Below, in pieces: positions 1 through 64,000 of a DNA stretch of 64,000 bases. The DNA is from Microthyrium microscopicum. Taxonomy: Eukaryota > Ascomycota > Dothideomycetes > Microthyriales > Microthyriaceae. How positions within the stretch are numbered: position 1 is the stretch's first letter; each line of letters starts with the position of its first letter. Location of the stretch: contig MU004241.1 of assembly GCA_010405405.1 (NCBI GenBank), positions 248,001 through 312,000 of the forward strand. The letters run 5' to 3'. Both the position numbers and the translations under genes were made by a program. The notes below the pieces were generated by a model. That model ran no database searches, had not been told where the DNA came from, and saw only the letters and a list, made by a program, of their open reading frames with translations.

Positions 1-512
1 GGTGAATATGTGCGTCTTGTGGTAGGACGCGTTACGGAGCATCCGGAGGAGCAGGATTTGACTTCTTGGGATAGAGGTGTTTGTCTGGTACAGTGTATGA
101 ACGATTCGGCTGGGCACTGGTGACCGGGGGAAGAGTTCTATTCACCTGATAATTCGGATCACTCGTATGCGACGAGGTATGGAGAGTATTCGGTCACTGA
201 ACGGCTGGGGGGGCAACTGAGTTGGTATCGTTGATGATATAATAGTCATGGTGACTGCCTGCTTGACTGAAGGACTTTTATATCGAAATTGCAGCGAGAC
301 CGCAACGTTACTTAATTGGGTTTATGTATGTATCGAATTAATGAAGTCACCATCCTACAAGGAATCTTCAGGTTTTGGACTTGGAGCGAATTAGTTTTTG
401 ACTACTACCTCGCTCCTTAACACCCACTATTCTTTGCACCATCATACTTTTACAGCACGAGACGAGTGGCCGGACACAGGCATCCTGTTGGGAGTCCTCA
501 GAACTTAGTCCG
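1..512. other. left edge, no gene supported
   Basis: No reading frame with coding character is visible in this edge segment. It may hold the promoter or 5' UTR of the gene starting at 513, or additional upstream exons of it. No TATA box, repeat or RNA gene was recognised. Confidence 0.4.
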
Positions 513-1189
513 ATGCCCCAACGTGACTGGCTCAAAGGAGCAAAGCCTCGACAATATCCGTGTATGTTTTCAAGACTTTTGAAGCATCGCATCTGATGAA
601 TTTTGCTAAGCATAACGTAGTCCGCAAGCGTCAAGTCGCAATTGACGATGAAATGGATGATGACAGTGACGGCGAGCTCATTGAAGACATGTCGGAGCTA
701 CCAGAAAAACCCATGACAGATCCAGCGACAGCACCTTGGGGACTTCCCATCAGCAATACGGATTTCCAAAAACTCAAAGTTGGCTACCAGCCGAAATCTT
801 CGGACGACAAATGGGGTATATATGCTTCAAATCTGGATGATGGGCAAACAACCAAAATTACGATAGGTCGAGGTTGGAGAGGCATCAGACACTATATATT
901 CTACCTCAAATCTAGAGAAAGTGAGAGTGGGATGGTGATTGAAAGCCTCGAATGGGATCAGAACAAAGGCGTTGTCTTCATTTCGGAGGAACGAGGCAAA
1001 GCAGAAGCGGTGGTTCTTTGTCGAGAGCTTTTGAAGTGCGAGTTTAAAGGGCTCCCACATCATGACTGGACGATTACACATGAGTATCCTGAAATTACAG
1101 TCGTGAATGGACAGGTTGTTCCAGATTATCAAGCACAGAAGAAGGCTCATTTCTCTAAGCTGGAGAACAACTCGTCGAGCGCCATGTGA
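513..1189 (+). CDS. hypothetical protein, two exons
   Basis: Function not recognised. The model is exon 1 at 513-561 and exon 2 at 621-1189, about 205 aa. The 59-nt intron starts GTATGT, has a TGCTAAG branch-like site and ends CGTAG; removing it joins MPQRDWLKGAKPRQYP to FRKRQVAIDDEMDDD in frame. The naive frame that starts inside this intron is therefore rejected. The product is hydrophilic, with an acidic stretch at about residues 22-42 followed by a mixed region that includes the segment ATAPWGLPIS. No signal peptide or membrane helix is seen. It converges on the kinase gene on the other strand, with 188 bp between the stop codons. Further 5' exons cannot be excluded. Confidence 0.6.
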
Positions 1190-1377
1190 GGAGGATAAAT
1201 TGAAAGGATTGAACCGAGTCGCAATGAAATATACACAAGGATGGAACTTAAAAAAAATTTCATAAGAATACTTGCTATTGATATTTCGATTTGAAATCAA
1301 CACCTTGCTTATTCGAGCCATACACCTGAAAAAGTGATTGTTGATGGCCACTCTTTGACAGAGTCGTGAAGTACAAC

Positions 1378-2379
1378 TTAACGGCCTCCATTATAGTAGC
1401 GAGCCTCTTCGTCGATCTTAGCACACATGTCTGGCTTGGCTCGCCTGATCTGTTCAGCCAATCCAGCCGCTGATATACGAGATCGATGGTCTTCTAGCAG
1501 ACTCAAATCCAACATATTCTTGAGCTGTGTGGAGTAAGTCCGCATCCAGGACTTTTTGGCACAAGACCTTGCAGTGTTCTTTTCACGACTCTGAGGAGGT
1601 GCAGTGATGTCTATGATACGATTAGGCATTGACGAGGACCAATGCACAAAATCTTCGTTTCGTTCTTTTTGCCGATAGATCCACACTGGTGTGTCGCCAG
1701 AGGTCATTTCGTGTATAATGCTACCGATGCCGTACACGTCTTGAAAAGTGCCTCTGAGACCGTATCTACGTTCCGGCCCACAATAGGGGAACGAGCCAAC
1801 GCAGCAATTATGATCGTAAGTACCAGAGCCGTCATCGAGCTCGGCGACACCGAAATCACCCAGCTTGAGACGCAAGCCATGGTAACGAGGCTCTGGATAT
1901 TGTTCAACAAAGATGTTGGCAGATTTGATGTCGTGGTGGATGATTTTGACCCAGTAGGATCCATATCGAGAAGTGCCATAACCTTCGTGTAAGAAGCCAA
2001 TGACACTGGCGAGCTGGTAGTAAGCAGCCCAGATGGTCTCCTCAGAGATAGGAATCTTTTCTCGCCATCGATAATTACAATAGTCTTCCACGTCACCTCC
2101 ATCGTAGTACTTCATAATGAGCGCGTTGAATTCGTATGATGGCGCGTTTTCGTAAAGCGTAGTATTGGCAATGTGAATATGGTTGGTGCCGAGGGATTTT
2201 ATAAACTTCATGATTGTGAAATCTTGCTCTCCTCTTCTTGAATCCTTGGGAACAATCTTGGAAATGAAGATATGGCCGTCTGTAGTGCGCCATTTGGTCA
2301 ACGGAATAGTGTTCATGCCATCCTCCGAAATGACCTCCAGGAGCCGGGAGTCGGGCAAAATGGGGATTCTGTGTGCCAT
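1378..2379 (-). CDS. atypical serine/threonine protein kinase
   Basis: Single-exon kinase-fold protein of 333 aa, starting at the ATG at 2379 (MAHRIPIL); the longer frame to 2418 begins with GTG and was not used. Visible kinase landmarks are a candidate ATP lysine at about K41 (FISKIV), a catalytic loop with HHDIKSAN at about 148-155 in place of HRDxKxxN, the DFG motif at about 175-177, and GPE in place of APE at about 201-203. The glycine-rich loop is not recognisable. The catalytic Asp, Lys and Asn and the DFG Asp are present, so activity is possible, but substrates cannot be inferred. Fungal genomes carry many such stand-alone kinase-like proteins. The neighbour upstream on the same strand is VPS51. 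Confidence 0.75.
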   Translation of the reverse strand: MAHRIPILPDSRLLEVISEDGMNTIPLTKWRTTDGHIFISKIVPKDSRRGEQDFTIMKFIKSLGTNHIHIANTTLYENAPSYEFNALIMKYYDGGDVEDYCNYRWREKIPISEETIWAAYYQLASVIGFLHEGYGTSRYGSYWVKIIHHDIKSANIFVEQYPEPRYHGLRLKLGDFGVAELDDGSGTYDHNCCVGSFPYCGPERRYGLRGTFQDVYGIGSIIHEMTSGDTPVWIYRQKERNEDFVHWSSSMPNRIIDITAPPQSREKNTARSCAKKSWMRTYSTQLKNMLDLSLLEDHRSRISAAGLAEQIRRAKPDMCAKIDEEARYYNGGR

Positions 2380-2716
2380 TTGAGGATGTTTTGTTTGGGG
2401 ATTTTTTGATACAATCACTCAATGACCTGAAGTGTATATGTAGATGTAAGTTTACGGCATAATGCCATTGTCGCTTAACCGGGATTCCCTTTTTCATTGT
2501 TGAGCACAAGGCCATTATTGGGATTCAACTTAGTATAAGGCCTTTGTTGCAAAGAGTGTCAAAGAAATCGACACGCAGCTTTTGCATCGTGTCAGCATGC
2601 TCCCGAGAGATGGAAGGTGACAGTCGTGGTGGTGCTGTTACGGCAATATAGACAGCGAATGCCTCATTATCATGTGATCATGACGATTGAACGTTTTTGG
2701 TGCAGATTTATGGGTT

Positions 2717-3574
2717 TCAGTCGGAATCAATGGAGTCAATAATTTTCTGGCATCGCTCTCGGAGTTCAGCAATCCCAGCGACAGCTTGACATCGATCCAA
2801 GATCTTTTGAACAGTAGCCCACTCCTCGATGGCCTCGTCGTTATGGCCCTCGTCAATCAAGCTCGTCAGTGTGGTTGGGCAATCAACAGCTCTCTGAATC
2901 AACAGCCTCTGTCGTTGTTGTTTCTTCTGACCAGTTGTCAAGCCCTCGACAGCACCCTTATCCAGTTCACTTGACAAACTAGCAGCCGTCTCCGCAATAT
3001 GCGCAATCGCCGGTGCCAAGGTTGACGTAGCTGGTGCTAATGGATCCATATTTGACCGCATCTATCCCAGAATCAGCACATCTCAACCCCTATAAACCAC
3101 CTCAGAGCTTCATACCTTCTTGATCGTATCCGTCGCACTAATCAGCTTCGAATAATTATCATACACCAACGCTTTGCGCTCTCCATCCAACGTCCTCACC
3201 TCGCCCACCAACTCATTCTCCAAACTCAGCAACCCCTCCAACCGCTCCGTTTCCAACACCTGTCTGACATACGCGCCAGCATCAAAGCCCTCACGGTCCA
3301 ACGCATCCAACCTTGAACCGCCACCAATACTACCTCCAACTCGGCTGGCAGTCGTGTCAACGCTTCCACGACTACCGTCTGCAGCGCCGCTTTTGAGTCC
3401 GTAGTAGTCACGCAGGGCGACACGTGCGCGGCGTGGAGGGCCAGAGACGCTGGCGCGTGAAAGGGAGGGCGGCGCAGAAGGGTTGGAGGCGTGGTCTAGA
3501 GAGGTACGCGAGGACGGTGGACTGCGCATAAGGGAGAGTGACGGCCTGGGTGAAGCAGACGGTACTGTAGCCAT
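2717..3574 (-). CDS. VPS51: Vps51-family GARP tethering complex subunit
   Basis: Two exons (3574-3116 and 3061-2717) separated by a 54-nt intron with GTATGA donor and ATAG acceptor, giving 267 aa. The joined product carries the Vps51/Vps67 signature: RVALRDYYGL, then DAGAYVRQVL, then YDNYSKLISATDTIKKMRSN, which reads across the splice junction. The family member is a subunit of the GARP (and EARP) complex, which tethers endosome-derived vesicles at the trans-Golgi. The N-terminal 60 residues are Ser/Pro-rich and probably disordered. The start at 3574 (MATVPSASPR) is preferred over 37 additional upstream codons of low-complexity, UTR-like sequence. The length is typical for the short fungal form. 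Confidence 0.88.
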
Positions 3575-3976
3575 GATGGCGGGTGTGATTGTTTGTGTTG
3601 AAATGCGGTGTGGTTGGAATGTTGTATGGACTGAAGTTGGAAGTCTGGTCGATTGGTGGTCAACTATTTTGTAGTGAACCATGCATGCAAAAGATGGCTA
3701 ATTAGGGTAAACGTACCTGGAAGCTGGGATACTTTTCGAGATTAATTAATGGGGATTGTTGCACATGCTCTTTGCTTGATGCGCGATGCTCGTTTGTTGT
3801 CGCTTGTCGCTTGTAGCAACCGCGTTTAACGCTTGGCATTACTGTATTTCAACTTCTCTCCATCTTCAACTCCAAACTTTCTCTCTCAGGACTAAAACTG
3901 CTCTATGCATGCACAAAACATGTTCACCACTTAAAGTCCCAGTTCTCGCCTCTAGGTTCATACATCGCCGCAACTT
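3575..3976. other. intergenic, VPS51 promoter side
   Basis: About 400 bp between the VPS51 start codon and the stop codon of the GTPase gene, both on the minus strand. It should hold the VPS51 promoter and the GTPase 3' UTR. No clear TATA box or RNA gene was seen. Confidence 0.4.
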
Positions 3977-6686
3977 CTAAACTTCGACAACGCGTCCGAC
4001 AAACCCAGACAAGCCGGCCAACCCCGCGCCGCCCCCTGGCGTGACCAGGACTTGGGAGCCGACTTGCACAAACTCTCGTGATGCAATGAACTGAAACGTA
4101 ACTAGCAACTTTTCATCCCGCTCACGCAGCATCCGTGCCGCTTGGTTTCCTAAATCGTCCTCAAAACCAAATGCAAGCTCCTCTTCGTCGCTCAACAATG
4201 CTCCATCATCGTCATTGGGAGCCTCAGCCTCGGGTTCCTGCACCATCGCACCCGCGATAATCTTCGCGCTAGCCCTGACGCTGTTGAAATACACGACCAC
4301 ACCGGACCCGATTGACAACGGATCCACATCCCGCCTTGAAAACTCTGCCGCAAACGTGCGCCGCGCTTGCAGATGCGGGCCCGTTGCGAGTATCATGCCT
4401 TTTCGAATGCCCCTCCATGCGCGGCTGCCGACTGGGGTGCAAGGAACCACAGCGATGGTACCTACCTGGTCAGAAATAAGCGCTCTCGCTGGTAGACGCA
4501 GGTGACGAACGCTGTAGACCCTGACTAGGCACCATTCTTCGGACGCCGGCGTTACTGCATGCATATTTGCCAGGTCTGGGGAGGCACCGGACGACCTCCT
4601 AAAGGCAGACAATCGTGCTTCGCTGCTGTCATTTTGTTGACGTCGGGCTGATGATGTGGTTGATGGCGCATTGACGAGGTATGGACCAACGAGAAGCTCA
4701 TCGCCAATTTTTATTGTGCCTTGTCGAACTGCGCCGCTTAGAATTATTGTGTCTGTGTCTGACCCGACTTGAGGCTTGCCGGTGAATGTATCCTCAATAT
4801 CGAATAAGGCAGAGTTATTGATTGAACTGTATTTGGGCTGTGGTATAGGCAGTGCATTCAGCAGTGCGTGAAGAGTTTTGATACCAGTGCCTTTGACCGC
4901 ACTAGTCAATACAATCGGGACAATCCAGCGATGATTCTCCTGAAGGCCCTGAATCTGGCTCTTCATGTCAGCCATATCCCTCGCATTGACAAGGCACATA
5001 TCGCCTTCCGAGGCTACTCTATAGTCCGGCAAGATCAACGGCTGTCTGCCTGCCCTTTTGAGCGCGGTGAGAATCTTGTTAAGATAACTTCGCAACCCAA
5101 CTCTGGACGCAAGATCAATTTTTGTGATAACGATAACAAGGGGAAGATCAAGCTTCAAGCACAGTTCAAGATGCTCTTGTGATAGATCAACATCCTGTCC
5201 GCTCCCGGTCAAGGGTAGCCCCAGAGTCTCATGCGAGGGCGGCGTACTTCCTAAGCGCCCAGCCGTATCTTCGGAATTGTCTGCAGGTATGCACAAAACC
5301 GTCCAATGCGGGGCCCAACCAATTAGACCTCTTACAGTGGTTCGCCGAAATCGAGGATGACCAGCCGAGTCTGAGAAGAAGACTAATCGGCCACTCGCGC
5401 CAGCGCACAGGGTGTGAATGTCTACCCAGGAGGAGACGTTGGCGGAGGCAAAGTTCACGGCTTGTGTGTCTCCACCACTGGTTTCATGGTAGCCAAGGAG
5501 CTCGTGAGTGACGGAGCTGGTCATGCCAGATTTGATCTCGTGTTGGTGTTTTAGAAGACTGAGTCTGCTCTTGCCGCGGCCATCTAAATCGTTAGTGTAA
5601 GATTACGAAACGGCGTTATCAAAGCCAACACGCGCTGAAAAGATCATTTGGTCGTTTCAAAACGAAATACCGTCGCGTCTTATAGTGACCATAGAGTGCT
5701 ATGGGAACCACAAGATGCGATAGCGTTGACGTAAGCTGATTTTAAATGGGCAAATGCTTACTGTCCAATGTTGCCGTCGTCAATGTACCTAATAATGAGG
5801 ATTTTCCCGACATGGTGGTACCAGTAAGTGTGACGCGAAGCTGATCTGTTACTGATATTGGCTGCGGTTCGATTGAACTCTCAGAGTGAGATCTGACTCT
5901 CGCCTTTGCATTGAAGTTTGGCCGGACGTAGGCCTCTGCAACCCAGAGTTTGCTTTTGCGCAGTTTGGGTGCTTGGTTTCCAGATGTTGGCTCTAGCCAT
6001 TGACACTCCCCAACTGCGACTTTGCGGAGGACTGAAGCTATACACCCAAGGCTTGCAGCCATCGTCTGAAGAGTTTCAATACTCTCGTCCAACTCGTCAT
6101 CGGCGAGACCAACAAAAGTGCCATCATCTGCTACACCGATTTCGTAAAGTGCACCCTTGCTGTCCTCCAAGCCGGGAAATATGGTTTGAGGGCTTTTGTC
6201 GCTTCCTTTTGCTAGTTGCTCCAAAACACCTTGGGTGGGCTTGTAAGACGAGTGGTGATAAGACGATGTCTGTTGTAGTCTCCACAAGAGTTGAGTAGTG
6301 AGTTGATCAAGTCGAAGCTGACGAGATGTCACTGCATATGCCTGCGCTTGTGGTGATCCTAAACTTGAGCTGCTAGAAGACTGTGGCCGAAGAGATGGAG
6401 ACCGATAAGAGCCATGGGATTGTCCATTGTTAGTGCTAGAATATACAAACGATCGTCTCTGTCTAAGAAGAAGATGCAGTTTGTATTCAGTTGGTCCCTC
6501 CTGCGGCTCGGCAACTAGACTCGTGACGATGATGTTTTCGTCATCATGGGTAGATATGTCCAAGCCGGATATTCCCAAGCTGGGAGATGACGAAGGTCCA
6601 CCTAACCTTGGGGTAGAAGTTCTGGGTGTTGCCCATGGCGATGACACTGATGGCGGCGAAGGATCAAAAGTAAAAATACTAGCCAT
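3977..6686 (-). CDS. GTPBP1-like translational GTPase
   Basis: Two exons (6686-5762 and 5583-3977) with a 178-nt intron (GTAAGC donor, TTTAG acceptor), 843 aa. Splicing yields the continuous GTPBP1/2-type segment DNGRGKSRLSLLKHQHEI followed by KSGMTSSVTHELLGY. GTPase motifs: G1 GTTMSGKS at about 289-296, the switch I threonine in the GMTSS segment at about 328-332, G3 DSAGH at about 380-384, and G4 TKID at about 462-465. EF-Tu-like beta-barrel domains follow. The first 280 residues are Ser-rich, then family-specific. GTPBP1 relatives bind GTP and act on ribosomes or mRNA decay; the exact role of the fungal form is unknown. The last 100 residues contain an acidic stretch before a C-terminal beta-domain. 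Confidence 0.87.
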
Positions 6687-9600
6687 TTTGATTCCGTAAG
6701 CGACAGAGACACGTATTGGGATGCACTTTAGAGCATTCGAGGAAGGTGTGGTATTGACATGATCCTGAAATTGGTTTGTGTAGGGGCATGAAGGAAATTG
6801 ACTTTGTATGTGCTGATTGCATCAAACGAAATGATGCAAATTGTTGGATTCAGCCGATTGAGGGAACGTCAATTGTGCAGTGATTGTTGAGTTGGTGACT
6901 CACTGCAAAACTTCGATCGGTGTCCTCATTGGGTTTGACTGCGAATCCTCCAGAACATGAAGCTTCCAGAAAACACGGTGTATCCTTAGTTTCCACGATG
7001 CAGGCGGTGTTGTCGCTGAGCCACGATAGTAGGTATCTTGGTATCCATGCAACGATCATCTATGGTGTTCAATGTCGGTGAAATTTGTTGAGTCATCATG
7101 GGCATGGAGCCAATCAGAGAATTTTCATTTCTCAGGAACGACTGCTAGCCAATAGCGGGGCAGTATTTTAGCATGGAGCTGCAATTATTACAGGCATAAT
7201 GGGCAGCTCAAGGATAAACGGTACCGCCCCCACAAGCAGCGAGTACTTCGAAATATAGTTCCTGTGATCGAGTCAAATACCTCGCTGATTTGAAACCAGG
7301 GACTAGAAAGCATTGGAGCCAGAGAGTCGTAATAGGTTTATGGCGTGACCTCAATTCTACACATGTAGATGACCCGAAGTGTCGAAAGGTAATGAGGCTG
7401 AGGGCATAGTAGGATCAAACCGTTGCGCTCTTCACCGAATGTTCTTTCATGTCGCCAGGGAAGATATCTGGATCGGCCCGAATGAGCAAAGGGGTAAAAA
7501 GCCCGAATTTTGGAGATGTAGCCAATGAGCAAATTCGATTGCGCAGTCAGGATCTAGATCTTCCTTTCAGCCACAAGTAGGGGTTATCCTTGGGTATAAG
7601 TGCAAGGCATACTTTGTACAATCGTTTCGAGAGGTACCACGTTGTTTCAAAGGGTAGTATCTCCCACTATCAACTAAAGTTGGCGCAGTTATAGCATACG
7701 AACCGGGTAATCAGACAAGCTAGGTAGTTAACAAGGTCCAACGTGGGCAGGTTTGTCCGAAAAAACGCAAGATGTAAACAAGTGCTATCAAAATGTCAAC
7801 ATAAAGTAACTTGTAATGAGACTGTTAGGACATGATCCCAAACTAGGAAATGCTGCGAAGTAATCCGGACGGCGAAAGCAAAGGGCAGAGAGGGAGAGAA
7901 GCGCGGCTCTTTCGGCAGTTCAAACCCGTCTTCCGCAGCCTTGGGGTGATCAGAAGAGCGCAAGAGGGGTGTCGGACAATCAAAATGTTGACAACGACAG
8001 CTTGGATAGCCCTTGAAACAAATCATTGGTCTGTTTAGAGAACAAGTCATGGCGAGAATGGCAGCCCCAAAGCTCCGATTGAGCTAGATCATTTTAAGCT
8101 TAGGGTACCGTGGGTTTGGGTCAACCTTTGAAACTGCAAGGATAGGGGTAGCTGTAGCCAACAGGGGTTAGACGCACGCGGGTAATCATCTTCGCAGACT
8201 ATCCGACTCTTGGCATTTGCTGTCGCACAACCTCTCAACTTTGTCACTTTGAGCGGCGCCCATTCATCATACGACGTTAAATCTACGTGCCGCCAGCATT
8301 AATCACTGATCATTACTTGACTACGTACCCTCTCTCTGTTCGGCCCTGCCAGAGTACATACTCTGTATCTTGCTGAGCCTCGGCTCTCGCTCAACCATGC
8401 TCATACTACCTCTAGCTCCAAGGACAAGCTCATAACGATGTACGAGCATGCCCGACACTAACACTATCCCGTCCGTGGCTTTCCAGTAGTTCTCCACAGC
8501 GGGACATTTGACACCATTGGGCCTTGGCATATCTACCGTATCCAGTCAATTAGCAACATTTACTTCTAAGCGCCGTGGACGTTGGAGGGCTTTCTAACTA
8601 CCGAATTTTATGCAAATTAACCTATTTCGGGAAGAAACGAGGCCTTTCCCAGCAATAATTGAAAAAGAAATATGCGCATCAAGCTCAACAGCTTAACAGT
8701 TCCAAGCCGCCTCCACATGCAGAGGCGCGATGCGTGGCTGTCTGGTAACCGAATTCTAACTGCATCTGTACATGGCAAGTTTGAAGTGACAGCCAACCTC
8801 GCTTCATTCGCGAATAGTTGCGTTACAACGGAGTATGCCCGACCTTCCGAGGACCGAGAGGGAGTTTATTCTACAGTACTACAAGAGTCAAGAATGAACC
8901 GGGGTTATCTTGATCAATCAGGCACTGATGAGTTCCGAACGTTGTTGCGGATCAACTGAGAGACAGGACTACAGCCCACCAATAGGCAGAGTTAGCGAGA
9001 ATGATTTCAACAACTTGATTATATCGGAAAATGATTATTGCATATTTCGGCAAATGAATCAGCCACTTGCATTACCCTCTTCTCCCAAGATTTGTTGTGC
9101 ATTCTTCATGTCAAATAATACTCCACCAAATCATATAAACTGAGCAATGATAGTCGGTGATGACCGATGGCCTGTTATCTGCAGCCGCAACAGATGACAA
9201 GTAGGGGATGCATGGCTTGCCTCTTGATGCCGCAGATTTGTTGTAATTGACATTTTATCTGCCAATAATATCGACGATAAAACGCCATCCAACAGCTTCT
9301 CCTCTTCTACCACTGGCCACCGTGGGAACCGTTCACAGCCTTATTGAAACCTGCTACCTGCCCAGATTGCGCTGTGCATGCAGCATTTACGCTTCTCTTT
9401 AAAGCTGATCCCCGCCGCGGGTCCGCGCAACCTCTTGGGCAACGCGTAGGAAGTACGATAGTGGACCATTCTTAGTACGATAGTCTTATACCAATCTATC
9501 TCTAGGGATCCCCAACTTGTAAGGTGAGAAAACTTGGGAGCTTTGCCCGAACGATTGTGCAGACTTGATTTGCTGCAACTTTGAAAAGGCAACTTTGCAG

Positions 9601-10665
9601 GTTGGCTTGAAGTATTTGAGTTTGCGTCGTTATTAGGCGCTGGCTAGTATGGCTGCAGCTGCCACTACTGCAATCAATGGAGAGTACCGCAAGAAGCCCG
9701 CAGAGGTGCCACCAGTAAACCACGTTTAGGACCATTTAGTGGCGCTTGAGTTTAGACCACAAATACTTCCCAGACGAGCTGAATTTACTCATTTCAATCT
9801 GCAGACTTGTTTCCCAAAACAAGTATAGTGGGTGCGGCGCGGTAAGACGGAAGTTGCCCGAACGCTATTATCCTTCCAATTTCGAGGAGAATCATTCCAA
9901 ATTGTTTCTCTCGGCGGAACAAAGACTAGCAAGAGAGATTGTTGCATGTTTTTCTTCAAGATTTAGAGCAACTTATGATTGCCCTTGGCGGATAATCGTC
10001 TGCAGTTCACAACGCAACCTGACCCTGGACAAATTGTTGACCGGAAACCCTGGAAAGTGACCTGATCGGCCTGGGTCACTCTAGGGTCGACGCTGGTCCC
10101 CAAGGGGACTTTGAAGCACCAATGCATGAATGCGATGCTGTCAAGTCACATAAACTGCGCCCCTTTCCGTCGAAACTATGCGCAGGGACAGTAGCTGATA
10201 TAGCGGAGTAGTCATAGTGAACGTTTGAAGATACTCAAGAAAACACACTAATGGGGCGATCATGATGAAGATTATCATTGACAAGACAAGCAATCTATAT
10301 TGCGATTTTTGTTCAAAATGTAAACAAGATATTGCTTATACTAGTAGACAAGGCCACCCGCAAAAAAGCCAAATCGCGCTTATCACTTGAAAGTGATTTG
10401 CGGACCATGCGAATAAAATGTGAACGCCCTGGTTTTTATCCATAAACCTTAATCCCCGTACGTCCCTCGGTATATTATCCTTGGACAAATCCGCTCACTG
10501 GACTGGCCCAAATAATATAATGCCTTGTATCAAATAACCAATACAAAAAAATCGCTATGCAATTGATTTCTCCCTATAGGTATTTCCCGCTTGCCACATT
10601 GGTCTCATTATCATATACAGCGCACTGATGTTTTCTCTTTTTTCTGAATTGGTGGTGCTGAGTGT
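6687..10665. other. 4-kb gene-free stretch
   Basis: The longest non-coding interval in the window. Every open frame inside it is short, lacks recognisable protein character and has no convincing splice partner. No rRNA, tRNA, transposase or reverse-transcriptase remnant was recognised, and base composition resembles the surroundings by eye. A short direct repeat (AGTACGATAGT) occurs twice near 9450-9485. It lies upstream of the GTPase gene and downstream of the zinc-finger gene, both on the minus strand. Unannotated long non-coding RNA or strongly decayed repeats are possible. Confidence 0.45.
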
Positions 10666-12024
10666 TCACCTGTCAGGCTGAGAAGGACTCCGACTGGATG
10701 GTGTGTTGAAGCCGCTTTTCTTCCCGCACTTTTTGTTGTCTACGTGTTGGCGCATGGCAGTCTTGCGAGTAAATGGTGCGCCACAGTGTGGACAAGTTGC
10801 CTTGGTTGCGTTTCCGGACTTTTCGCGTACATGGCGTAGATAATTGCTGTGTGTGGAGAATACGCGGCCGTTGCATCCGTGGTCCCAGCAGCGGGTTTCT
10901 TTGGGAGGATCATTAAGTTTTGGCCGTTCGCCTTGGGTCATGGATGGATCGACAGTACTTCGTGGGTCATGCGATTGCATGTAGCTTGGTTGGGTTGGGA
11001 TGTATGAGGAGCCGGATTGGGAGTAAGAAGGATAACCGTATGAGCTTGGCCGGGTTTCAGCATGGCTGTAGTTCATTCCGTAAGAGTAATTGTAGCTTGG
11101 TGCTGGACCCATTGACGTTGGCGCCGCGTATGTATAGCTGGTTGGGTAGGAATAATCGTGGACTTGCTCTGTTTCCACTGAGGCGGAACGACTGGGAAGC
11201 GCTGAGCTGGTTCCTGCTAGAGCTGGGCTTGGTGCATAAGATCCGGCGTAGGTGGAGTGTTGTTCTAACGATTCACTGGTCATCATGGGCTTTTCTTCTG
11301 ATATAGGAGCTATGTAGCCTGGTACGGAGTTAGCTAATGGAATGGTATGATAGTAAAGATCGCACGTACTGTGAGGATAGTGTGATGTGTATGAAGAAGT
11401 ATTGTACGACAATGGAACAGCGAATTCCATAGAAGGACTAAAAAACGTTAGTCGCGGATCATACAATATGATAAAGAATACATACTCAAAGCTCAATAAC
11501 GAAGGTTCTTCCAAAAGGGATGTGACTGCTGTGTCTAAAGGTACTGATTCGGTGCAAGGAAAGATGTCAAAGGCTGCAGTGCTGGGAGTCGATGAGGCGC
11601 TGGATATTAAAGATGGTACCGCATCTAACGAATAGGCCGCAGAAGTGGTCGTTGGGCTTGTTGAAGGAAATTGGAGGATGGCCTCGTCCCAAATTGCTTG
11701 CCGATTAAGATCAGTTAATGATAGCGAAGTTGATCGTCGTCGAGATATGCGTCCTGAAAGTACTCGGCGAGGCTGAGGAGATCTGAAGAAGAGTGGGCCT
11801 GGGGTAATAGATCGTGCAAGAGGAAGAATATTCCCTTGCTGATCGGTAGTGGTGTTAGCCATGTGGGATGGTGGCAGGATTAAGTAGAGCGAGGATGGTA
11901 GTGTGGTGTAATAGTTTAGGTTTGTTGGTAGTAGTGTGATAGTGTGTGATAGTGAAGTAATGAACTGTCGACTTACTGGTGCTGGGGATTTAGATATGTG
12001 GGATCTGGCGTTCCTTCGGGACAT
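10666..12024 (-). CDS. C2H2-type zinc-finger protein, probable transcription factor
   Basis: An unbroken 452-codon frame from the ATG at 12024, but three segments look like introns that happen to be stop-free multiples of three: 11976-11839 (138 nt, GTAAGT, GCTAACA branch, CAG), 11485-11438 (48 nt, GTATGT, GACTAAC, TTTTTTAG) and 11369-11310 (60 nt, GTACGT, AGCTAAC, CATAG). Removing all three gives 370 aa. The C-terminus has two zinc fingers: CWDHGC...F...H, which lacks the usual final histidine, then [20 protein letters not shown] ending in Cys (a C2HC form). The middle is rich in Ser, Tyr and Pro, as in fungal activation regions. It is presumably nuclear and DNA-binding; targets are unknown. 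Confidence 0.78.
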
Positions 12025-14546
12025 TTAAGGTAAATAACTTCCTCATAATATCCTAGATGGTGGGAGTTGTTGAAGGACTAGAAGCACAGACGGTGGGTAT
12101 GAATATAGAAAGATGCTCAAACCATCCCATCAAGGCTCTGGACAGGGAAGTCAACGTAGGGACGTGTAGGGTCCGTGTGAGAAAGCAGAATTAAAAACGG
12201 TCAAGGTTAATGGACACCAACATTAGCAACGCCGCAGATCAAGCAATGGCCCCCTAATTGGGGAGGTCTGCCGGTCTGCCTTCGTGGGATTCAACCCCCG
12301 GTCTTCTCAACGAAGAGACCTCTTGGGGCACGGCCATGGCCCATGGCGGCCCTGCATTTCCGCCTAGTGTTGAGATTCGAGAGAGCAAGAGATGCAGCAA
12401 ATGTTGGCTTGCCAATTACAACGACATTCATTGGAGCCTTGTGAGCTAGTTGATACTTCCACTGTATACTCTCAATTTGATATATCGTCCTCTGTTTGAG
12501 CCTCATTTGCCAATGTACATGCAGTAGGGCCAGCCTCTTGATGTGCGCCATATCAAGCCTGGCGAGCGCGGCACCTTCCAGCCGAAGTAGCCCACAGTAT
12601 CGACATCTATGATCTCAATGTCTCATAAGCGACAGAATGATAGATCGGCAGATGAATCGTTCTGTTTCTTTGCAATCGCAATACCCCGCAGAGACCAAGC
12701 TTGAGGCAGACGTGATGGCGTCGGGGAACTTCATCGAATCTTGATGCTCAGCCTAGCTGTGGCACTTTCGAGTCTCCCTAGTGGCCTGGCTGCCTGGATA
12801 ACGTCGTATTCTACATAGCAAGATGCAAGACTCACCTCTCCTTTTCCCCGGGTCAACTGTCAAAATGCTGCTAAGGAACATAAAACGTGGCTGAAGATTG
12901 GTGGCTGAATCACAGTCCTCGCCGCCCAAAACCACCCACTGGTGCGAGGCATCGTACCTTGCAGACCGTCTTGTTGAATGGGTCACCTTCGTACAGGGGA
13001 AGTCAATGTCTCCAAGGCAGACTTACTTGGGTGCGTGAGAGGAACAGTCAACGCCCTTGTAAGGTACCTGCCTAGGGAGCTACGATCATGATCTCCCAAA
13101 CTCAATGCGACAGAAACGAGAAACATCGACATGGAGTCCATAGGCAAAGCTCGAGCTGGAAATGGAAAACAATGTGGTTGTACGATTGGGTCGTTCGTTT
13201 AGGCGAACATCGGTCCAGGGCTTCATCTCTAGTGGCCGCTAGTAGTTGTCTGCTAGAACGAATTGTGCTTAATTCTCCCCATAGTTCTCCTTAATCTCCT
13301 CTAGTTAATTTTGGGTCAATTTTGGTCCCGCATGGGCCTTATTGCGTACCCACCGACGCCAGCTGTCTGTCCCAATCTGGGTAATTAACCTACTTTGTTT
13401 AACAGGGTAGGGTACTTGAGCTGCTAAAGATAGACCTATGTCGAAAAGATTGTTCCATAAATGCAGCACTTTGGGAAACTTAATCTATTCAATCAGGGCT
13501 AATTGACCATATTTAGCAATTCCTATCAACACACCTACCATCCAGTAGATCGATCTTGTTTGAGCACAACCAACTCAACGCTTGGTCTTAATGGCCAAAA
13601 TAGAGCTGTTAATCTATTTTGTCCCAATCTAGTCACCTTTCTACCTTTGACTTCATCGCGTCACATCAACTACAACCACTCTGTTGGAGATATCGATCGT
13701 GACTCCCTGCAGGAAGGAACTATACCCGCATTGTTAAACATGGACTTGACTTTCAGGACACCGTGTGGGCCATGCGCGGAACCTTTTCTCTTCTTCCTCT
13801 ACATGGACACCCACCATGATCTTCTTCCGATCAACCGATGGAAGCCAGTGCTTCTGCATCCAGCCGCATCTTGTTCAGGCAAAGTCTATCAAAACGTTTC
13901 TTAGCCTCATCGGATCCCAATTTCTCGAAGAACAGCAAGGTTCCATCATCCGTTAGGGTACCTATTGTGAGGATCCAGATACTTCTTTTTTTGTGTATGA
14001 AACCTACAAACATCTCTACAGGATTTTACCTTCTTCAACACAACATGACTACCAACAAGCTCTGAGCATCAAGTAGCTGTGCCTTTTCTCTCATCGAATA
14101 ACATATACCGGCTCCTTCGCCCATGCGCCAAGGATCAAACCAACCATACTGCTTGCTGCTCGATAGGATCATTGGTCCACTTCAGCGAAGGATGTAGTTG
14201 TTCATGGCTTATGGCAATGATGGCATGATGTTATCGATCACCAAGCCACATGGCGTCGTACTTGAAACTTCTCTCCAGACTTCAGCCATCGGTCAGTGCT
14301 CATTCAACCACCAGCATCAATCAGTGCATTGGGATTTGATATTTGCAATCTATATTGAAGGATGTCTATCAATACAACGGTCTATCTTGCAATGTGTCAC
14401 TTCCTTTCCTTCCTCGCATAACCCACCATCCCTTGAACAATTACCATCTATGCGTTGGGGCTAGCACTGACTTTTTGGTACAGAAAGAAACATGACATAT
14501 GTTTTGAGTGGCCGAACGTTTCGAATCCTTGAGGCGGTGCAACAGT
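12025..14546. other. 2.5-kb intergenic region upstream of zinc-finger gene
   Basis: No supported gene. The right end holds the 3' side of the cystathionine synthase gene, and the left end is the probable long promoter or 5' leader of the zinc-finger gene. Long upstream regions are common for fungal regulatory genes. A sequence near 12285-12305 loosely resembles a tRNA T-arm on the minus strand, but no A box or acceptor pairing accompanies it. Confidence 0.4.
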
Positions 14547-16881
14547 TCATCGCTCAGTCGTACAAGCCAAGGCTCGTTCAAACGTTGCTACCAGCTCCTG
14601 CGTCTCCTCAAGACCAATACTGACCCGCACCAAGTCACGCTCCACTCCATACGTTGCAGCCTATTCGCCCAAATCGTCAGTAAGGTATTTTGTTGTCAGA
14701 CAGGATTGTACCTACCCAAGCCAATTCATTAAAATGGGCCAGGATCGTGTATGGACAACTACCCATGTGAGTCAGTACTCCATCCTTATGAATCCCTCCA
14801 TGGTTCATACCTCAGTGTAAAGTTGGTACCTAGACTGGGTCCCTTGTACGAATTCAGTTGATCAAAGAACTTGATAGCATCGTCCGACTTGTGAAAGGTC
14901 GCGGAGATCAGACCTCCGTATCCACCAGTCGCAGTGCGGCATTCATCATAGTGTTCTCGTGATGGAGATGACTTGGGGTAATACACCTGTTTGACTAACG
15001 ACAATCTATCAGTAAACTGTGGGGTAACAGGCTGCGCAATCTGATAAAGGCTCACCTGAGGGATGGGATTGGAGAAGCTCCGCCACAGCCTCCGCGTTAA
15101 CATTAACACGTTGTACTCTATACGCTACATCTCGACTATTCCGTTCGAGGAAGATGGCATCTTCTGCCCAATAGGTGTCTTCGTAGTCTCGCTTCCAGAC
15201 CTCCTTGAGCAGGCTATAGTACCTACTGGCCGGGTTCAAAACGGCGCTACTATCATGTCAATGCACGGGGATGGATTTTGGCTCCACAGGGAACATACCT
15301 GCCGCCCATGACATTGCTATCTCCGCTGAATATCTTCGTCAGACTGCTAACCACGACATCTGCGAAGGGGAGAACATTGGCGTTGACGAAATTGGCAATC
15401 GTTTCATCAATGACTACCGCAAAATCGTATTGATCAGCAAGTTTTTTGATACGTCGAAGATCAGGAGTCTTGAGCAGTGGATTCCCTGGAAATTCACAAA
15501 AGAGAGCCAGTATCTTTTCGCCACCCTGTAAACGTGTTTCCAAGTCGTCGAGCTCAAATTGCTCTCCATGTCCATAGAAATCGCACCCTGGGCCGAACTT
15601 TTCCAGGATCTTGAGCGTGTCAATGTAGGGAAAACTAGAAACGTTTTAGCAAGACGTGGGAAATGGTGGGTACTATTGACTTGGGGCTGCATACCCGAAG
15701 CAGACGCTCTTCAATTGGCCTCGCCCCGCCAAAAGAGCCTGATGTGCGCTGAAGATTGCATTCATTCCACAAGGATAGAGGTACACGTCGTCCTCTGATG
15801 AGTGTCGAAGTGTCTCTCGTTGGTCCGCTGCCTGCACATGTGAAGCACCATTGCCATTTGGTTCTGCGAGGTCGGGAATACTGCCGGCAATCCGACGTCT
15901 GATTGCAAGTTTTGCACTCTCCACCTGCGATATGTCAAGATTGCGTCCAAAACGCTCTTCGACAAAGTGGGATTGGTCGACGAGTTCGGCCGGCTCGCCT
16001 GCGGCCTTTTCGCGAGCCCCAGAGGGCTTGCTTTGGTATCGCTTGGGGCCTTTACAGGAGCCGATGCCGCTGGGCTGGATCTTACGATGAACAAGCTTCC
16101 CTTCCTTCAAGAGTGCATGTGCATACTCGGCCCGTCGACTGGAGATTCCCGCTCCAGTGTGTTGCCAGTACTTGCGCATCTGAGAGTAGTCGGCCTCTGG
16201 AAATATGCAGGCAAAGATGGAAGTGGAGACCGACTGGCTAGAATTAGGGTCGCCATGGTGGTCTTCAGCCTCTGCAAACTCGAGGATCTGGATCTGATTC
16301 GAGGAAATTTTGCAGTCTGGGTGATTTACAGCAAAGTGCTTGAAGTGTTCCGCGACTTTTCTGGTCGGGAATAACAGTGTTCTCTGATCTATGGTCCCAT
16401 ACTGTTGAAGAATCTCCGTACCTAGTCTTTCGATGCATTTGTGAACATAGAACCTAAAGATTGGTCAGAGCATTTCTCACATCCGATCTCTTCATGCAAG
16501 TGATGATGAAGGATTGCGGCACAGCAGCCTTTCACAACGCCTTTGGGATTATAGACCAATAGCTGATCCACACTCGTGTTGGACTTGGTCTCCAAAACTC
16601 GTATCAATTTATTGGTTGATTGACTTAAGACGAGTTCCATGTCTCGACGGATGTAGAATGTCATAGCACTGATCTTTTGGATGACCATCAAGATTAACAT
16701 ACCTAGGATAACCAGTTTGCATTCGAGTCAGAACTCGCTCGGCACCTTCTTCATAGTCTATATTTGATTGCCAAGTTGGCAATGATACACTAACAGCATG
16801 ATCTGTATTTGGTGGTACAGACTCGCCGACATCGCAGTCGACAGGAGTGATACTTTGGTTAACTTTGGCGATTTGGACCAT
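14547..16881 (-). CDS. STR2: cystathionine gamma-synthase
   Basis: PLP-dependent enzyme of the Cys/Met metabolism family, joining O-acetylhomoserine and cysteine to make cystathionine on the way to methionine. Seven exons were rebuilt in phase: 16881-16703, 16453-15695, 15634-15299, 15249-15056, 14994-14811, 14758-14716 and 14660-14547, giving 602 aa. Introns are 249, 60, 49, 61, 52 and 55 nt. Landmarks: [20 protein letters not shown] across the first junction, [30 protein letters not shown], the PLP-phosphate and ring residues around VIDET (D389), and the PLP lysine in SSLTKIFSG at about K413. The C-terminus reads [16 protein letters not shown]. Length and order match fungal STR2-type enzymes with a long N-terminal domain. 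It is divergent from UTP22. Confidence 0.93.
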
Positions 16882-17276
16882 GTGTGTGGTAATCTGGGAT
16901 CGATTGAGTGAATTGAAAGGCTGATTATGTAGGCTTCCTTTGAGTAAAGGGCCCCGTCGTGATTTGCAGAAAGTACAAAGGAAAAGAAAATGTAGTGAGT
17001 GACTCAGATTAGACAAATCGGAAAGTAGAGATTTAATAAAGTCATTGTCTAGAGTAGTGGATGAAGTTCGAGGCGACTCATCAACTGCAGTGAGCGCGTG
17101 CACCTTCCGTCCGCGGGCTTCAAAATCCGATCTAACGCCACATGCGCTAGGGAGCACCAAATACTTAGCGCACGGCTCCTTTGCTACACCCTACGCGAAC
17201 CCCAATTTTTTTCCATCGAAAGTTTCGACATTTCTGATATCCAATACAACAGCCTTGTATCTACACCCAAAATTCC
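16882..17276. promoter_or_regulatory. shared divergent promoter, cystathionine synthase / UTP22
   Basis: Only 395 bp separate the two start codons, so both promoters must lie here. No canonical TATA box is obvious. Pairing a methionine-pathway gene with a ribosome-biogenesis gene may allow growth-linked co-expression; that is inference. Confidence 0.5.
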
Positions 17277-20200
17277 ATGGCAACCTCAACGATCAAGAAA
17301 CGAAGTCGGGATAAGAGCGGGGATATGGAGCAAGATGACGATAGCTTTGAAGGCTTTTCAGGCTCCGACAACGAGCCCCCGAAAAATCATGAGCGTCCTG
17401 TCGCAAAGAAGCCAAAGCGAGCCCACCCAGTGCAAGTGAGCGCAGAAAGTATGTTCACCCTTCTATTCCAAGCTTCAGGTCATATCCTATGACGAACTGG
17501 TCTAAAATCTGATGATATTCGTCTGTTACGAGAGCCAAGAATTGTTCAATGGAACTCAATATCACCTCTACCCTTGCATGTGTAGATGTTGACGGTTGCA
17601 TCCTTCACTAGAATGGTACTTTCATGCTGATCTTGATCTCACTTCAGCAAGTGGGAAGAAGATCATGCACTGTTCCTTTTTGTCTCCCATGCTTCTATGC
17701 TAATTACTCCAGGTCTGACAGGTGGTGCCTATGTTGGCGAGATTTACAAATCAAACTTGTTCAAATTGCAGGTTGATGAGCTCATTTGCTCTGTGAAGCC
17801 CAAATATGCGCGGATAGAAGATTCAGTAAACAAACTACTTCAAACTTTGAAGAGGGTTATTGAGGACATTCCTGCCCGAGAACCTATTTCTGCAAGTGTA
17901 TTTCTCGATCACGAAGCTCAGATGTCTAATACAAACCAGATCTCGGCTGCTGAGAAACAAATGCTCAAGGATGACAAGGTTGCGATTCCATTTCCGGAAC
18001 CTCGCCCCAAGGTAGATTCTAGCTATACGCTGTCTTACCAAAAGCCTGCTCATATCAATGTTGCCGGAAGTTATCCAGTACAGACCATCACCCAAAGTGA
18101 CAGCCCTATGAAACTGGATCTCGTTATCACTATGCCGGATGCAATATTTCAAGAGAAGGATTACTTGAACAATCGCTACTTTGCTAGGCGAGCATACTAT
18201 CTGGCTTGCATTGCGGCAGGTATCAAAAACTCTGAGAAGGCAGCGTTCAAAGTGACCTTTGACCTCCTACATGGTTGCCAAAGCCTCCCAGTGCTCGTTC
18301 TGGAACCTATCGTTCAAGAGAAAGGGTCGGTGCATAAGCATCTCAAGAATTTCCAAGTAGTGGTGATCCCTACCATATCGCGGGATTTGTTTCCAACAGG
18401 AAAGCTACTTCCTAGCAAGAGCTGTGTTCGGGCGAAGGATCCAAAATCCAGCACATCGGAAAAGTCTAGCCCATTCTATAATGCGACCGTGCTCCACGAT
18501 TCACTTGTGACGTCGTATCTCAAGCTCCAATTCGAGACGACTAAAGAGTGCGATCAATATCGCGATGCTTGTATGCTTGGTCGAGTTTGGCTAAGACAAC
18601 GAGGACTTGAATCCCGACTTGAGGGTGGAGGTTTTGGAAACTTTGAATGGGCCACCCTCATAGCTTTGCTGCTCAATGGAGGCGGACCAAAAGGCATGCC
18701 CAAGTTTTCCCAAGGTTACAGCAGCTATCAGCTTTTTAAAGCCATGCTACAGTACATCGCAACCAAGAACCTTATCCAAAGTCCACAAGTGGTCGGCTTG
18801 GAGGACTCATCAGCAGTGTCCAAAATCCCCGGCATTCCCCTGTTTTTCGATGGAGTACGAGGACATAATGTCTTATTCAAAATGACAGAATGGTCGTACC
18901 GTCTTTTGCAACACGAAGCAAAGGTCACTATTTCTTCCCTTGGAGATGTCAATCTGGATCAATTCAACGCGGCATTTATTGCAAAAACCAACCACGCTCT
19001 CTGTCAATACGATGCTATCTTGGAAGTTCCAATCAGCCCAATTCCGCAAAACAAATCTGAAACGCACCTGAAGTCGGATCAGCTACGCGAATTCAGCCAG
19101 GATATCTACACCGTCCTGAAAACGGCCTTGACTTCCAGGGTGGATTTAATAACCATCCACACACCTTCGGCAGAAGCATGGGATGTGGAACGACCGTTCA
19201 AAGCCCGCAAAACCAACAGAAATGTCACGACAGGCTTTCTTTTCAACCCTGAAAACATTGACCGAACAGTTGATCATGGTCCCTCCGCAGAAACCGAAAG
19301 AGAAGCCGAACAATTTCGAAAGTTCTGGGGAGAAAAGGCCGAATTGCGTAGGTTCAAAGATGGTAGTATCCGGGAGAGTCTTGTGTGGAAAGAGCAGTCG
19401 GATTTCACTGTCTTTCGACAGATAATATCCTATGCTGTCAAACGCCACTTCGATGACAACCTGGAGCAAGGCCTTGTCTTTACCGAAAACATCGCAGAGA
19501 AGCTCGTAGCGGAAGCCACAAACTCGATGGACTCAGCTACTGCTTTATTCCAGCAGTGTTTCCAGGCATTCCAAGGTCTTGTGAACGATGTCAACAAAGA
19601 GTTGGAGGATTTGTCACTACGAGTAAGCCAAGTTCTACCCGCTGACGCCCAGTTGTCACAAAGCTCAGTTGAAATACCTATGGCTCGAGGTCCTGCGTCA
19701 AAAACCCAACCAGCGAACTGCATCATAGAGTTTGAAAGCTCTGGGCGTTGGCCTGATGACCTGGAAGCTATTCAGAAGACAAAGATCGCCTTTCTCGTCA
19801 AGCTAGCTGAATCATTAGAAGCCAGCAAGGACGGTATCACTTGCCGAGTTGGCATCGAGAATGAGAACCACGCATTGTTGAATCAAGGCTTCTTGGATGT
19901 CATATATCCTTCCGGTGCAGCTTTCCGATTACGCATTCACCACGATCGAGATGCAACTCTGCTAGAACGTGATTTGAAGGATAAGACTTTGGAACCAAAG
20001 AAAAAGGCAGAAACAGCGGCTGCTCTAGCTGCCTACAAACAACAATATCTCCATTCGCCAATCCACTGTCAGGCTATTCAAGGCGTCGCTACGCGCTTTC
20101 CATCGTTTTCAAAGACAGTCCGGCTTGTCAAGCAATGGTTCTCCGCCCAACTTCTCTCGCCTCATTTCGCAGACGCCATGATCGAGATGTTCGTAGCCAG

Positions 20201-20978
20201 CACATACACCAACCCTTATCCATGGCGCGCTCCGACAAGTCCTACCACAGGTCTCCTGCGAACTCTCTTATTCCTCGCCCGATGGGAGTGGCACGCAGAC
20301 CCATGGATCGTCAACTTAGGCGCTGACCCGCTAAAAGAATCAGACATCGTCGCTATAAAGACACGTTTCCAAGCATGGCGAAGCATCGATCCAGCACTGA
20401 ATCGCGTAGTCATGTTTGTAGCCTCCAATGTCGATACTGACGGGACCACATGGACCGACTATGGCAATCCACCAAAGGTCATCGCCGCGCGAATGACTGC
20501 ACTAGCCAAATCTGCGGCCGAATACATCAAAGCTCAGGGAACGAAACTGGACTTGCAGACACTCTTCGCGACCAACACAAGCGACTATGATTTTGTAATC
20601 CACATCAATCGCAGGAAATTGAGTGAACGCGCCAACCGTGCCAACGGGCAAGGATTCAAGAATATTGAATTGCAAGCTGAACTGGATACTCAAATCATCG
20701 GATATGATCCCTGCCAGCTATTTGTCGACGAGCTTACCCGACTCTATTCCAACGCCATGGTGCTCTTTTCCAACTCTGCGCGCAAAGATATCATCGCTGG
20801 TCTCTGGAATCCGCAGACGAAGCGCAGTTGGAAAGTACAATTATACTATTCGAGTATCCAATTAGCCAAAGGCAAAGGACCACATGGAGACGACGAGATT
20901 ACCGTGAATAAGGATGCCATCTTGAACGAGATTGCTCGCTTGGGCGGGGACTTGATCCTACGAATTGACACCAAGTGA
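17277..20978 (+). CDS. UTP22: U3 snoRNP / UTP-C complex protein Utp22 (Nrap family)
   Basis: Two exons (17277-17448 and 17713-20978) around a 264-nt intron (GTATGT donor, TGCTAAT branch, CCAG acceptor), 1145 aa. The N-terminus is basic and acidic (KKRSRDK, then KKPKRAHP), fitting nucleolar targeting. The rest is the Nrap fold: SLTGGAYVGEIYKSNLFKLQ, then MKLDLVITMPDAIFQEKDYLN, NRYFARRAYYLACIAAGI, and later DGSIRESLVWK, VRLVKQWFSAQLLS and DYDFVIHINRRKLSER. Utp22 works with Rrp7 in the UTP-C part of the small-subunit processome to process pre-18S rRNA. The family is an inactive nucleotidyltransferase-like repeat protein. The length is normal and no break is seen. Confidence 0.95.
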
Positions 20979-22831
20979 AAGAAGATAGGTACGCGATAAC
21001 GTCCCTGTAAATTCATTAAGGAATCTACCAAGACGTGCGTACGTCGATTGATACCCAATGATATGATTTGTTCACCAATCGTGACTTTCAGTACATGTGG
21101 CTAAAATCTCGCCCTGCATATTCATAGTGAAAGCCTCACGGTGTACAATAACTTGAATCCTGCGGTGTCGCCAACCACTTAAAGTGCCAGAATAAATTAG
21201 GTACTTACAGTTGGGACAGAGCAGACAACCACTCCTCGTGAGTCGCACGGCAGGACGTTTCGATCACTCTTATAGATCCAGGGCGAATGGCCCCTTTTGA
21301 CTGGTGCAGCATGCATGGTCGACAGGGCGGCAGGGCCCACGCACCTTAATGGAGCTAATGGCACCTGTTGCTTGTGGCTAAGCTTTGTGCCAGTCCGGAA
21401 AGTTCAATGTTGACATTTCGAGACTAGAATTAACCAATGATGTGAAAACTAATCTGGACATGCATGGGGTGTAAGGCACTGCGCCCAACGCTGCAGTTGG
21501 CGGATTAGTCGATCATTCCGGTCAAGTACATATTAATGCGTTTGCTGATGTTTTGGGTCAAGGTACCGGTTTTGTCAGAGACAATTCTGGACATGATTTC
21601 TGGTTCGACTTTGTCGCCCTTTAGTAAAAAGAGGTGAGACTCGTGAGAATTTGTGTCGTTGATGAGGGCGTGGCTGCAGTATCAAGACGCCTTGGAGTCG
21701 ACGAATACTATTATCGTAACCTAAGAATTGCATTCACTAGGTCATACAAAGAGTTGAAATTATTGCAGGAATTGATAGTCTAGCATGGATTACTTACTAT
21801 AGAAATTTTTCCATAGATTCAGGACGTGCTTCGTTTTGGTAGTCGCTCCAGTATCAACACCAAGAAGACTTTCGATTTAAGAACGCCTACATCGCCAACA
21901 TCCTGCGCCCATCCCTGCCCAGTCTCATCTGTGTCTATCGAATATGATTGGCCTTTATATGCATACCCTGGTCTCCTCCATGTTGATCCCTTCTCATCCG
22001 TCGAACTAAACCTTTCCAGGTCGCAAGACTACGGCCAAAACCTCTCCCAAAACCTCAACCTTCCAAAGGACCGCCATCACCACGCATCTCACATCCGATT
22101 TTGCACCCCGCCAAATAATCATGAGATTACAGGCAACAATGAAAGCTTGGCCCCCCAGAACTATTTATCTTCTGATTTCGTCCTTCTCTTCTTCTTCTAC
22201 TTTCTTTCCATCACCTCAACTGCCAATATCAAGAGGCCGCTTCCTACAGTCGTACTATGTACTTGATCCTCACGACACTACATCCTTCATCTATACGCCG
22301 TTCTGACCCCACCACACGTCTCAGCAACATTGTTTCTGCTTGAATTCCTCTATCACCAGTCTCGAATTATCGTCGCTTTGGTTTGAATTAATTCGAACTG
22401 GTGGTTGAAGCTTGAAAGTCGAATGCAGATATTGCTTGCCTGAGGCTCCAAGGCATCAACGACTGGTATTTAACCATCCCCCGTTACACTCCCTCCTTCT
22501 TTCCTTTCCTCCACTCCATTCACCAAATTCTTGAATCTGGTTGAAGGACATTTCGGCTGACAGAATACCCTGTATGCTAACTATACTAGTTCATTGCAGC
22601 TTGGGTACTGTCATTTCTCTATGCTGTCTCATTGGATACCACCCTGCTAGACTTATACTGCTGGACTTCCATTATCATACCCGTGGACCTTGGTATTCCG
22701 ATACCAGTACATCGTCATAGTCATTTCGCAGTCTACTTATCAGTACCTGGTCATCCAAACTCATTCGGACTTTACCTTTATACAAGTGACCTCGACATTG
22801 CCCCAATTTGCTGCCTCAGCCTTGCTTCACA
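20979..22831. other. intergenic, 1.85 kb
   Basis: No supported gene. The right half becomes pyrimidine-rich (around 22470-22560), as is usual for 5' leaders and core promoters of filamentous fungi. It probably holds the 3' UTR of UTP22 and the promoter of the gene at 22832. Confidence 0.4.
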
Positions 22832-23493
22832 ATGGCCCGCACCACCACCGTCGCTGCCGTCGAGGCAACGCTCATCTCTGAATACGGAATGATAGCCATA
22901 TTCGAGCAGAGCATAGTCGAGTTCCTCAATTGCGCAGAAAATACACCAATATGGCACGTTAGTGTAAAATTTATCGACGCCCTCCAAGTGAGTTCCCTTA
23001 GCTTGGTACAGCCTTGTCTTGGCAAAAACATCACGATGCTCGAAGATGGTCTTACATGTCGCGGCGGTTAACACAATACTTACAGAGAATCGTTCGTATG
23101 ACTCTTGACCCTCAGAGCTCCCGCTTTAACAATAACGTCTTGTTAAAACTATATGGTGAGTGCTTCAACTTTGATGGCTTGTCGTCGCTCTGCTGGGCGC
23201 TTGGACCACTTAGCTTACCAGGTCTTACATTCGACCAATCACTGACACTTCCAATAACAGACTCGCCCACCTCAGACATCACGGTCATACAATCTGAATT
23301 GAACGATCTCTTACAATACGTGCCGAATGTTCGAAAGCATTTTGCTGGCTTCTTAAGCGCGCCGACGAAAAGCAAAACACACAAGAATGCAGCGCGGAGA
23401 TATTTGTGTGAGCTTACTGGCTTGCCATTTGAGTTCAATGAGAAGGCTCCAACACTTTCTTGGACCCCGACCAAGAAGCTGTCGCAAGCTTGA
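22832..23493 (+). CDS. hypothetical protein, two or three exons
   Basis: Function not recognised. Exon 1 is 22832-22987 and exon 2 starts at 23086 after a 98-nt intron (GTGAGT donor, TTACAG acceptor), joining KFIDALQ to RIVRMTLDPQ; this gives 187 aa. A second intron at 23156-23260 (105 nt, GTGAGT donor, CACTGAC branch, AACAG acceptor) is stop-free and in frame; if spliced the product is 152 aa and reads LLKLYDSPTSDITVIQSEL. The shorter form looks more natural, because the removed segment is compositionally different. No signal peptide, membrane helix or known motif is visible. The protein is small and mostly helical in appearance. The conserved-looking N-terminus and clean splicing argue for a real gene. 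Confidence 0.62.
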
Positions 23494-24513
23494 TGATGTG
23501 GATACAAGAACTTGATTTCGTTCCACGTTGTTTCTGATGTGTTATGTAGTAGGGATTATTTTGTACTTTTGATCTTTGGGACTCAGCAGCACGAGCGGGT
23601 ATGAGCTGCGGAAGGAGTTTTGAGGAAGGCCAGGCCACTAAGTTGCCTCATGATTGTTGACTTTGAGTTGTATTATTTGCTTTGTGAACTATTTCATTCC
23701 ATCAACTTATGTTTCCATCCTGTCCTTCTCTTGATGTGAAAGTTGTTAGTGAAGCTTTCATCTATCGCCATCTTAGAATGGAGACTAAAACATGATAAAT
23801 ATTCATGCTGTCCATTCTACTTTCTCGAGTTATGTTCTGCCCTAAGTATTTGGTTGGAAGTTGCAGTACCACTTCTACGGAGTGCCCAGGAAGTTCTAGG
23901 CGGAACGATCGATTACGCATCATTTGTGAGGTGTCCGATGATCCGATCGAGGACAGCCTACAGTGCCCTTCTTAAAGACATTTTGAGGGAGATGGTGGAA
24001 TGCTAACAAAAGTTTAATTAAATTGTTGAATTGAGCCTATAAAGTGGTGTGGTGGCGGGCGCCTTTCAGCCGGCACTAAAGGGCAATCGTGATTGGCCGC
24101 CCTTTCCTCACCTATTCGGCAGTCTCCAGGAGCGTGGCGTTTAGCCGGGCTCTAGGCTCCTTATGGAGTAGCTACGACCCTATCGCGAGTCGCGCGCTCT
24201 TTCCATCTCTAGCCTCCCTGACATTTTGCGACTTTCTAGTTTCTACATTCCAACACGACGACAATTTCCTCATCCCTTATACAACTCTTCAAAACCATCT
24301 CGGAAAATCGCCCACCTTTCCTATAGCCCCGCTATCCATTGACGTCGCGTTTCAACCACGAAACATCTCCGTCCCTCATTTCCACCTCCATTGACGGCTA
24401 TCCCTTGCTACCAAGTTCAACATCCGACGAACCCCTGGACCCCAACGACTACTCGACCTTGCAACTACACTTCGACGACAGCCGATGCCGTCGCGGACAA
24501 ATATGCGATATCA
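23494..24513. other. intergenic, 1.0 kb
   Basis: No gene supported. The last 250 bases are rich in pyrimidine tracts, consistent with the leader of the gene at 24514. Short open frames here have no coding character. Confidence 0.4.
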
Positions 24514-27500
24514 ATGTCGCTAATTGGACTTGACTCTGCTGCTGTGAACGCAGCCCACGAGACCGTTCAAGGAAAAGGCGGATTCTTCTGGCTTTCCTAT
24601 ACTACTCGCAATGAGGTCGAAGTACTATCAAAAGGAGTCGGGGGTGTGTCTGAGATGGGCGAGGCGGCCAAGGAATACTATGATGAAGAAGCTGGCAAGC
24701 CTCCGTTATTCGGCATGATAAATCATCGACGGCGCAAGATATTAGTGAAGATTGTGCTGGAAGACACATCGCGTTTGATCAAAGGTTTTACGCCTCCCTC
24801 CATATAAGATAGCAAGGCTAATATCGTTACAGCTCGATGCCAAGTCCACTGGAGTTCAGTCACGACACGCTTCCCCGACCATGATTCGACCTGCGAAATC
24901 GTATCCCCAAACGAGTTTACGGAGACGACGCTAATGGCGAATACTGATTTGCATTCGAGTCGATCGTCAAACGGATCTGGGAAGAAAGGCGCATTGGATG
25001 AGATACGGGAAGGTGCAGAAGAGCAATCCCCAGTTGCCGAAAAGCAAGCTCCTACAGCTGATGAGCTTGGATTGAACAAACCGCTTCCCGCAATTCAAAT
25101 GCCTACAGTTGTCGAGCCGGCAGAACAGACAGCTCCCACTTCGCCTCCAAAGTCGGAACCCGAAGTGGATATTCGATCATTAAATGCGCAGCAATACCCT
25201 CCTAGAAGGAGCAGTAGAGCTGATTTTAGTGAATTAGATATCCCAGACGAGGTTGCTGGTGCAGAACGTCGCATGTCATCGCAGAGTGTTCGTCCTTCTG
25301 GGCTGGATCTTTTCACGCCGTTGGACTTTAGCTTTTTGGATAAACCCAAGGTCAAGCTTGGCCCACGGCCACTTACCGACAAAAGAACCAGTACCGCAAG
25401 GACCAGCACAGATACTAGGCCAACGGCATCATTACCAGCCGGACTTCGCGCCGCTAGACCAGCATCAACTTCGAGACCATCAACTTCCAGGCCTTCATCT
25501 GCAAGACCACCATCCAGAGACTCTGTCTTGTCCGTCGCAAGTACTCAACGGTTCACCACAGCAAGGTTTCCTCCACCCCCTCCCATACCAGAATCTACAA
25601 CACTTCAAATTCCCAGACCGAGATCGAGCGCGGGTAGTGTAAAGTCGTTACCCGCGACTCTGCCAAAGAATAGTGGAATGAGTAAGGAGAAACAGCGTCT
25701 CATGAAGTTCAGAGAAATGTATAAACAGAAAGAGAAGCAAGCAAAAGGCAAACAACCGGCATCAGTCATGTCTGCGGTTTCAGAAAATGGCGCGCCTGAA
25801 GACACTACTACAACTGATCGTCCTATTGAATCTTCAGCTCAAGAATCTGAGGAGCCTGATGGCATTATAGCTGCGACAGAAACCTCAACGATTGCAGAAG
25901 AAGCAGCGCCGACGGCGGCCTCGGTCGAGCCTGTTATTGAAACTCCATATGTCAAAGAAATCTCCGTGTCATCGCCGAAAATGTCGAAAACTCCACTAGA
26001 TATCCATCAGATCACCAAGGATGAGGCATTAGCTGTTGCTGAGCAAGAAGAACACGAGCCATTGGCAGAGAAGAACGAATTGTCGGGGTCTATTGGACCA
26101 CAAGAAACCAAGAGCAACGAAGAAGAAATACCCGAAGAGATAGCTCATCAAGATCCTCTTCCAGAGGAGCCGAAAACCACAGCTTCAGTCGAAGAATCTA
26201 CTCCAACCCCAACGACTAAGGGTCCAGTCTTAGGTACAGAAACGACATCTCCAACATCAGTGATGGAGTCCGCTGGTCAAATTTCTGCCAGGCCAACGTC
26301 AGTGTCCGACTTGAGCGATCGCGTCGTTTCCACCAATAGTCTTGGGCATTCGCATAAATTATCAGCCAGTACTCAACATTCTACTATGTCAGATGAAGGT
26401 GACATTCAGATACAGTTAGATGATGATCCAACTCCACGCGCCGCAACTACTCACACTACTCCAACCGCTCTCTCCCCAAAACTTGAAGAAAGTGTAACGG
26501 AAGTTGTCGAGCGACCGCTTCGACATATTCCCATCACTGTTCCTGGAGTCGCTGGCCTAGGCCTACACACTGACGAGGCCACACTGGCTGCTCTGGAGGG
26601 TAGCCCGAATTACTCGCTCGAACCCCCTCCGCCTATCCCAGACGCACATGCTTCGTCACAGTCTTCTTCCGGTGCCGACTATGATGATGATCTCGTTGAT
26701 GAGCTACAATCTGCTGTGGTCGAGCAGGCCCAGCCAGTCTCCGTCTCAAAGTCGCCAGTGTCAGCATTCTTTCCTCGTGTGAGAAAAGAAGGCAGTGGAG
26801 ATCACCCTGGATATCGAGCATTCTCCGCCCCGCAGAAGAAGTTTGACAGCCCCGGCAGTGACATTTCTGCTACGCCAACGTTTGCTGGTGTTCGTCTGCG
26901 TTCAGTGTCCGGAAATTCGAGCACACCAACCAAGTCTTCGATTGAATCTGTGCCAGTGGCTGCCAAGCGAGTGGGAGGCGGAATTGCTGCCCGCATGGAA
27001 GCCCTCCAGCGCAGCTTTTCCCGAAATACGCCATCGCCACCTGCTCCAGTAGCTGCCAAACCTGTGTCTAGAGGAAAGAGTGTCGTTCAGCGCGCAACAG
27101 ATTTTCAGCCCACTGCAATGTCGCCAACTCCATCCGCCAGGAAGCGACTTTCAAATCTGATCTTGCCAAACAAGAGCAACGCACCTGCCAAGTCAGAAGT
27201 AACACGAGAACGGACTCCTTCTCCAGTGCGAAGCCCGACCGCAAATCTGGACGTTCAGCGCCAAAGCGTGATCACGACAAATTCTGCGCAAAGTAATGGT
27301 AGCATGGCCGTACATGGCATGGCGTCCCCCAAGTCAGAGTCTATCTCTGTTCGCACAACCATAATCCGCCCGGAACGATCCCCTGTGCCTCCACATATGA
27401 TCTCTCTTCCCACCGCCCCCGAGCTCCGCCCAAACACGTCAATGAGTCCTTCAATGATGAGCCCTCCATTTACCAGCCCAACGCACCAGCGCGCCAGATC

Positions 27501-28317
27501 CGCCGCAACTCACCCTGGTCCTTTTCATCCGAACGCTCGCTCTTCCTCTGTCACTTCTTTTCAAAGCCTCTCCACTTCGCCTCGCATGGACGGACCTGGC
27601 TCACCCCGATCAAACGACAGTGGAACCTGGAAGTCGCTAGGAAATCGTTTACGCCGCCTATCTGACTCTAAGCCAAAATCTCCCGGCATACACCTGGCAC
27701 GTAGTATGTCAAATAGTAGCCTTGATACGACGATTTCAGAGAGTTCAAAGACAGATAAGAAGGCTTCTCGCACTAGTCGCTTGCTCAAGCGGATGAGTAG
27801 CAGTATATCAAATATGACGGTGGGACAACATACGCAGCTGCAAACGCTTAGTGAGAAGGGTGGTTATCAAGCAGAGCAAAGACAAGAAGCTACTCGACCG
27901 CCGGGTATTGCGGTCGGTGATGTGAATGTGCAATTTCCAGACACTTTGGTAAGTATTTTCCTGAATTCTCAAAAGCATCGTCTAACCTCGATAGTTATGG
28001 AAACTCCGGTTCCTAGAGATTGATGATCAAGGCTTTCTGGTACTGAGACCATCATCCGGTACAGAGGTAAGTGCCTGTAAACCGTTCTCTAATACCAAGC
28101 TAACGTCTTGCAGGGCATCAACGGTGTCATTAAGCGCTTCCATCTTTCTGAATTCCAGCCTCCATTTCCGCCAGATCTAGACAGACAAGAGCTACCTCAC
28201 AGCATCGTCCTTGACTTTCGCGATGGACGCACCCTTCAGTGCGCATGCCAATCCACCATCGCTCAACGCCAGACATTGCACATGCTTTCCGAATACCACA
28301 TGGCCTGGCTGTCCTGA
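24514..28317 (+). CDS. ADF-like / PH-like large disordered protein
   Basis: Four exons: 24514-24784, 24833-27948, 27995-28066 and 28114-28317, 1220 aa. Residues 1-145 (MSLIGLDSAAVNAAHE, GGFFWLSYTTRNEVEVL, then RCQVHWSSVTTRFPDHDST) resemble an actin-depolymerising-factor homology domain. About 850 residues of Ser/Thr/Pro-rich, probably disordered sequence follow, with PPPPPIPE at about 220 and many SP sites. The last 110 residues (VQFPDTLLWKLRFLEIDDQG, then SIVLDFRDGRTLQCACQ) look like a PH domain. The arrangement suggests a cortical or actin-linked scaffold, but this is inferred from domain shape. The first intron has an unusual donor (GTTTTA), though its removal is required to avoid a stop and preserves phase. 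Confidence 0.75.
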
Positions 28318-30311
28318 ATTTCTACCAAGAATACCCAAACACCTTCTCAGAATGACCGCCATGACACCTAATACCATACTACATTATCTAATACCTAATC
28401 TTCTATCAGCGCCTGCACCATTTGTTTCATCAGCCATCCGAAATCGATACCCAAAACTTTTGCCTTTTGTTCCGCATGTAGAATTAATTCTTCAACTTCC
28501 TCTCCCATTTGTCATTTTCTTTCCTACTACTACCTTCTACCTTTCCTCTTTTGCTTCCATATGTCACCTTCTCGATTTCTTGTCCTCCTTCGATTGGCTT
28601 GGATATGCTATCTGACAATCATACTTATCCTGGATGCATTTGCTTCTATTGAGCGCATTGGCCCGGCCTCAACCGTCTGGAGCCATTGTCGTGGGTGTGC
28701 TAGTTACTGCTCGGCGTTGTGGCTAGAGTATGAATGTTGTTGTTTGAGCTGGGCGTTTAAGCGTATCTAAAAAGCCAATTGCGGAAGCGATTCAAATGAA
28801 AGCTGTTCAAGTGCGAAATTGAAGAAACCTTTTCATTATACTCATTACTATCTTGATTGATTCGAAACACTTTACTGGGGTGTTGCTACTGCTAATGTCA
28901 AGTCGAGTCTCCAGAATAGCAGGACTGCAAACTTTAGCGTGCTTAACGCTCTGCAATTCACAACCAAGTACATAAATCTCCACCATGATTGAGAGAAAAT
29001 ACTTTGTCCAGAAAAAATCAATGGATAGACCATCTACAAACTGATTAGGCCCACGCTAATATGCGTGATATATTCCAGATGCTCATGAAATCGGCATACC
29101 ATTGGTAAAAGCTGTCTTGGCTGCCAGTACTGTCGATGCATGTTGACCATTCCAGGCTCGGAGGGGCCTTTTGAGATGCAAGTCTGCATGGAGATCAAAT
29201 CTAGACTTCCGGTGTCTCGATCGTAGTTCGCGAACCGGCAGTTCAGGTCCTACCCCTAGTGAGGAACCAGAATAGCCTGCGGATCCAGACACTTGGGGTG
29301 CAATATCCTACTTCAAAAGTCCATGACCAGCGGCTGCTTCCCTAGTCACCTTTGATATTCTCTATCGAGTATATGCAGCAGAAGATCCAAGAATTCTGAT
29401 CACCCTAAGATTCCATGCTAAGCAATATCGTCTCTAGCAATGCTCACCAAGAGCGCCTACAGTGTCCGTTATTGGATATTAGGGTAAAATCTACACGCTT
29501 TGCATACGCCCAGCGAAAAACGTTTACAGTGTCTGTCCACAAACAGGACATAAGGTCATCTCATTAGCTAAATTGTCACATTTCTGCCCAGGCCTTTGTA
29601 ACTTTTGGAGAAACTCGTCCATCATGTTGAAGCCAGAGAATTCGTGGGCTTTCCTGCTTTGAGCTAGTCAGGTCAAGATTCCAACCATGCATGACTGCTA
29701 GCCTCCCCACTCCCACGTTGATTGCCATTGTTGTTACTACCAGTTTTGTCCGGCCACTCTTTTTATTCTCTTTATGATTACGTACTGTAGTACCCAAACC
29801 CACGCTCCTTTGATACATCAATGAAGGGTCCAAATCTTCACACAACTAACATGCACGCTAGTCTCTTAGCTGGTGGCCGTAATGCAACGTCTGTCGTCTT
29901 CTCGACATTTTTTTATTCCTACTCGGATCATTTTGCGGAGGAGGCTTGACCTTATTGCTTTTTTGCTCCTTCAACGGCTCTGTATCACCTATCACCAATC
30001 CCGTCATCTCATGCCGCGTCCTGTCGTGTGCTTCTCTCCACAATCTAGACACAGTGTAGAGATTAGAAGCATGCGACTAGAGACAATGGGGTAAGATTAA
30101 CATGCATTTCTTGTCCTTGGCTCACGAATAAAATCCCTTGGCTGGTCGATCATCCATGATCTGCCTTGTCCACCCCATTGCTTGGTGTCAGTAGTAGTGA
30201 GATATATCCCAGGTGCACCCCAGAGAAACCACCCAGTTGGAAATCTCGAGATAAATATCCTCACTAATTTTACCACCACCTATTTTGTTTGTATAGTTTA
30301 CACTTTCAACC
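28318..30311. other. intergenic, 2.0 kb
   Basis: No supported gene between the ADF/PH-like gene and the permease, both on the plus strand. It must include the permease promoter, for which fungal amino-acid permeases often have long upstream regions. No TATA box or GATA-site cluster was convincingly identified by eye. Confidence 0.4.
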
Positions 30312-32337
30312 ATGGCGGATCTTGACGAGAAACACGAGCACAAGGCCAACCAAGCGGTTGTTGACGACGATTTGCGCCGTGGAAGCGTTTTCGATAATAA
30401 AGATGACCTTAAACGACGACTTGGAAATCGACAGATACAACTTATTGCGGTTGGAGGATCTATTGGTACGGCGCTGTTCGTGAGTATCAACGCGGGTTTA
30501 TACCATGGCGGCCCAGGATCTCTTTTCATTGCGTACACCCTGTACAGCATGATGTTGGGTCTAATCAACAATTGTGTTGCCGAAATGTCTACATACATGC
30601 CCGTATCAGGTGGCTTCATCAGATTGGCTGGCCGATGGGTTGACGATGCTTTTGGGTTTATGGCTGGATGGAACTTTTTCTTTTATGAAGCGCTTCTTAT
30701 ACCTTTTGAAATTACCGTAAGTCTTTGAATCATCCTAGAGAAACCATCTGGTAGGAGGCTTCTTGGAAGTGTTTCTTTGATTCCCAATTGTCACATAATA
30801 TACCGTGGCAGTTGCTAGAGTCGACTGCTCTATATCTTTATCTTTAGGAAGAATTATGTACTGATATTTGTGCTTAGGCTCTCATTCAAGTGTTGTCGTA
30901 CTGGAGAGACGATATCCCAGCTGTAAGAAACTCTATTTATCATATCTTCGCGAACTAACAACCTCAGGCCGCAGTCATTGCCGCATGCATTGTCTTATAC
31001 GCGTAAGAACTCACCACTCCCCCATATGGCACACACCGTATGCCGTACTCGCATTAAAATACCGTAAACTAAACTCTCTCCAGCCTTCTAAACATGCTCG
31101 CCGTAAAAGCCTACGGCGAAGCCGAATTCTGGCTCTCCGGCGGCAAAGTCCTCCTAATCATGATCCTCTTCTCCTTCACCTTCATAACCATGGTCGGCGG
31201 CAACCCCAAACACGACGCCTACGGATTCCGCTACTGGAACAACCCCGGCGCCTTTGCCGAATACCGCACCACCGGCGCCCTCGGCCGCTTCGAAGGTTTT
31301 CTCGCAGCCCTCTGGTCCGCGTCCTTCACCGTCGTAGGCCCCGAGTACGTCAGCATGGTGGCCGCGGAAGCGAAACGGCCGCGCACGTATATCAAGAGCG
31401 CGTTCAAGACGATGTATGTGCGTTTCGGCATATTTTTCATCGGCGGTGCGTTGTGTGTGGGCATTGTGGTGGCGCATAATGATCCGACGCTGGTGCAGAT
31501 ATTGACGGGCAAGGCGGGGGGTGCGGGGACGGCGGCGGCGAGTCCGTATGTGATTGCGATGACGAATTTGGGGATTGTGGGATTGCCGAGTTTGGTTAAT
31601 GCGTTGATGATTACGTCGATTTTCAGCGCTGGGAATACGTATACGTACTGTGCGACGAGGACGTTGTATGGGTTGGCGTTGGAGGGCCGGGCACCACGGT
31701 TTTTGAGATACTGCACCAAGGGTGGTGTGCCGATTTACTGCTTTTGTAAGGTTTCATGCTGTGTTGAGATTGTGGCTTGTGCTAACAAGGTCGTGTAGGC
31801 GTGGTGATGTGTTTCCCGCTACTGTCTTTTCTGCAGTTGAGCAGCGGCTCGAACCAAGTGCTCACATGGCTGGTCAACCTGATCACAGCCGGCGGTGTCA
31901 TCGACTACATCGTAATGTGCATTACATATATCTGCTTCTATCGAGCCTGCAAAGCACAAGGTTTTGACCGCAAACAGCTTCCATACACCGGCTGGTTCCA
32001 GCCATACTGCGCATACATCGGGCTAGGTTGGATGTTTTTCATCGTCATGACATATGGCTATTCCTCATTCAGTCCCTGGGATGTAAGCAGCTTCTTCACT
32101 TACTACACGATGGTGATTGTTGCACCAATTCTATTCGTGTTCTGGAAAGTGCTCAAGCGCACAAAGTTTGTGGGACCACATGAGGTGGATTTAATATGGG
32201 AGGCGCCAGTGATTGATGCGTATGAGAGTACGTTTGATGAGGAACCCAGAGGATTTTGGAAGGAAATGATTCAGTTGGTGGGATTGAGGAAGAAGGCTGG
32301 TGGAGATCATCGAACGGTGGTGGATGAACATTCATGA
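30312..32337 (+). CDS. amino-acid permease, fungal AAP family
   Basis: Plasma-membrane amino-acid/proton symporter of the APC superfamily. Five exons: 30312-30716, 30878-30922, 30968-31002, 31084-31745 and 31799-32337, 561 aa, with introns of 161, 45, 81 and 53 nt. The N-terminal soluble tail ends at LKRRLGNRQIQLIAVGGSIG, the family's first-helix signature with the substrate-binding GGSIGTALF loop. Further landmarks are SLFIAYTLYSMMLGLINNCV, AEMSTYMPVSGGFIRLAGRW and ASFTVVGPEYVSMVAAEAKR. About twelve membrane helices are expected. Closeness to the dicarboxylic amino-acid permease (DIP5) branch is suggested by the first helices, but the substrate cannot be set from sequence. Exons 2 and 3 are only 45 and 35 nt. 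Confidence 0.92.
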
Positions 32338-32831
32338 TGTCTGGATATCTGATCATTTATGGCATTTTAGAGCCTCGTTGAGAAAGCATGGTATAAGGCT
32401 GAGCAGCACGGCGACGAGTGACAAAATCAATGCCACTTTCCCAACAGATGCAATGGCTACCACCGCACTCGATGGGAGATAAAAAACTCTACAACGAATC
32501 AACTCCATCTTCCCTTTCCTCGCGAACCAACTTGCCCACATCACCCACCGCGTATACCTTGCATGTTAGAATAAGATTACGATCGGATATAAAGGCCCTT
32601 GGTGACACACGAAGCAAGAAGATAGAATTGAATGATTGTGTAAGAATTGTCCTACACGATGGAGTTTCTATTTGCGCAATAGCGATGAAAGGATTATTTC
32701 CTTCGCTTCTTCAGCGGCTTGTTCTACTCACCTTCAAGAGCAAACGAAGATTGCAAATTCATCACATGCCTTATAGTGCCAGGTGCCCTCTTGGCTTGCT
32801 GTGAATCTTGGATATCTTCCTCTTTCGATAA
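32338..32831. other. convergent intergenic region
   Basis: Lies between the stop codons of the permease (plus) and UBP8 (minus), so it should contain both 3' UTRs. No gene or RNA is supported. Confidence 0.4.
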
Positions 32832-34754
32832 CTAATCGTCTCCGTCACCCTCATCCTCAGCAACCCATTTGCCCACATCGCTCACCACATATGTCAGTAT
32901 ATACGCTTCTGCTCTGAGTACCTCTGCCTCCGTCGCCAGCACCACCTTTGAATCGTCAAACAGGAACCACTGTTTGCCCTCGCGCGAATAATTGACGTAA
33001 TGACCGCTATTCATTTCGCCCTTATGCACGATGACGGTAGCGAGATCGTAAGAGAGGAGTTTGGGCGACCAGTGCTCACGCGGTTGTGAGAGGAGAGCGG
33101 AGTAGCCTGTTGATGAGTCTGAGGTTGTGCCGTTAGTTTTGCCATTGGTGGTTGATGACGAGGTTTCGGTAAAGGTTTCGGGTGAGTGATATAGAGTGGT
33201 ATATGGCATCATGTCAAGAACCAAGGGGAATTTGACGGGTGTAGTGACTTTTGAGGATTTGTCCTTTAGATGGGAAAAGCGCTATAAGATCAGCTTAGGC
33301 TCTTGTGAAAGATGAGGATGTTTGTTACCTTAAGATGGATGCTGAGTACTGGAGGAAGTTGGAGAAGGGTGAATTGCTTCGTGGAGACTCCTTGTGTGGC
33401 GCATTTCTTGCAGGTGTAATCCACGGCTGCTAGCTTTTCTTTCGAGGTGTAGTATTTGAGACATTCTTCGAGGCGCATTGAACTCTCATTAGCAGCGCCC
33501 TTGCTGTTCTCGCCGTTTAGCTTCTTCTTAAGTTGCGACGTGCGGAGATCCAGCGAAAGGTCTAGAAACGGGTCATCTGTAGTGGTTTTGTTATTACACT
33601 TGTCACAGATTACGTCGCTTCGAAGACAGCCGTAAAATGTTTCGTGAAAGAAGCAGTGGCAATCACTGGTCAGGCTACCGTTTGTGACATGAAGGGCGTT
33701 GATCAGGAATTGCATATACTCGTGGGCATCTTGCTGTTTGTAGCCGGCGAGCTCGCTGTTTTGAGCCTAGAATTCTGTTAGAGGAGTCGAAAAAATCGAA
33801 GAAATCAAGGTACCTCTGCAGTCTTCCAGCTATTCATTAGCAAGGTCACGGCACCATAACCCTCAGTTTTCTCCAGACTGAAAAACTCGGTGAATATTTC
33901 GTCCAACGAACAGCTCAGGCAATTGTCGTGCTCACACAGTTCACCAGTCTTGTGACCATCAGTCAAAAAGAATGATTTGACCAACGGGTTGTGTAGTAGA
34001 CTCTGTATCACCGCGCTCATAAAGCAGGTGTTTCCCATATTGTATAAGCCTCGAAGACCGATGGCACGGCATGGAACGTGGGTGGAGTTTGGAGGAACGG
34101 ATCTGGAATCTTCGGAGAACTCGTCAAACTTTCGTTTTCGGCCTAGTATGGTCAGTAAAGTGAAGCAGTCAAAGAGATGTGCTGTGGAATTACCATTATC
34201 TAATCGTATAGTCTCGAATAGGGGATCGTAGACGTAGTCTTCGCAATTTGAGCAGTAGAGAGTGCCATTCCTAGAATTGACGACTTTGCAGCCTGTTAGC
34301 CAACATGGGAGGCCAATTCAAGCTAGGTTACTAACAGAAAGAATGTTTTTTTACATCCAAATGACTCTTTCGAGCCTCCTCCGAGTATATGAAAGGGCAT
34401 TGGACGCAGAGGAAGGTGGGTCGAAGGACAGTGATCGCAACATTTTTAGTGTTGAGGCAAGTTTGAAGGACGATAGGATGTTTGTCGCGGATGACTTGGA
34501 TAATCTCTTCGTAGCGCTCTCGGAGAGTTTTGAAGCTGTTCTCGCCAGCTTTGTGGAATTCTTCGATGTGATCTGTGACACCAGCGATTAGTAGGTACCT
34601 TGACCAGAGGGAGCGCGGACCTACTGCATCCAAAGGACGCGTTAATGCAGCCTCCAGTACTTGCAGGAAGGGTGGATTTGTTCCTCACAAGCTTGGGAGA
34701 GGCGAGCGGAGCAGATGTGAGGGACTTTGGGGTGGCAGTAGCAACGTCTGCCAT
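32832..34754 (-). CDS. UBP8: ubiquitin-specific protease of the SAGA complex, Ubp8-like
   Basis: Deubiquitinase removing ubiquitin from histone H2B within SAGA. Six exons: 34754-34625, 34572-34336, 34292-34194, 34142-33814, 33766-33329 and 33281-32832, 560 aa; introns are 43-52 nt. The N-terminal ZnF-UBP domain reads CNHIEEFHKAGENSFKTL, CVQCPFIYSEEARKSHLDVK, then NGTLYCSNCEDYVYDP. The peptidase domain begins GLRGLYNMGNTCFMSAVIQS (catalytic Cys box) and ends with the His box MNSGHYVNYSREGKQWFLFDD. A CxxC pair in VICDKCNN and another in YTCKKCAT form the fingers zinc site. ZnF-UBP plus USP and the length fit Ubp8 rather than other USPs. Confidence 0.92.
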
Positions 34755-35514
34755 GATGTGGTTTGCGGAGGTCGGATGCGGGATTACGGCAACATGATCT
34801 TGGGAAAAAAGTTGGTGAAGGTGCTATGGACCGCGAAGATATGTGTGGTATATAAAGCTACTGGTGCGGTGGCGAAGAGGGTGAGGTGAATAGAGGATGA
34901 ATATGCGGTTGGTGTACCATCAATGAGATCAAGTGAGGATTGGAGGCAGCTGGATGCGGAAGTAGCGACTTGAAATCTGGGGTTGGTGGTGGTAGCTTCC
35001 GCTTTGGTGTTGAGCTCTCATCCATCCCTCTACGGTTTTGGCCACCATTGGCACCATCTATGGTACAGTATAAACTTAGTTTCTGCATTATCTACTAACA
35101 AAAAATATAGAGCCTAAGAATATATCTAGTCTCTTGGTAAGACTATTTCTAAGTTCCTTTACAAATTATCTGACACGGGTGTGGCTGAGTGACGCTGCCT
35201 TTTGGGACTGATTTTATGCGCTATTACTGGGGACAAAGTGCCCGCATCCACTTCCTAACTCGGGTTATCGATACAGCCACGTTGACTCAGCAAAATCTTA
35301 CTCGGCTCAACCCTGCCTCAATTATGCTCAGCCTCAACTACGCTTGCTCAGGCTTCAAATGTTGCTCAAGATAAATCATGGTGCCTCAGGCTGCTCATGA
35401 TTGGAATCGCCGTGCCTTTTCAAGCATGCGAAACATGACTACATAGGAAAAGCAAATGAGTCTGTTGAGGCCGTCGCTAAATTTTTGGCTTGAGCATAGT
35501 CTAAGAAAAAAAAT
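34755..35514. other. intergenic, UBP8 upstream region
   Basis: About 760 bp between the UBP8 start codon and the terminator of the Pol III locus. No coding frame is supported. The stretch 35280-35400 is peppered with GCTCA/CTCA words but shows no regular period. Confidence 0.35.
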
Positions 35515-35520
35515 AAAAAA
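35515..35520 (-). terminator. Pol III oligo-T terminator
   Basis: A run of six T on the minus strand begins 10 nt after the predicted 3' end of the tRNA-like locus, and a second T-run of eight follows after one A. This is the expected signal for RNA polymerase III release. Confidence 0.7.
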
Positions 35521-35529
35521 TCATCGTGC

Positions 35530-35723
35530 CGACGCCTGCAGGATTCGAACCTGCGCTCTGCACACTGTTAGATTGACTACTTGTTGCCTTCACAATAATA
35601 CGTACCCCTAAGGAAATGCCTTACAACAATCACAATGTAGCAGGGCATCGCTGACCGAATTGTTAGGACTGTTTAGATTACAATTTGGGTTGCTCTCACC
35701 GTTAACCACTCCGCCAAAGCGCC
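35530..35723 (-). tRNA. tRNA-like Pol III locus (Ser-like ends) with a long insert
   Basis: Both ends look like a class II tRNA. The 5' GGCGCTT (35723-35717) pairs with the 3' AGGCGTC (35537-35531) over seven positions, two of them G-U, followed by discriminator G as in serine tRNAs. The A box TGGCGGAGTGG is at 35716-35706. The T-arm GCAGG-TTCGAAT-CCTGC is at 35554-35538 and contains a perfect B box. Between D-arm and T-arm there are about 130 nt instead of about 50. A similar word (AATCTAAACAG and AATCTAACAG) occurs at both sides of the extra sequence. I could not draw a canonical anticodon arm, so this may be a tRNA with a long intron, an interrupted pseudogene or another Pol III RNA. Confidence 0.55.
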
Positions 35724-35910
35724 GATTAGTGTTATTGTTATTGAGTTTTCAAAGACTATATAATCAAAGTAATATTATTAGATGCGATATGCCATTCTTT
35801 CCTTTGGTCATCATGTCTAACCCCGCCACTGACATGTCCAGTTTGGCTGTTGTTGTTCTCATATCAAACATCTTCAACCATCGTACAACATAGGTAATCC
35901 ACCAGCGAAA

Positions 35911-38664
35911 ATGAACGGAGTAGCGCAAGGTTTAGAACCGCCACCCAAACGCCAACGGAGGGATCCATGTTCCGAGGTCTTATCTCGAGGCACTCTCCCA
36001 ATTGCGTGCTTCATACCTTTATCTACGGAGATTCGTCTCATGGGCCAATTGATTCTTCCCCATCCTCGGGACTACTTCTCAGGTGAGCTTGGCTGGTGTC
36101 AACAAGTGCTCGACATATTACCAGATCTGCGGGCATTAGAATGCAGGGACTTGCGCGGTGGGTACAAAACTACTCGTATATAGTCGCGCATGCTAAACTG
36201 TCATTCTGTTTAGAGCTGTCATCGCGCCCGATACTTGACTCAACTTTACCTCAAAAATTTCTAGAATTGGCTAGTCGGGAGCAACGCGTATGGGCAGATT
36301 CTGGGAGCGCCCCAGAGCATAAAACGCATTTGGTTCAGCCTTCCGGCTCTCTGGATGCCTTGTTGGCTCATCATCTTCACCAGCCGTCTCTAGCCACGTC
36401 TACACCGTGTAGTCCCGTCACTGCGGACAGAACAAACGTTTCGATCTCGATGGTCATGGGAAATGGCTTTCGAGAGGGAAACACGCTGATTTACGATCAA
36501 ATACATAGAAGATCGAAAGACTCGGATGGCCTGAATAACTATCCAGAAAGCGTCATTCAGGCCCACGAAGACTTTACTTACCAATTGATGGAATCGTCCG
36601 CCGCCAAAGTGGAGATTATATACGGCAGACCAGTCCAAAAGAGGATCATGAAAAGGCTGAGAATGACTATTATTCCGCTTTGGGAGCGATTTGAAGGTCT
36701 TTTTCTGTTCCTTCTCCACGAAGGAAATTTCGTGAATCACAGCCAGGATTTCATGTTCCGGAAGGTCCTTGTGTTTGCCGCGCATCCGCAACGATTGCTT
36801 TACGCGGCCAAAGGGAGTACGGAATCAGTACGTCAGGACAAAGTGCTGGAGATTGCTCTCCAGATAGCGGATCCATCCATTATTTTTGATCCCAAGTACT
36901 ACCAAAACAGGGAATGGGAACCCCACGTGAAAAAGGCAAAGAACTTACGGAATGTGGGTGATTCTCTTCTGAGGGCACATTTATATTCTCTTCAAGACCC
37001 GGTAAGGCCGCACGAAATACCAGAAGCTCAGTCTCCGAAAGCCTCAAGCCTCATTTCTGACAACCGCCTCGAACCTTGGGATAGAGTATTCAACGCACGT
37101 CCACATAGCAGTCAGATGAGTAGGACTCTTCTTCCTCACGCATTGGAAGCCATCCGGTATAACGAAGAGGAGGAGTGGAAGCACCCCTCTGATTTCCATC
37201 CTGCGGTAACTGCGTGGTTCAAGGGCCAAAGAGATGTCTTCTTCTACCAGACTCCCCTCCGAGATATCAAGGATCTGCTTGCTGCGGTTCGATGCCATGA
37301 AACCCCGCTGGATGAGGAGAGTAACTGCAAGAAACACGATTTGAGGTGGACTTTAAAGGCTCTGATGCTCGCGCAAGATCGATGTTTTCGTTCAATTAAA
37401 GCATCTAAGCATGACGAGAAACTTTTCCACCGTGTTGGTGCCGGGTCACTTGCAGTCAGCTGTCCTTGCGGATCCATCCGTTTCGACGACTTGGAGCCAA
37501 GGTTTTCTTGTTCGAGACCGAGTGCCTACGTGGTCAGAGAGCGAAATTGCATTATGCCTGAATGCAATCCAAAATCGGTACGGCGCGGAACCAGACAGCT
37601 CATGATACCGGTTTCCAAAGACCAAGAATATGTACGGGCGAAACTTCCCGATTTAGACTCCGAAAAGGCTCGCCGGATTCCTGGTGAGCTCTTCCTCTCC
37701 TTGATTCGAAGCCCAACGGATCAGGGACCACCCATTACGCTTAATGCAGTCGAATTGTGGTGCATGAGATGCAGAGAAAGAACCGAAATGGTAGATGGGC
37801 TCGCATCCTATTTTGATACCTTCCCAAGGTGGACTATTGGATTTGTGCGGCCTCTCTACATCGAGAGAAGACCACACTGCGTACGGTGTGAAAGGTCAAA
37901 TGGTATCCCAGGCCGCAACTTTCTACCAAAAGATGATTCTCTGCCTTCAATCAGCCCCAGGCGTCTCAGCCGGTTCTTGCAAAACTACGGAGAGTATGAC
38001 CAGGTCATACAGGCTGCGTTACTAGACAGTTACCTTCCTTCCTCAAATGTTCTGTCAGACCAAGACGCGACGTCCGTGGCTGGAAGCAGTGACCAGCTAA
38101 AGCATCATGAAGCTTTGGGCAATATGGAAATCGAAAACAAGATGATTAAGGTAGTCACAGACACTGCAGGTATGAACAAATAATGTGCTCAAGCCAGATC
38201 TACGCTAATAAAATGTTGCCTCCGTCGAAGCCATGGCCGATGAAAGGACGACAGTCCACAAGTCACGAAAGCCTCTTCGGATCACGGACGGCGCAACATC
38301 ATTCTTGCGATTAATACGCGGCCCCAAAGACTGTGGCGACCTTCCAGCACAGGTTCGGATTTGGTGTAAAGTTTGCAAACATATGACGAAGCTTTCACCC
38401 AGATCAAAGTACCAGTTCGGAGAAAGTGGGTATGTAGATAAAGCCCCAAAATGGACCATAGGCAAACCTCCAGCGTATCTCGGAGTCAAGGCTCAATGCC
38501 AGATCTGCCGCAAATCGCAGATTGTGGCGGCAAAAACATCAATTCCGACAATCATGACAAACGGCCTCAGAGATTGGGCTGACCGTCATGCGCATCTTTC
38601 GAATGAGCAGGCCCTTGAAGCGTTGGAGCAGCGCGCGGCGACTTCCCTTCGACGAGCTATGTAG
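35911..38664 (+). CDS. uncharacterised protein with duplicated paired-CxxC module
   Basis: Not a family I recognise. Best model: exons 35911-36157, 36214-38169 and 38231-38664, 878 aa, with 56- and 61-nt introns. The second intron (GTATGA, GCTAATA, CGAAG) removes a stop and fuses two frames that would otherwise be neighbours 49 bp apart; without it there would be two proteins of 738 and 143 aa. The C-terminal 250 residues contain the same module twice: LIRSP, ELWCMRC, FPRWTIGFVRPLY, HCVRCERS; then LIRGP, RIWCKVC, APKWTIGKPPAYL, QCQICRKS. The spacing is CxxC-x35-CxxC and CxxC-x40-CxxC, fitting a zinc-ribbon-like knuckle pair. Other cysteines (SCPCGS and NCIMPEC) precede the repeats. The N-terminus has a basic PPPKRQRRD stretch that could be a nuclear signal. 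Confidence 0.68.
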
Positions 38665-38805
38665 GAAGACCAAGTTCCTCAACAGCCACAGACTAGATTG
38701 GAAGGCGAAGCAAGAAATGACGGCTTCAGGAGAGCTGTCAGGGAGTGGGTGATTGGGTGAGACCTAATGAAAACGAAGTCAGTCCAAGATAAATAGTAAG
38801 CTCTA
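38665..38805. other. 3' flank of the CxxC-module gene
   Basis: Short spacer before the repeat tract, likely 3' UTR. Nothing else is seen. Confidence 0.3.
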
Positions 38806-39037
38806 GTAGAAGAAAGCTACGAGGAGAGGAAAGCTACAAGACACACTTCTCCGTGGAGAGACGCGCTCCGAGGAGGGAGGCTTCAAGGAGAGGCTCTCTC
38901 CATAGAGAGAGCAGCCAAGGAGAGAGGGGCTTCGTGGAGAGACTCTCTCCGTGGAGAAATCTATCCGAGGAGGGATGATCTTCAAGGAGAGAAAGTCTCT
39001 GTGGAGAGATTCTTCGAGGAGAGACTCTCTCCGGGGC
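38806..39037. repeat. degenerate GGAGAG minisatellite with hairpin arms
   Basis: About fourteen imperfect units of roughly 16 nt, each centred on (C)TCCGTGGAGAGA-like sequence with AAGGAGAG or GAGGAGGG variants. A higher-order copy of three units is spaced 98-99 nt apart: CTCCGTGGAG at 38849 and 38947, CTTCAAGGAGAG at 38881 and 38980. Many units are self-complementary, for example GGAGAGA-C-TCTCTCC near 38934 and again near 39019, so the tract could fold into a chain of short hairpins in RNA or single-stranded DNA. It lies just downstream of the CxxC-module gene and may be within its 3' UTR. Confidence 0.75.
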
Positions 39038-39430
39038 CCAGTTTCAGACCCTCTTCATGCTGCTCAGGGATAAAATCAAGCGCGATCACGCCGGCTCGCG
39101 TCAGCCCATGGCGAGCTCCAGTCACGAGTGCTCAGCCACAGCTCGAGTTGCTTACCGACAGCTCACGTTACACCCTGGCGTAACTCACGTCTCAAAACAG
39201 AAATGGACACTATATGAGGGCATGTTGTCCCCGTGTATCTTGCGCTATTTCTCACCAGCCTTGTCAAGTCTCGTACATTTATGGCTCCACAGCCAAGAGT
39301 ATATCGTATTGTATTCCAGCATGTCATATATCAGTATCACAGTCTGTAGCTTTTATTTTGTTGATCATGAGCTTTGAGCCCACGTATTCATTCCTTATAA
39401 CTTTATGTACAAGCCTACAAAAAACGAAAT
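39038..39430. other. intergenic, 0.4 kb
   Basis: No gene is supported between the repeat tract and the NUO-40 stop codon. Short frames here look non-coding. Confidence 0.4.
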
Positions 39431-40869
39431 TTATTGGTTGTCAATGACATGCAAATACTTCTTCTCCTCCCGCTTCTCCTTCTCTGTCATGGGAGGTAGA
39501 TCATAGTACACTGAACTTCGGTACGGTAGCTATCAAAAGTTAGCAAGCCGTCGTGGTATGGAGACTTTCCAGTTCTTACAAGGTATTGGAAGGTCATGGC
39601 CTCCAGTTCAGTTGGCTCAATACCGAGATCTGCAAATGTCTTTGCAGTTGGATCGATCGTCTGATCAATAAATTCCCGTTCAACCTCATCAGCTGACCCA
39701 ACTGGCCACCAGATGAACTTGTTGGCATAGTACATTATTGGTTGCCGGATTGCTTTGGGAATGTTGATGTGTCGCCGCTTCTTGACAACTTCTCGATCTA
39801 CCATCTCCGAGATATCTGCCATGCTATACTCCTTTGGTCCGTAGAGTTCATATGTTTGCGATGCGGTGGTATCATCTGTGAGCATATGCTCGAGCGCGAT
39901 ACCAACGTCAATGGCATGCACAGGTCGCAGTTTTTGTTGCAGATGATTTGATGTGAAAATGCTAGATGGTGCAGCAATTCGGTTCAGTAGTCGATCCTCC
40001 CATCCGAACATGGGCGCAGGTCTGACAATTGTGGTCTCCGGAAAAATGCTTCTTACGACTTCTTCACCTTGGGCTTTGGTGCGATAAAACACCGATGGCG
40101 AGTCTTTAGACGCGCTGTGTGATGAGACATGTACAAATCTGTCTACATCGTACTTGGCCACAGCTTCGGCGATGCGGCTAGCTCCCCAAACGTGTACATC
40201 ATCCAAATCAAAGTTTCTGTAATCATCAGCACCCGGCATGGAAGAATTTTTGGGGATCGTACTTGGTTGGATAATCGCGACCGATGAGGTTGTAGACGAT
40301 ATCAGAGTGTCTGACACTCTCTTCTATAGATTCCTTGTTTCGAAGATCCATTTCCTATGCGGTCGTTAGTCGAGAGCATGCTGTAGAGGCGCATATGTTG
40401 TACCATAAAGATGACTCGACCAAGATCTCCAGTAACCTTGAGATGGCGCTTCATCATCTCCTCCCGGTATGGAATTACGACCGTACATCCTTGCCGTGCT
40501 AGTCGATTGACAATATATCGTCCGAGAAAACCAGCAGCTCCAAAGACGGTAGCGGTATGACCTGACATGGGTTAGTCCAAAGCTCCGCGCTGCTCAAATA
40601 CGATTCGATGTACCTCCCAACGACGACCTAAAGCACACAGTTAGTTCCCAACAAGCCCAGTAACGACACCAAGAAGCTTACCGGCCACCTTGGACCTTGA
40701 TGATAGGCTTTCCAGTCCTTGTAATATGTACATCGGCGACTCCTCGATGCTGCTGGACAGTGACTGTTGTGGCTAATTGAAGGGGTATGGCGGGTCGTTT
40801 CGCGGCGATTGAGCTGGCATTGAGGCACTGCTTGGACAAAGCAAGCTGATGCCTACTTAAAGGCTTCAT
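39431..40869 (-). CDS. nuo-40: NADH:ubiquinone oxidoreductase 40-kDa subunit (NDUFA9 homologue)
   Basis: Accessory subunit of mitochondrial complex I with a short-chain dehydrogenase fold. Six exons: 40869-40682, 40627-40614, 40561-40404, 40354-40263, 40216-39580 and 39529-39431, 395 aa. Exon 2 is only 14 nt, but it restores GGRSSLGGHTATVFGAAGFL, the family N-terminus with the NADPH-binding GxxGxxG loop. Later landmarks are DLRNKESIEESVRHSDIVYN, NLIGRDYPTKNFDLDDVHV, VRPAPMFGWEDRLLN and QKLRPVHAIDVGIALE. The first 40 residues are basic and Ser/Ala-rich, as in a mitochondrial presequence. The start at 40869 is the first ATG; the frame upstream of it begins with a non-ATG codon. Introns are 46-54 nt. 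It is divergent from RPN9. Confidence 0.95.
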
Positions 40870-41189
40870 GATGAGCTTGTTTGGCAGCAATTGAGGCTGT
40901 CGTCTTGAGATGTTGATGCTGGTCGTTGCATGGCGGAGGTCGCTCAGCGCGGATAAACAGATTGGCCGAGCCGCAGTTGACAGCCGCGTTCCCTCATTGC
41001 CGCCTTGCAGCTTCCATTTCCGACAACAACTCCAGACAACTTCAAATCCAAAGCTTCAAAACTCAACACCATTAAATCTCCTCCTCTTCAAACACGCATC
41101 AACTCTTTCAACTCACGAGAACAGCCGCTCTGAAGCTCTAGACAAGCTTGAACCACCTGACTCTTAGCTTTTCCCGCCCTACCGCAACC
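40870..41189. promoter_or_regulatory. shared divergent promoter, NUO-40 / RPN9
   Basis: 320 bp separate the two start codons, so both core promoters lie here. The RPN9 side carries CT-rich and CAACTC-rich leader sequence. No clear TATA box is present. Confidence 0.5.
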
Positions 41190-42439
41190 ATGGTGATGGA
41201 CATCGATACCATCCCCAACCATCTAGCTGACCAGCGGGACAATGCTCCAGACGAGCTTCAACACTACTTTATACAGTTTGAAGACTTTTGGGAGCGCAAA
41301 TTATGGCACGAACTTACAGACTCACTCATCGAATTCTTCGACCTTCCAGCCAGTGCCCCGCAACGGATACCGCTTTACAAGAACTTCATTCTGAGCTTTG
41401 TTGACCGCATCAACAAACTCAAGCTCGTCACTCTAGGTCTTAGCGCCGGCACACAATTCAAAAGTACATCTCCCACAGATTCTACCGACTAAACTAATGC
41501 CATATAGGCGATGAAGAAAGACTCACCTTTGTCAAAGCCCTCGCAGAAAAGGCAAACACCCCCGCCTCCCAAGACGCCTACGTGTTCGCCAATGTCCAAG
41601 TCGCCAACATCCTCCTCGACGCCGACCATTCCGATGAAGCCCGTAAAACGCTCGACGAATGCGAAAAGATCCTTGACTCATTCGATGCCGTCGAAACCGT
41701 AGTCCACGCCGCCTTCTACAAAGCAAATGCCGCATACTACAAAGTACGCTCCGATCACCTCTCTGCTGAAACTACGCCGGGACTAATCACCCCACAGGAC
41801 AACTCCGATTTCGCCGCCTACTACAAAAACGCCCTCCTCTACCTCGCCTGCGTCCCCATCGAATCTCTCTCCCTTTCAGACCGCCAGTCCCGCGCTTACG
41901 ATCTTTCCATCGCTGCTCTCGTGTCCGATTCGATCTACAATTTCGGCGAACTACTCCTACATCCCATCCTCGATTCTCTGAGCGGAACTCCACAGGCGTG
42001 GCTGCGTGATCTGCTGTTTGCGTTCAATCGTGGCGACTTGCGCGCATATGACCAGCTCCAAGGCCATATCAGCAAGAACCCCCTATTACGCAGCCACAAA
42101 ACCTTCCTATATCAAAAGATCTGCCTAGCAGCACTCACAGAGACCGTATTTCGCCGGCCACCACATGACCGCGCGCTAGCCTTTGGCACGATTAGCGAGG
42201 AGACGAACGTCAAGCCTGACGAGATCGAACATTTGGTTATGAAGGCGCTTAGTCTTGGGCTATTACGTGGCAGCATTGACCAGGTGGCAGAAGTGGCACG
42301 CATCAACTGGGTGCAGCCAAAGGTTCTAGACATGAAGCAGATTGAGAGTATGCGAGCGCGGTTAGGCGAGTGGGACACGAGTGTAAACCAGCTAGGCACT
42401 TGGATCGAAGGCGTAGGAAAAGACGTGTGGGCTGCTTGA
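41190..42439 (+). CDS. RPN9: 26S proteasome regulatory subunit Rpn9
   Basis: Non-ATPase lid subunit of the 19S proteasome cap (PSMD13 homologue). Two exons (41190-41463 and 41508-42439) around a 44-nt intron with GTACAT donor and ATAG acceptor, 401 aa. The N-terminal helical repeats include HYFIQFEDFWERKLWHELTD and the PCI domain covers roughly residues 190-360 (FNRGDLRAYDQLQGHI, IEHLVMKALSLGLLRGSIDQ). The C-terminus reads WVQPKVLDMKQIESMRARLG, as in other Rpn9 proteins. Two ATGs (41190 and 41196) are in frame; the first was chosen. Length is normal and no anomalies are seen. Confidence 0.95.
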
Positions 42440-42629
42440 ACTGCCCCTTCTGTATGATCGGACATTCAAGCATGGAACTGCTGCTTTTGTGGGCATTCGT
42501 GCGACAAATACTCATGCTGAAAACTAAATAGCTAGACACCCCATAATGCAAGAATCCATAGACCATCAAATGCATGCCATGATACAAACATTTCCCACGA
42601 TTTCATACTATTACAGTCCTTACTTACAT

Positions 42630-44572
42630 CTACAAAATGCCTTGTGCCACTAGCACATACGCTGCTACACTCCAAGCAGGCCACCAAACCAACCACACAA
42701 TCACTTGAGTCCACAGTCCATATACCTGCCATCCAAACGCGGCCTCCGCTAATACCGCGCCCAAGCCGCCTGGCACCAGTGTCGCGCCGGCCCATATCAA
42801 GCTGCAGGGGTTCACGGCCAACAACACCAAACCTAGCACTACACTCCGCACGCGCGCCGCTTTACCTCCTGCTCCCGCATGGCGTGAAGATACTTGTGAT
42901 GCGCTTCGAAGACTGAGGTGCGTTGGTAGTCGCACTAGTAGAATAGGAACGCAAAGCAGTCCAATGCCATACGCCAGGCTGTAGTTGACGGTTGCTAGAG
43001 CAGCTAATGTCATGCCAAGCTGTAGATGGGTGAAGCAAGCCAGCAGACTGAGTTCTTGCTCGGTCGGGCGTGTGAGGCGAGCGAGTATGGCGGGGAGAGG
43101 TAGCGAGAGAAGGGCAAAGAGAGTGAATGTTGTGGCTGAGGGGAGGGTGTTGAGGAGGGTTAGTGGGAGGAGGCCAAGAAAGTGGTGCGCGGTGAGGAGA
43201 AGAAGGGGTAGGAAGAGATGGCGTTCCACGGGTGTTTGGGATGCAGTAGTGGAGGGTGATGATGGCTGGGGTATAATGACTGCTGTTGATGGGGGTTTTT
43301 CGGAGGAAGATGGTTTTTCGGATGGCGTGGTGGTGGATGTCGTATTGCGGAAGCCGGTTTGAAACCACAGGGCGATGGCCATGATGTTGAAAGCGGCAGC
43401 GATACACATAGCGCTTGGGAGGTAGGTGCCGATGCTGACGAAGCTGTTGGATTGCATCAGGAGATAGAAGAAGAAACTTTGATGGAGGTGTTCGAGAAGA
43501 TTGTTGAGACTTCGGAAGATGCCTTCGACTGTGCGACCAAGGCTCATTTCATCGTGCCAGCCGTCTCCTACGGTCTGAAGGGTTATGGCATCGACATGGT
43601 ATCGCATGAAGCCGCTGTGAGGACCAGTAGAATGGCCGAGTGCTTGGTTGACCATGCCGCGAGTCAACGTTGTCAACCGTTCCTTGTAGGAATCAGAGTG
43701 GTGAAGCATCCTCTGGAGTGTGCATCCGATGCCCATTTGCCCAGAGGCGACACTGACTGCGGTGTTGAACAAGTCCAAATTTGGAAGCATTCCATTGATA
43801 CCGTCATATATGATTTGGAGCTTGTCAAATCGATGACCCCATGGTCCAGCTGGGTAGTCTATGGCAATAGCACCCTGCAAAGCACCACTTTTGATGGTCA
43901 ATGGCTGCACAAAGTTAGGGTCGTGAGCATCGTGATATGCGTCCACCCATGCTTGTGGTCCAGCTACACTGTCTTCCGATATTATGAAAATTATATCTTT
44001 TGACCACAAAGACCATCTCTTGAAATAGCGTGCCAAAGTCAGCACCAGCGCTACTCCACTTTGATTTTCAATATTATCCATATTCTTCCAAGCTCCGATC
44101 AGCACAATAGCCTCCGTTGCATCCGCTCTTGGCCCGTGTAGAACGGCATACACATTCTCCCCCGTTGCGTTGGTCGCAGAAGTCGCATAGTTGTACTTTT
44201 GAGTAGCAACCTTCAATCCTGACGATCGTAGTATTTCGCTCAATCTTTGATATCGTTCCGGTCCAGGTTTGCCCACAAGACCATGAACCTCGTGTCTGTA
44301 GGCGCGAAATATATTGTGCTCGCTTCCATCGAAGTATGTATGGACCTGGCCGGGAAGGAGCGCGTTTTCGGAGATATAGGTTTGTCTCGAGTATTCTTTG
44401 AGGGGTAAGAGAAGAAGCAGCAGCACGCCAGCGACTATGCAAAGCACTGCGGCAGGCGTCGCGACCTGGAGGAGCCGTCGGCGGTCTCGTTGCAGAGCAC
44501 GTAATGCTGTCGCTACAGGGAGTTTAGCACTAGCTTTTTGGGGACTGAAAAGAACTAACCAAGAGTAGACAT
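42630..44572 (-). CDS. GAA1: GPI transamidase subunit Gaa1
   Basis: ER membrane subunit of the complex that attaches GPI anchors to proteins. Exon 1 is only 13 nt (44572-44560, encoding MSTL plus one base), followed by a 47-nt intron (GTTAGT donor, TGTAG acceptor) and one long exon 44512-42630, 631 aa. The first membrane helix is at about residues 22-44 (VLCIVAGVLLLLLLPL). The luminal M28-peptidase-like domain follows: YVHxE-type region replaced by FRAYRHEVHGL, then EAIVLIGAWKNMDNIENQSG and MLPNLDLFNTAVSV, then DAITLQTVGDGWHDEMSLGR. The C-terminal 270 residues are hydrophobic and hold several membrane helices. A disordered Ser/Thr/Pro loop lies at about 415-450. Confidence 0.93.
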
Positions 44573-45882
44573 ATTGAAGCTATATATCCATAGCTATTGT
44601 TGCTTTTGAATCTATGTTCTCCATGTGGATGGCACTGATAGACTGATGCGACGTGGTTCAATGCTTCGAAGTTCGAGCAGAGCCTCATTGGGGGCTGTGA
44701 TTAGAGGGGCTGCCATCTCTCTCTTTCAACCGCTTTGCCCCTTTACTCCTGAGGTTTGGATTCACGACTTCTGATTTCCAACTTCAAGAGGATATCAGAA
44801 AACAACATTTCACTAGGTCTTTAATCCCTCGGCCTATCTTATTTCGTAATTCATACTAGCATTGTTCTCAGCTCAGACTCGCTTGTCCATCATCATCCTC
44901 TGAGCCGCGTTCATCTTACACACTGCATTGCTTCTGCTATGGACGGTGTACCTCTGAGATCACGTATGCAATTCCATGGCGGCGTAAAAAGTCCTGTCAA
45001 GATGAGACTCTATACAACTGAATTTCTAGCTTGTCAAAGTGTCTTGGATTAGCTTATTCAGCAAATGCCATTCCAACGAAGACTCGCACCACAAGGCCAA
45101 CAATCAGCTTCAGATTGATTAAATACGCTTGGTCTCTATCTCAGTCCAGCAAAAGGGTCCAAATCTCAGAAAGGAGCCATTAGTAAGTTCACATATGAGG
45201 GTACAAGTCCATATTTTCCATTGACAGGAGCCTCAAGGTCCCCCATATTACATACGCCACGCCACATACCAGCACACATCCGGGATCTAAAGTTCATGCC
45301 TTATAGCTCTGAAAAAAGTGCTTCATGACTGAAACCTATCAATACCCCAGCGTACTATAACATTCTATGAGGTCTAGAAAAATGACTTTGAAGTCCGCGA
45401 CTCACATTCCGAACGCCACTTCGTCAAGAATAAAACGGCCGTATATCATCCAAGGATTTGCAATTATCAACTCCAGATTAGAGTGCTTTCGAGATTCACC
45501 TAGTCCTTTCACACTCCACAGTTGACGCAAAGAAAGATCCCGGGTCAATCGAAAGCTTGGGCACACCAACTAGCCCTCAGATCCATCGCATGTCTAATCT
45601 CACGTTCGTAACTGATCAAGAGCTCTTGTACAACGGCTGCCTTAATCTATTGTGCCTTCTAGAATTAAGACCAGCTTTCTTAAGCTTATAGACAATAATG
45701 GGCAGTACTGGGATGCGTTCAATTGGTCATATGCAGATTCCTGGACCAAAGTCTTTGCCCTTGAGATCATATTAATGTCCATTGTGCCCACCTTGACTTT
45801 TTGATAGCTAAAGTTAGAGGGGCGTGTCTTGTTCAAGAATCCAACATCGTCTTTCCAACTCTCCTTTCAAAGTCAAATCACC
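44573..45882. other. intergenic, 1.3 kb between divergent genes
   Basis: Holds the promoters of GAA1 (minus) and of the secreted PHM-like gene (plus). No gene is supported, and no clear TATA box or copper-response word was found on the PHM-like side. Confidence 0.4.
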
Positions 45883-47172
45883 ATGAAGTCTGCCTGGTTT
45901 TCTGCTGCATTGGCAGCCAGCCTTGTGGCGGCAGGCCCAACTGCTCCTGGTGCTGTCGAAGCTGTGCACAAAATGACAAAGCGCCAGACTGCGGTTAGTG
46001 GTCTAGTGAACTCTGTCGTTAACTGTACGTATAACCTGGCAATTGATTCAATCTTCGAGGCGCTGATGATCACACAGCTGGTGGAAAGGTCAAGGCCCCA
46101 GAAGGCGCAGCACCAACAAGAGTAGAAATGGAACCCAGAACCAAGCAAGTTCCAGGCGCCAAGACTGTCAAGCTACGATACGGTCCATACAAAGTACCCA
46201 GTATGAAAGTCGTAAACGTCTTTGGCGAAGGTGGAGCATTGTGGAACTTTGCCGACAATGCTGCCCCCAAGCCTTGTGAAGATGACTGCGCTATTATGGG
46301 TATCAATGCTGGTCTGGAGTACCCAAATGGCACCAACGCCAACATTGATACTGGTCTCTGGCTTCATCACGTAAGTATCTATTGAACCGCTGCTCAGATT
46401 CAGTGCTTATTTGGTTTAGATGGTGTTGTTCAATATTGGAAAAGGACGCAAAGACGCTACTTGTGGCGACGCACTAGTTTCTCTCCCACATATGATTGTC
46501 GGCTCCTCAGCTACTGGTTCAGAGCGTCTGTTTTCTTCTGGTAACGAGCGGACTCAAGCTATTCTACCAAACTGGAACGAGAACAAGGTTGGCTACATGC
46601 TCAAGCCGACCGACAAATTCGCCCTCATTGTCGATCTTATGAACGACAACATGGTCGACGCCGTTGTCTATCTCACTATCACTTACGACTACGTTCAAGG
46701 CCACCCAGCTGGCTGGGATGACATGAAGCCAATCTGGTTCGACGTTGCCCAGTGCCTCACCAGCGAGTGGCCCGCACCATACGCCCAAGGCAAATACAGC
46801 ATCCCCGCGCCGATTTGGACCGCCAACATTGACGGTGATATTGTCGGTGCCGCTGGCCATCTTCACGACGGTGGACAGGCTGTTGTTTTGGAAGTCGATG
46901 GCAAGGTCGCTTGCAGAAGTGACGCAAGCTACGGAACAAGTCCCGAGTTTATTGGAAAGCCAATGCATGGTGGACCAGCTGAGCATATCAGCAAGATGAG
47001 TCTTTGCATTGGTGATAGTTTGCCTCATAAGAAGATGGTCAAGGGACAGAAGTGGAAGCTCCGGGCTGAGTATGATTACTCAAAGAACAAGGGTGATTCG
47101 CACGCAGAAGGCAAGCCCGCCAATGTCATGGGAATTGCCATCATGTATGTTCGTGTCCCATTCAAGGGTTAG
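45883..47172 (+). CDS. secreted PHM-like putative copper monooxygenase
   Basis: Three exons (45883-46024, 46078-46370, 46420-47172), 395 aa, introns 53 and 49 nt. It starts with a signal peptide (MKSAWFSAALAASLVAAG) and a probable Kex2-type site KR at about 32-33. Three motifs resemble peptidylglycine alpha-hydroxylating and dopamine beta-monooxygenases: LHHMVLF at 143-149 (paired His, split by an intron after H145), GHLHDGG at 291-297 (HxH), and NVMGIAIMYV at about 380-389 where M382 sits like the methionine ligand. In PHM these are copper ligands H107/H108, H242/H244 and M314. The third His of the first site could be H169, but spacing differs. A link to the plant SURNod19 family is also possible. 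Substrate is unknown. Confidence 0.7.
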
Positions 47173-48268
47173 AAGATTTATAGAAATCTTTCATTGAAGT
47201 TTCACTATCCTTTTCATCACCGCAAGCTTTTTCCGCGACTAGTACACCATTACTCTCAAAAATAAGTCTGAACGCTCACGACTTTGCGCTGTTACACCAT
47301 CAGCTCGTAGCAAGATTACTTGATAGTTGTGACCGAGTACTCTCGTCCAATATCATCTTGATCATATCTCAGTAGTCAAAAACGGGTTATTGATTCAGCG
47401 GTCACTCTGGAAAATCAGATAGTCATACTCAGTAATTTGAGAATCATGGCCAATGTGCGTGTTCCCGAGGGATTGCCATAAGCATGTGAAGTTACAAAAT
47501 CCATGCAGAGAATCATTGCGAGTGTAATCGAAAGAGGCGTGCCGGTACTGTGTGTGGTTGTTAAGCGCGTACTCTATAGGAATCAACCGAAAAACGCAAT
47601 ACATACAAGTGTCTGCAGGAAGTTCTTTTCGTAAACAACCATAATTGATTGTAGAACCAGCACATAATTCGTCGACATAGTGGTCGCACACGATCAATGA
47701 CAAGTAATCAACACGTCCAGGCGTATACAATTGATCGAGACTCTATAGCAGTCTCAGAAGAACAAGCCTAGAATTGGTTCAAGAATGCTGGCCGCCATGC
47801 CAATTTAATATAGGTCAACCAGGTTCAGCAGCGCGTTACGGTTCCCGTTTAGATCGAACGGGTCGTTGGTTGATCATTCACCGGGAGCTCTTCCAGGTAC
47901 CCTAATTACCCTCAATGGCATATTTCACCCTTGTATATCATTAGTGGAGGCATATACAATTATATATTACTTACGAAAACGACGCTTTAACAAGACCTGT
48001 TCGACCGGAGGGTTCTATTGTATAAGCTTAAGGATAATGTATCCATGTAGGTGAATGGAGTCTCAGGTTCAAATTAACCAACGAGCCTGTCATCTGAGCG
48101 TGAATTAGGGGGTCTAATGTCTATGCTTGTCGTATACTGGACTCGAGATGCTTCTTAGGTGGACAATATTATATACAGACTGGCACTCTGCATTTCCTTC
48201 CTTGAGCTGTCGCATTCTCACCCCGCCCAAGAAACTCCACGGCCATTCCCTCATTTCAATTCACAATC
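47173..48268. other. intergenic, 1.1 kb
   Basis: Holds the 3' UTR of the PHM-like gene and the promoter of the HsbA gene. No gene is supported. Confidence 0.4.
48170..48175 (+). promoter_or_regulatory. TATA-box candidate of HsbA gene
   Basis: TATATA inside ATATTATATACAG, 94 bp before the HsbA start codon. Position and sequence fit a core promoter of a strongly induced gene. Confidence 0.5.
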
Positions 48269-49069
48269 ATGAAGTTTTCAGTAATCATCGGCCTTCTCGG
48301 CTCGGTGGCATTAACCAATGCTGCCGCACTGGCGCCTATGGATATGACCACCATGCAGGTGGTCTTTGATCACATTTTCACGGGCCTAGACAAGCTGACC
48401 GAGGACACCCGCTCATACACTGGCGGTGCAGATGGAGTTAAGAAAATCGTATCAGACGCCAACGCCGTCCAAGCAACAGTCATGGACGGTATCAACAAAG
48501 TCAAGGCCAGCAAAGGAATGTACATCGTAGACATTGCGACAATCCTGGGACCAGTCGGCGTAATGGAAAGCCAAGTTCATGAGGCCGTGGATATCATCAA
48601 GTCGAAAAAGAAGGAACTCCAGGCCGCCAATGCCGACAAGGATATTTTGGGACTTCTTACGCAACTGCGAAGCAGTGCTGGTGGATTGGTTGATGTGATT
48701 CTTGCTGGTCTGCCATTGTCTTCAATCGTTGGCCTCGTTGCTCGACCTATCGCAAACACTATCCTCACACGCATCGACGAGGGCATCAAGGAATGGGGAG
48801 GTACTCCAGGTGCTGCTGCCAACCCACCAGTTGGTTCTGCACCAAAGGCGACTGCTGCTGCTGCACCAAAGGCAGCGGCCACACCAAAAGCATCAGGCAC
48901 CGCAGCAGCCCCCAAGGGCATCCTTGGAGGACTATTTGGCGGAAAAGGATCGGCTGCAAAGGCATCTCCGACACCACCAGCAGCGGCCGCACCACCAGCA
49001 GTGTCACCAGCAGCGGCACCAGCACCAGCAGGAATGGCAGGAATGGCAGGCCATGATCATGGGATGTAA
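48269..49069 (+). CDS. HsbA-domain cell-wall/secreted protein with Met/His tail
   Basis: Intronless, 266 aa. Signal peptide at residues 1-19 (MKFSVIIGLLGSVALTNAA). Residues about 25-180 form the helical hydrophobic-surface-binding protein A domain (LDKLTEDTRSYTGGADGVKK, DIATILGPVGVMESQVHEAV). HsbA proteins coat hydrophobic surfaces and help recruit hydrolases such as cutinase; relatives include cell-wall galactomannoproteins. The C-terminal 80 residues are Ala/Pro/Lys repeats (APKA, TPKA, PPAA), and the last residues GMAGMAGHDHGM are rich in Met and His, like copper-binding Mets motifs. The tail ends immediately at the stop with no GPI signal. Confidence 0.88.
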   Translation: MKFSVIIGLLGSVALTNAAALAPMDMTTMQVVFDHIFTGLDKLTEDTRSYTGGADGVKKIVSDANAVQATVMDGINKVKASKGMYIVDIATILGPVGVMESQVHEAVDIIKSKKKELQAANADKDILGLLTQLRSSAGGLVDVILAGLPLSSIVGLVARPIANTILTRIDEGIKEWGGTPGAAANPPVGSAPKATAAAAPKAAATPKASGTAAAPKGILGGLFGGKGSAAKASPTPPAAAAPPAVSPAAAPAPAGMAGMAGHDHGM

Positions 49070-49660
49070 ACTGTTCGGCAGCAAGCGCAAGAGCTGGAAT
49101 ATGGCTGAATAGTGGACACTGATACCCGCATGATCTATGTTACTGTAACTTAGCATATAGACTAGCACATTTACCACACTTCTGAACACCTCACCCTTCC
49201 AATATCAGTTTCAATTGTGATTTCTCTGGCATTGTCGTTCTTTAGCGAGGCAACGCAATTTTGCTGTGTTTTGTGTTTCTGGCTGAAGAATTAGGCTGGA
49301 AAGTGGAACACATAAATATCAAGTTTTCGTATGCTAAAGGTCTAGAAAAGGTCAGGTAGTGATAATTTGGCAATGGACCTGATGTTCTTACGATGAGTAG
49401 GGAGTTGGAGGATGGCATACAAGACCAAACAGAGACGCGACGATGGCTCAGGGGCAATGTAGAAGGATTGAGTATGCCTTCCTTAGCTCCATTCTATCGC
49501 CCCTATCATGACCCAGCTGCCAGCCACGCTAAACTTGACTTGTTATAACAGGGCGAAACCAAAACGCGACTTCACACCTTGGAGGAGAAGCATTGGTTCT
49601 CATTATTAGTGTTACCAGAGTCTATGCTAAGAGACCGCTGGAAGCTTGTGCTCAATTGCC
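49070..49660. other. intergenic, 0.6 kb
   Basis: Contains the HsbA 3' UTR and the promoter of the downstream hydrolase gene. No gene, repeat or RNA was recognised. Confidence 0.4.
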
Positions 49661-50903
49661 ATGCATAGCCTTCCAGAGCCTACGCTAAGCTTCACCATCC
49701 CTTCTTTACACGACGGCAAGTTTCTGGCATGTCGCATTTATCTTCCAAAGCGCGTCGCGCAGATACAAAGCACCAAGGTTGTTTGTAAATCGTCGCTCTG
49801 AGATTGCGGGCTAATGAACGTCGATCAGAAAGGAGCTATACTGGCGCATCCATATGCACCGCTAGGGGGATCCTTTGACGACCCTGTGGTATCCATTGTA
49901 GGATCGGAGATTCTAAATCATGATCGAATTCTCATGACATTCAATTTTCGGTACTATTAGAGAGCCGTTGCCTTACCTATGTATTGACTGTTCTAACAGA
50001 GGAGCAGGCGATTCTGAGGGTCGCACCAGCTGGACTGCTAAACCAGAGTGCTCGGATTATGCTTCCGTGGCCGGGTTCTTTATTCAATATCTGAGTCGTC
50101 TAGACTTTGAGCCAAAGATCAGCAAGAAACCGTCATTCAATGGTTCATTTGGGCCAGTTGATGTTATAATGGCTGGCTATTCTTATGGATCGATGATCGC
50201 GACTCGATGCCCAGCATTACCATCAATCTTGGCTCCATTCGGATCTTACCTTCCTGGCACATTCCCGGCTGAAGTATCTCTCAGAGCAGCTCATTTAGCC
50301 TCTGAGACTAACGAGGAATATCGCCAGGCCAGGAGCACAACTATACCCAACTCGAGGCAGTCGATAGACCATACCTTGTTGGTCGGTGGGGATGAAGGTA
50401 GCCCTCGCAAGAGTAAAGAGCATCGCAGAAGTATTGACATGCGCAAAAGTCTCGATGTGATGTCTAGACAGATGCACTTACACAAACATAGCCTTCGGAG
50501 TAAGCACAAAGACAAGCCCAAGTCGACGGCGATACCCGAGGTCAGCCAGGACTTTGATTTCCAAATCAAGTTGTCTTATTTACTGATATCGCCGCTTCTT
50601 CCGCCAATATCGACATTTACTGCTCTGTCGTTTCCATTTCACAATGACCATGATATTCACACAAAGAAGCTAACCACCAGCCCCACACTGGCAATCTTTG
50701 GTAGCAAAGACGTTTTCACTGCTTCAAAAAAGCTCAAACTGTGGGGAGAAGGACTTCAAAATGTAAACAGAACGTTTGAGTGGACTGAAGTTGATGGTGC
50801 TGGCCATTTTTGGCGAGAGAGCGGCACGGAAGAGGTGCTTATTGACCGAATTGGCAAATGGATCGCTAGTCTGGACATGACCAAATCAACCGCTTTATTT
50901 TGA
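49661..50903 (+). CDS. alpha/beta-hydrolase-fold protein
   Basis: Three exons (49661-49777, 49829-49950, 50000-50903), 380 aa. Splicing gives GAILAHPYAPLGGSFDDPVV and FNFRGAGDSEGRTSWTAKPE, the oxyanion and strand-4 region of a fungal family of cytosolic alpha/beta hydrolases. The nucleophile elbow is GYSYGS, an acid follows in FGSKDVFT, and the histidine is in DGAGHFW. A basic Ser/Lys/His-rich insert (about residues 180-260) sits between the lid and the last strands and is probably disordered. There is no signal peptide. Intron 1 has a weak donor (GTTGTT) but a good branch site (GGCTAATG) and acceptor. The substrate is unknown; peroxisomal or lipid esterase roles are guesses. Confidence 0.8.
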
Positions 50904-51391
50904 GAGATCAATTGGATTCAAAACATCACAGCCTTAAATTTTTTGGAACCCAGCAATGTCCCCATTGATTGAGACCAAAATGTTCAATTGGGAGTGTGCA
51001 TGTTCAAAGTGCCATCAAACATCTGGAAAGCACTCGGCAGGCATTCGGCACAAGTACAAAGGACACTGCTACTTCTTATCAAACGGAAGGTGCCAGTTCT
51101 TTGTTTGATTTCACAATACAACTTCAAGATTTCGTCTTATTTACAACGAATTACTCGTCCCCCAATTGCGCCATAATTCGCCATCGCCAGCCCTATGGTG
51201 TACCTGCATCTCAACAATGGATGGAGACACCAATATTCATCCACACCCTCATTATGGTCACTTGTATCCCTAACTACTCTTGAATTCCACAATCGCGAGA
51301 TACGCAATCATCCTTCGATTGCTACTATCGCCTACTGTTCAGGAATTCATTCTGGCCAGCCACTTCTCTCAACATCTACTTTCACCTAAAC
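50904..51391. other. intergenic, 0.5 kb
   Basis: No gene is supported. The last 100 bases are rich in CT and CAAC tracts, as expected for a 5' leader of the gene at 51392. Confidence 0.4.
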
Positions 51392-52197
51392 ATGGCACCA
51401 GAACTTCTCATCGACGCTCGCTACAAAACCGTAACGGAAACCATTTCAGCGAGTATTCAAAGCAAACCACCCTTGACTCTGGTTGAAGACCCTTCATTCG
51501 TACCAACCGACTTCCCAATCCTCCAGTTCCAACGAGGCGCATCTGAGCAAGTCAACACATTGCTAACGGAGCACGGCGTACCTTTTCGTCCATCACCTCT
51601 TCTCATCACTTCGCCATACAACCTACCAAACCATCACCTTGATTTAAATCGCCTGGATGATGTTCAAGACCGCGTGCTCACGCTAGCGCTGACATATCTT
51701 GCACCTATCCGAGATGACTACGCCACGGCCGCCTACGAAGAATCATTGAATTGGGACCACATTCGACTGCGCATCAAGCAACTGTCACGTGTCGCCGAAC
51801 AAGCATGGACAAGTCGCGTGTACTACGTTGTCATCTTTCGCTCAAAGCTAAAAGCTGACCACGACCGTCAACTCCTCTGGGATTTGGATCGCGAAAGCCA
51901 TCGTGAGGCTGTCCAGAGCGGTGGATTGCTGAAGTACTGGTTCGGCCAACACGACGACGAGGTTAGAAATCTTGCTACTTGTAAGTCTGGTCATGCATTG
52001 CACTCCTGGAGAGAAGCTAACATTTGGCAGGTGTTTGGCGGAATCGCGAAGATGCGAGAGCTGGTGGCACTGGTCCGTGGCACCAAAAGGCTCGCGCTGC
52101 AGGTCGGAAGCTTTACGATCGGATTGAGTTTTCAATCTGGCGGATGACTATTACCGATGATGCTGATTCCATCTCGTTTGGACCTTGGAGTGATTGA
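51392..52197 (+). CDS. conserved-looking hypothetical protein, two exons
   Basis: Function not recognised. Exons 51392-51980 and 52031-52197 are joined over a 50-nt intron (GTAAGT donor, AGCTAAC branch, GGCAG acceptor) and give 251 aa. The splice changes the frame and yields an orderly C-terminus (VWRNREDARAGGTGPWHQKA, then YDRIEFSIWRMTITDDADSI), which supports the model. The protein is soluble, with no signal peptide, no membrane helix and few cysteines. The middle contains LTLALTYLAPIRDDYATAAY and a helical stretch rich in charged residues. The order of features suggests a single compact domain plus C-terminal arm. It lies downstream of an alpha/beta hydrolase gene in the same direction. 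Confidence 0.7.
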
Positions 52198-52647
52198 ACG
52201 TGGCCAACCCTTGTGCTAATTCAGTGTCGTATCTGGACCATGATTGGCTCCTCATTTCTTCATAGGCAATTCCCATCGGCGACGACTCAGTGCGCAACAT
52301 ACATGGCGAACCAGCGGTAATGGTGTTCAAAGCCTATTTGTAGACTTACTTCCTACTTCCGCATTACAGCATAGCGAGCAGTCTTAACTTCATTAGAACC
52401 TACTAAAAGTCTAGAACCATTCATAGAGAATAGAAATTAAGTTATGCATTAACTATGTCTGTTCCTCTCCACAAGTCATATCCAAAGCATATAATCTGAC
52501 TACAAGAGTGACAAGACTGATGCATTCTCATCACTATCTAAGATCAATCACTCATTCTTTCAGTATATAAAGCTAGACCCTGCCCACCAGATCGCCCATA
52601 TTTCTTCGTTCCCACCAAAAATTGTTATCAACCAAGTAGCCAGACTC
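52198..52647. other. intergenic with TATA-type promoter at right end
   Basis: No gene is supported. The right end holds the TATA candidate for the small gene at 52648. Confidence 0.4.
52564..52572 (+). promoter_or_regulatory. TATA-box candidate (TATATAAAG)
   Basis: A near-consensus TATA element 76-84 bp before the ATG at 52648, followed by a CT-rich and CAA-rich leader. It supports transcription of the small open frame downstream. Confidence 0.6.
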
Positions 52648-52965
52648 ATGTGTATCGCAATCGGCTTCAGAAACGGAATTGGACCCCATAACGGGCGCAC
52701 ATTCATCCGCATAGCGGCTTTCTGCGACTCTCATAGGACTACTGGTCAGGCGTGCCAGCTGCGGTACTGCGATTTCTATGATACAGAGCTTGTTTATGAA
52801 GGCGAGGCCAGACCAGAGCAGGTGTCAACGAACGGCGCCCAGGGGGTACCAGAAAGCTCACAAGCAACAGAAGGCACTTCTTCATCCTCAGACTCAAGCT
52901 CGGATCCAGATATAATGACGAACGGCAATACAAACGGCTTTGTTCGTCTTCAGCATCGGGATTAA
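52648..52965 (+). CDS. small hypothetical protein, 105 aa
   Basis: Single-exon frame of 105 codons, not recognised. It has a good TATA box and a fungal-type leader, which argues that it is expressed. The N-terminal half (MCIAIGFRNGIGPHNGRTFI, then FCDSHRTTGQACQLRYCDFY) contains five or so Cys/His residues; the C-terminal half is Ser/Thr/Glu-rich and looks disordered (STNGAQGVPESSQATEGTSS). There is no classical signal peptide. It might be a lineage-specific protein in a region rich in secreted genes. Confidence 0.5.
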   Translation: MCIAIGFRNGIGPHNGRTFIRIAAFCDSHRTTGQACQLRYCDFYDTELVYEGEARPEQVSTNGAQGVPESSQATEGTSSSSDSSSDPDIMTNGNTNGFVRLQHRD

Positions 52966-53519
52966 GCATTGCGTAGTCTGTCTAGCAAATCATGACATTA
53001 TCGCCACCATATGACTCGCGTGAAGCCCTGCTAGAGGGAAGCATAACATACCTTGCGGCACAGCTGGATATAGGATTTCTGTAAGATGTCTAGCTAGCTT
53101 TATTAAAGAAGTACAATTGTGGAGAGCTTATGATTTGGATACTATTAATAAAACGAAATTGCGTCAACACAATGAGGCTCAAGTTAGATCGAACAGGCCA
53201 ATGAGCCCTTCGGTAGCTAAGTTGGAAAGAGGATCAATATATAGTTTTCAGAGTCTTTGTTCTCTACCTGGCCCTTGGGTTGATCAATTGTCAAATCGGA
53301 TCTATTCCCCACAGTGAATTATATTTCGGATAATCCGGTGCTCTGGGTTCAGAAAGGATGTTATGTCATATCATCAATGTCTATAGCATACATGAGAAAT
53401 ATTTTCGAAATCCGTAACTTCATTTTGCTGTGATTTTCTCACATATCAGCCTACCTTTGAACTCGTCGCCAGTGATATCGTTCTTTTTGCTTCATATTGA
53501 AGATATTCAGACAGCACAG
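52966..53519. other. intergenic, quercetinase upstream region
   Basis: About 550 bp, AT-rich, with no gene supported. No clear TATA box or copper-response element was found. Confidence 0.4.
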
Positions 53520-54992
53520 ATGAAGTCCAAAACTCTCAGTGGAGCTCTGCTCTCTGCGTTAAGCGTCACGGTAGCCAGTCAAGCCAACGATGCTTCTGGT
53601 GGACTTGTTGTGGATGTGGCCCCTCAGACTTTGAGGCCATATGTTATTCGGAATCTTCATGGCGCAACTGTGGCAGTGGGAGATCAGATATATCGCTTCC
53701 CAGTTACGGGCAATTCATCCGCTGGAGCTTTCACATTAATGCAGACGTAAGTAAATTTCCCACATGATCAATTCCAAGGTTCCTTCATAAGTATTCAAGC
53801 TTTATACTCTACTCGCAAGGTATCAATTGAGTGCTCAATGCAGATAATATTCTGCCAACCTTCTGTCTTATATATTGGTTTTGTTCTAACAGCTCTATAG
53901 AAATGCACCAGAGTCCGATCAATTAGGAGTGTTACCTCACTTACACAAGACGCATTATGAGAACTTCTACTGTTCCAAAGGTAGAGTTCAGGTCTGGGCT
54001 CAGAAGAACGAGACTGGTGAACAAGCTCGAGTTCTCACTCAGGGCGATTATGGTGGCGTGTAAGGCTTCCCAATTCGCAGCTTTGCATCCAGACATTCCT
54101 TCTCCCGACCCTTGACCTATGTCATTTAGATATTGCTGAAAGCATCAACACCATGATACTCTTGAAGTCGCATGCCACTTTCCAGTACTAACATCTTTGA
54201 GGCCTCAAAACACAATCCACACATTCCAAATGACCGACCCCGATACTCAACTCACTGGAGTCATCTCGCCTGGCGGGTTTGAAAAGCTGTTCTTTACTAT
54301 CGGCGACCCATCCTTCAAGACATCCACTGGAACTCCCTTTGTACCAGGGCCTGCTCCTCCAGGAATGGGTACGATATCACTTTATGATTTTGAGTTGTCG
54401 AAGCTAACAGTTACTAGACCCAGGCGCAAATCCTGGATTGATCGGAGCTCTCCAGCAACTAGATGTTTATGCGCAATTCCAGTACAATCCACGTCGTGAC
54501 TTTGTCAATGGCTCAGCCGGCAGTGGTGTCTGGCATAACGGCAAGAACACGCTTGCTCTCAACGAGAAGACCCCCAACTTCATTGCTAAGAACTACGGCC
54601 CCAAGTATCTGAATACTGAGAACGGCTATAAAGTTATTGCTCCGCTCGCAACTGGTAAACAAACCGGAAACAACTTCACCATGGGCACTATCACGATGAG
54701 CCCCAAATTGGCAAATCTTACCGAGAATCAGATCACACCATCTCAACATTTGGCTTTCCAAATCGAAGAAGGTCAATTGGTCGTTAATGTGAAGGGCCAG
54801 GTAGCCACTTTGATATTTGGTGATGTTGTTTTCGTCCCGAGCGGAACTCCTTTCTCGTACTTCGCGTCGGTGCCGTTCACCAAGTTCTTGTACGTCAGCG
54901 CTGGAGGAAATGGCTTGGATGCTCAGCTTCTACAAAAGAGTGCTCCTTGGAACTATACGACTTATCCCACATACGCGGGATATAAAGTGTGA
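53520..54992 (+). CDS. secreted quercetin 2,3-dioxygenase (bicupin)
   Basis: Opens the flavonol quercetin with oxygen, releasing CO, in a mononuclear copper site. Four exons (53520-53746, 53901-54059, 54202-54368, 54418-54992), 375 aa, introns 154, 142 and 49 nt. A signal peptide occupies about residues 1-20. The N-terminal cupin has VLPHLHKTHYENFYC with H89, H91 and E96, and H135 in NTIHTFQ. The intervals (H-x-H-x4-E, then 39 residues to the last His) equal those of the Aspergillus enzyme ligands H66, H68, E73 and H112. The second cupin starts near residue 190 (LDVYAQFQYNPRRDFVNG) and, as in the known enzymes, has no metal site. N-glycosylation sites (NSS, NGS, NFT) are present. It is convergent with a copper-transporter gene 115 bp away. 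Confidence 0.93.
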
Positions 54993-55107
54993 GGAGCTTG
55001 ATAGTTATTAATAAATCTCAAACTTGTACTCTCTCAGTGTATGAGTCTTCATTCCATTCATATTATCTTTCGAACCATCCATGATGAGTGCATTGAATCC
55101 TTTACTT

Positions 55108-55839
55108 TCAACCACAGCAGTAAGTGATCTCGCGGTCTTCTGCATTTTGTCCACCACTCAAAGGATACCAACTGAAAATGAAGGAGCCGATGAAAGCGCC
55201 AATGAATATGCAGATAATGATGTAACCGTTGTAGTACATGGCCAAAAGCATGATGATATAAGCCACTGCGAATTGGAGCATATGAAGTAGAGCTCGTATG
55301 GCTTGTTGCACGATGGTTGGTGTGGTTGATACAGCTGTTGGGCGGGTAGAAGCAGAGACAAACTTGCCGTCATCGCTGCCTTGAGTGACGGTTGGCATGT
55401 TGGCTGCGTGTTTTGTGGCAGAGCGAACAATGTAGCTGTCATACTCCTTTGACGCTCTTCGAAGTGCTTCAAGAACGATAACCAGCAGGATAGTTCCGAT
55501 GCAAGAGCCTGCGAACATGCCCTTGGACGTAATGTGCCAGCTTGACGATAGGAAACCTTGGAAGCGTCAGTATATTCGAGCTCTATTGCATAAATTGAGC
55601 TTTCGGATATGGACTTACAGGCATCAATGGTGTACCAATTCCACAACATCTAGTACAGCGTAAGGGGATATTCAGACTGGTCGCAGTCAGTTTCAACTTA
55701 CGGATATCTTGCACGCTGATGCGCCTCCCATACCTCCCATACCCTCCATACTCATTGCTGTTGAAGTTGTGGCAGCTGCAGCTGAAGCTGTCCCGGTTGT
55801 GCTCATGGCCATTGTCATGGTACTCGAGCCCATGTCCAT
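55108..55839 (-). CDS. Ctr-type high-affinity copper transporter
   Basis: Imports Cu(I) across plasma or vacuolar membranes as a trimer. Three exons: 55839-55702, 55649-55619 (31 nt) and 55556-55108, 205 aa, introns 52 and 62 nt. The N-terminus is Met-rich (MDMGSSTMTMAMSTT and MSMEGMGGMGG), followed by ACKISMLWNWYTIDACFLSS, the conserved juxtamembrane segment. TM1 is about GMFAGSCIGTILLVIVLEAL, TM2 includes HMLQFAVAYIIMLLAMYYNG, in which the ML-AM spacing can supply the MxxxM copper gate, and TM3 ends IFIGAFIGSFIFSWY with a GxxxG packing motif. The cytosolic loop of about 55 residues is Thr/Ser-rich and a terminal CC pair (ITYCCG) lies near the end. It resembles fungal Ctr2/Ctr3-like proteins. 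Confidence 0.93.
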
Positions 55840-57016
55840 TCTAAGAAGATAAGGGTTAAAGGAAAATTAATGTTGTTGGTATATTGAAGAGTTGATGGTG
55901 GTAAATGGTACTGGCGGGTCGACGTAAGCTAAATTGCGTTGTGGTGCCGCATAGGTGACCGTTTGCTCTTATTTATGCTTCTTCAATGCTTCCTCAAGCT
56001 GCGTGCAACCTGCATGGCTCCTTCTCGCTTGAGCAGGTTACTTCCCACATGAACATGATAATTGGCAGGCTCCTTCCTCATCCTCCAGATGTCGCTTCGT
56101 CTTGGCCAAAATGGAAGTCAGGTCACTCGTTTTCAGGTGCCCATAATTCCTCTAGAAATGCAAGAACAGCGAGCATGGCAGACATTTCACGAAATGTTGA
56201 GCTAGTTTGAGAATATTTCTTATGCAGAGGATGCAGGACTAGTGTAAAATCCAAGCATTGAGGAGCTTCCTGTCAGCACAGTTGGAACCAATCTCAACAG
56301 CCTCCTGCCTGGTTGGTTCCTGTCGAACAAGGATTAGGAGACGTCCTGAGCCTTTCAAGCACTCGGGATTTGCTATGAGCTAATTATTTATCTTGGCACC
56401 TCCCGATCATAGGGGCAAAACTCATTATGGTGTCTTCAATACCACTTCACGCGGTTATTTTCTTACTCGCGATCTTCGAAGCGGATGAAATCAGGATAAC
56501 CGACGGGTCAAAGCCAATTATTCGGTCGGTCAATCGGTTGACAGTCCAAAAATAAGAGCATCCTTCGCAGTGGCAAGGCAAACCAATGTACTCGGTGATT
56601 CGACTTGCGTAATCAGAGAGCAGTTATGTGATGAGCGCAACTCAATATTACATAACTGGAACAAACATGTTTGACGGTAATGGGATTAGATTGTTGCCAG
56701 AGGACGTCCTACTTCGAAACGGGCGTTATAATGTAATATTCCAGGCTTTTCATATTGTATTGCGAAAATCACGCTGAAATGAGTCGGAGCTTTTCAGAGA
56801 CATGACTGCTAAACCGTTTGCTGATTTGATCCTAGGGCGTCTTTCGTGAACCGATCTGGTTGTTTCATTTCTCGTGTCGTTGGAGAAGGCGCCGCAATGT
56901 GCTCATGTCTCTGTGCTTGTCTTGCGCCTGTCATAATGTAAAGACAATATGAGTGTATCGCTAGGAGAAGAGCCTTTCAACTGCCAATTTGAATATTCGG
57001 CCATCCATCTGACAGC
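55840..57016. other. intergenic, Ctr promoter region
   Basis: About 1.2 kb between the Ctr start codon and the CSL4 stop codon, both on the minus strand. It contains the Ctr promoter. No gene is supported. Confidence 0.4.
55962..55968 (+). promoter_or_regulatory. copper-response-like word upstream of Ctr gene
   Basis: TTTGCTC lies about 123 bp before the Ctr start codon, next to a TATA-like CATAAATAAG (minus strand, 55977-55968). Yeast Mac1 recognises TTTGC(T/G)CA and the Aspergillus counterpart TGTGCTCA. A second TGCTCA core is on the minus strand at 56035-56030. Orientation and number fit a copper-starvation promoter, but such short words occur by chance. Confidence 0.3.
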
Positions 57017-57682
57017 TCATATTGGTTTGGCAACTTTTCTCGCCTCTCGCAATCCTGTCTTTTCATCCAGAACCTCGCGCCAACTAACAGGCACGCATCC
57101 ATTGCCCGCTTCACTCCAAGCAATAACTACTCCATACTCGTTGCCAGCAGTGCTCAAATAATACCCACCTTGATCACCTAGGCTTATCACCACCGCGCGG
57201 ACCACATCACCAACACGGAAACAGTCTCCCAGCTTGACTTTGTCTTTTTCAGTGGCGCGCACATCTTGTGAGCGAATAATACCGCGGAACGAAGTCGCGA
57301 GCGCGCGTGGCTCAAGGGAACCTTCCGTTGGTGTTGACGAGACGTCAGAGTCTAAGCGTGGCAGAGCAGCTGCGCTGGGTGGTACTAAGGCATGAATCGA
57401 GCAGGTGGCCTGCTGGCGCTGGAGCGAGGTGACCTTAGCGTAGACTTGAGCGCCAACAGAAGGAAGAACAGGAGCGGTTTGACGAGATGCTGGACGAAGT
57501 ACAGACACAGATGTACTGCCTTTAGAACGCGTGGTGCTATTGAGAGATGATTTTGCAGTTGAGGCGCGACCTAGTACAGAAGCGGTGATTTGATTGTTCT
57601 GAATATGTGTACCTGGGCCGGGTGTTGCTTTGCCAGCCGGTACCAGTAATGCGCCAGGAAGGAGTATGTCAAGGTTCGACAT
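57017..57682 (-). CDS. CSL4: exosome cap subunit Csl4
   Basis: S1-domain cap protein of the RNA exosome, which degrades and processes RNA in nucleus and cytoplasm. Intronless, 221 aa from the ATG at 57682. The N-terminal strand domain reads ILLPGALLVPAGKATPGPGT, followed by a Ser-rich linker. The S1 domain runs from VGAQVYAKVTSLQRQQATC to VRAVVISLGDQGGYYLSTAG. The end GNGCVPVSWREVLDEKTGLR is characteristic of Csl4, with the zinc-site cysteines reduced as in other fungi. No break is seen. Confidence 0.92.
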   Translation of the reverse strand: MSNLDILLPGALLVPAGKATPGPGTHIQNNQITASVLGRASTAKSSLNSTTRSKGSTSVSVLRPASRQTAPVLPSVGAQVYAKVTSLQRQQATCSIHALVPPSAAALPRLDSDVSSTPTEGSLEPRALATSFRGIIRSQDVRATEKDKVKLGDCFRVGDVVRAVVISLGDQGGYYLSTAGNEYGVVIAWSEAGNGCVPVSWREVLDEKTGLREARKVAKPI

Positions 57683-58226
57683 ATTCGCTAATATCTAGAT
57701 TTGAAAATTCGTTTGCACATGATGTGTAGTGCAATAATGTTGGAAGTTTAGTTGATGCCAAGGCGCTAACGGCTGCACACATGGCATCTGGCGTTTCAGC
57801 CTCGCTTTCAGCCTTGCTTTCAGCCTTATGATGCCAACTTCTTGCAATTGTAGCCCACAATAGCCATCACCAGAATGAGAAACAAATAGCCAATATTAGA
57901 GCAGATTTTAGTAGTGTTCTGCCCAGACCACTATTAGTAATCAGAATCTATCTCTAGTGACATGCAAGACATTGGATGATGTATATAATCAAGCCCTACT
58001 GAAGCCCTTGAAGAACCACTTAATTTGAACTTAGTTTCTCACTTCTTACTCTAAAGCATAAGGCGCCATTGTCATATCAGAAATGGGAATATAGATATAA
58101 TATATTATGCTCCGTGGAAAATCGATGAAAAGTTCCATGCTTCAACCAAGCACTCCATCATTGAACGTAAAAAGAAATTCCAACATTATGTACATTCAGT
58201 GTGTGTGGTATAATATTGTCCTATTT
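57683..58226. other. intergenic, CSL4 upstream region
   Basis: Contains the CSL4 promoter and the 3' UTR of the cutinase gene. Apart from A/T-rich stretches nothing is recognised. Confidence 0.4.
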
Positions 58227-58985
58227 CTATGCAGCAGCCTCGGCAGCGGGAGCGGTGGACTTGGGCATTTTAGGCATTTTAGGCATTTTGGGGGCAGCAG
58301 CGGGAGCAGCGCCTTCCTCACCACCAGCACCAACACCTCCCTTGACAAGGTTCGCCAACCAGGTTGCAGCCTCATTGATGGAGGCGCTGCTGTAAGACAA
58401 ATGACCACCGTTGACGTTGAGCCCACCACCGCATACACCGTCCGAGGGGTTGCACCAGACCTTGGACTTGCCAGTTGGGAAGCCGGGAATGTGTCCAGAA
58501 TCCTGCTTGTTACGGGTATCACCGAAGAGAGCGACACCAACAAGCTTGCTCTTGATAGCAGCGTCGAGCTTAGGGACTACGTTGTGCATAACGGCGGCTC
58601 CCTGAGAGTATCCTCCGGCAATGATGATTCCACAGCCGGCAGCTTGCTTGAAAGCATCGTGGCCCTTTTGGATGGAGGCGGCATCTGTCCGTTGAATAGA
58701 TATGTTTGTCATGATAGAAGCGGCATATGCGACAGGAATAGTCTTCATGCCGGGAATTTTGCTTAGAAGAGCACGTTGTAGAGCTGGTCCAATGATGATA
58801 CCCTTTTATCTTGTTAGAACCGCGAATGAAACCAAGAACTTCCCACTTACGATTGGTGATGGTTCAGTGGAACCACGTGCGAACACGAAACATGTTCCTC
58901 CGCCAGCTTGCCGAGACTCCAGACTAGATGGGGCGGCAGCGGCCACGGAGGCCAGCGCAGTGGTGGCAGCGATAGAGAGCTTCAT
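58227..58985 (-). CDS. secreted cutinase (carbohydrate esterase family 5)
   Basis: Serine esterase that hydrolyses the plant polymer cutin or related esters. Two exons (58985-58851 and 58802-58227) with a 48-nt intron, 236 aa. Signal peptide about 1-18, then a short propeptide with an R-Q site. Catalytic triad: S111 in GGYSQGA, D166 in NPSDGVC and H179 in GGHLSY; the oxyanion region is TCFVFARGSTE. Disulfide-type cysteines are C32, C102, C162 and C169. After the catalytic domain there is an added tail of about 40 residues with Gly/Ala/Pro and three KMP repeats. The start is the ATG at 58985; the longer upstream frame was rejected. Confidence 0.93.
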
Positions 58986-60909
58986 TTTGAATATATATGT
59001 TTTGTTGGAAATGAGTGACAGGAAAATGGACTTCTTCAAAGGAGGGACAGAAGCTGGAGAGAAGAAGAAGAACCGCGAGGCTGAACTTCCCACTTCTTAT
59101 GCATCTCTCTTTTCTACACTATCTCCACATGTGCAGGGCAGGGTCCAGATCGTGTTACAGTACTTTTCTTCTGGATCTCTCAATCAATCTAATTCAATGA
59201 GCGATACAATATAAGACAGGTCATTCCACAACTAATTCAATATCTATAGGACACTAGCCATGCCTGCACCATGGCTACAGTCTAGTATGACCTTGTAGAT
59301 ATCCTGGAACCACCACGGGGTTAGCGTTGACCGATATTTGAAGTGAATTTATTGGTCGTTACATACAAGACTAAATTAAAAGCATGGGCACGAACTACAG
59401 AGTTCATGTCCAAAAATCTCCCAGACTCCTCGTCCTATCACAAAGCCGCAAACTTGTAAATGCCCCATATCGGGCACATGCAACCCTCCTGCTCCGACCC
59501 AAAGCACAACTTGCCTATGTATCATCTTTATTGTCAATGAATCTTGAGAATCCACAGCACTAGGAGGAGCCTTTGAAATCTGATTAGTCGCTCCTCGCCA
59601 ATCTGGCACAACCATGTTATCAACAAAAAAAAGTATATGTACTTTTCCAACATTCTAAAAGCAGTTACCAATATCAAATGAATGACTCGAAGACTTTGAG
59701 GTTACACAGTCAACCTGATCAAGGGTCAAACTTTGATTGGGTTTCCCCGCATAAGACTTCAACTCCAGTGAGAGCATATATAATGCCCCTGTGATCTTCA
59801 TAATCTAGGCGCTATGTGCCAAACGATGCCTGTGCATAGGTTTTAGAAATCGTTAATAATGCTCAAATTCCTGTCTACCCGGTAAGATTCAGATGCTGGT
59901 ACTTCTACGGCGACACATCGGTAATCAGCCGACCACAATGGTGGGAAGTGTTCGTCGCGTGGGACCCTAGATCTATCGCATGATGGCTCGAATCTGGCAG
60001 GTAATAATTCGATGGCAGATCGCGCAATTCCACTCATTCCAATATGCCATAGAGCTCATTTGACAGCCTCTTTTGATAGATATCGTAGCTGCAATTTCCG
60101 ATGGCGACTGGAAAGGGATGCAACTTCATTTTCAGCCTCGTGTGCCTGGAATCCAGAGATGCGATAGGAGAGAGCCAGGCCACGTAATATAAAATTGATA
60201 TGGAGAAGTGACAGGAACGCTACCTGTACTAATTCGCAAACTGAGCGAGAACCAAGTAGCGTTTGAACATAGAGTTCCAAAGTAATCTACGCTTGCCAAC
60301 TTCTAGAAGCAAATCAAATACGATCTTTAATTCCAAACCATAAGCTTCGTATAGACTTGATGCTCTTTTGCTATAGTGAAACACCTGTTATAGCTCTAAT
60401 GAGCAATATCCCTGCGTCGGATCATCTAGCATACTTCCCCGGATCTGTCTACAAATAAGCGATGTATCTTTCATTTGGTAGCATATATGTTTAAGTGGCA
60501 ACGTTTTATGCACCTACCCTATCAGGTTCGAGGCATTTTGCAGTCTAGGGCGGTGGAATATGCGAACCATCATGGTAGCCAGGCAACTGCAACCAATATC
60601 ACATATCCTTTGGTCTTCAATACTCCAAAGCTATATGTATGTGATGCTATCCTGTGGATTCTTCGCGTATGAGCCTCAGGGTATGGTGAGAACTGCATCC
60701 AATTCTGGTTGTATTCACCGCCAGGGCCGGCGTTGTTCTGCAAATGAGCCGATATAGCTCATGGACTTATAGTTGGCCACATCATCAATAACTAGAAGGC
60801 GAGAATTTATGTATATGGTGGCGATTCAACTACCAAGCACCTAGGTAACCTAATACAACAAGAGTGAGAGGCGAGGCTTCTATGATTAATTTACAGCTGT
60901 TATGGAGAT
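58986..60909. other. intergenic, 1.9 kb
   Basis: Cutinase promoter and downstream sequence of the next minus-strand gene. No gene, tRNA or repeat is supported; short frames appear non-coding. Confidence 0.4.
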
Positions 60910-61912
60910 TTACATTGCTTTAAGCAAATTCTCCAATATCTCCCTTTTTCGATTCGCCATGAGAGTGATATGGGTCTCGTCCTCCAGTTTCAGGACCGCT
61001 CTACTTCCTAACCGATCTGCCAACTGTACTCCGTGATTCGGAGGAACATTGATATCTTGTTTCCCGTACCAAAGATGTATGGGCAGATCAGGTCTTATGT
61101 CTTGCGCTCTGAAACCAAACGGCAGACAGCATAGCTTGCCGTCGAGTAACACGCCACTATAACCTTGTCTAAAGCCTTCTCTCGTAGTGCTGAGGCCCAA
61201 ACGGTGCATGTTTTTGTCTCTCATGATCGCAAGCTCTTCCTTGGACATTTTTGACTTCGATTTTTCCACGCTTTCCAAAACCATTTCTAGTCGCTTCTCG
61301 TCGCTCAAATCCACGCGACCGTAGGCATCTAGTCGCCAAAACCAGCGATTCAGAAACTCGGGGCAGAAGCGAAAGCCATACGGAAATCCAAGGCGATTGA
61401 CGAACTGGGCACCACTCATACCGATGTCCGGTGGACCCAGGCCAACGACAACAGCAGCGGCCTTGAGCTTTGTAGGCGGTAACTCTTTCGCGCATGCAAG
61501 CACAGAAGGACCACCTCCTGAAATTCCCTGTGAAAATTCAGCTACAATTTCAGACTGTTTTGATATTGGTGCTAGTTACAATAACAGCATAATCATCCAG
61601 CTTTAGGTGCTCTGTAAGAAGTTGTACGTCCTTGGGGTAGTCTAGTAGCTTTCGGGTCGGCTGCGGTGAACTCAATCCCATTCCGGGTCTATCAAGACCA
61701 ATGATGCGAGCGTTTAGTGATTTTGCATCTTCGTGAAAGTAGGCACCATCTAATCGAGAAGCGGCTAGTCCATGGAGGATGATGATAGGTTTTCCAGTAG
61801 GTGAGCCGTACTGCGCATAACCTAGCTTTCGGCCATCGGGGAGAGTGAAAGTGGACGATACTTCGTCTTCCGGAGCAGGAGATTTAGGTTTTGTTGGAGG
61901 AGTCGGGGCCAT
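60910..61912 (-). CDS. alpha/beta hydrolase
   Basis: Two exons (61912-61580 and 61527-60910) over a 52-nt intron (GTAACT donor, TCACAG acceptor), 316 aa. The core reads GYAQYGSPTGKPIIILHG (oxyanion strand with HG), RIIGLDRPGMGLSS, then GISGGGPSVLACAKEL with the nucleophile in GISGG at about S114. The acid residue is in WYGKQDINVPP and the histidine in EDETHITLM near residue 294. There is no signal peptide and the N-terminus is Pro/Lys-rich. Such proteins are common fungal esterase or epoxide-hydrolase-like enzymes, and the substrate is not predictable. The intron lies directly before the nucleophile elbow. Confidence 0.85.
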
Positions 61913-62972
61913 TCCTGTCCTTGTGAAGCCTAACGAGCATGAAGACGTTTTGCTTGCATTTGGCAGACAGGACGTTGTCTTAAAACAGCCGCTTGACTTA
62001 CGTTGAAAAGATGACTGCAGGTGCGAGCCTTGTGCAACAGGGGCATCCGGTCAACCCGCCCGCCCATTCGTATTCATGAGCAGTGACTCATCCAAAAGCC
62101 CATATTAGGCGCCCAATTGTGGCCTTATGACTAAATAAACTTTCAAAGTGATCGTAAAGTCCATTTCATAAAGGTATGTACCATGGCAGTCGAAGCACCA
62201 GTAAAAGCAATGTTATATTGGTGACATCAGGTACTCGATGAATGGTCTCATCAAATGCTTTGATCTACGAACATAGCCTTCCTTTATTATGTGTACTTGA
62301 GGTGCAAGTCTTTCAGAACAGAAATCGAAGGTCTTTTGGTATGATGTAACAGATAACAAGTACTTCAATCAGCACCTAGTCGACTGTTCGGGTCACTTCT
62401 GCTTCGCCTGGAGCTGACGGCTAGAATTAACAATGGCTTTGTTCATTCTTGCCGTCAGAATTCTTTCCCCTCTACGACAGCCAGAAGGGAGGATACAAGT
62501 GTTCGAAGACCTGGGGTCAGTGGGCGGATGATTCTCATTGTTAAAGCAACATTAAGGGTCTCATAGGCAACAGAAGCGCGTTTTGCTAGAAGATTCACGT
62601 GAACCTACGGCAATGTCAAGTTGACAGCCAAAAAGAAATTACTTCTTCAGATTCATTATGACAATGTAAACATTTCCAAGTCAGGTCTGCCGAATCTAGG
62701 TATCCCTATCAAGTGACCAGCTGAAGTATATACTCTATTATATTATGATACCATGAGTCTCATGGATGTCAACTAAGTAGATATCTGAGTAAGTGTGCCA
62801 GCGAGCTTCAAGCATAACAGAACGTACATTAAACAGAAAGTGTGATGCCAGGATTTGTAAAGGAGAGGACGGATCGAGCTGCGGTGTGGCTAAGGCGAAG
62901 CTCAAATCAAGTAGAATCAACCCATAGGTTTGTGAAATCGAATCTATTCGTCGGTTCTCTAATCTAGCTACT
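61913..62972. other. intergenic, 1.1 kb
   Basis: Between two minus-strand genes. It holds the promoter of the alpha/beta hydrolase gene. The 100-codon frame at 62738-63040 overlaps the neighbour's end and has no coding character. Confidence 0.4.
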
Positions 62973-63956
62973 TCAATAGGCACTTGATTCCCACCATCCA
63001 TTGCTCTTAATGACTTTATAATCAACGTTCCAGGTAACATTGCAGTTTTTGAACTCTAGTGTTACGGTTTCTGTAGCAAATTCGGCCCAAGGGTTGGCAG
63101 CATCGCATACTCTTTTGATGTAATTTTGAATTTCCAAAGAATCGGGCTCATATGGATAATCGTGGGAGGGTATCTTGATCACCAGGTGACGAAACTTGGC
63201 CAACCAGTTGACAGTCATATGCAGCGTCTGTAGCACTCTTCCAATAATACAAAGTAGAATGGAGTCTAGTTCCTCTTTGACGATTGTGTCTATCTGGGGC
63301 CAAGGCGCAGCCGGCTGTTTATGAAGACGAAATTTGAAATTCTCTACGATCCCCAGATGAAATCCTGGTTCTCGGAACCACATCTGACACTCATCGGGAA
63401 ATTGTCTTCGAGTTACTAGGTTCATACCTGTGACTTGGTTGGTATTGTTAGCCTCGTAAGCTCTGGCATTATAATGGACCTTCATAGCTTCCAGCATTGG
63501 GACTTCGCATATAATGGTCAAAGTGCCTAGATTCTTCCACGGTCCGCCGAGTGGGCGAGGTAAAAAGTCCCAGGTCAGCTTGGCCGATCGAAGTTCGTGG
63601 TGCCATGTTGCTTCGTAGTTCATTGGCTCACCACCGTAGATATATTCCAAAACCTGCGAGAATTCCCGATCTACACGTCTCAGGGAATGGTCATTTGCAT
63701 GATGCGGTCTTACGATTTTGACATAACTTGGGGGTATCTCGATCTTGTAACGATAAGCAGTGGCATTCTCATTAAGGTTGGGTGGTTTGCGGTGGTCTGC
63801 ATGAGGCTCGATCAGATACGTATTGCTCTTGAGCTTTCCATTTGCCTTTTTATTGGACCTTTCTCTGAGCACTTCACTGAATATTTGTGCCTTCAGCTCC
63901 AAAGGTAAAGATTCCAAGTTTGTTCCATGAAGGTTTCCATCGGCCGTTCTGCTCAT
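62973..63956 (-). CDS. hypothetical protein with F-box-like start
   Basis: Intronless, 327 aa from the ATG at 63956. The first 30 residues (LESLPLELKAQIFSEVLRER) match the helix that opens many fungal F-box-like or 2EXR-type hypothetical proteins. The remainder mixes hydrophobic and charged stretches, with LRRVDREFSQVLEYIYGGEP and TLTIICEVPMLEAMKVHYNA, typical of expanded, lineage-specific families. No signal peptide is seen. The gene ends 44 bp from the window edge, so an upstream exon outside the window is possible. If it is an F-box protein it would recruit substrates to SCF ubiquitin ligases; this is weakly supported. Confidence 0.6.
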   Translation of the reverse strand: MSRTADGNLHGTNLESLPLELKAQIFSEVLRERSNKKANGKLKSNTYLIEPHADHRKPPNLNENATAYRYKIEIPPSYVKIVRPHHANDHSLRRVDREFSQVLEYIYGGEPMNYEATWHHELRSAKLTWDFLPRPLGGPWKNLGTLTIICEVPMLEAMKVHYNARAYEANNTNQVTGMNLVTRRQFPDECQMWFREPGFHLGIVENFKFRLHKQPAAPWPQIDTIVKEELDSILLCIIGRVLQTLHMTVNWLAKFRHLVIKIPSHDYPYEPDSLEIQNYIKRVCDAANPWAEFATETVTLEFKNCNVTWNVDYKVIKSNGWWESSAY

Positions 63957-64000
63957 GCGTCGGCGGAATATTGGTGGCGCGTGGTTATCCAGCCAGGACT
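63957..64000. other. right edge
   Basis: Remaining 44 bases, presumably 5' leader of the last gene. Nothing else can be said. Confidence 0.3.

Follow-up and report, generated by a model that had tools for sequence, protein, structure and literature searches.

The genes between positions 45883 and 55839 are probably ordinary genes of the secretome and the membrane that act independently of each other and lie, mostly by chance, in each other's company between two housekeeping genes. The real lead in this locus, more than the gene grouping, is the Nod19 family, which is very large, little studied and secreted and may bind copper. In the window (the whole stretch of 64,000 nucleotides from Microthyrium microscopicum that was analysed), the housekeeping genes Gaa1 and CSL4 flank genes for a Nod19-like protein, an HsbA protein, a hydrolase, two hypothetical proteins, a quercetinase and a Ctr copper transporter; CSL4 sits between Ctr and a cutinase. 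An earlier note had read the locus as a copper-centred neighbourhood. Its genes and coordinates were confirmed, and its label "PHM-like putative copper monooxygenase" for the first gene proved to be a reading of motifs only.

The quercetinase (flavonol 2,3-dioxygenase; 53520 to 54992, plus strand; exons 53520-53746, 53901-54059, 54202-54368 and 54418-54992) is a putatively secreted protein of 375 amino acids. Its best PDB match is the quercetin 2,3-dioxygenase of A. japonicus (1gqg, E 2.7e-100, residues 27-368); the homology covers the full length of the two-cupin enzyme, and Pfam gives Cupin_2 at 3.3e-11. H89, H91, E96 and H135 correspond to positions 66, 68, 73 and 112 of the A. japonicus enzyme, which we take to be its copper ligands (three His and one Glu). 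All four ligands claimed for the protein are therefore present, and with the ligands intact its copper dependence is supported. For fungal quercetinases, opening of the flavonol ring with O2 at a mononuclear copper is established, and the exported window enzyme would perform this reaction on plant flavonols. The genome holds three quercetinase loci, a count that leaves out a weak match at C7:2347589 (E 3.2e-4). A literature search found no described gene set resembling this quercetinase neighbourhood; the one paper listed that brings quercetinase and copper transport together concerns gut microbes.

Ctr (205 amino acids; 55108 to 55839, minus strand; exons 55839-55702, 55649-55619 and 55556-55108) matches PF04145 over the whole profile with an E value of 8.2e-45. 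It has a Met-rich N-terminus, the MxxxM motif (MLLAM) at 159 and the GxxxG motif (GAFIG) at 176. This family identity supports the prediction that it imports copper; as known for the family, it would bring Cu(I) into the cell. Ctr transporters fill the cytosol with copper, not the extracellular space. The gene models place quercetinase and Ctr in convergent orientation with 115 bp from stop to stop, exactly as had been noted.

The HsbA-domain protein (266 amino acids; 48269 to 49069, plus strand) is likewise a candidate secreted protein. Its PF12296 match (E 1.9e-14) scores 54.6 bits against a cut-off of 33.5, and by family knowledge it would bind hydrophobic surfaces. The Met/His tail ascribed to it was found again at its C-terminus, AGMAGMAGHDHGM, and is unusual among paralogues: comparable richness (at least 5 Met/His in 13 residues) occurred in none of the 10 other readable HsbA frames, some of them partial, from 12 loci fetched (one unreadable) of about 19 in the genome. 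One paralogue (L032) has a weaker Met/His stretch, DHAGMPGMAG. Between HsbA and quercetinase lie an alpha/beta-hydrolase-like protein (346 amino acids; 49814 to 50903, plus strand; exons 49814-49950 and 50000-50903; Abhydrolase_6 at 7.3e-5, below cut-off), in which no copper link was seen, a hypothetical protein (251 amino acids; 51392 to 52197, plus strand; exons 51392-51980 and 52031-52197) with DUF7617 as its only match (E 0.0023, below cut-off) and a short hypothetical ORF (105 amino acids; 52648 to 52965, plus strand) with no Pfam match. The cutinase (58227 to 58805, minus strand; PF01083, E 1.8e-26) was read as one open frame, leaving out the first exon, and ends in KMPKMPKMPKS.

The Nod19-like protein (395 amino acids; 45883 to 47172, plus strand; exons 45883-46024, 46078-46370 and 46420-47172) has a signal peptide and a Lys33-Arg34 site, both recognised by eye. 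Judged by sequence, its nearest family is SURNod19 (PF07712), which it matches with an E value of 2.7e-5 and 23.6 bits, under the curated cut-off of 25. In the genome search with PF07712, 9 of 12 matches were above the cut-off and the window copy was absent from the 12; among 25 scanned family members, 20 matched at E <=0.1, the best at 2.1e-8. The window protein carries HH at 144/145, N220, HLHDGG at 292-297 and M382. In the family alignment, which does not include 14 weak loci, the two residues of HH are conserved in 37/38 and 35/38 members, those of HxH in 37/39 and 37/38, and the Met in 12/15. Prokaryotic searches gave 17 and 99 pattern matches, none of them confirmed, and a plasmid search gave no match. 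A Nod19-type gene of soil fungi rises under some treatments according to the part of PMC11580470 at hand, and the available part of PMC3882225 describes plant Nod19 as a target of miR398 that tracks copper status in bean.

How far this family resembles PHM is a separate question. The copper-site residues of PHM are, we assume, H107/H108 and H172 (Cu-H site) and H242/H244 and M314 (Cu-M site). The Nod19 position matched by motif to H172, which no tool brought into register, carries Asn in 33 of the 38 proteins and His in one. Neither Cu2_monooxygen nor Cu2_monoox_C was found at E <=0.1 in the window protein or in the family members scanned; Cu2_monoox_C had no match in the genome even at E <=1, and none in the control genomes either. 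PDB searches with the single sequence and with a profile gave nothing significant and did not reach PHM. Profile comparison yielded a 13-residue match around HH (P 0.055), and the hhalign probability was at most 3.2%. Forced alignment gave P values of 0.014 (local) and 0.057 (global) with a 41-row profile and 0.066 and 0.99 with a 25-row profile; it put H292/H294 on H242/H244 of PHM and M382 one residue off M314, and the end-points of the structure match are compatible with PHM 314 or 315. In three of four weak fold comparisons PHM structures appeared prominently; in the fourth (Foldseek with the domain-2 model) PHM was absent among the best 50 matches. Of the claimed PHM-like copper monooxygenase a plausible copper role remains; PHM domains were not hit, and a convincing sequence match is lacking. 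A beta-sandwich like that of PHM is probable for the protein, and a site resembling Cu-M is possible.

Shared copper control is not apparent at the promoters. Upstream of Ctr lie a single Mac1-type core, TGCTCA (56030 to 56035, minus strand; consensus from the accessible part of PMC11563359), and a near-match, TTTGCTCT, at 55962 on the plus strand. No TGCTCA occurs within 1000 bp ahead of the PHM-like gene or the HsbA gene, nor in the 554 bp before quercetinase. The upstream counts were one each for Ctr and the hydrolase, at a window background of 0.86 per kb, and the promoters of the group do not show the pattern of a Mac1 cluster. A Ctr paralogue (L005) has five TGCTCA sites between -495 and -134, and on contig C2 some 2.8 kb separate another Ctr gene from a gene of the ferric-reductase family (PF08030). 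It therefore seems that the canonical promoter for copper control and the canonical gene pair are located elsewhere in the genome. Across 40 Nod19 paralogues, the 600 bp estimated to precede each gene contained 8 TGCTCA in 23.5 kb, i. e. 0.34 per kb, against 0.83 per kb in the remainder of these loci, and thus the family does not appear to be Mac1-driven. As far as the text at hand goes, Ctr appears beside Fre reductases in the F. oxysporum regulon for copper limitation, where quercetinase is not listed (PMC11563359). Published copper regulons (PMC11563359, PMC12113139, both in part) have Ctr together with Fre and, in one case, BIM1-like proteins; neither quercetin nor HsbA occurs in the passages of PMC12113139.

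Chance was assessed by placing loci at random. Exon matches belonging to one locus were joined by hand (Nod19 80 to 55, HsbA 20 to 19, Ctr 11 to 7, cutinase 51 to 39, multicopper oxidase 26 to 21, PF08030 14 to 12), counts that take in weak and sub-cut-off matches; contigs 15, 18, 19 and 20 were given equal assumed lengths. The expected numbers of pairs within 10 kb were 0.013 for quercetinase-Ctr, 0.03 for HsbA-quercetinase, 0.07-0.08 for HsbA-Ctr, 0.08 for PHM-like/quercetinase, 0.2 for PHM-like/Ctr and 0.5-0.6 for PHM-like/HsbA; one of each was observed, all from this locus. For quercetinase-Ctr this corresponds to p 0.0125, and within 5 kb to 0.007 expected pairs and p 0.0075; with labels permuted, p was 0.0275 (10 kb) and 0.0115 (5 kb). 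The adjacency is uncommon, but it was chosen post hoc. All four families, a set picked after being seen, came together within 10 kb in 0 of 20,000 random placements, three in 49; with seven families counted, five within 13 kb occurred in 0 of 20,000 and four in 17. With 12,000 genes assumed, of which 2, 5 or 10% would have passed as thematic, four in some 10 kb have a P of 0.013, 0.28 or 1.0. At the other two quercetinase loci and the other six Ctr loci of this genome the grouping is not repeated. Recurrent pairing of Nod19-HsbA, Nod19-cutinase and HsbA-cutinase was near chance, save Nod19-cutinase at 15 kb under the uniform null.

That Ctr, quercetinase, Nod19/PHM-like protein and HsbA form one co-regulated cluster, in which copper supply is matched to an extracellular oxidative programme and the HsbA tail holds copper near the surface, would agree with the intact quercetinase ligands, the convergent Ctr gene at 115 bp, the unusual HsbA tail, the improbable pairings and the copper-following Nod19 of bean (PMC3882225, as far as available). 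Against it, three of the four genes have no TGCTCA upstream, the genome shows no second instance, Ctr loads the cytosol rather than the extracellular space, and published regulons pair Ctr with Fre, once with BIM1-like proteins, and in F. oxysporum do so without quercetinase (PMC11563359, PMC12113139, both in part). The single copper programme of the earlier note was therefore not borne out, and we regard such a cluster as quite improbable. Early colonisation of the plant surface is a less remote reading, though still an unlikely one: Nod19, HsbA, cutinase and quercetinase would be secreted together at first contact with the cuticle, HsbA and cutinase acting on cutin, quercetinase clearing flavonols and Nod19 handling oxidants. 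In Venturia, Nod19, HsbA and cutinase genes belong to early infection according to published data; this makes the reading a rival to the copper one, and the cutinase is close by. Yet such family-level expression is uninformative on the window members, some Venturia HsbA genes peak later, and CSL4 separates Ctr from the cutinase. Five Nod19-cutinase pairs were observed within 15 kb where uniform placement gives 1.76 (p 0.035), but permuting the labels over unchanged positions gives an expectation of 4.8 (p 0.53), and within 10 kb there were just two (p 0.32, uniform). One CCTCGG, presumably a FarA-type site, is found some 800 bp ahead of the HsbA gene; with an occurrence in just one of eight upstream stretches it was rejected as a sign of a cutin programme.

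We therefore favour independent genes in mostly chance company. The copper theme would then be mostly post hoc selection from copper-linked families that are numerous and scattered and show no visible shared copper control, and the Nod19-like gene would be one of about 55 Nod19-related loci encoding secreted proteins. Quercetinase and Ctr by themselves may still be functionally tied. The neighbourhood matters only if comparative or expression data reveal linkage. For the Nod19 family we tentatively propose, at somewhat less than even chances, that the plant and fungal proteins are an unrecognised, hugely expanded secreted copper family with the PHM fold, in which Asn has replaced the third histidine of the electron-donating Cu-H site and the HxH-Met site that activates oxygen is kept, and that they act as one-sided or altered monooxygenases at the host surface, where the HsbA Met/His tail possibly holds copper. 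So far, the Nod19 family has been filed among the non-enzymatic effector candidates of Venturia with its function unassigned, and described as a copper-responsive transcript in bean. If this reading were true, the family could be tested as one of copper enzymes working where plant and fungus meet.

Compared with PHM, Nod19 keeps the order HH, N, HxH and M with similar spacing, whereas the third Cu-H histidine is, by motif match, mostly Asn and the sequence similarity is not convincing. With SURNod19 (PF07712), the Nod19 effector-candidate family of Venturia inaequalis, the window copy shares the HxHDGG region, yet it falls slightly short of the curated cut-off. The quercetinase is like the A. 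japonicus enzyme (1gqg/1juh) and other fungal quercetinases in homology, in the four ligand positions and in its likely secretion, and no active-site difference from the A. japonicus enzyme was seen. With the Mac1 clusters of Fusarium oxysporum (ctr3/fre9, ctr1b/fre12) the locus has a Ctr gene in common. There Ctr and its partner, a metalloreductase gene, diverge from an interval that contains Mac1 sites, whereas here the partner is a convergent quercetinase, and the lone TGCTCA of the pair lies at Ctr.

Splice models place seven genes between Gaa1 (42630-44579, minus strand) and CSL4/EXOSC1 (57017-57694, minus strand). The first encodes a PHM-like secreted protein (45883-47172, plus strand); the others encode an HsbA protein, an alpha/beta hydrolase, two hypothetical proteins, a quercetinase and, on the strand opposite to the quercetinase, a Ctr copper transporter. 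The earlier note had read these genes correctly: Pfam matched HsbA (PF12296, E 1.9e-14), Ctr (8.2e-45) and the cupin of the quercetinase (3.3e-11), and the quercetinase matched the A. japonicus quercetin 2,3-dioxygenase in PDB at E 2.7e-100. The gene models also reproduce the convergence of the quercetinase and Ctr genes, with 115 bp between the stops. Beyond CSL4/EXOSC1 and outside the finding, some 2.4 kb away from Ctr, lies a cutinase frame (58227-58805, minus strand) with a KMPKMPKMPKS tail; the genome has about 39 cutinase loci.

The four copper ligands claimed for the quercetinase are in place: H89, H91, E96 and H135 align to the copper-ligand positions of the A. japonicus enzyme. The Met/His tail of HsbA was likewise borne out. 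AGMAGMAGHDHGM is the sole stretch with at least 5 Met/His in 13 across 11 readable HsbA frames (the window copy and 10 others, from 12 loci fetched out of roughly 19 that the genome has; a number of frames are partial); the paralogue L032 has a weaker counterpart, DHAGMPGMAG. The tail resembles Met motifs that bind copper, but a tail this short does not prove binding.

The Mac1 consensus of F. oxysporum is DHNTGCTCANNN, and ctr-fre pairs are among its Mac1 clusters (PMC11563359). The TGCTCA core was missing from the 1000 bp before the PHM-like gene, the 1000 bp before HsbA and the 554 bp before the quercetinase gene, and from 1000 bp beyond the cutinase, taken as its one open frame without the first exon; one copy was found upstream of Ctr and one upstream of the hydrolase. 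Because the window holds 0.86 TGCTCA per kb, any single absence is unremarkable. Across 23.5 kb of estimated upstream sequence from 40 Nod19 paralogues there were 8 copies; the rest of those loci was denser, at 0.83 per kb. By contrast, the Ctr paralogue L005 (C13:466221-469766) has five at -495 to -134 of the ATG, and is perhaps a transporter driven by copper starvation. Another Ctr gene (C2:660485-663762) has a ferric-reductase-type gene (PF08030) some 2.8 kb away, comparable to the Ctr-Fre pairs of Fusarium. Taken together, these observations argue against Mac1-type co-regulation of the neighbourhood.

In the source genome, presumably that of a filamentous ascomycete (36.9 Mb, 20 contigs; window at C12:248001-312000), the numbers of pairs that random placement predicts within 10 kb are 0.013 for quercetinase-Ctr, 0.03 for HsbA-quercetinase, 0.08 for Nod19-quercetinase, 0.2 for Nod19-Ctr and 0.5-0.6 for Nod19-HsbA. 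Each pairing was observed once, always at the window locus; with labels permuted among known loci, quercetinase-Ctr gave p 0.0275 at 10 kb. None of 20,000 random placements brought the four families (PHM-like, HsbA, quercetinase, Ctr) inside 10 kb, nor five of seven families inside 13 kb, the families having been picked because they are present at this locus. With an assumed total of 12,000 genes, the probability of four thematic genes in some 10 kb is 0.013, 0.28 or 1.0 if 2, 5 or 10% of genes are thematic. The remaining 2 quercetinase and 6 Ctr loci of the genome show no such grouping. Multicopper oxidase loci neighbour one another more often than chance predicts: 3 pairs are no more than 15 kb apart (p 0.0015 under uniform placement, 0.0285 after permuting labels), with neighbours at C4 2158-2180 kb and C1 3724-3734 kb. 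Some of these loci could be fragments of a single gene, or copies in tandem.

A single copper programme is not supported; most of the signs of it that could be tested were negative. Colonisation of plant surfaces fits these kinds of genes no less well than copper does. In Venturia inaequalis, Nod19, HsbA and cutinase family members peak early in infection, HsbA and cutinase are co-expressed, and the function of Nod19 is termed unknown (PMC9632046). Penicillium olsonii and Sclerotinia sclerotiorum are listed as having extracellular quercetinases (PMC8120277). However, the placement tests lend surface colonisation, too, little statistical support at this locus. Most likely, the neighbourhood consists of secretome genes that are together mostly by chance.

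The Nod19 family is the lead that deserves follow-up. miR398 targets Nod19 in bean, where Nod19 is down in copper deficiency and, outside leaves, up in copper excess (PMC3882225). The PHM-like family gave 80 exon matches in its own genome (E <=0.01), which we merged into about 55 loci; the nearest paralogue match has 51% identity. The family is very large (L042-L081 and other loci), with conserved HH and HxHDGG motifs. Met/His-rich stretches in the paralogues L057 (995-1927) and L054 (MAGMDHSGMSGGGMSGGGMAGG; MKGMPGMDKPMAMMH) are reminiscent of Met motifs in Ctr and of the tail of HsbA. In an alignment of 41 members, made up of the window copy plus 40 from the 54 other loci, both positions of HH are largely retained (37/38 and 35/38), as are both His of HxH (37/39 and 37/38) and the Asp that follows (36/38); Met382 is present in 12 of the 15 members long enough to cover it. 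The proposed PHM-like copper monooxygenase is a reading of motifs. For this protein Pfam returned SURNod19 alone, at 2.7e-5 and under its cut-off, yet 20 of the 25 family members aligned from the genome did match SURNod19 (best 2.1e-8). The order of the family's motifs is similar to that of the copper ligands in PHM (H107, H108, H172, H242, H244 and M314); the motif match of H172 is Asn in 33/38 members and His in one (L072).
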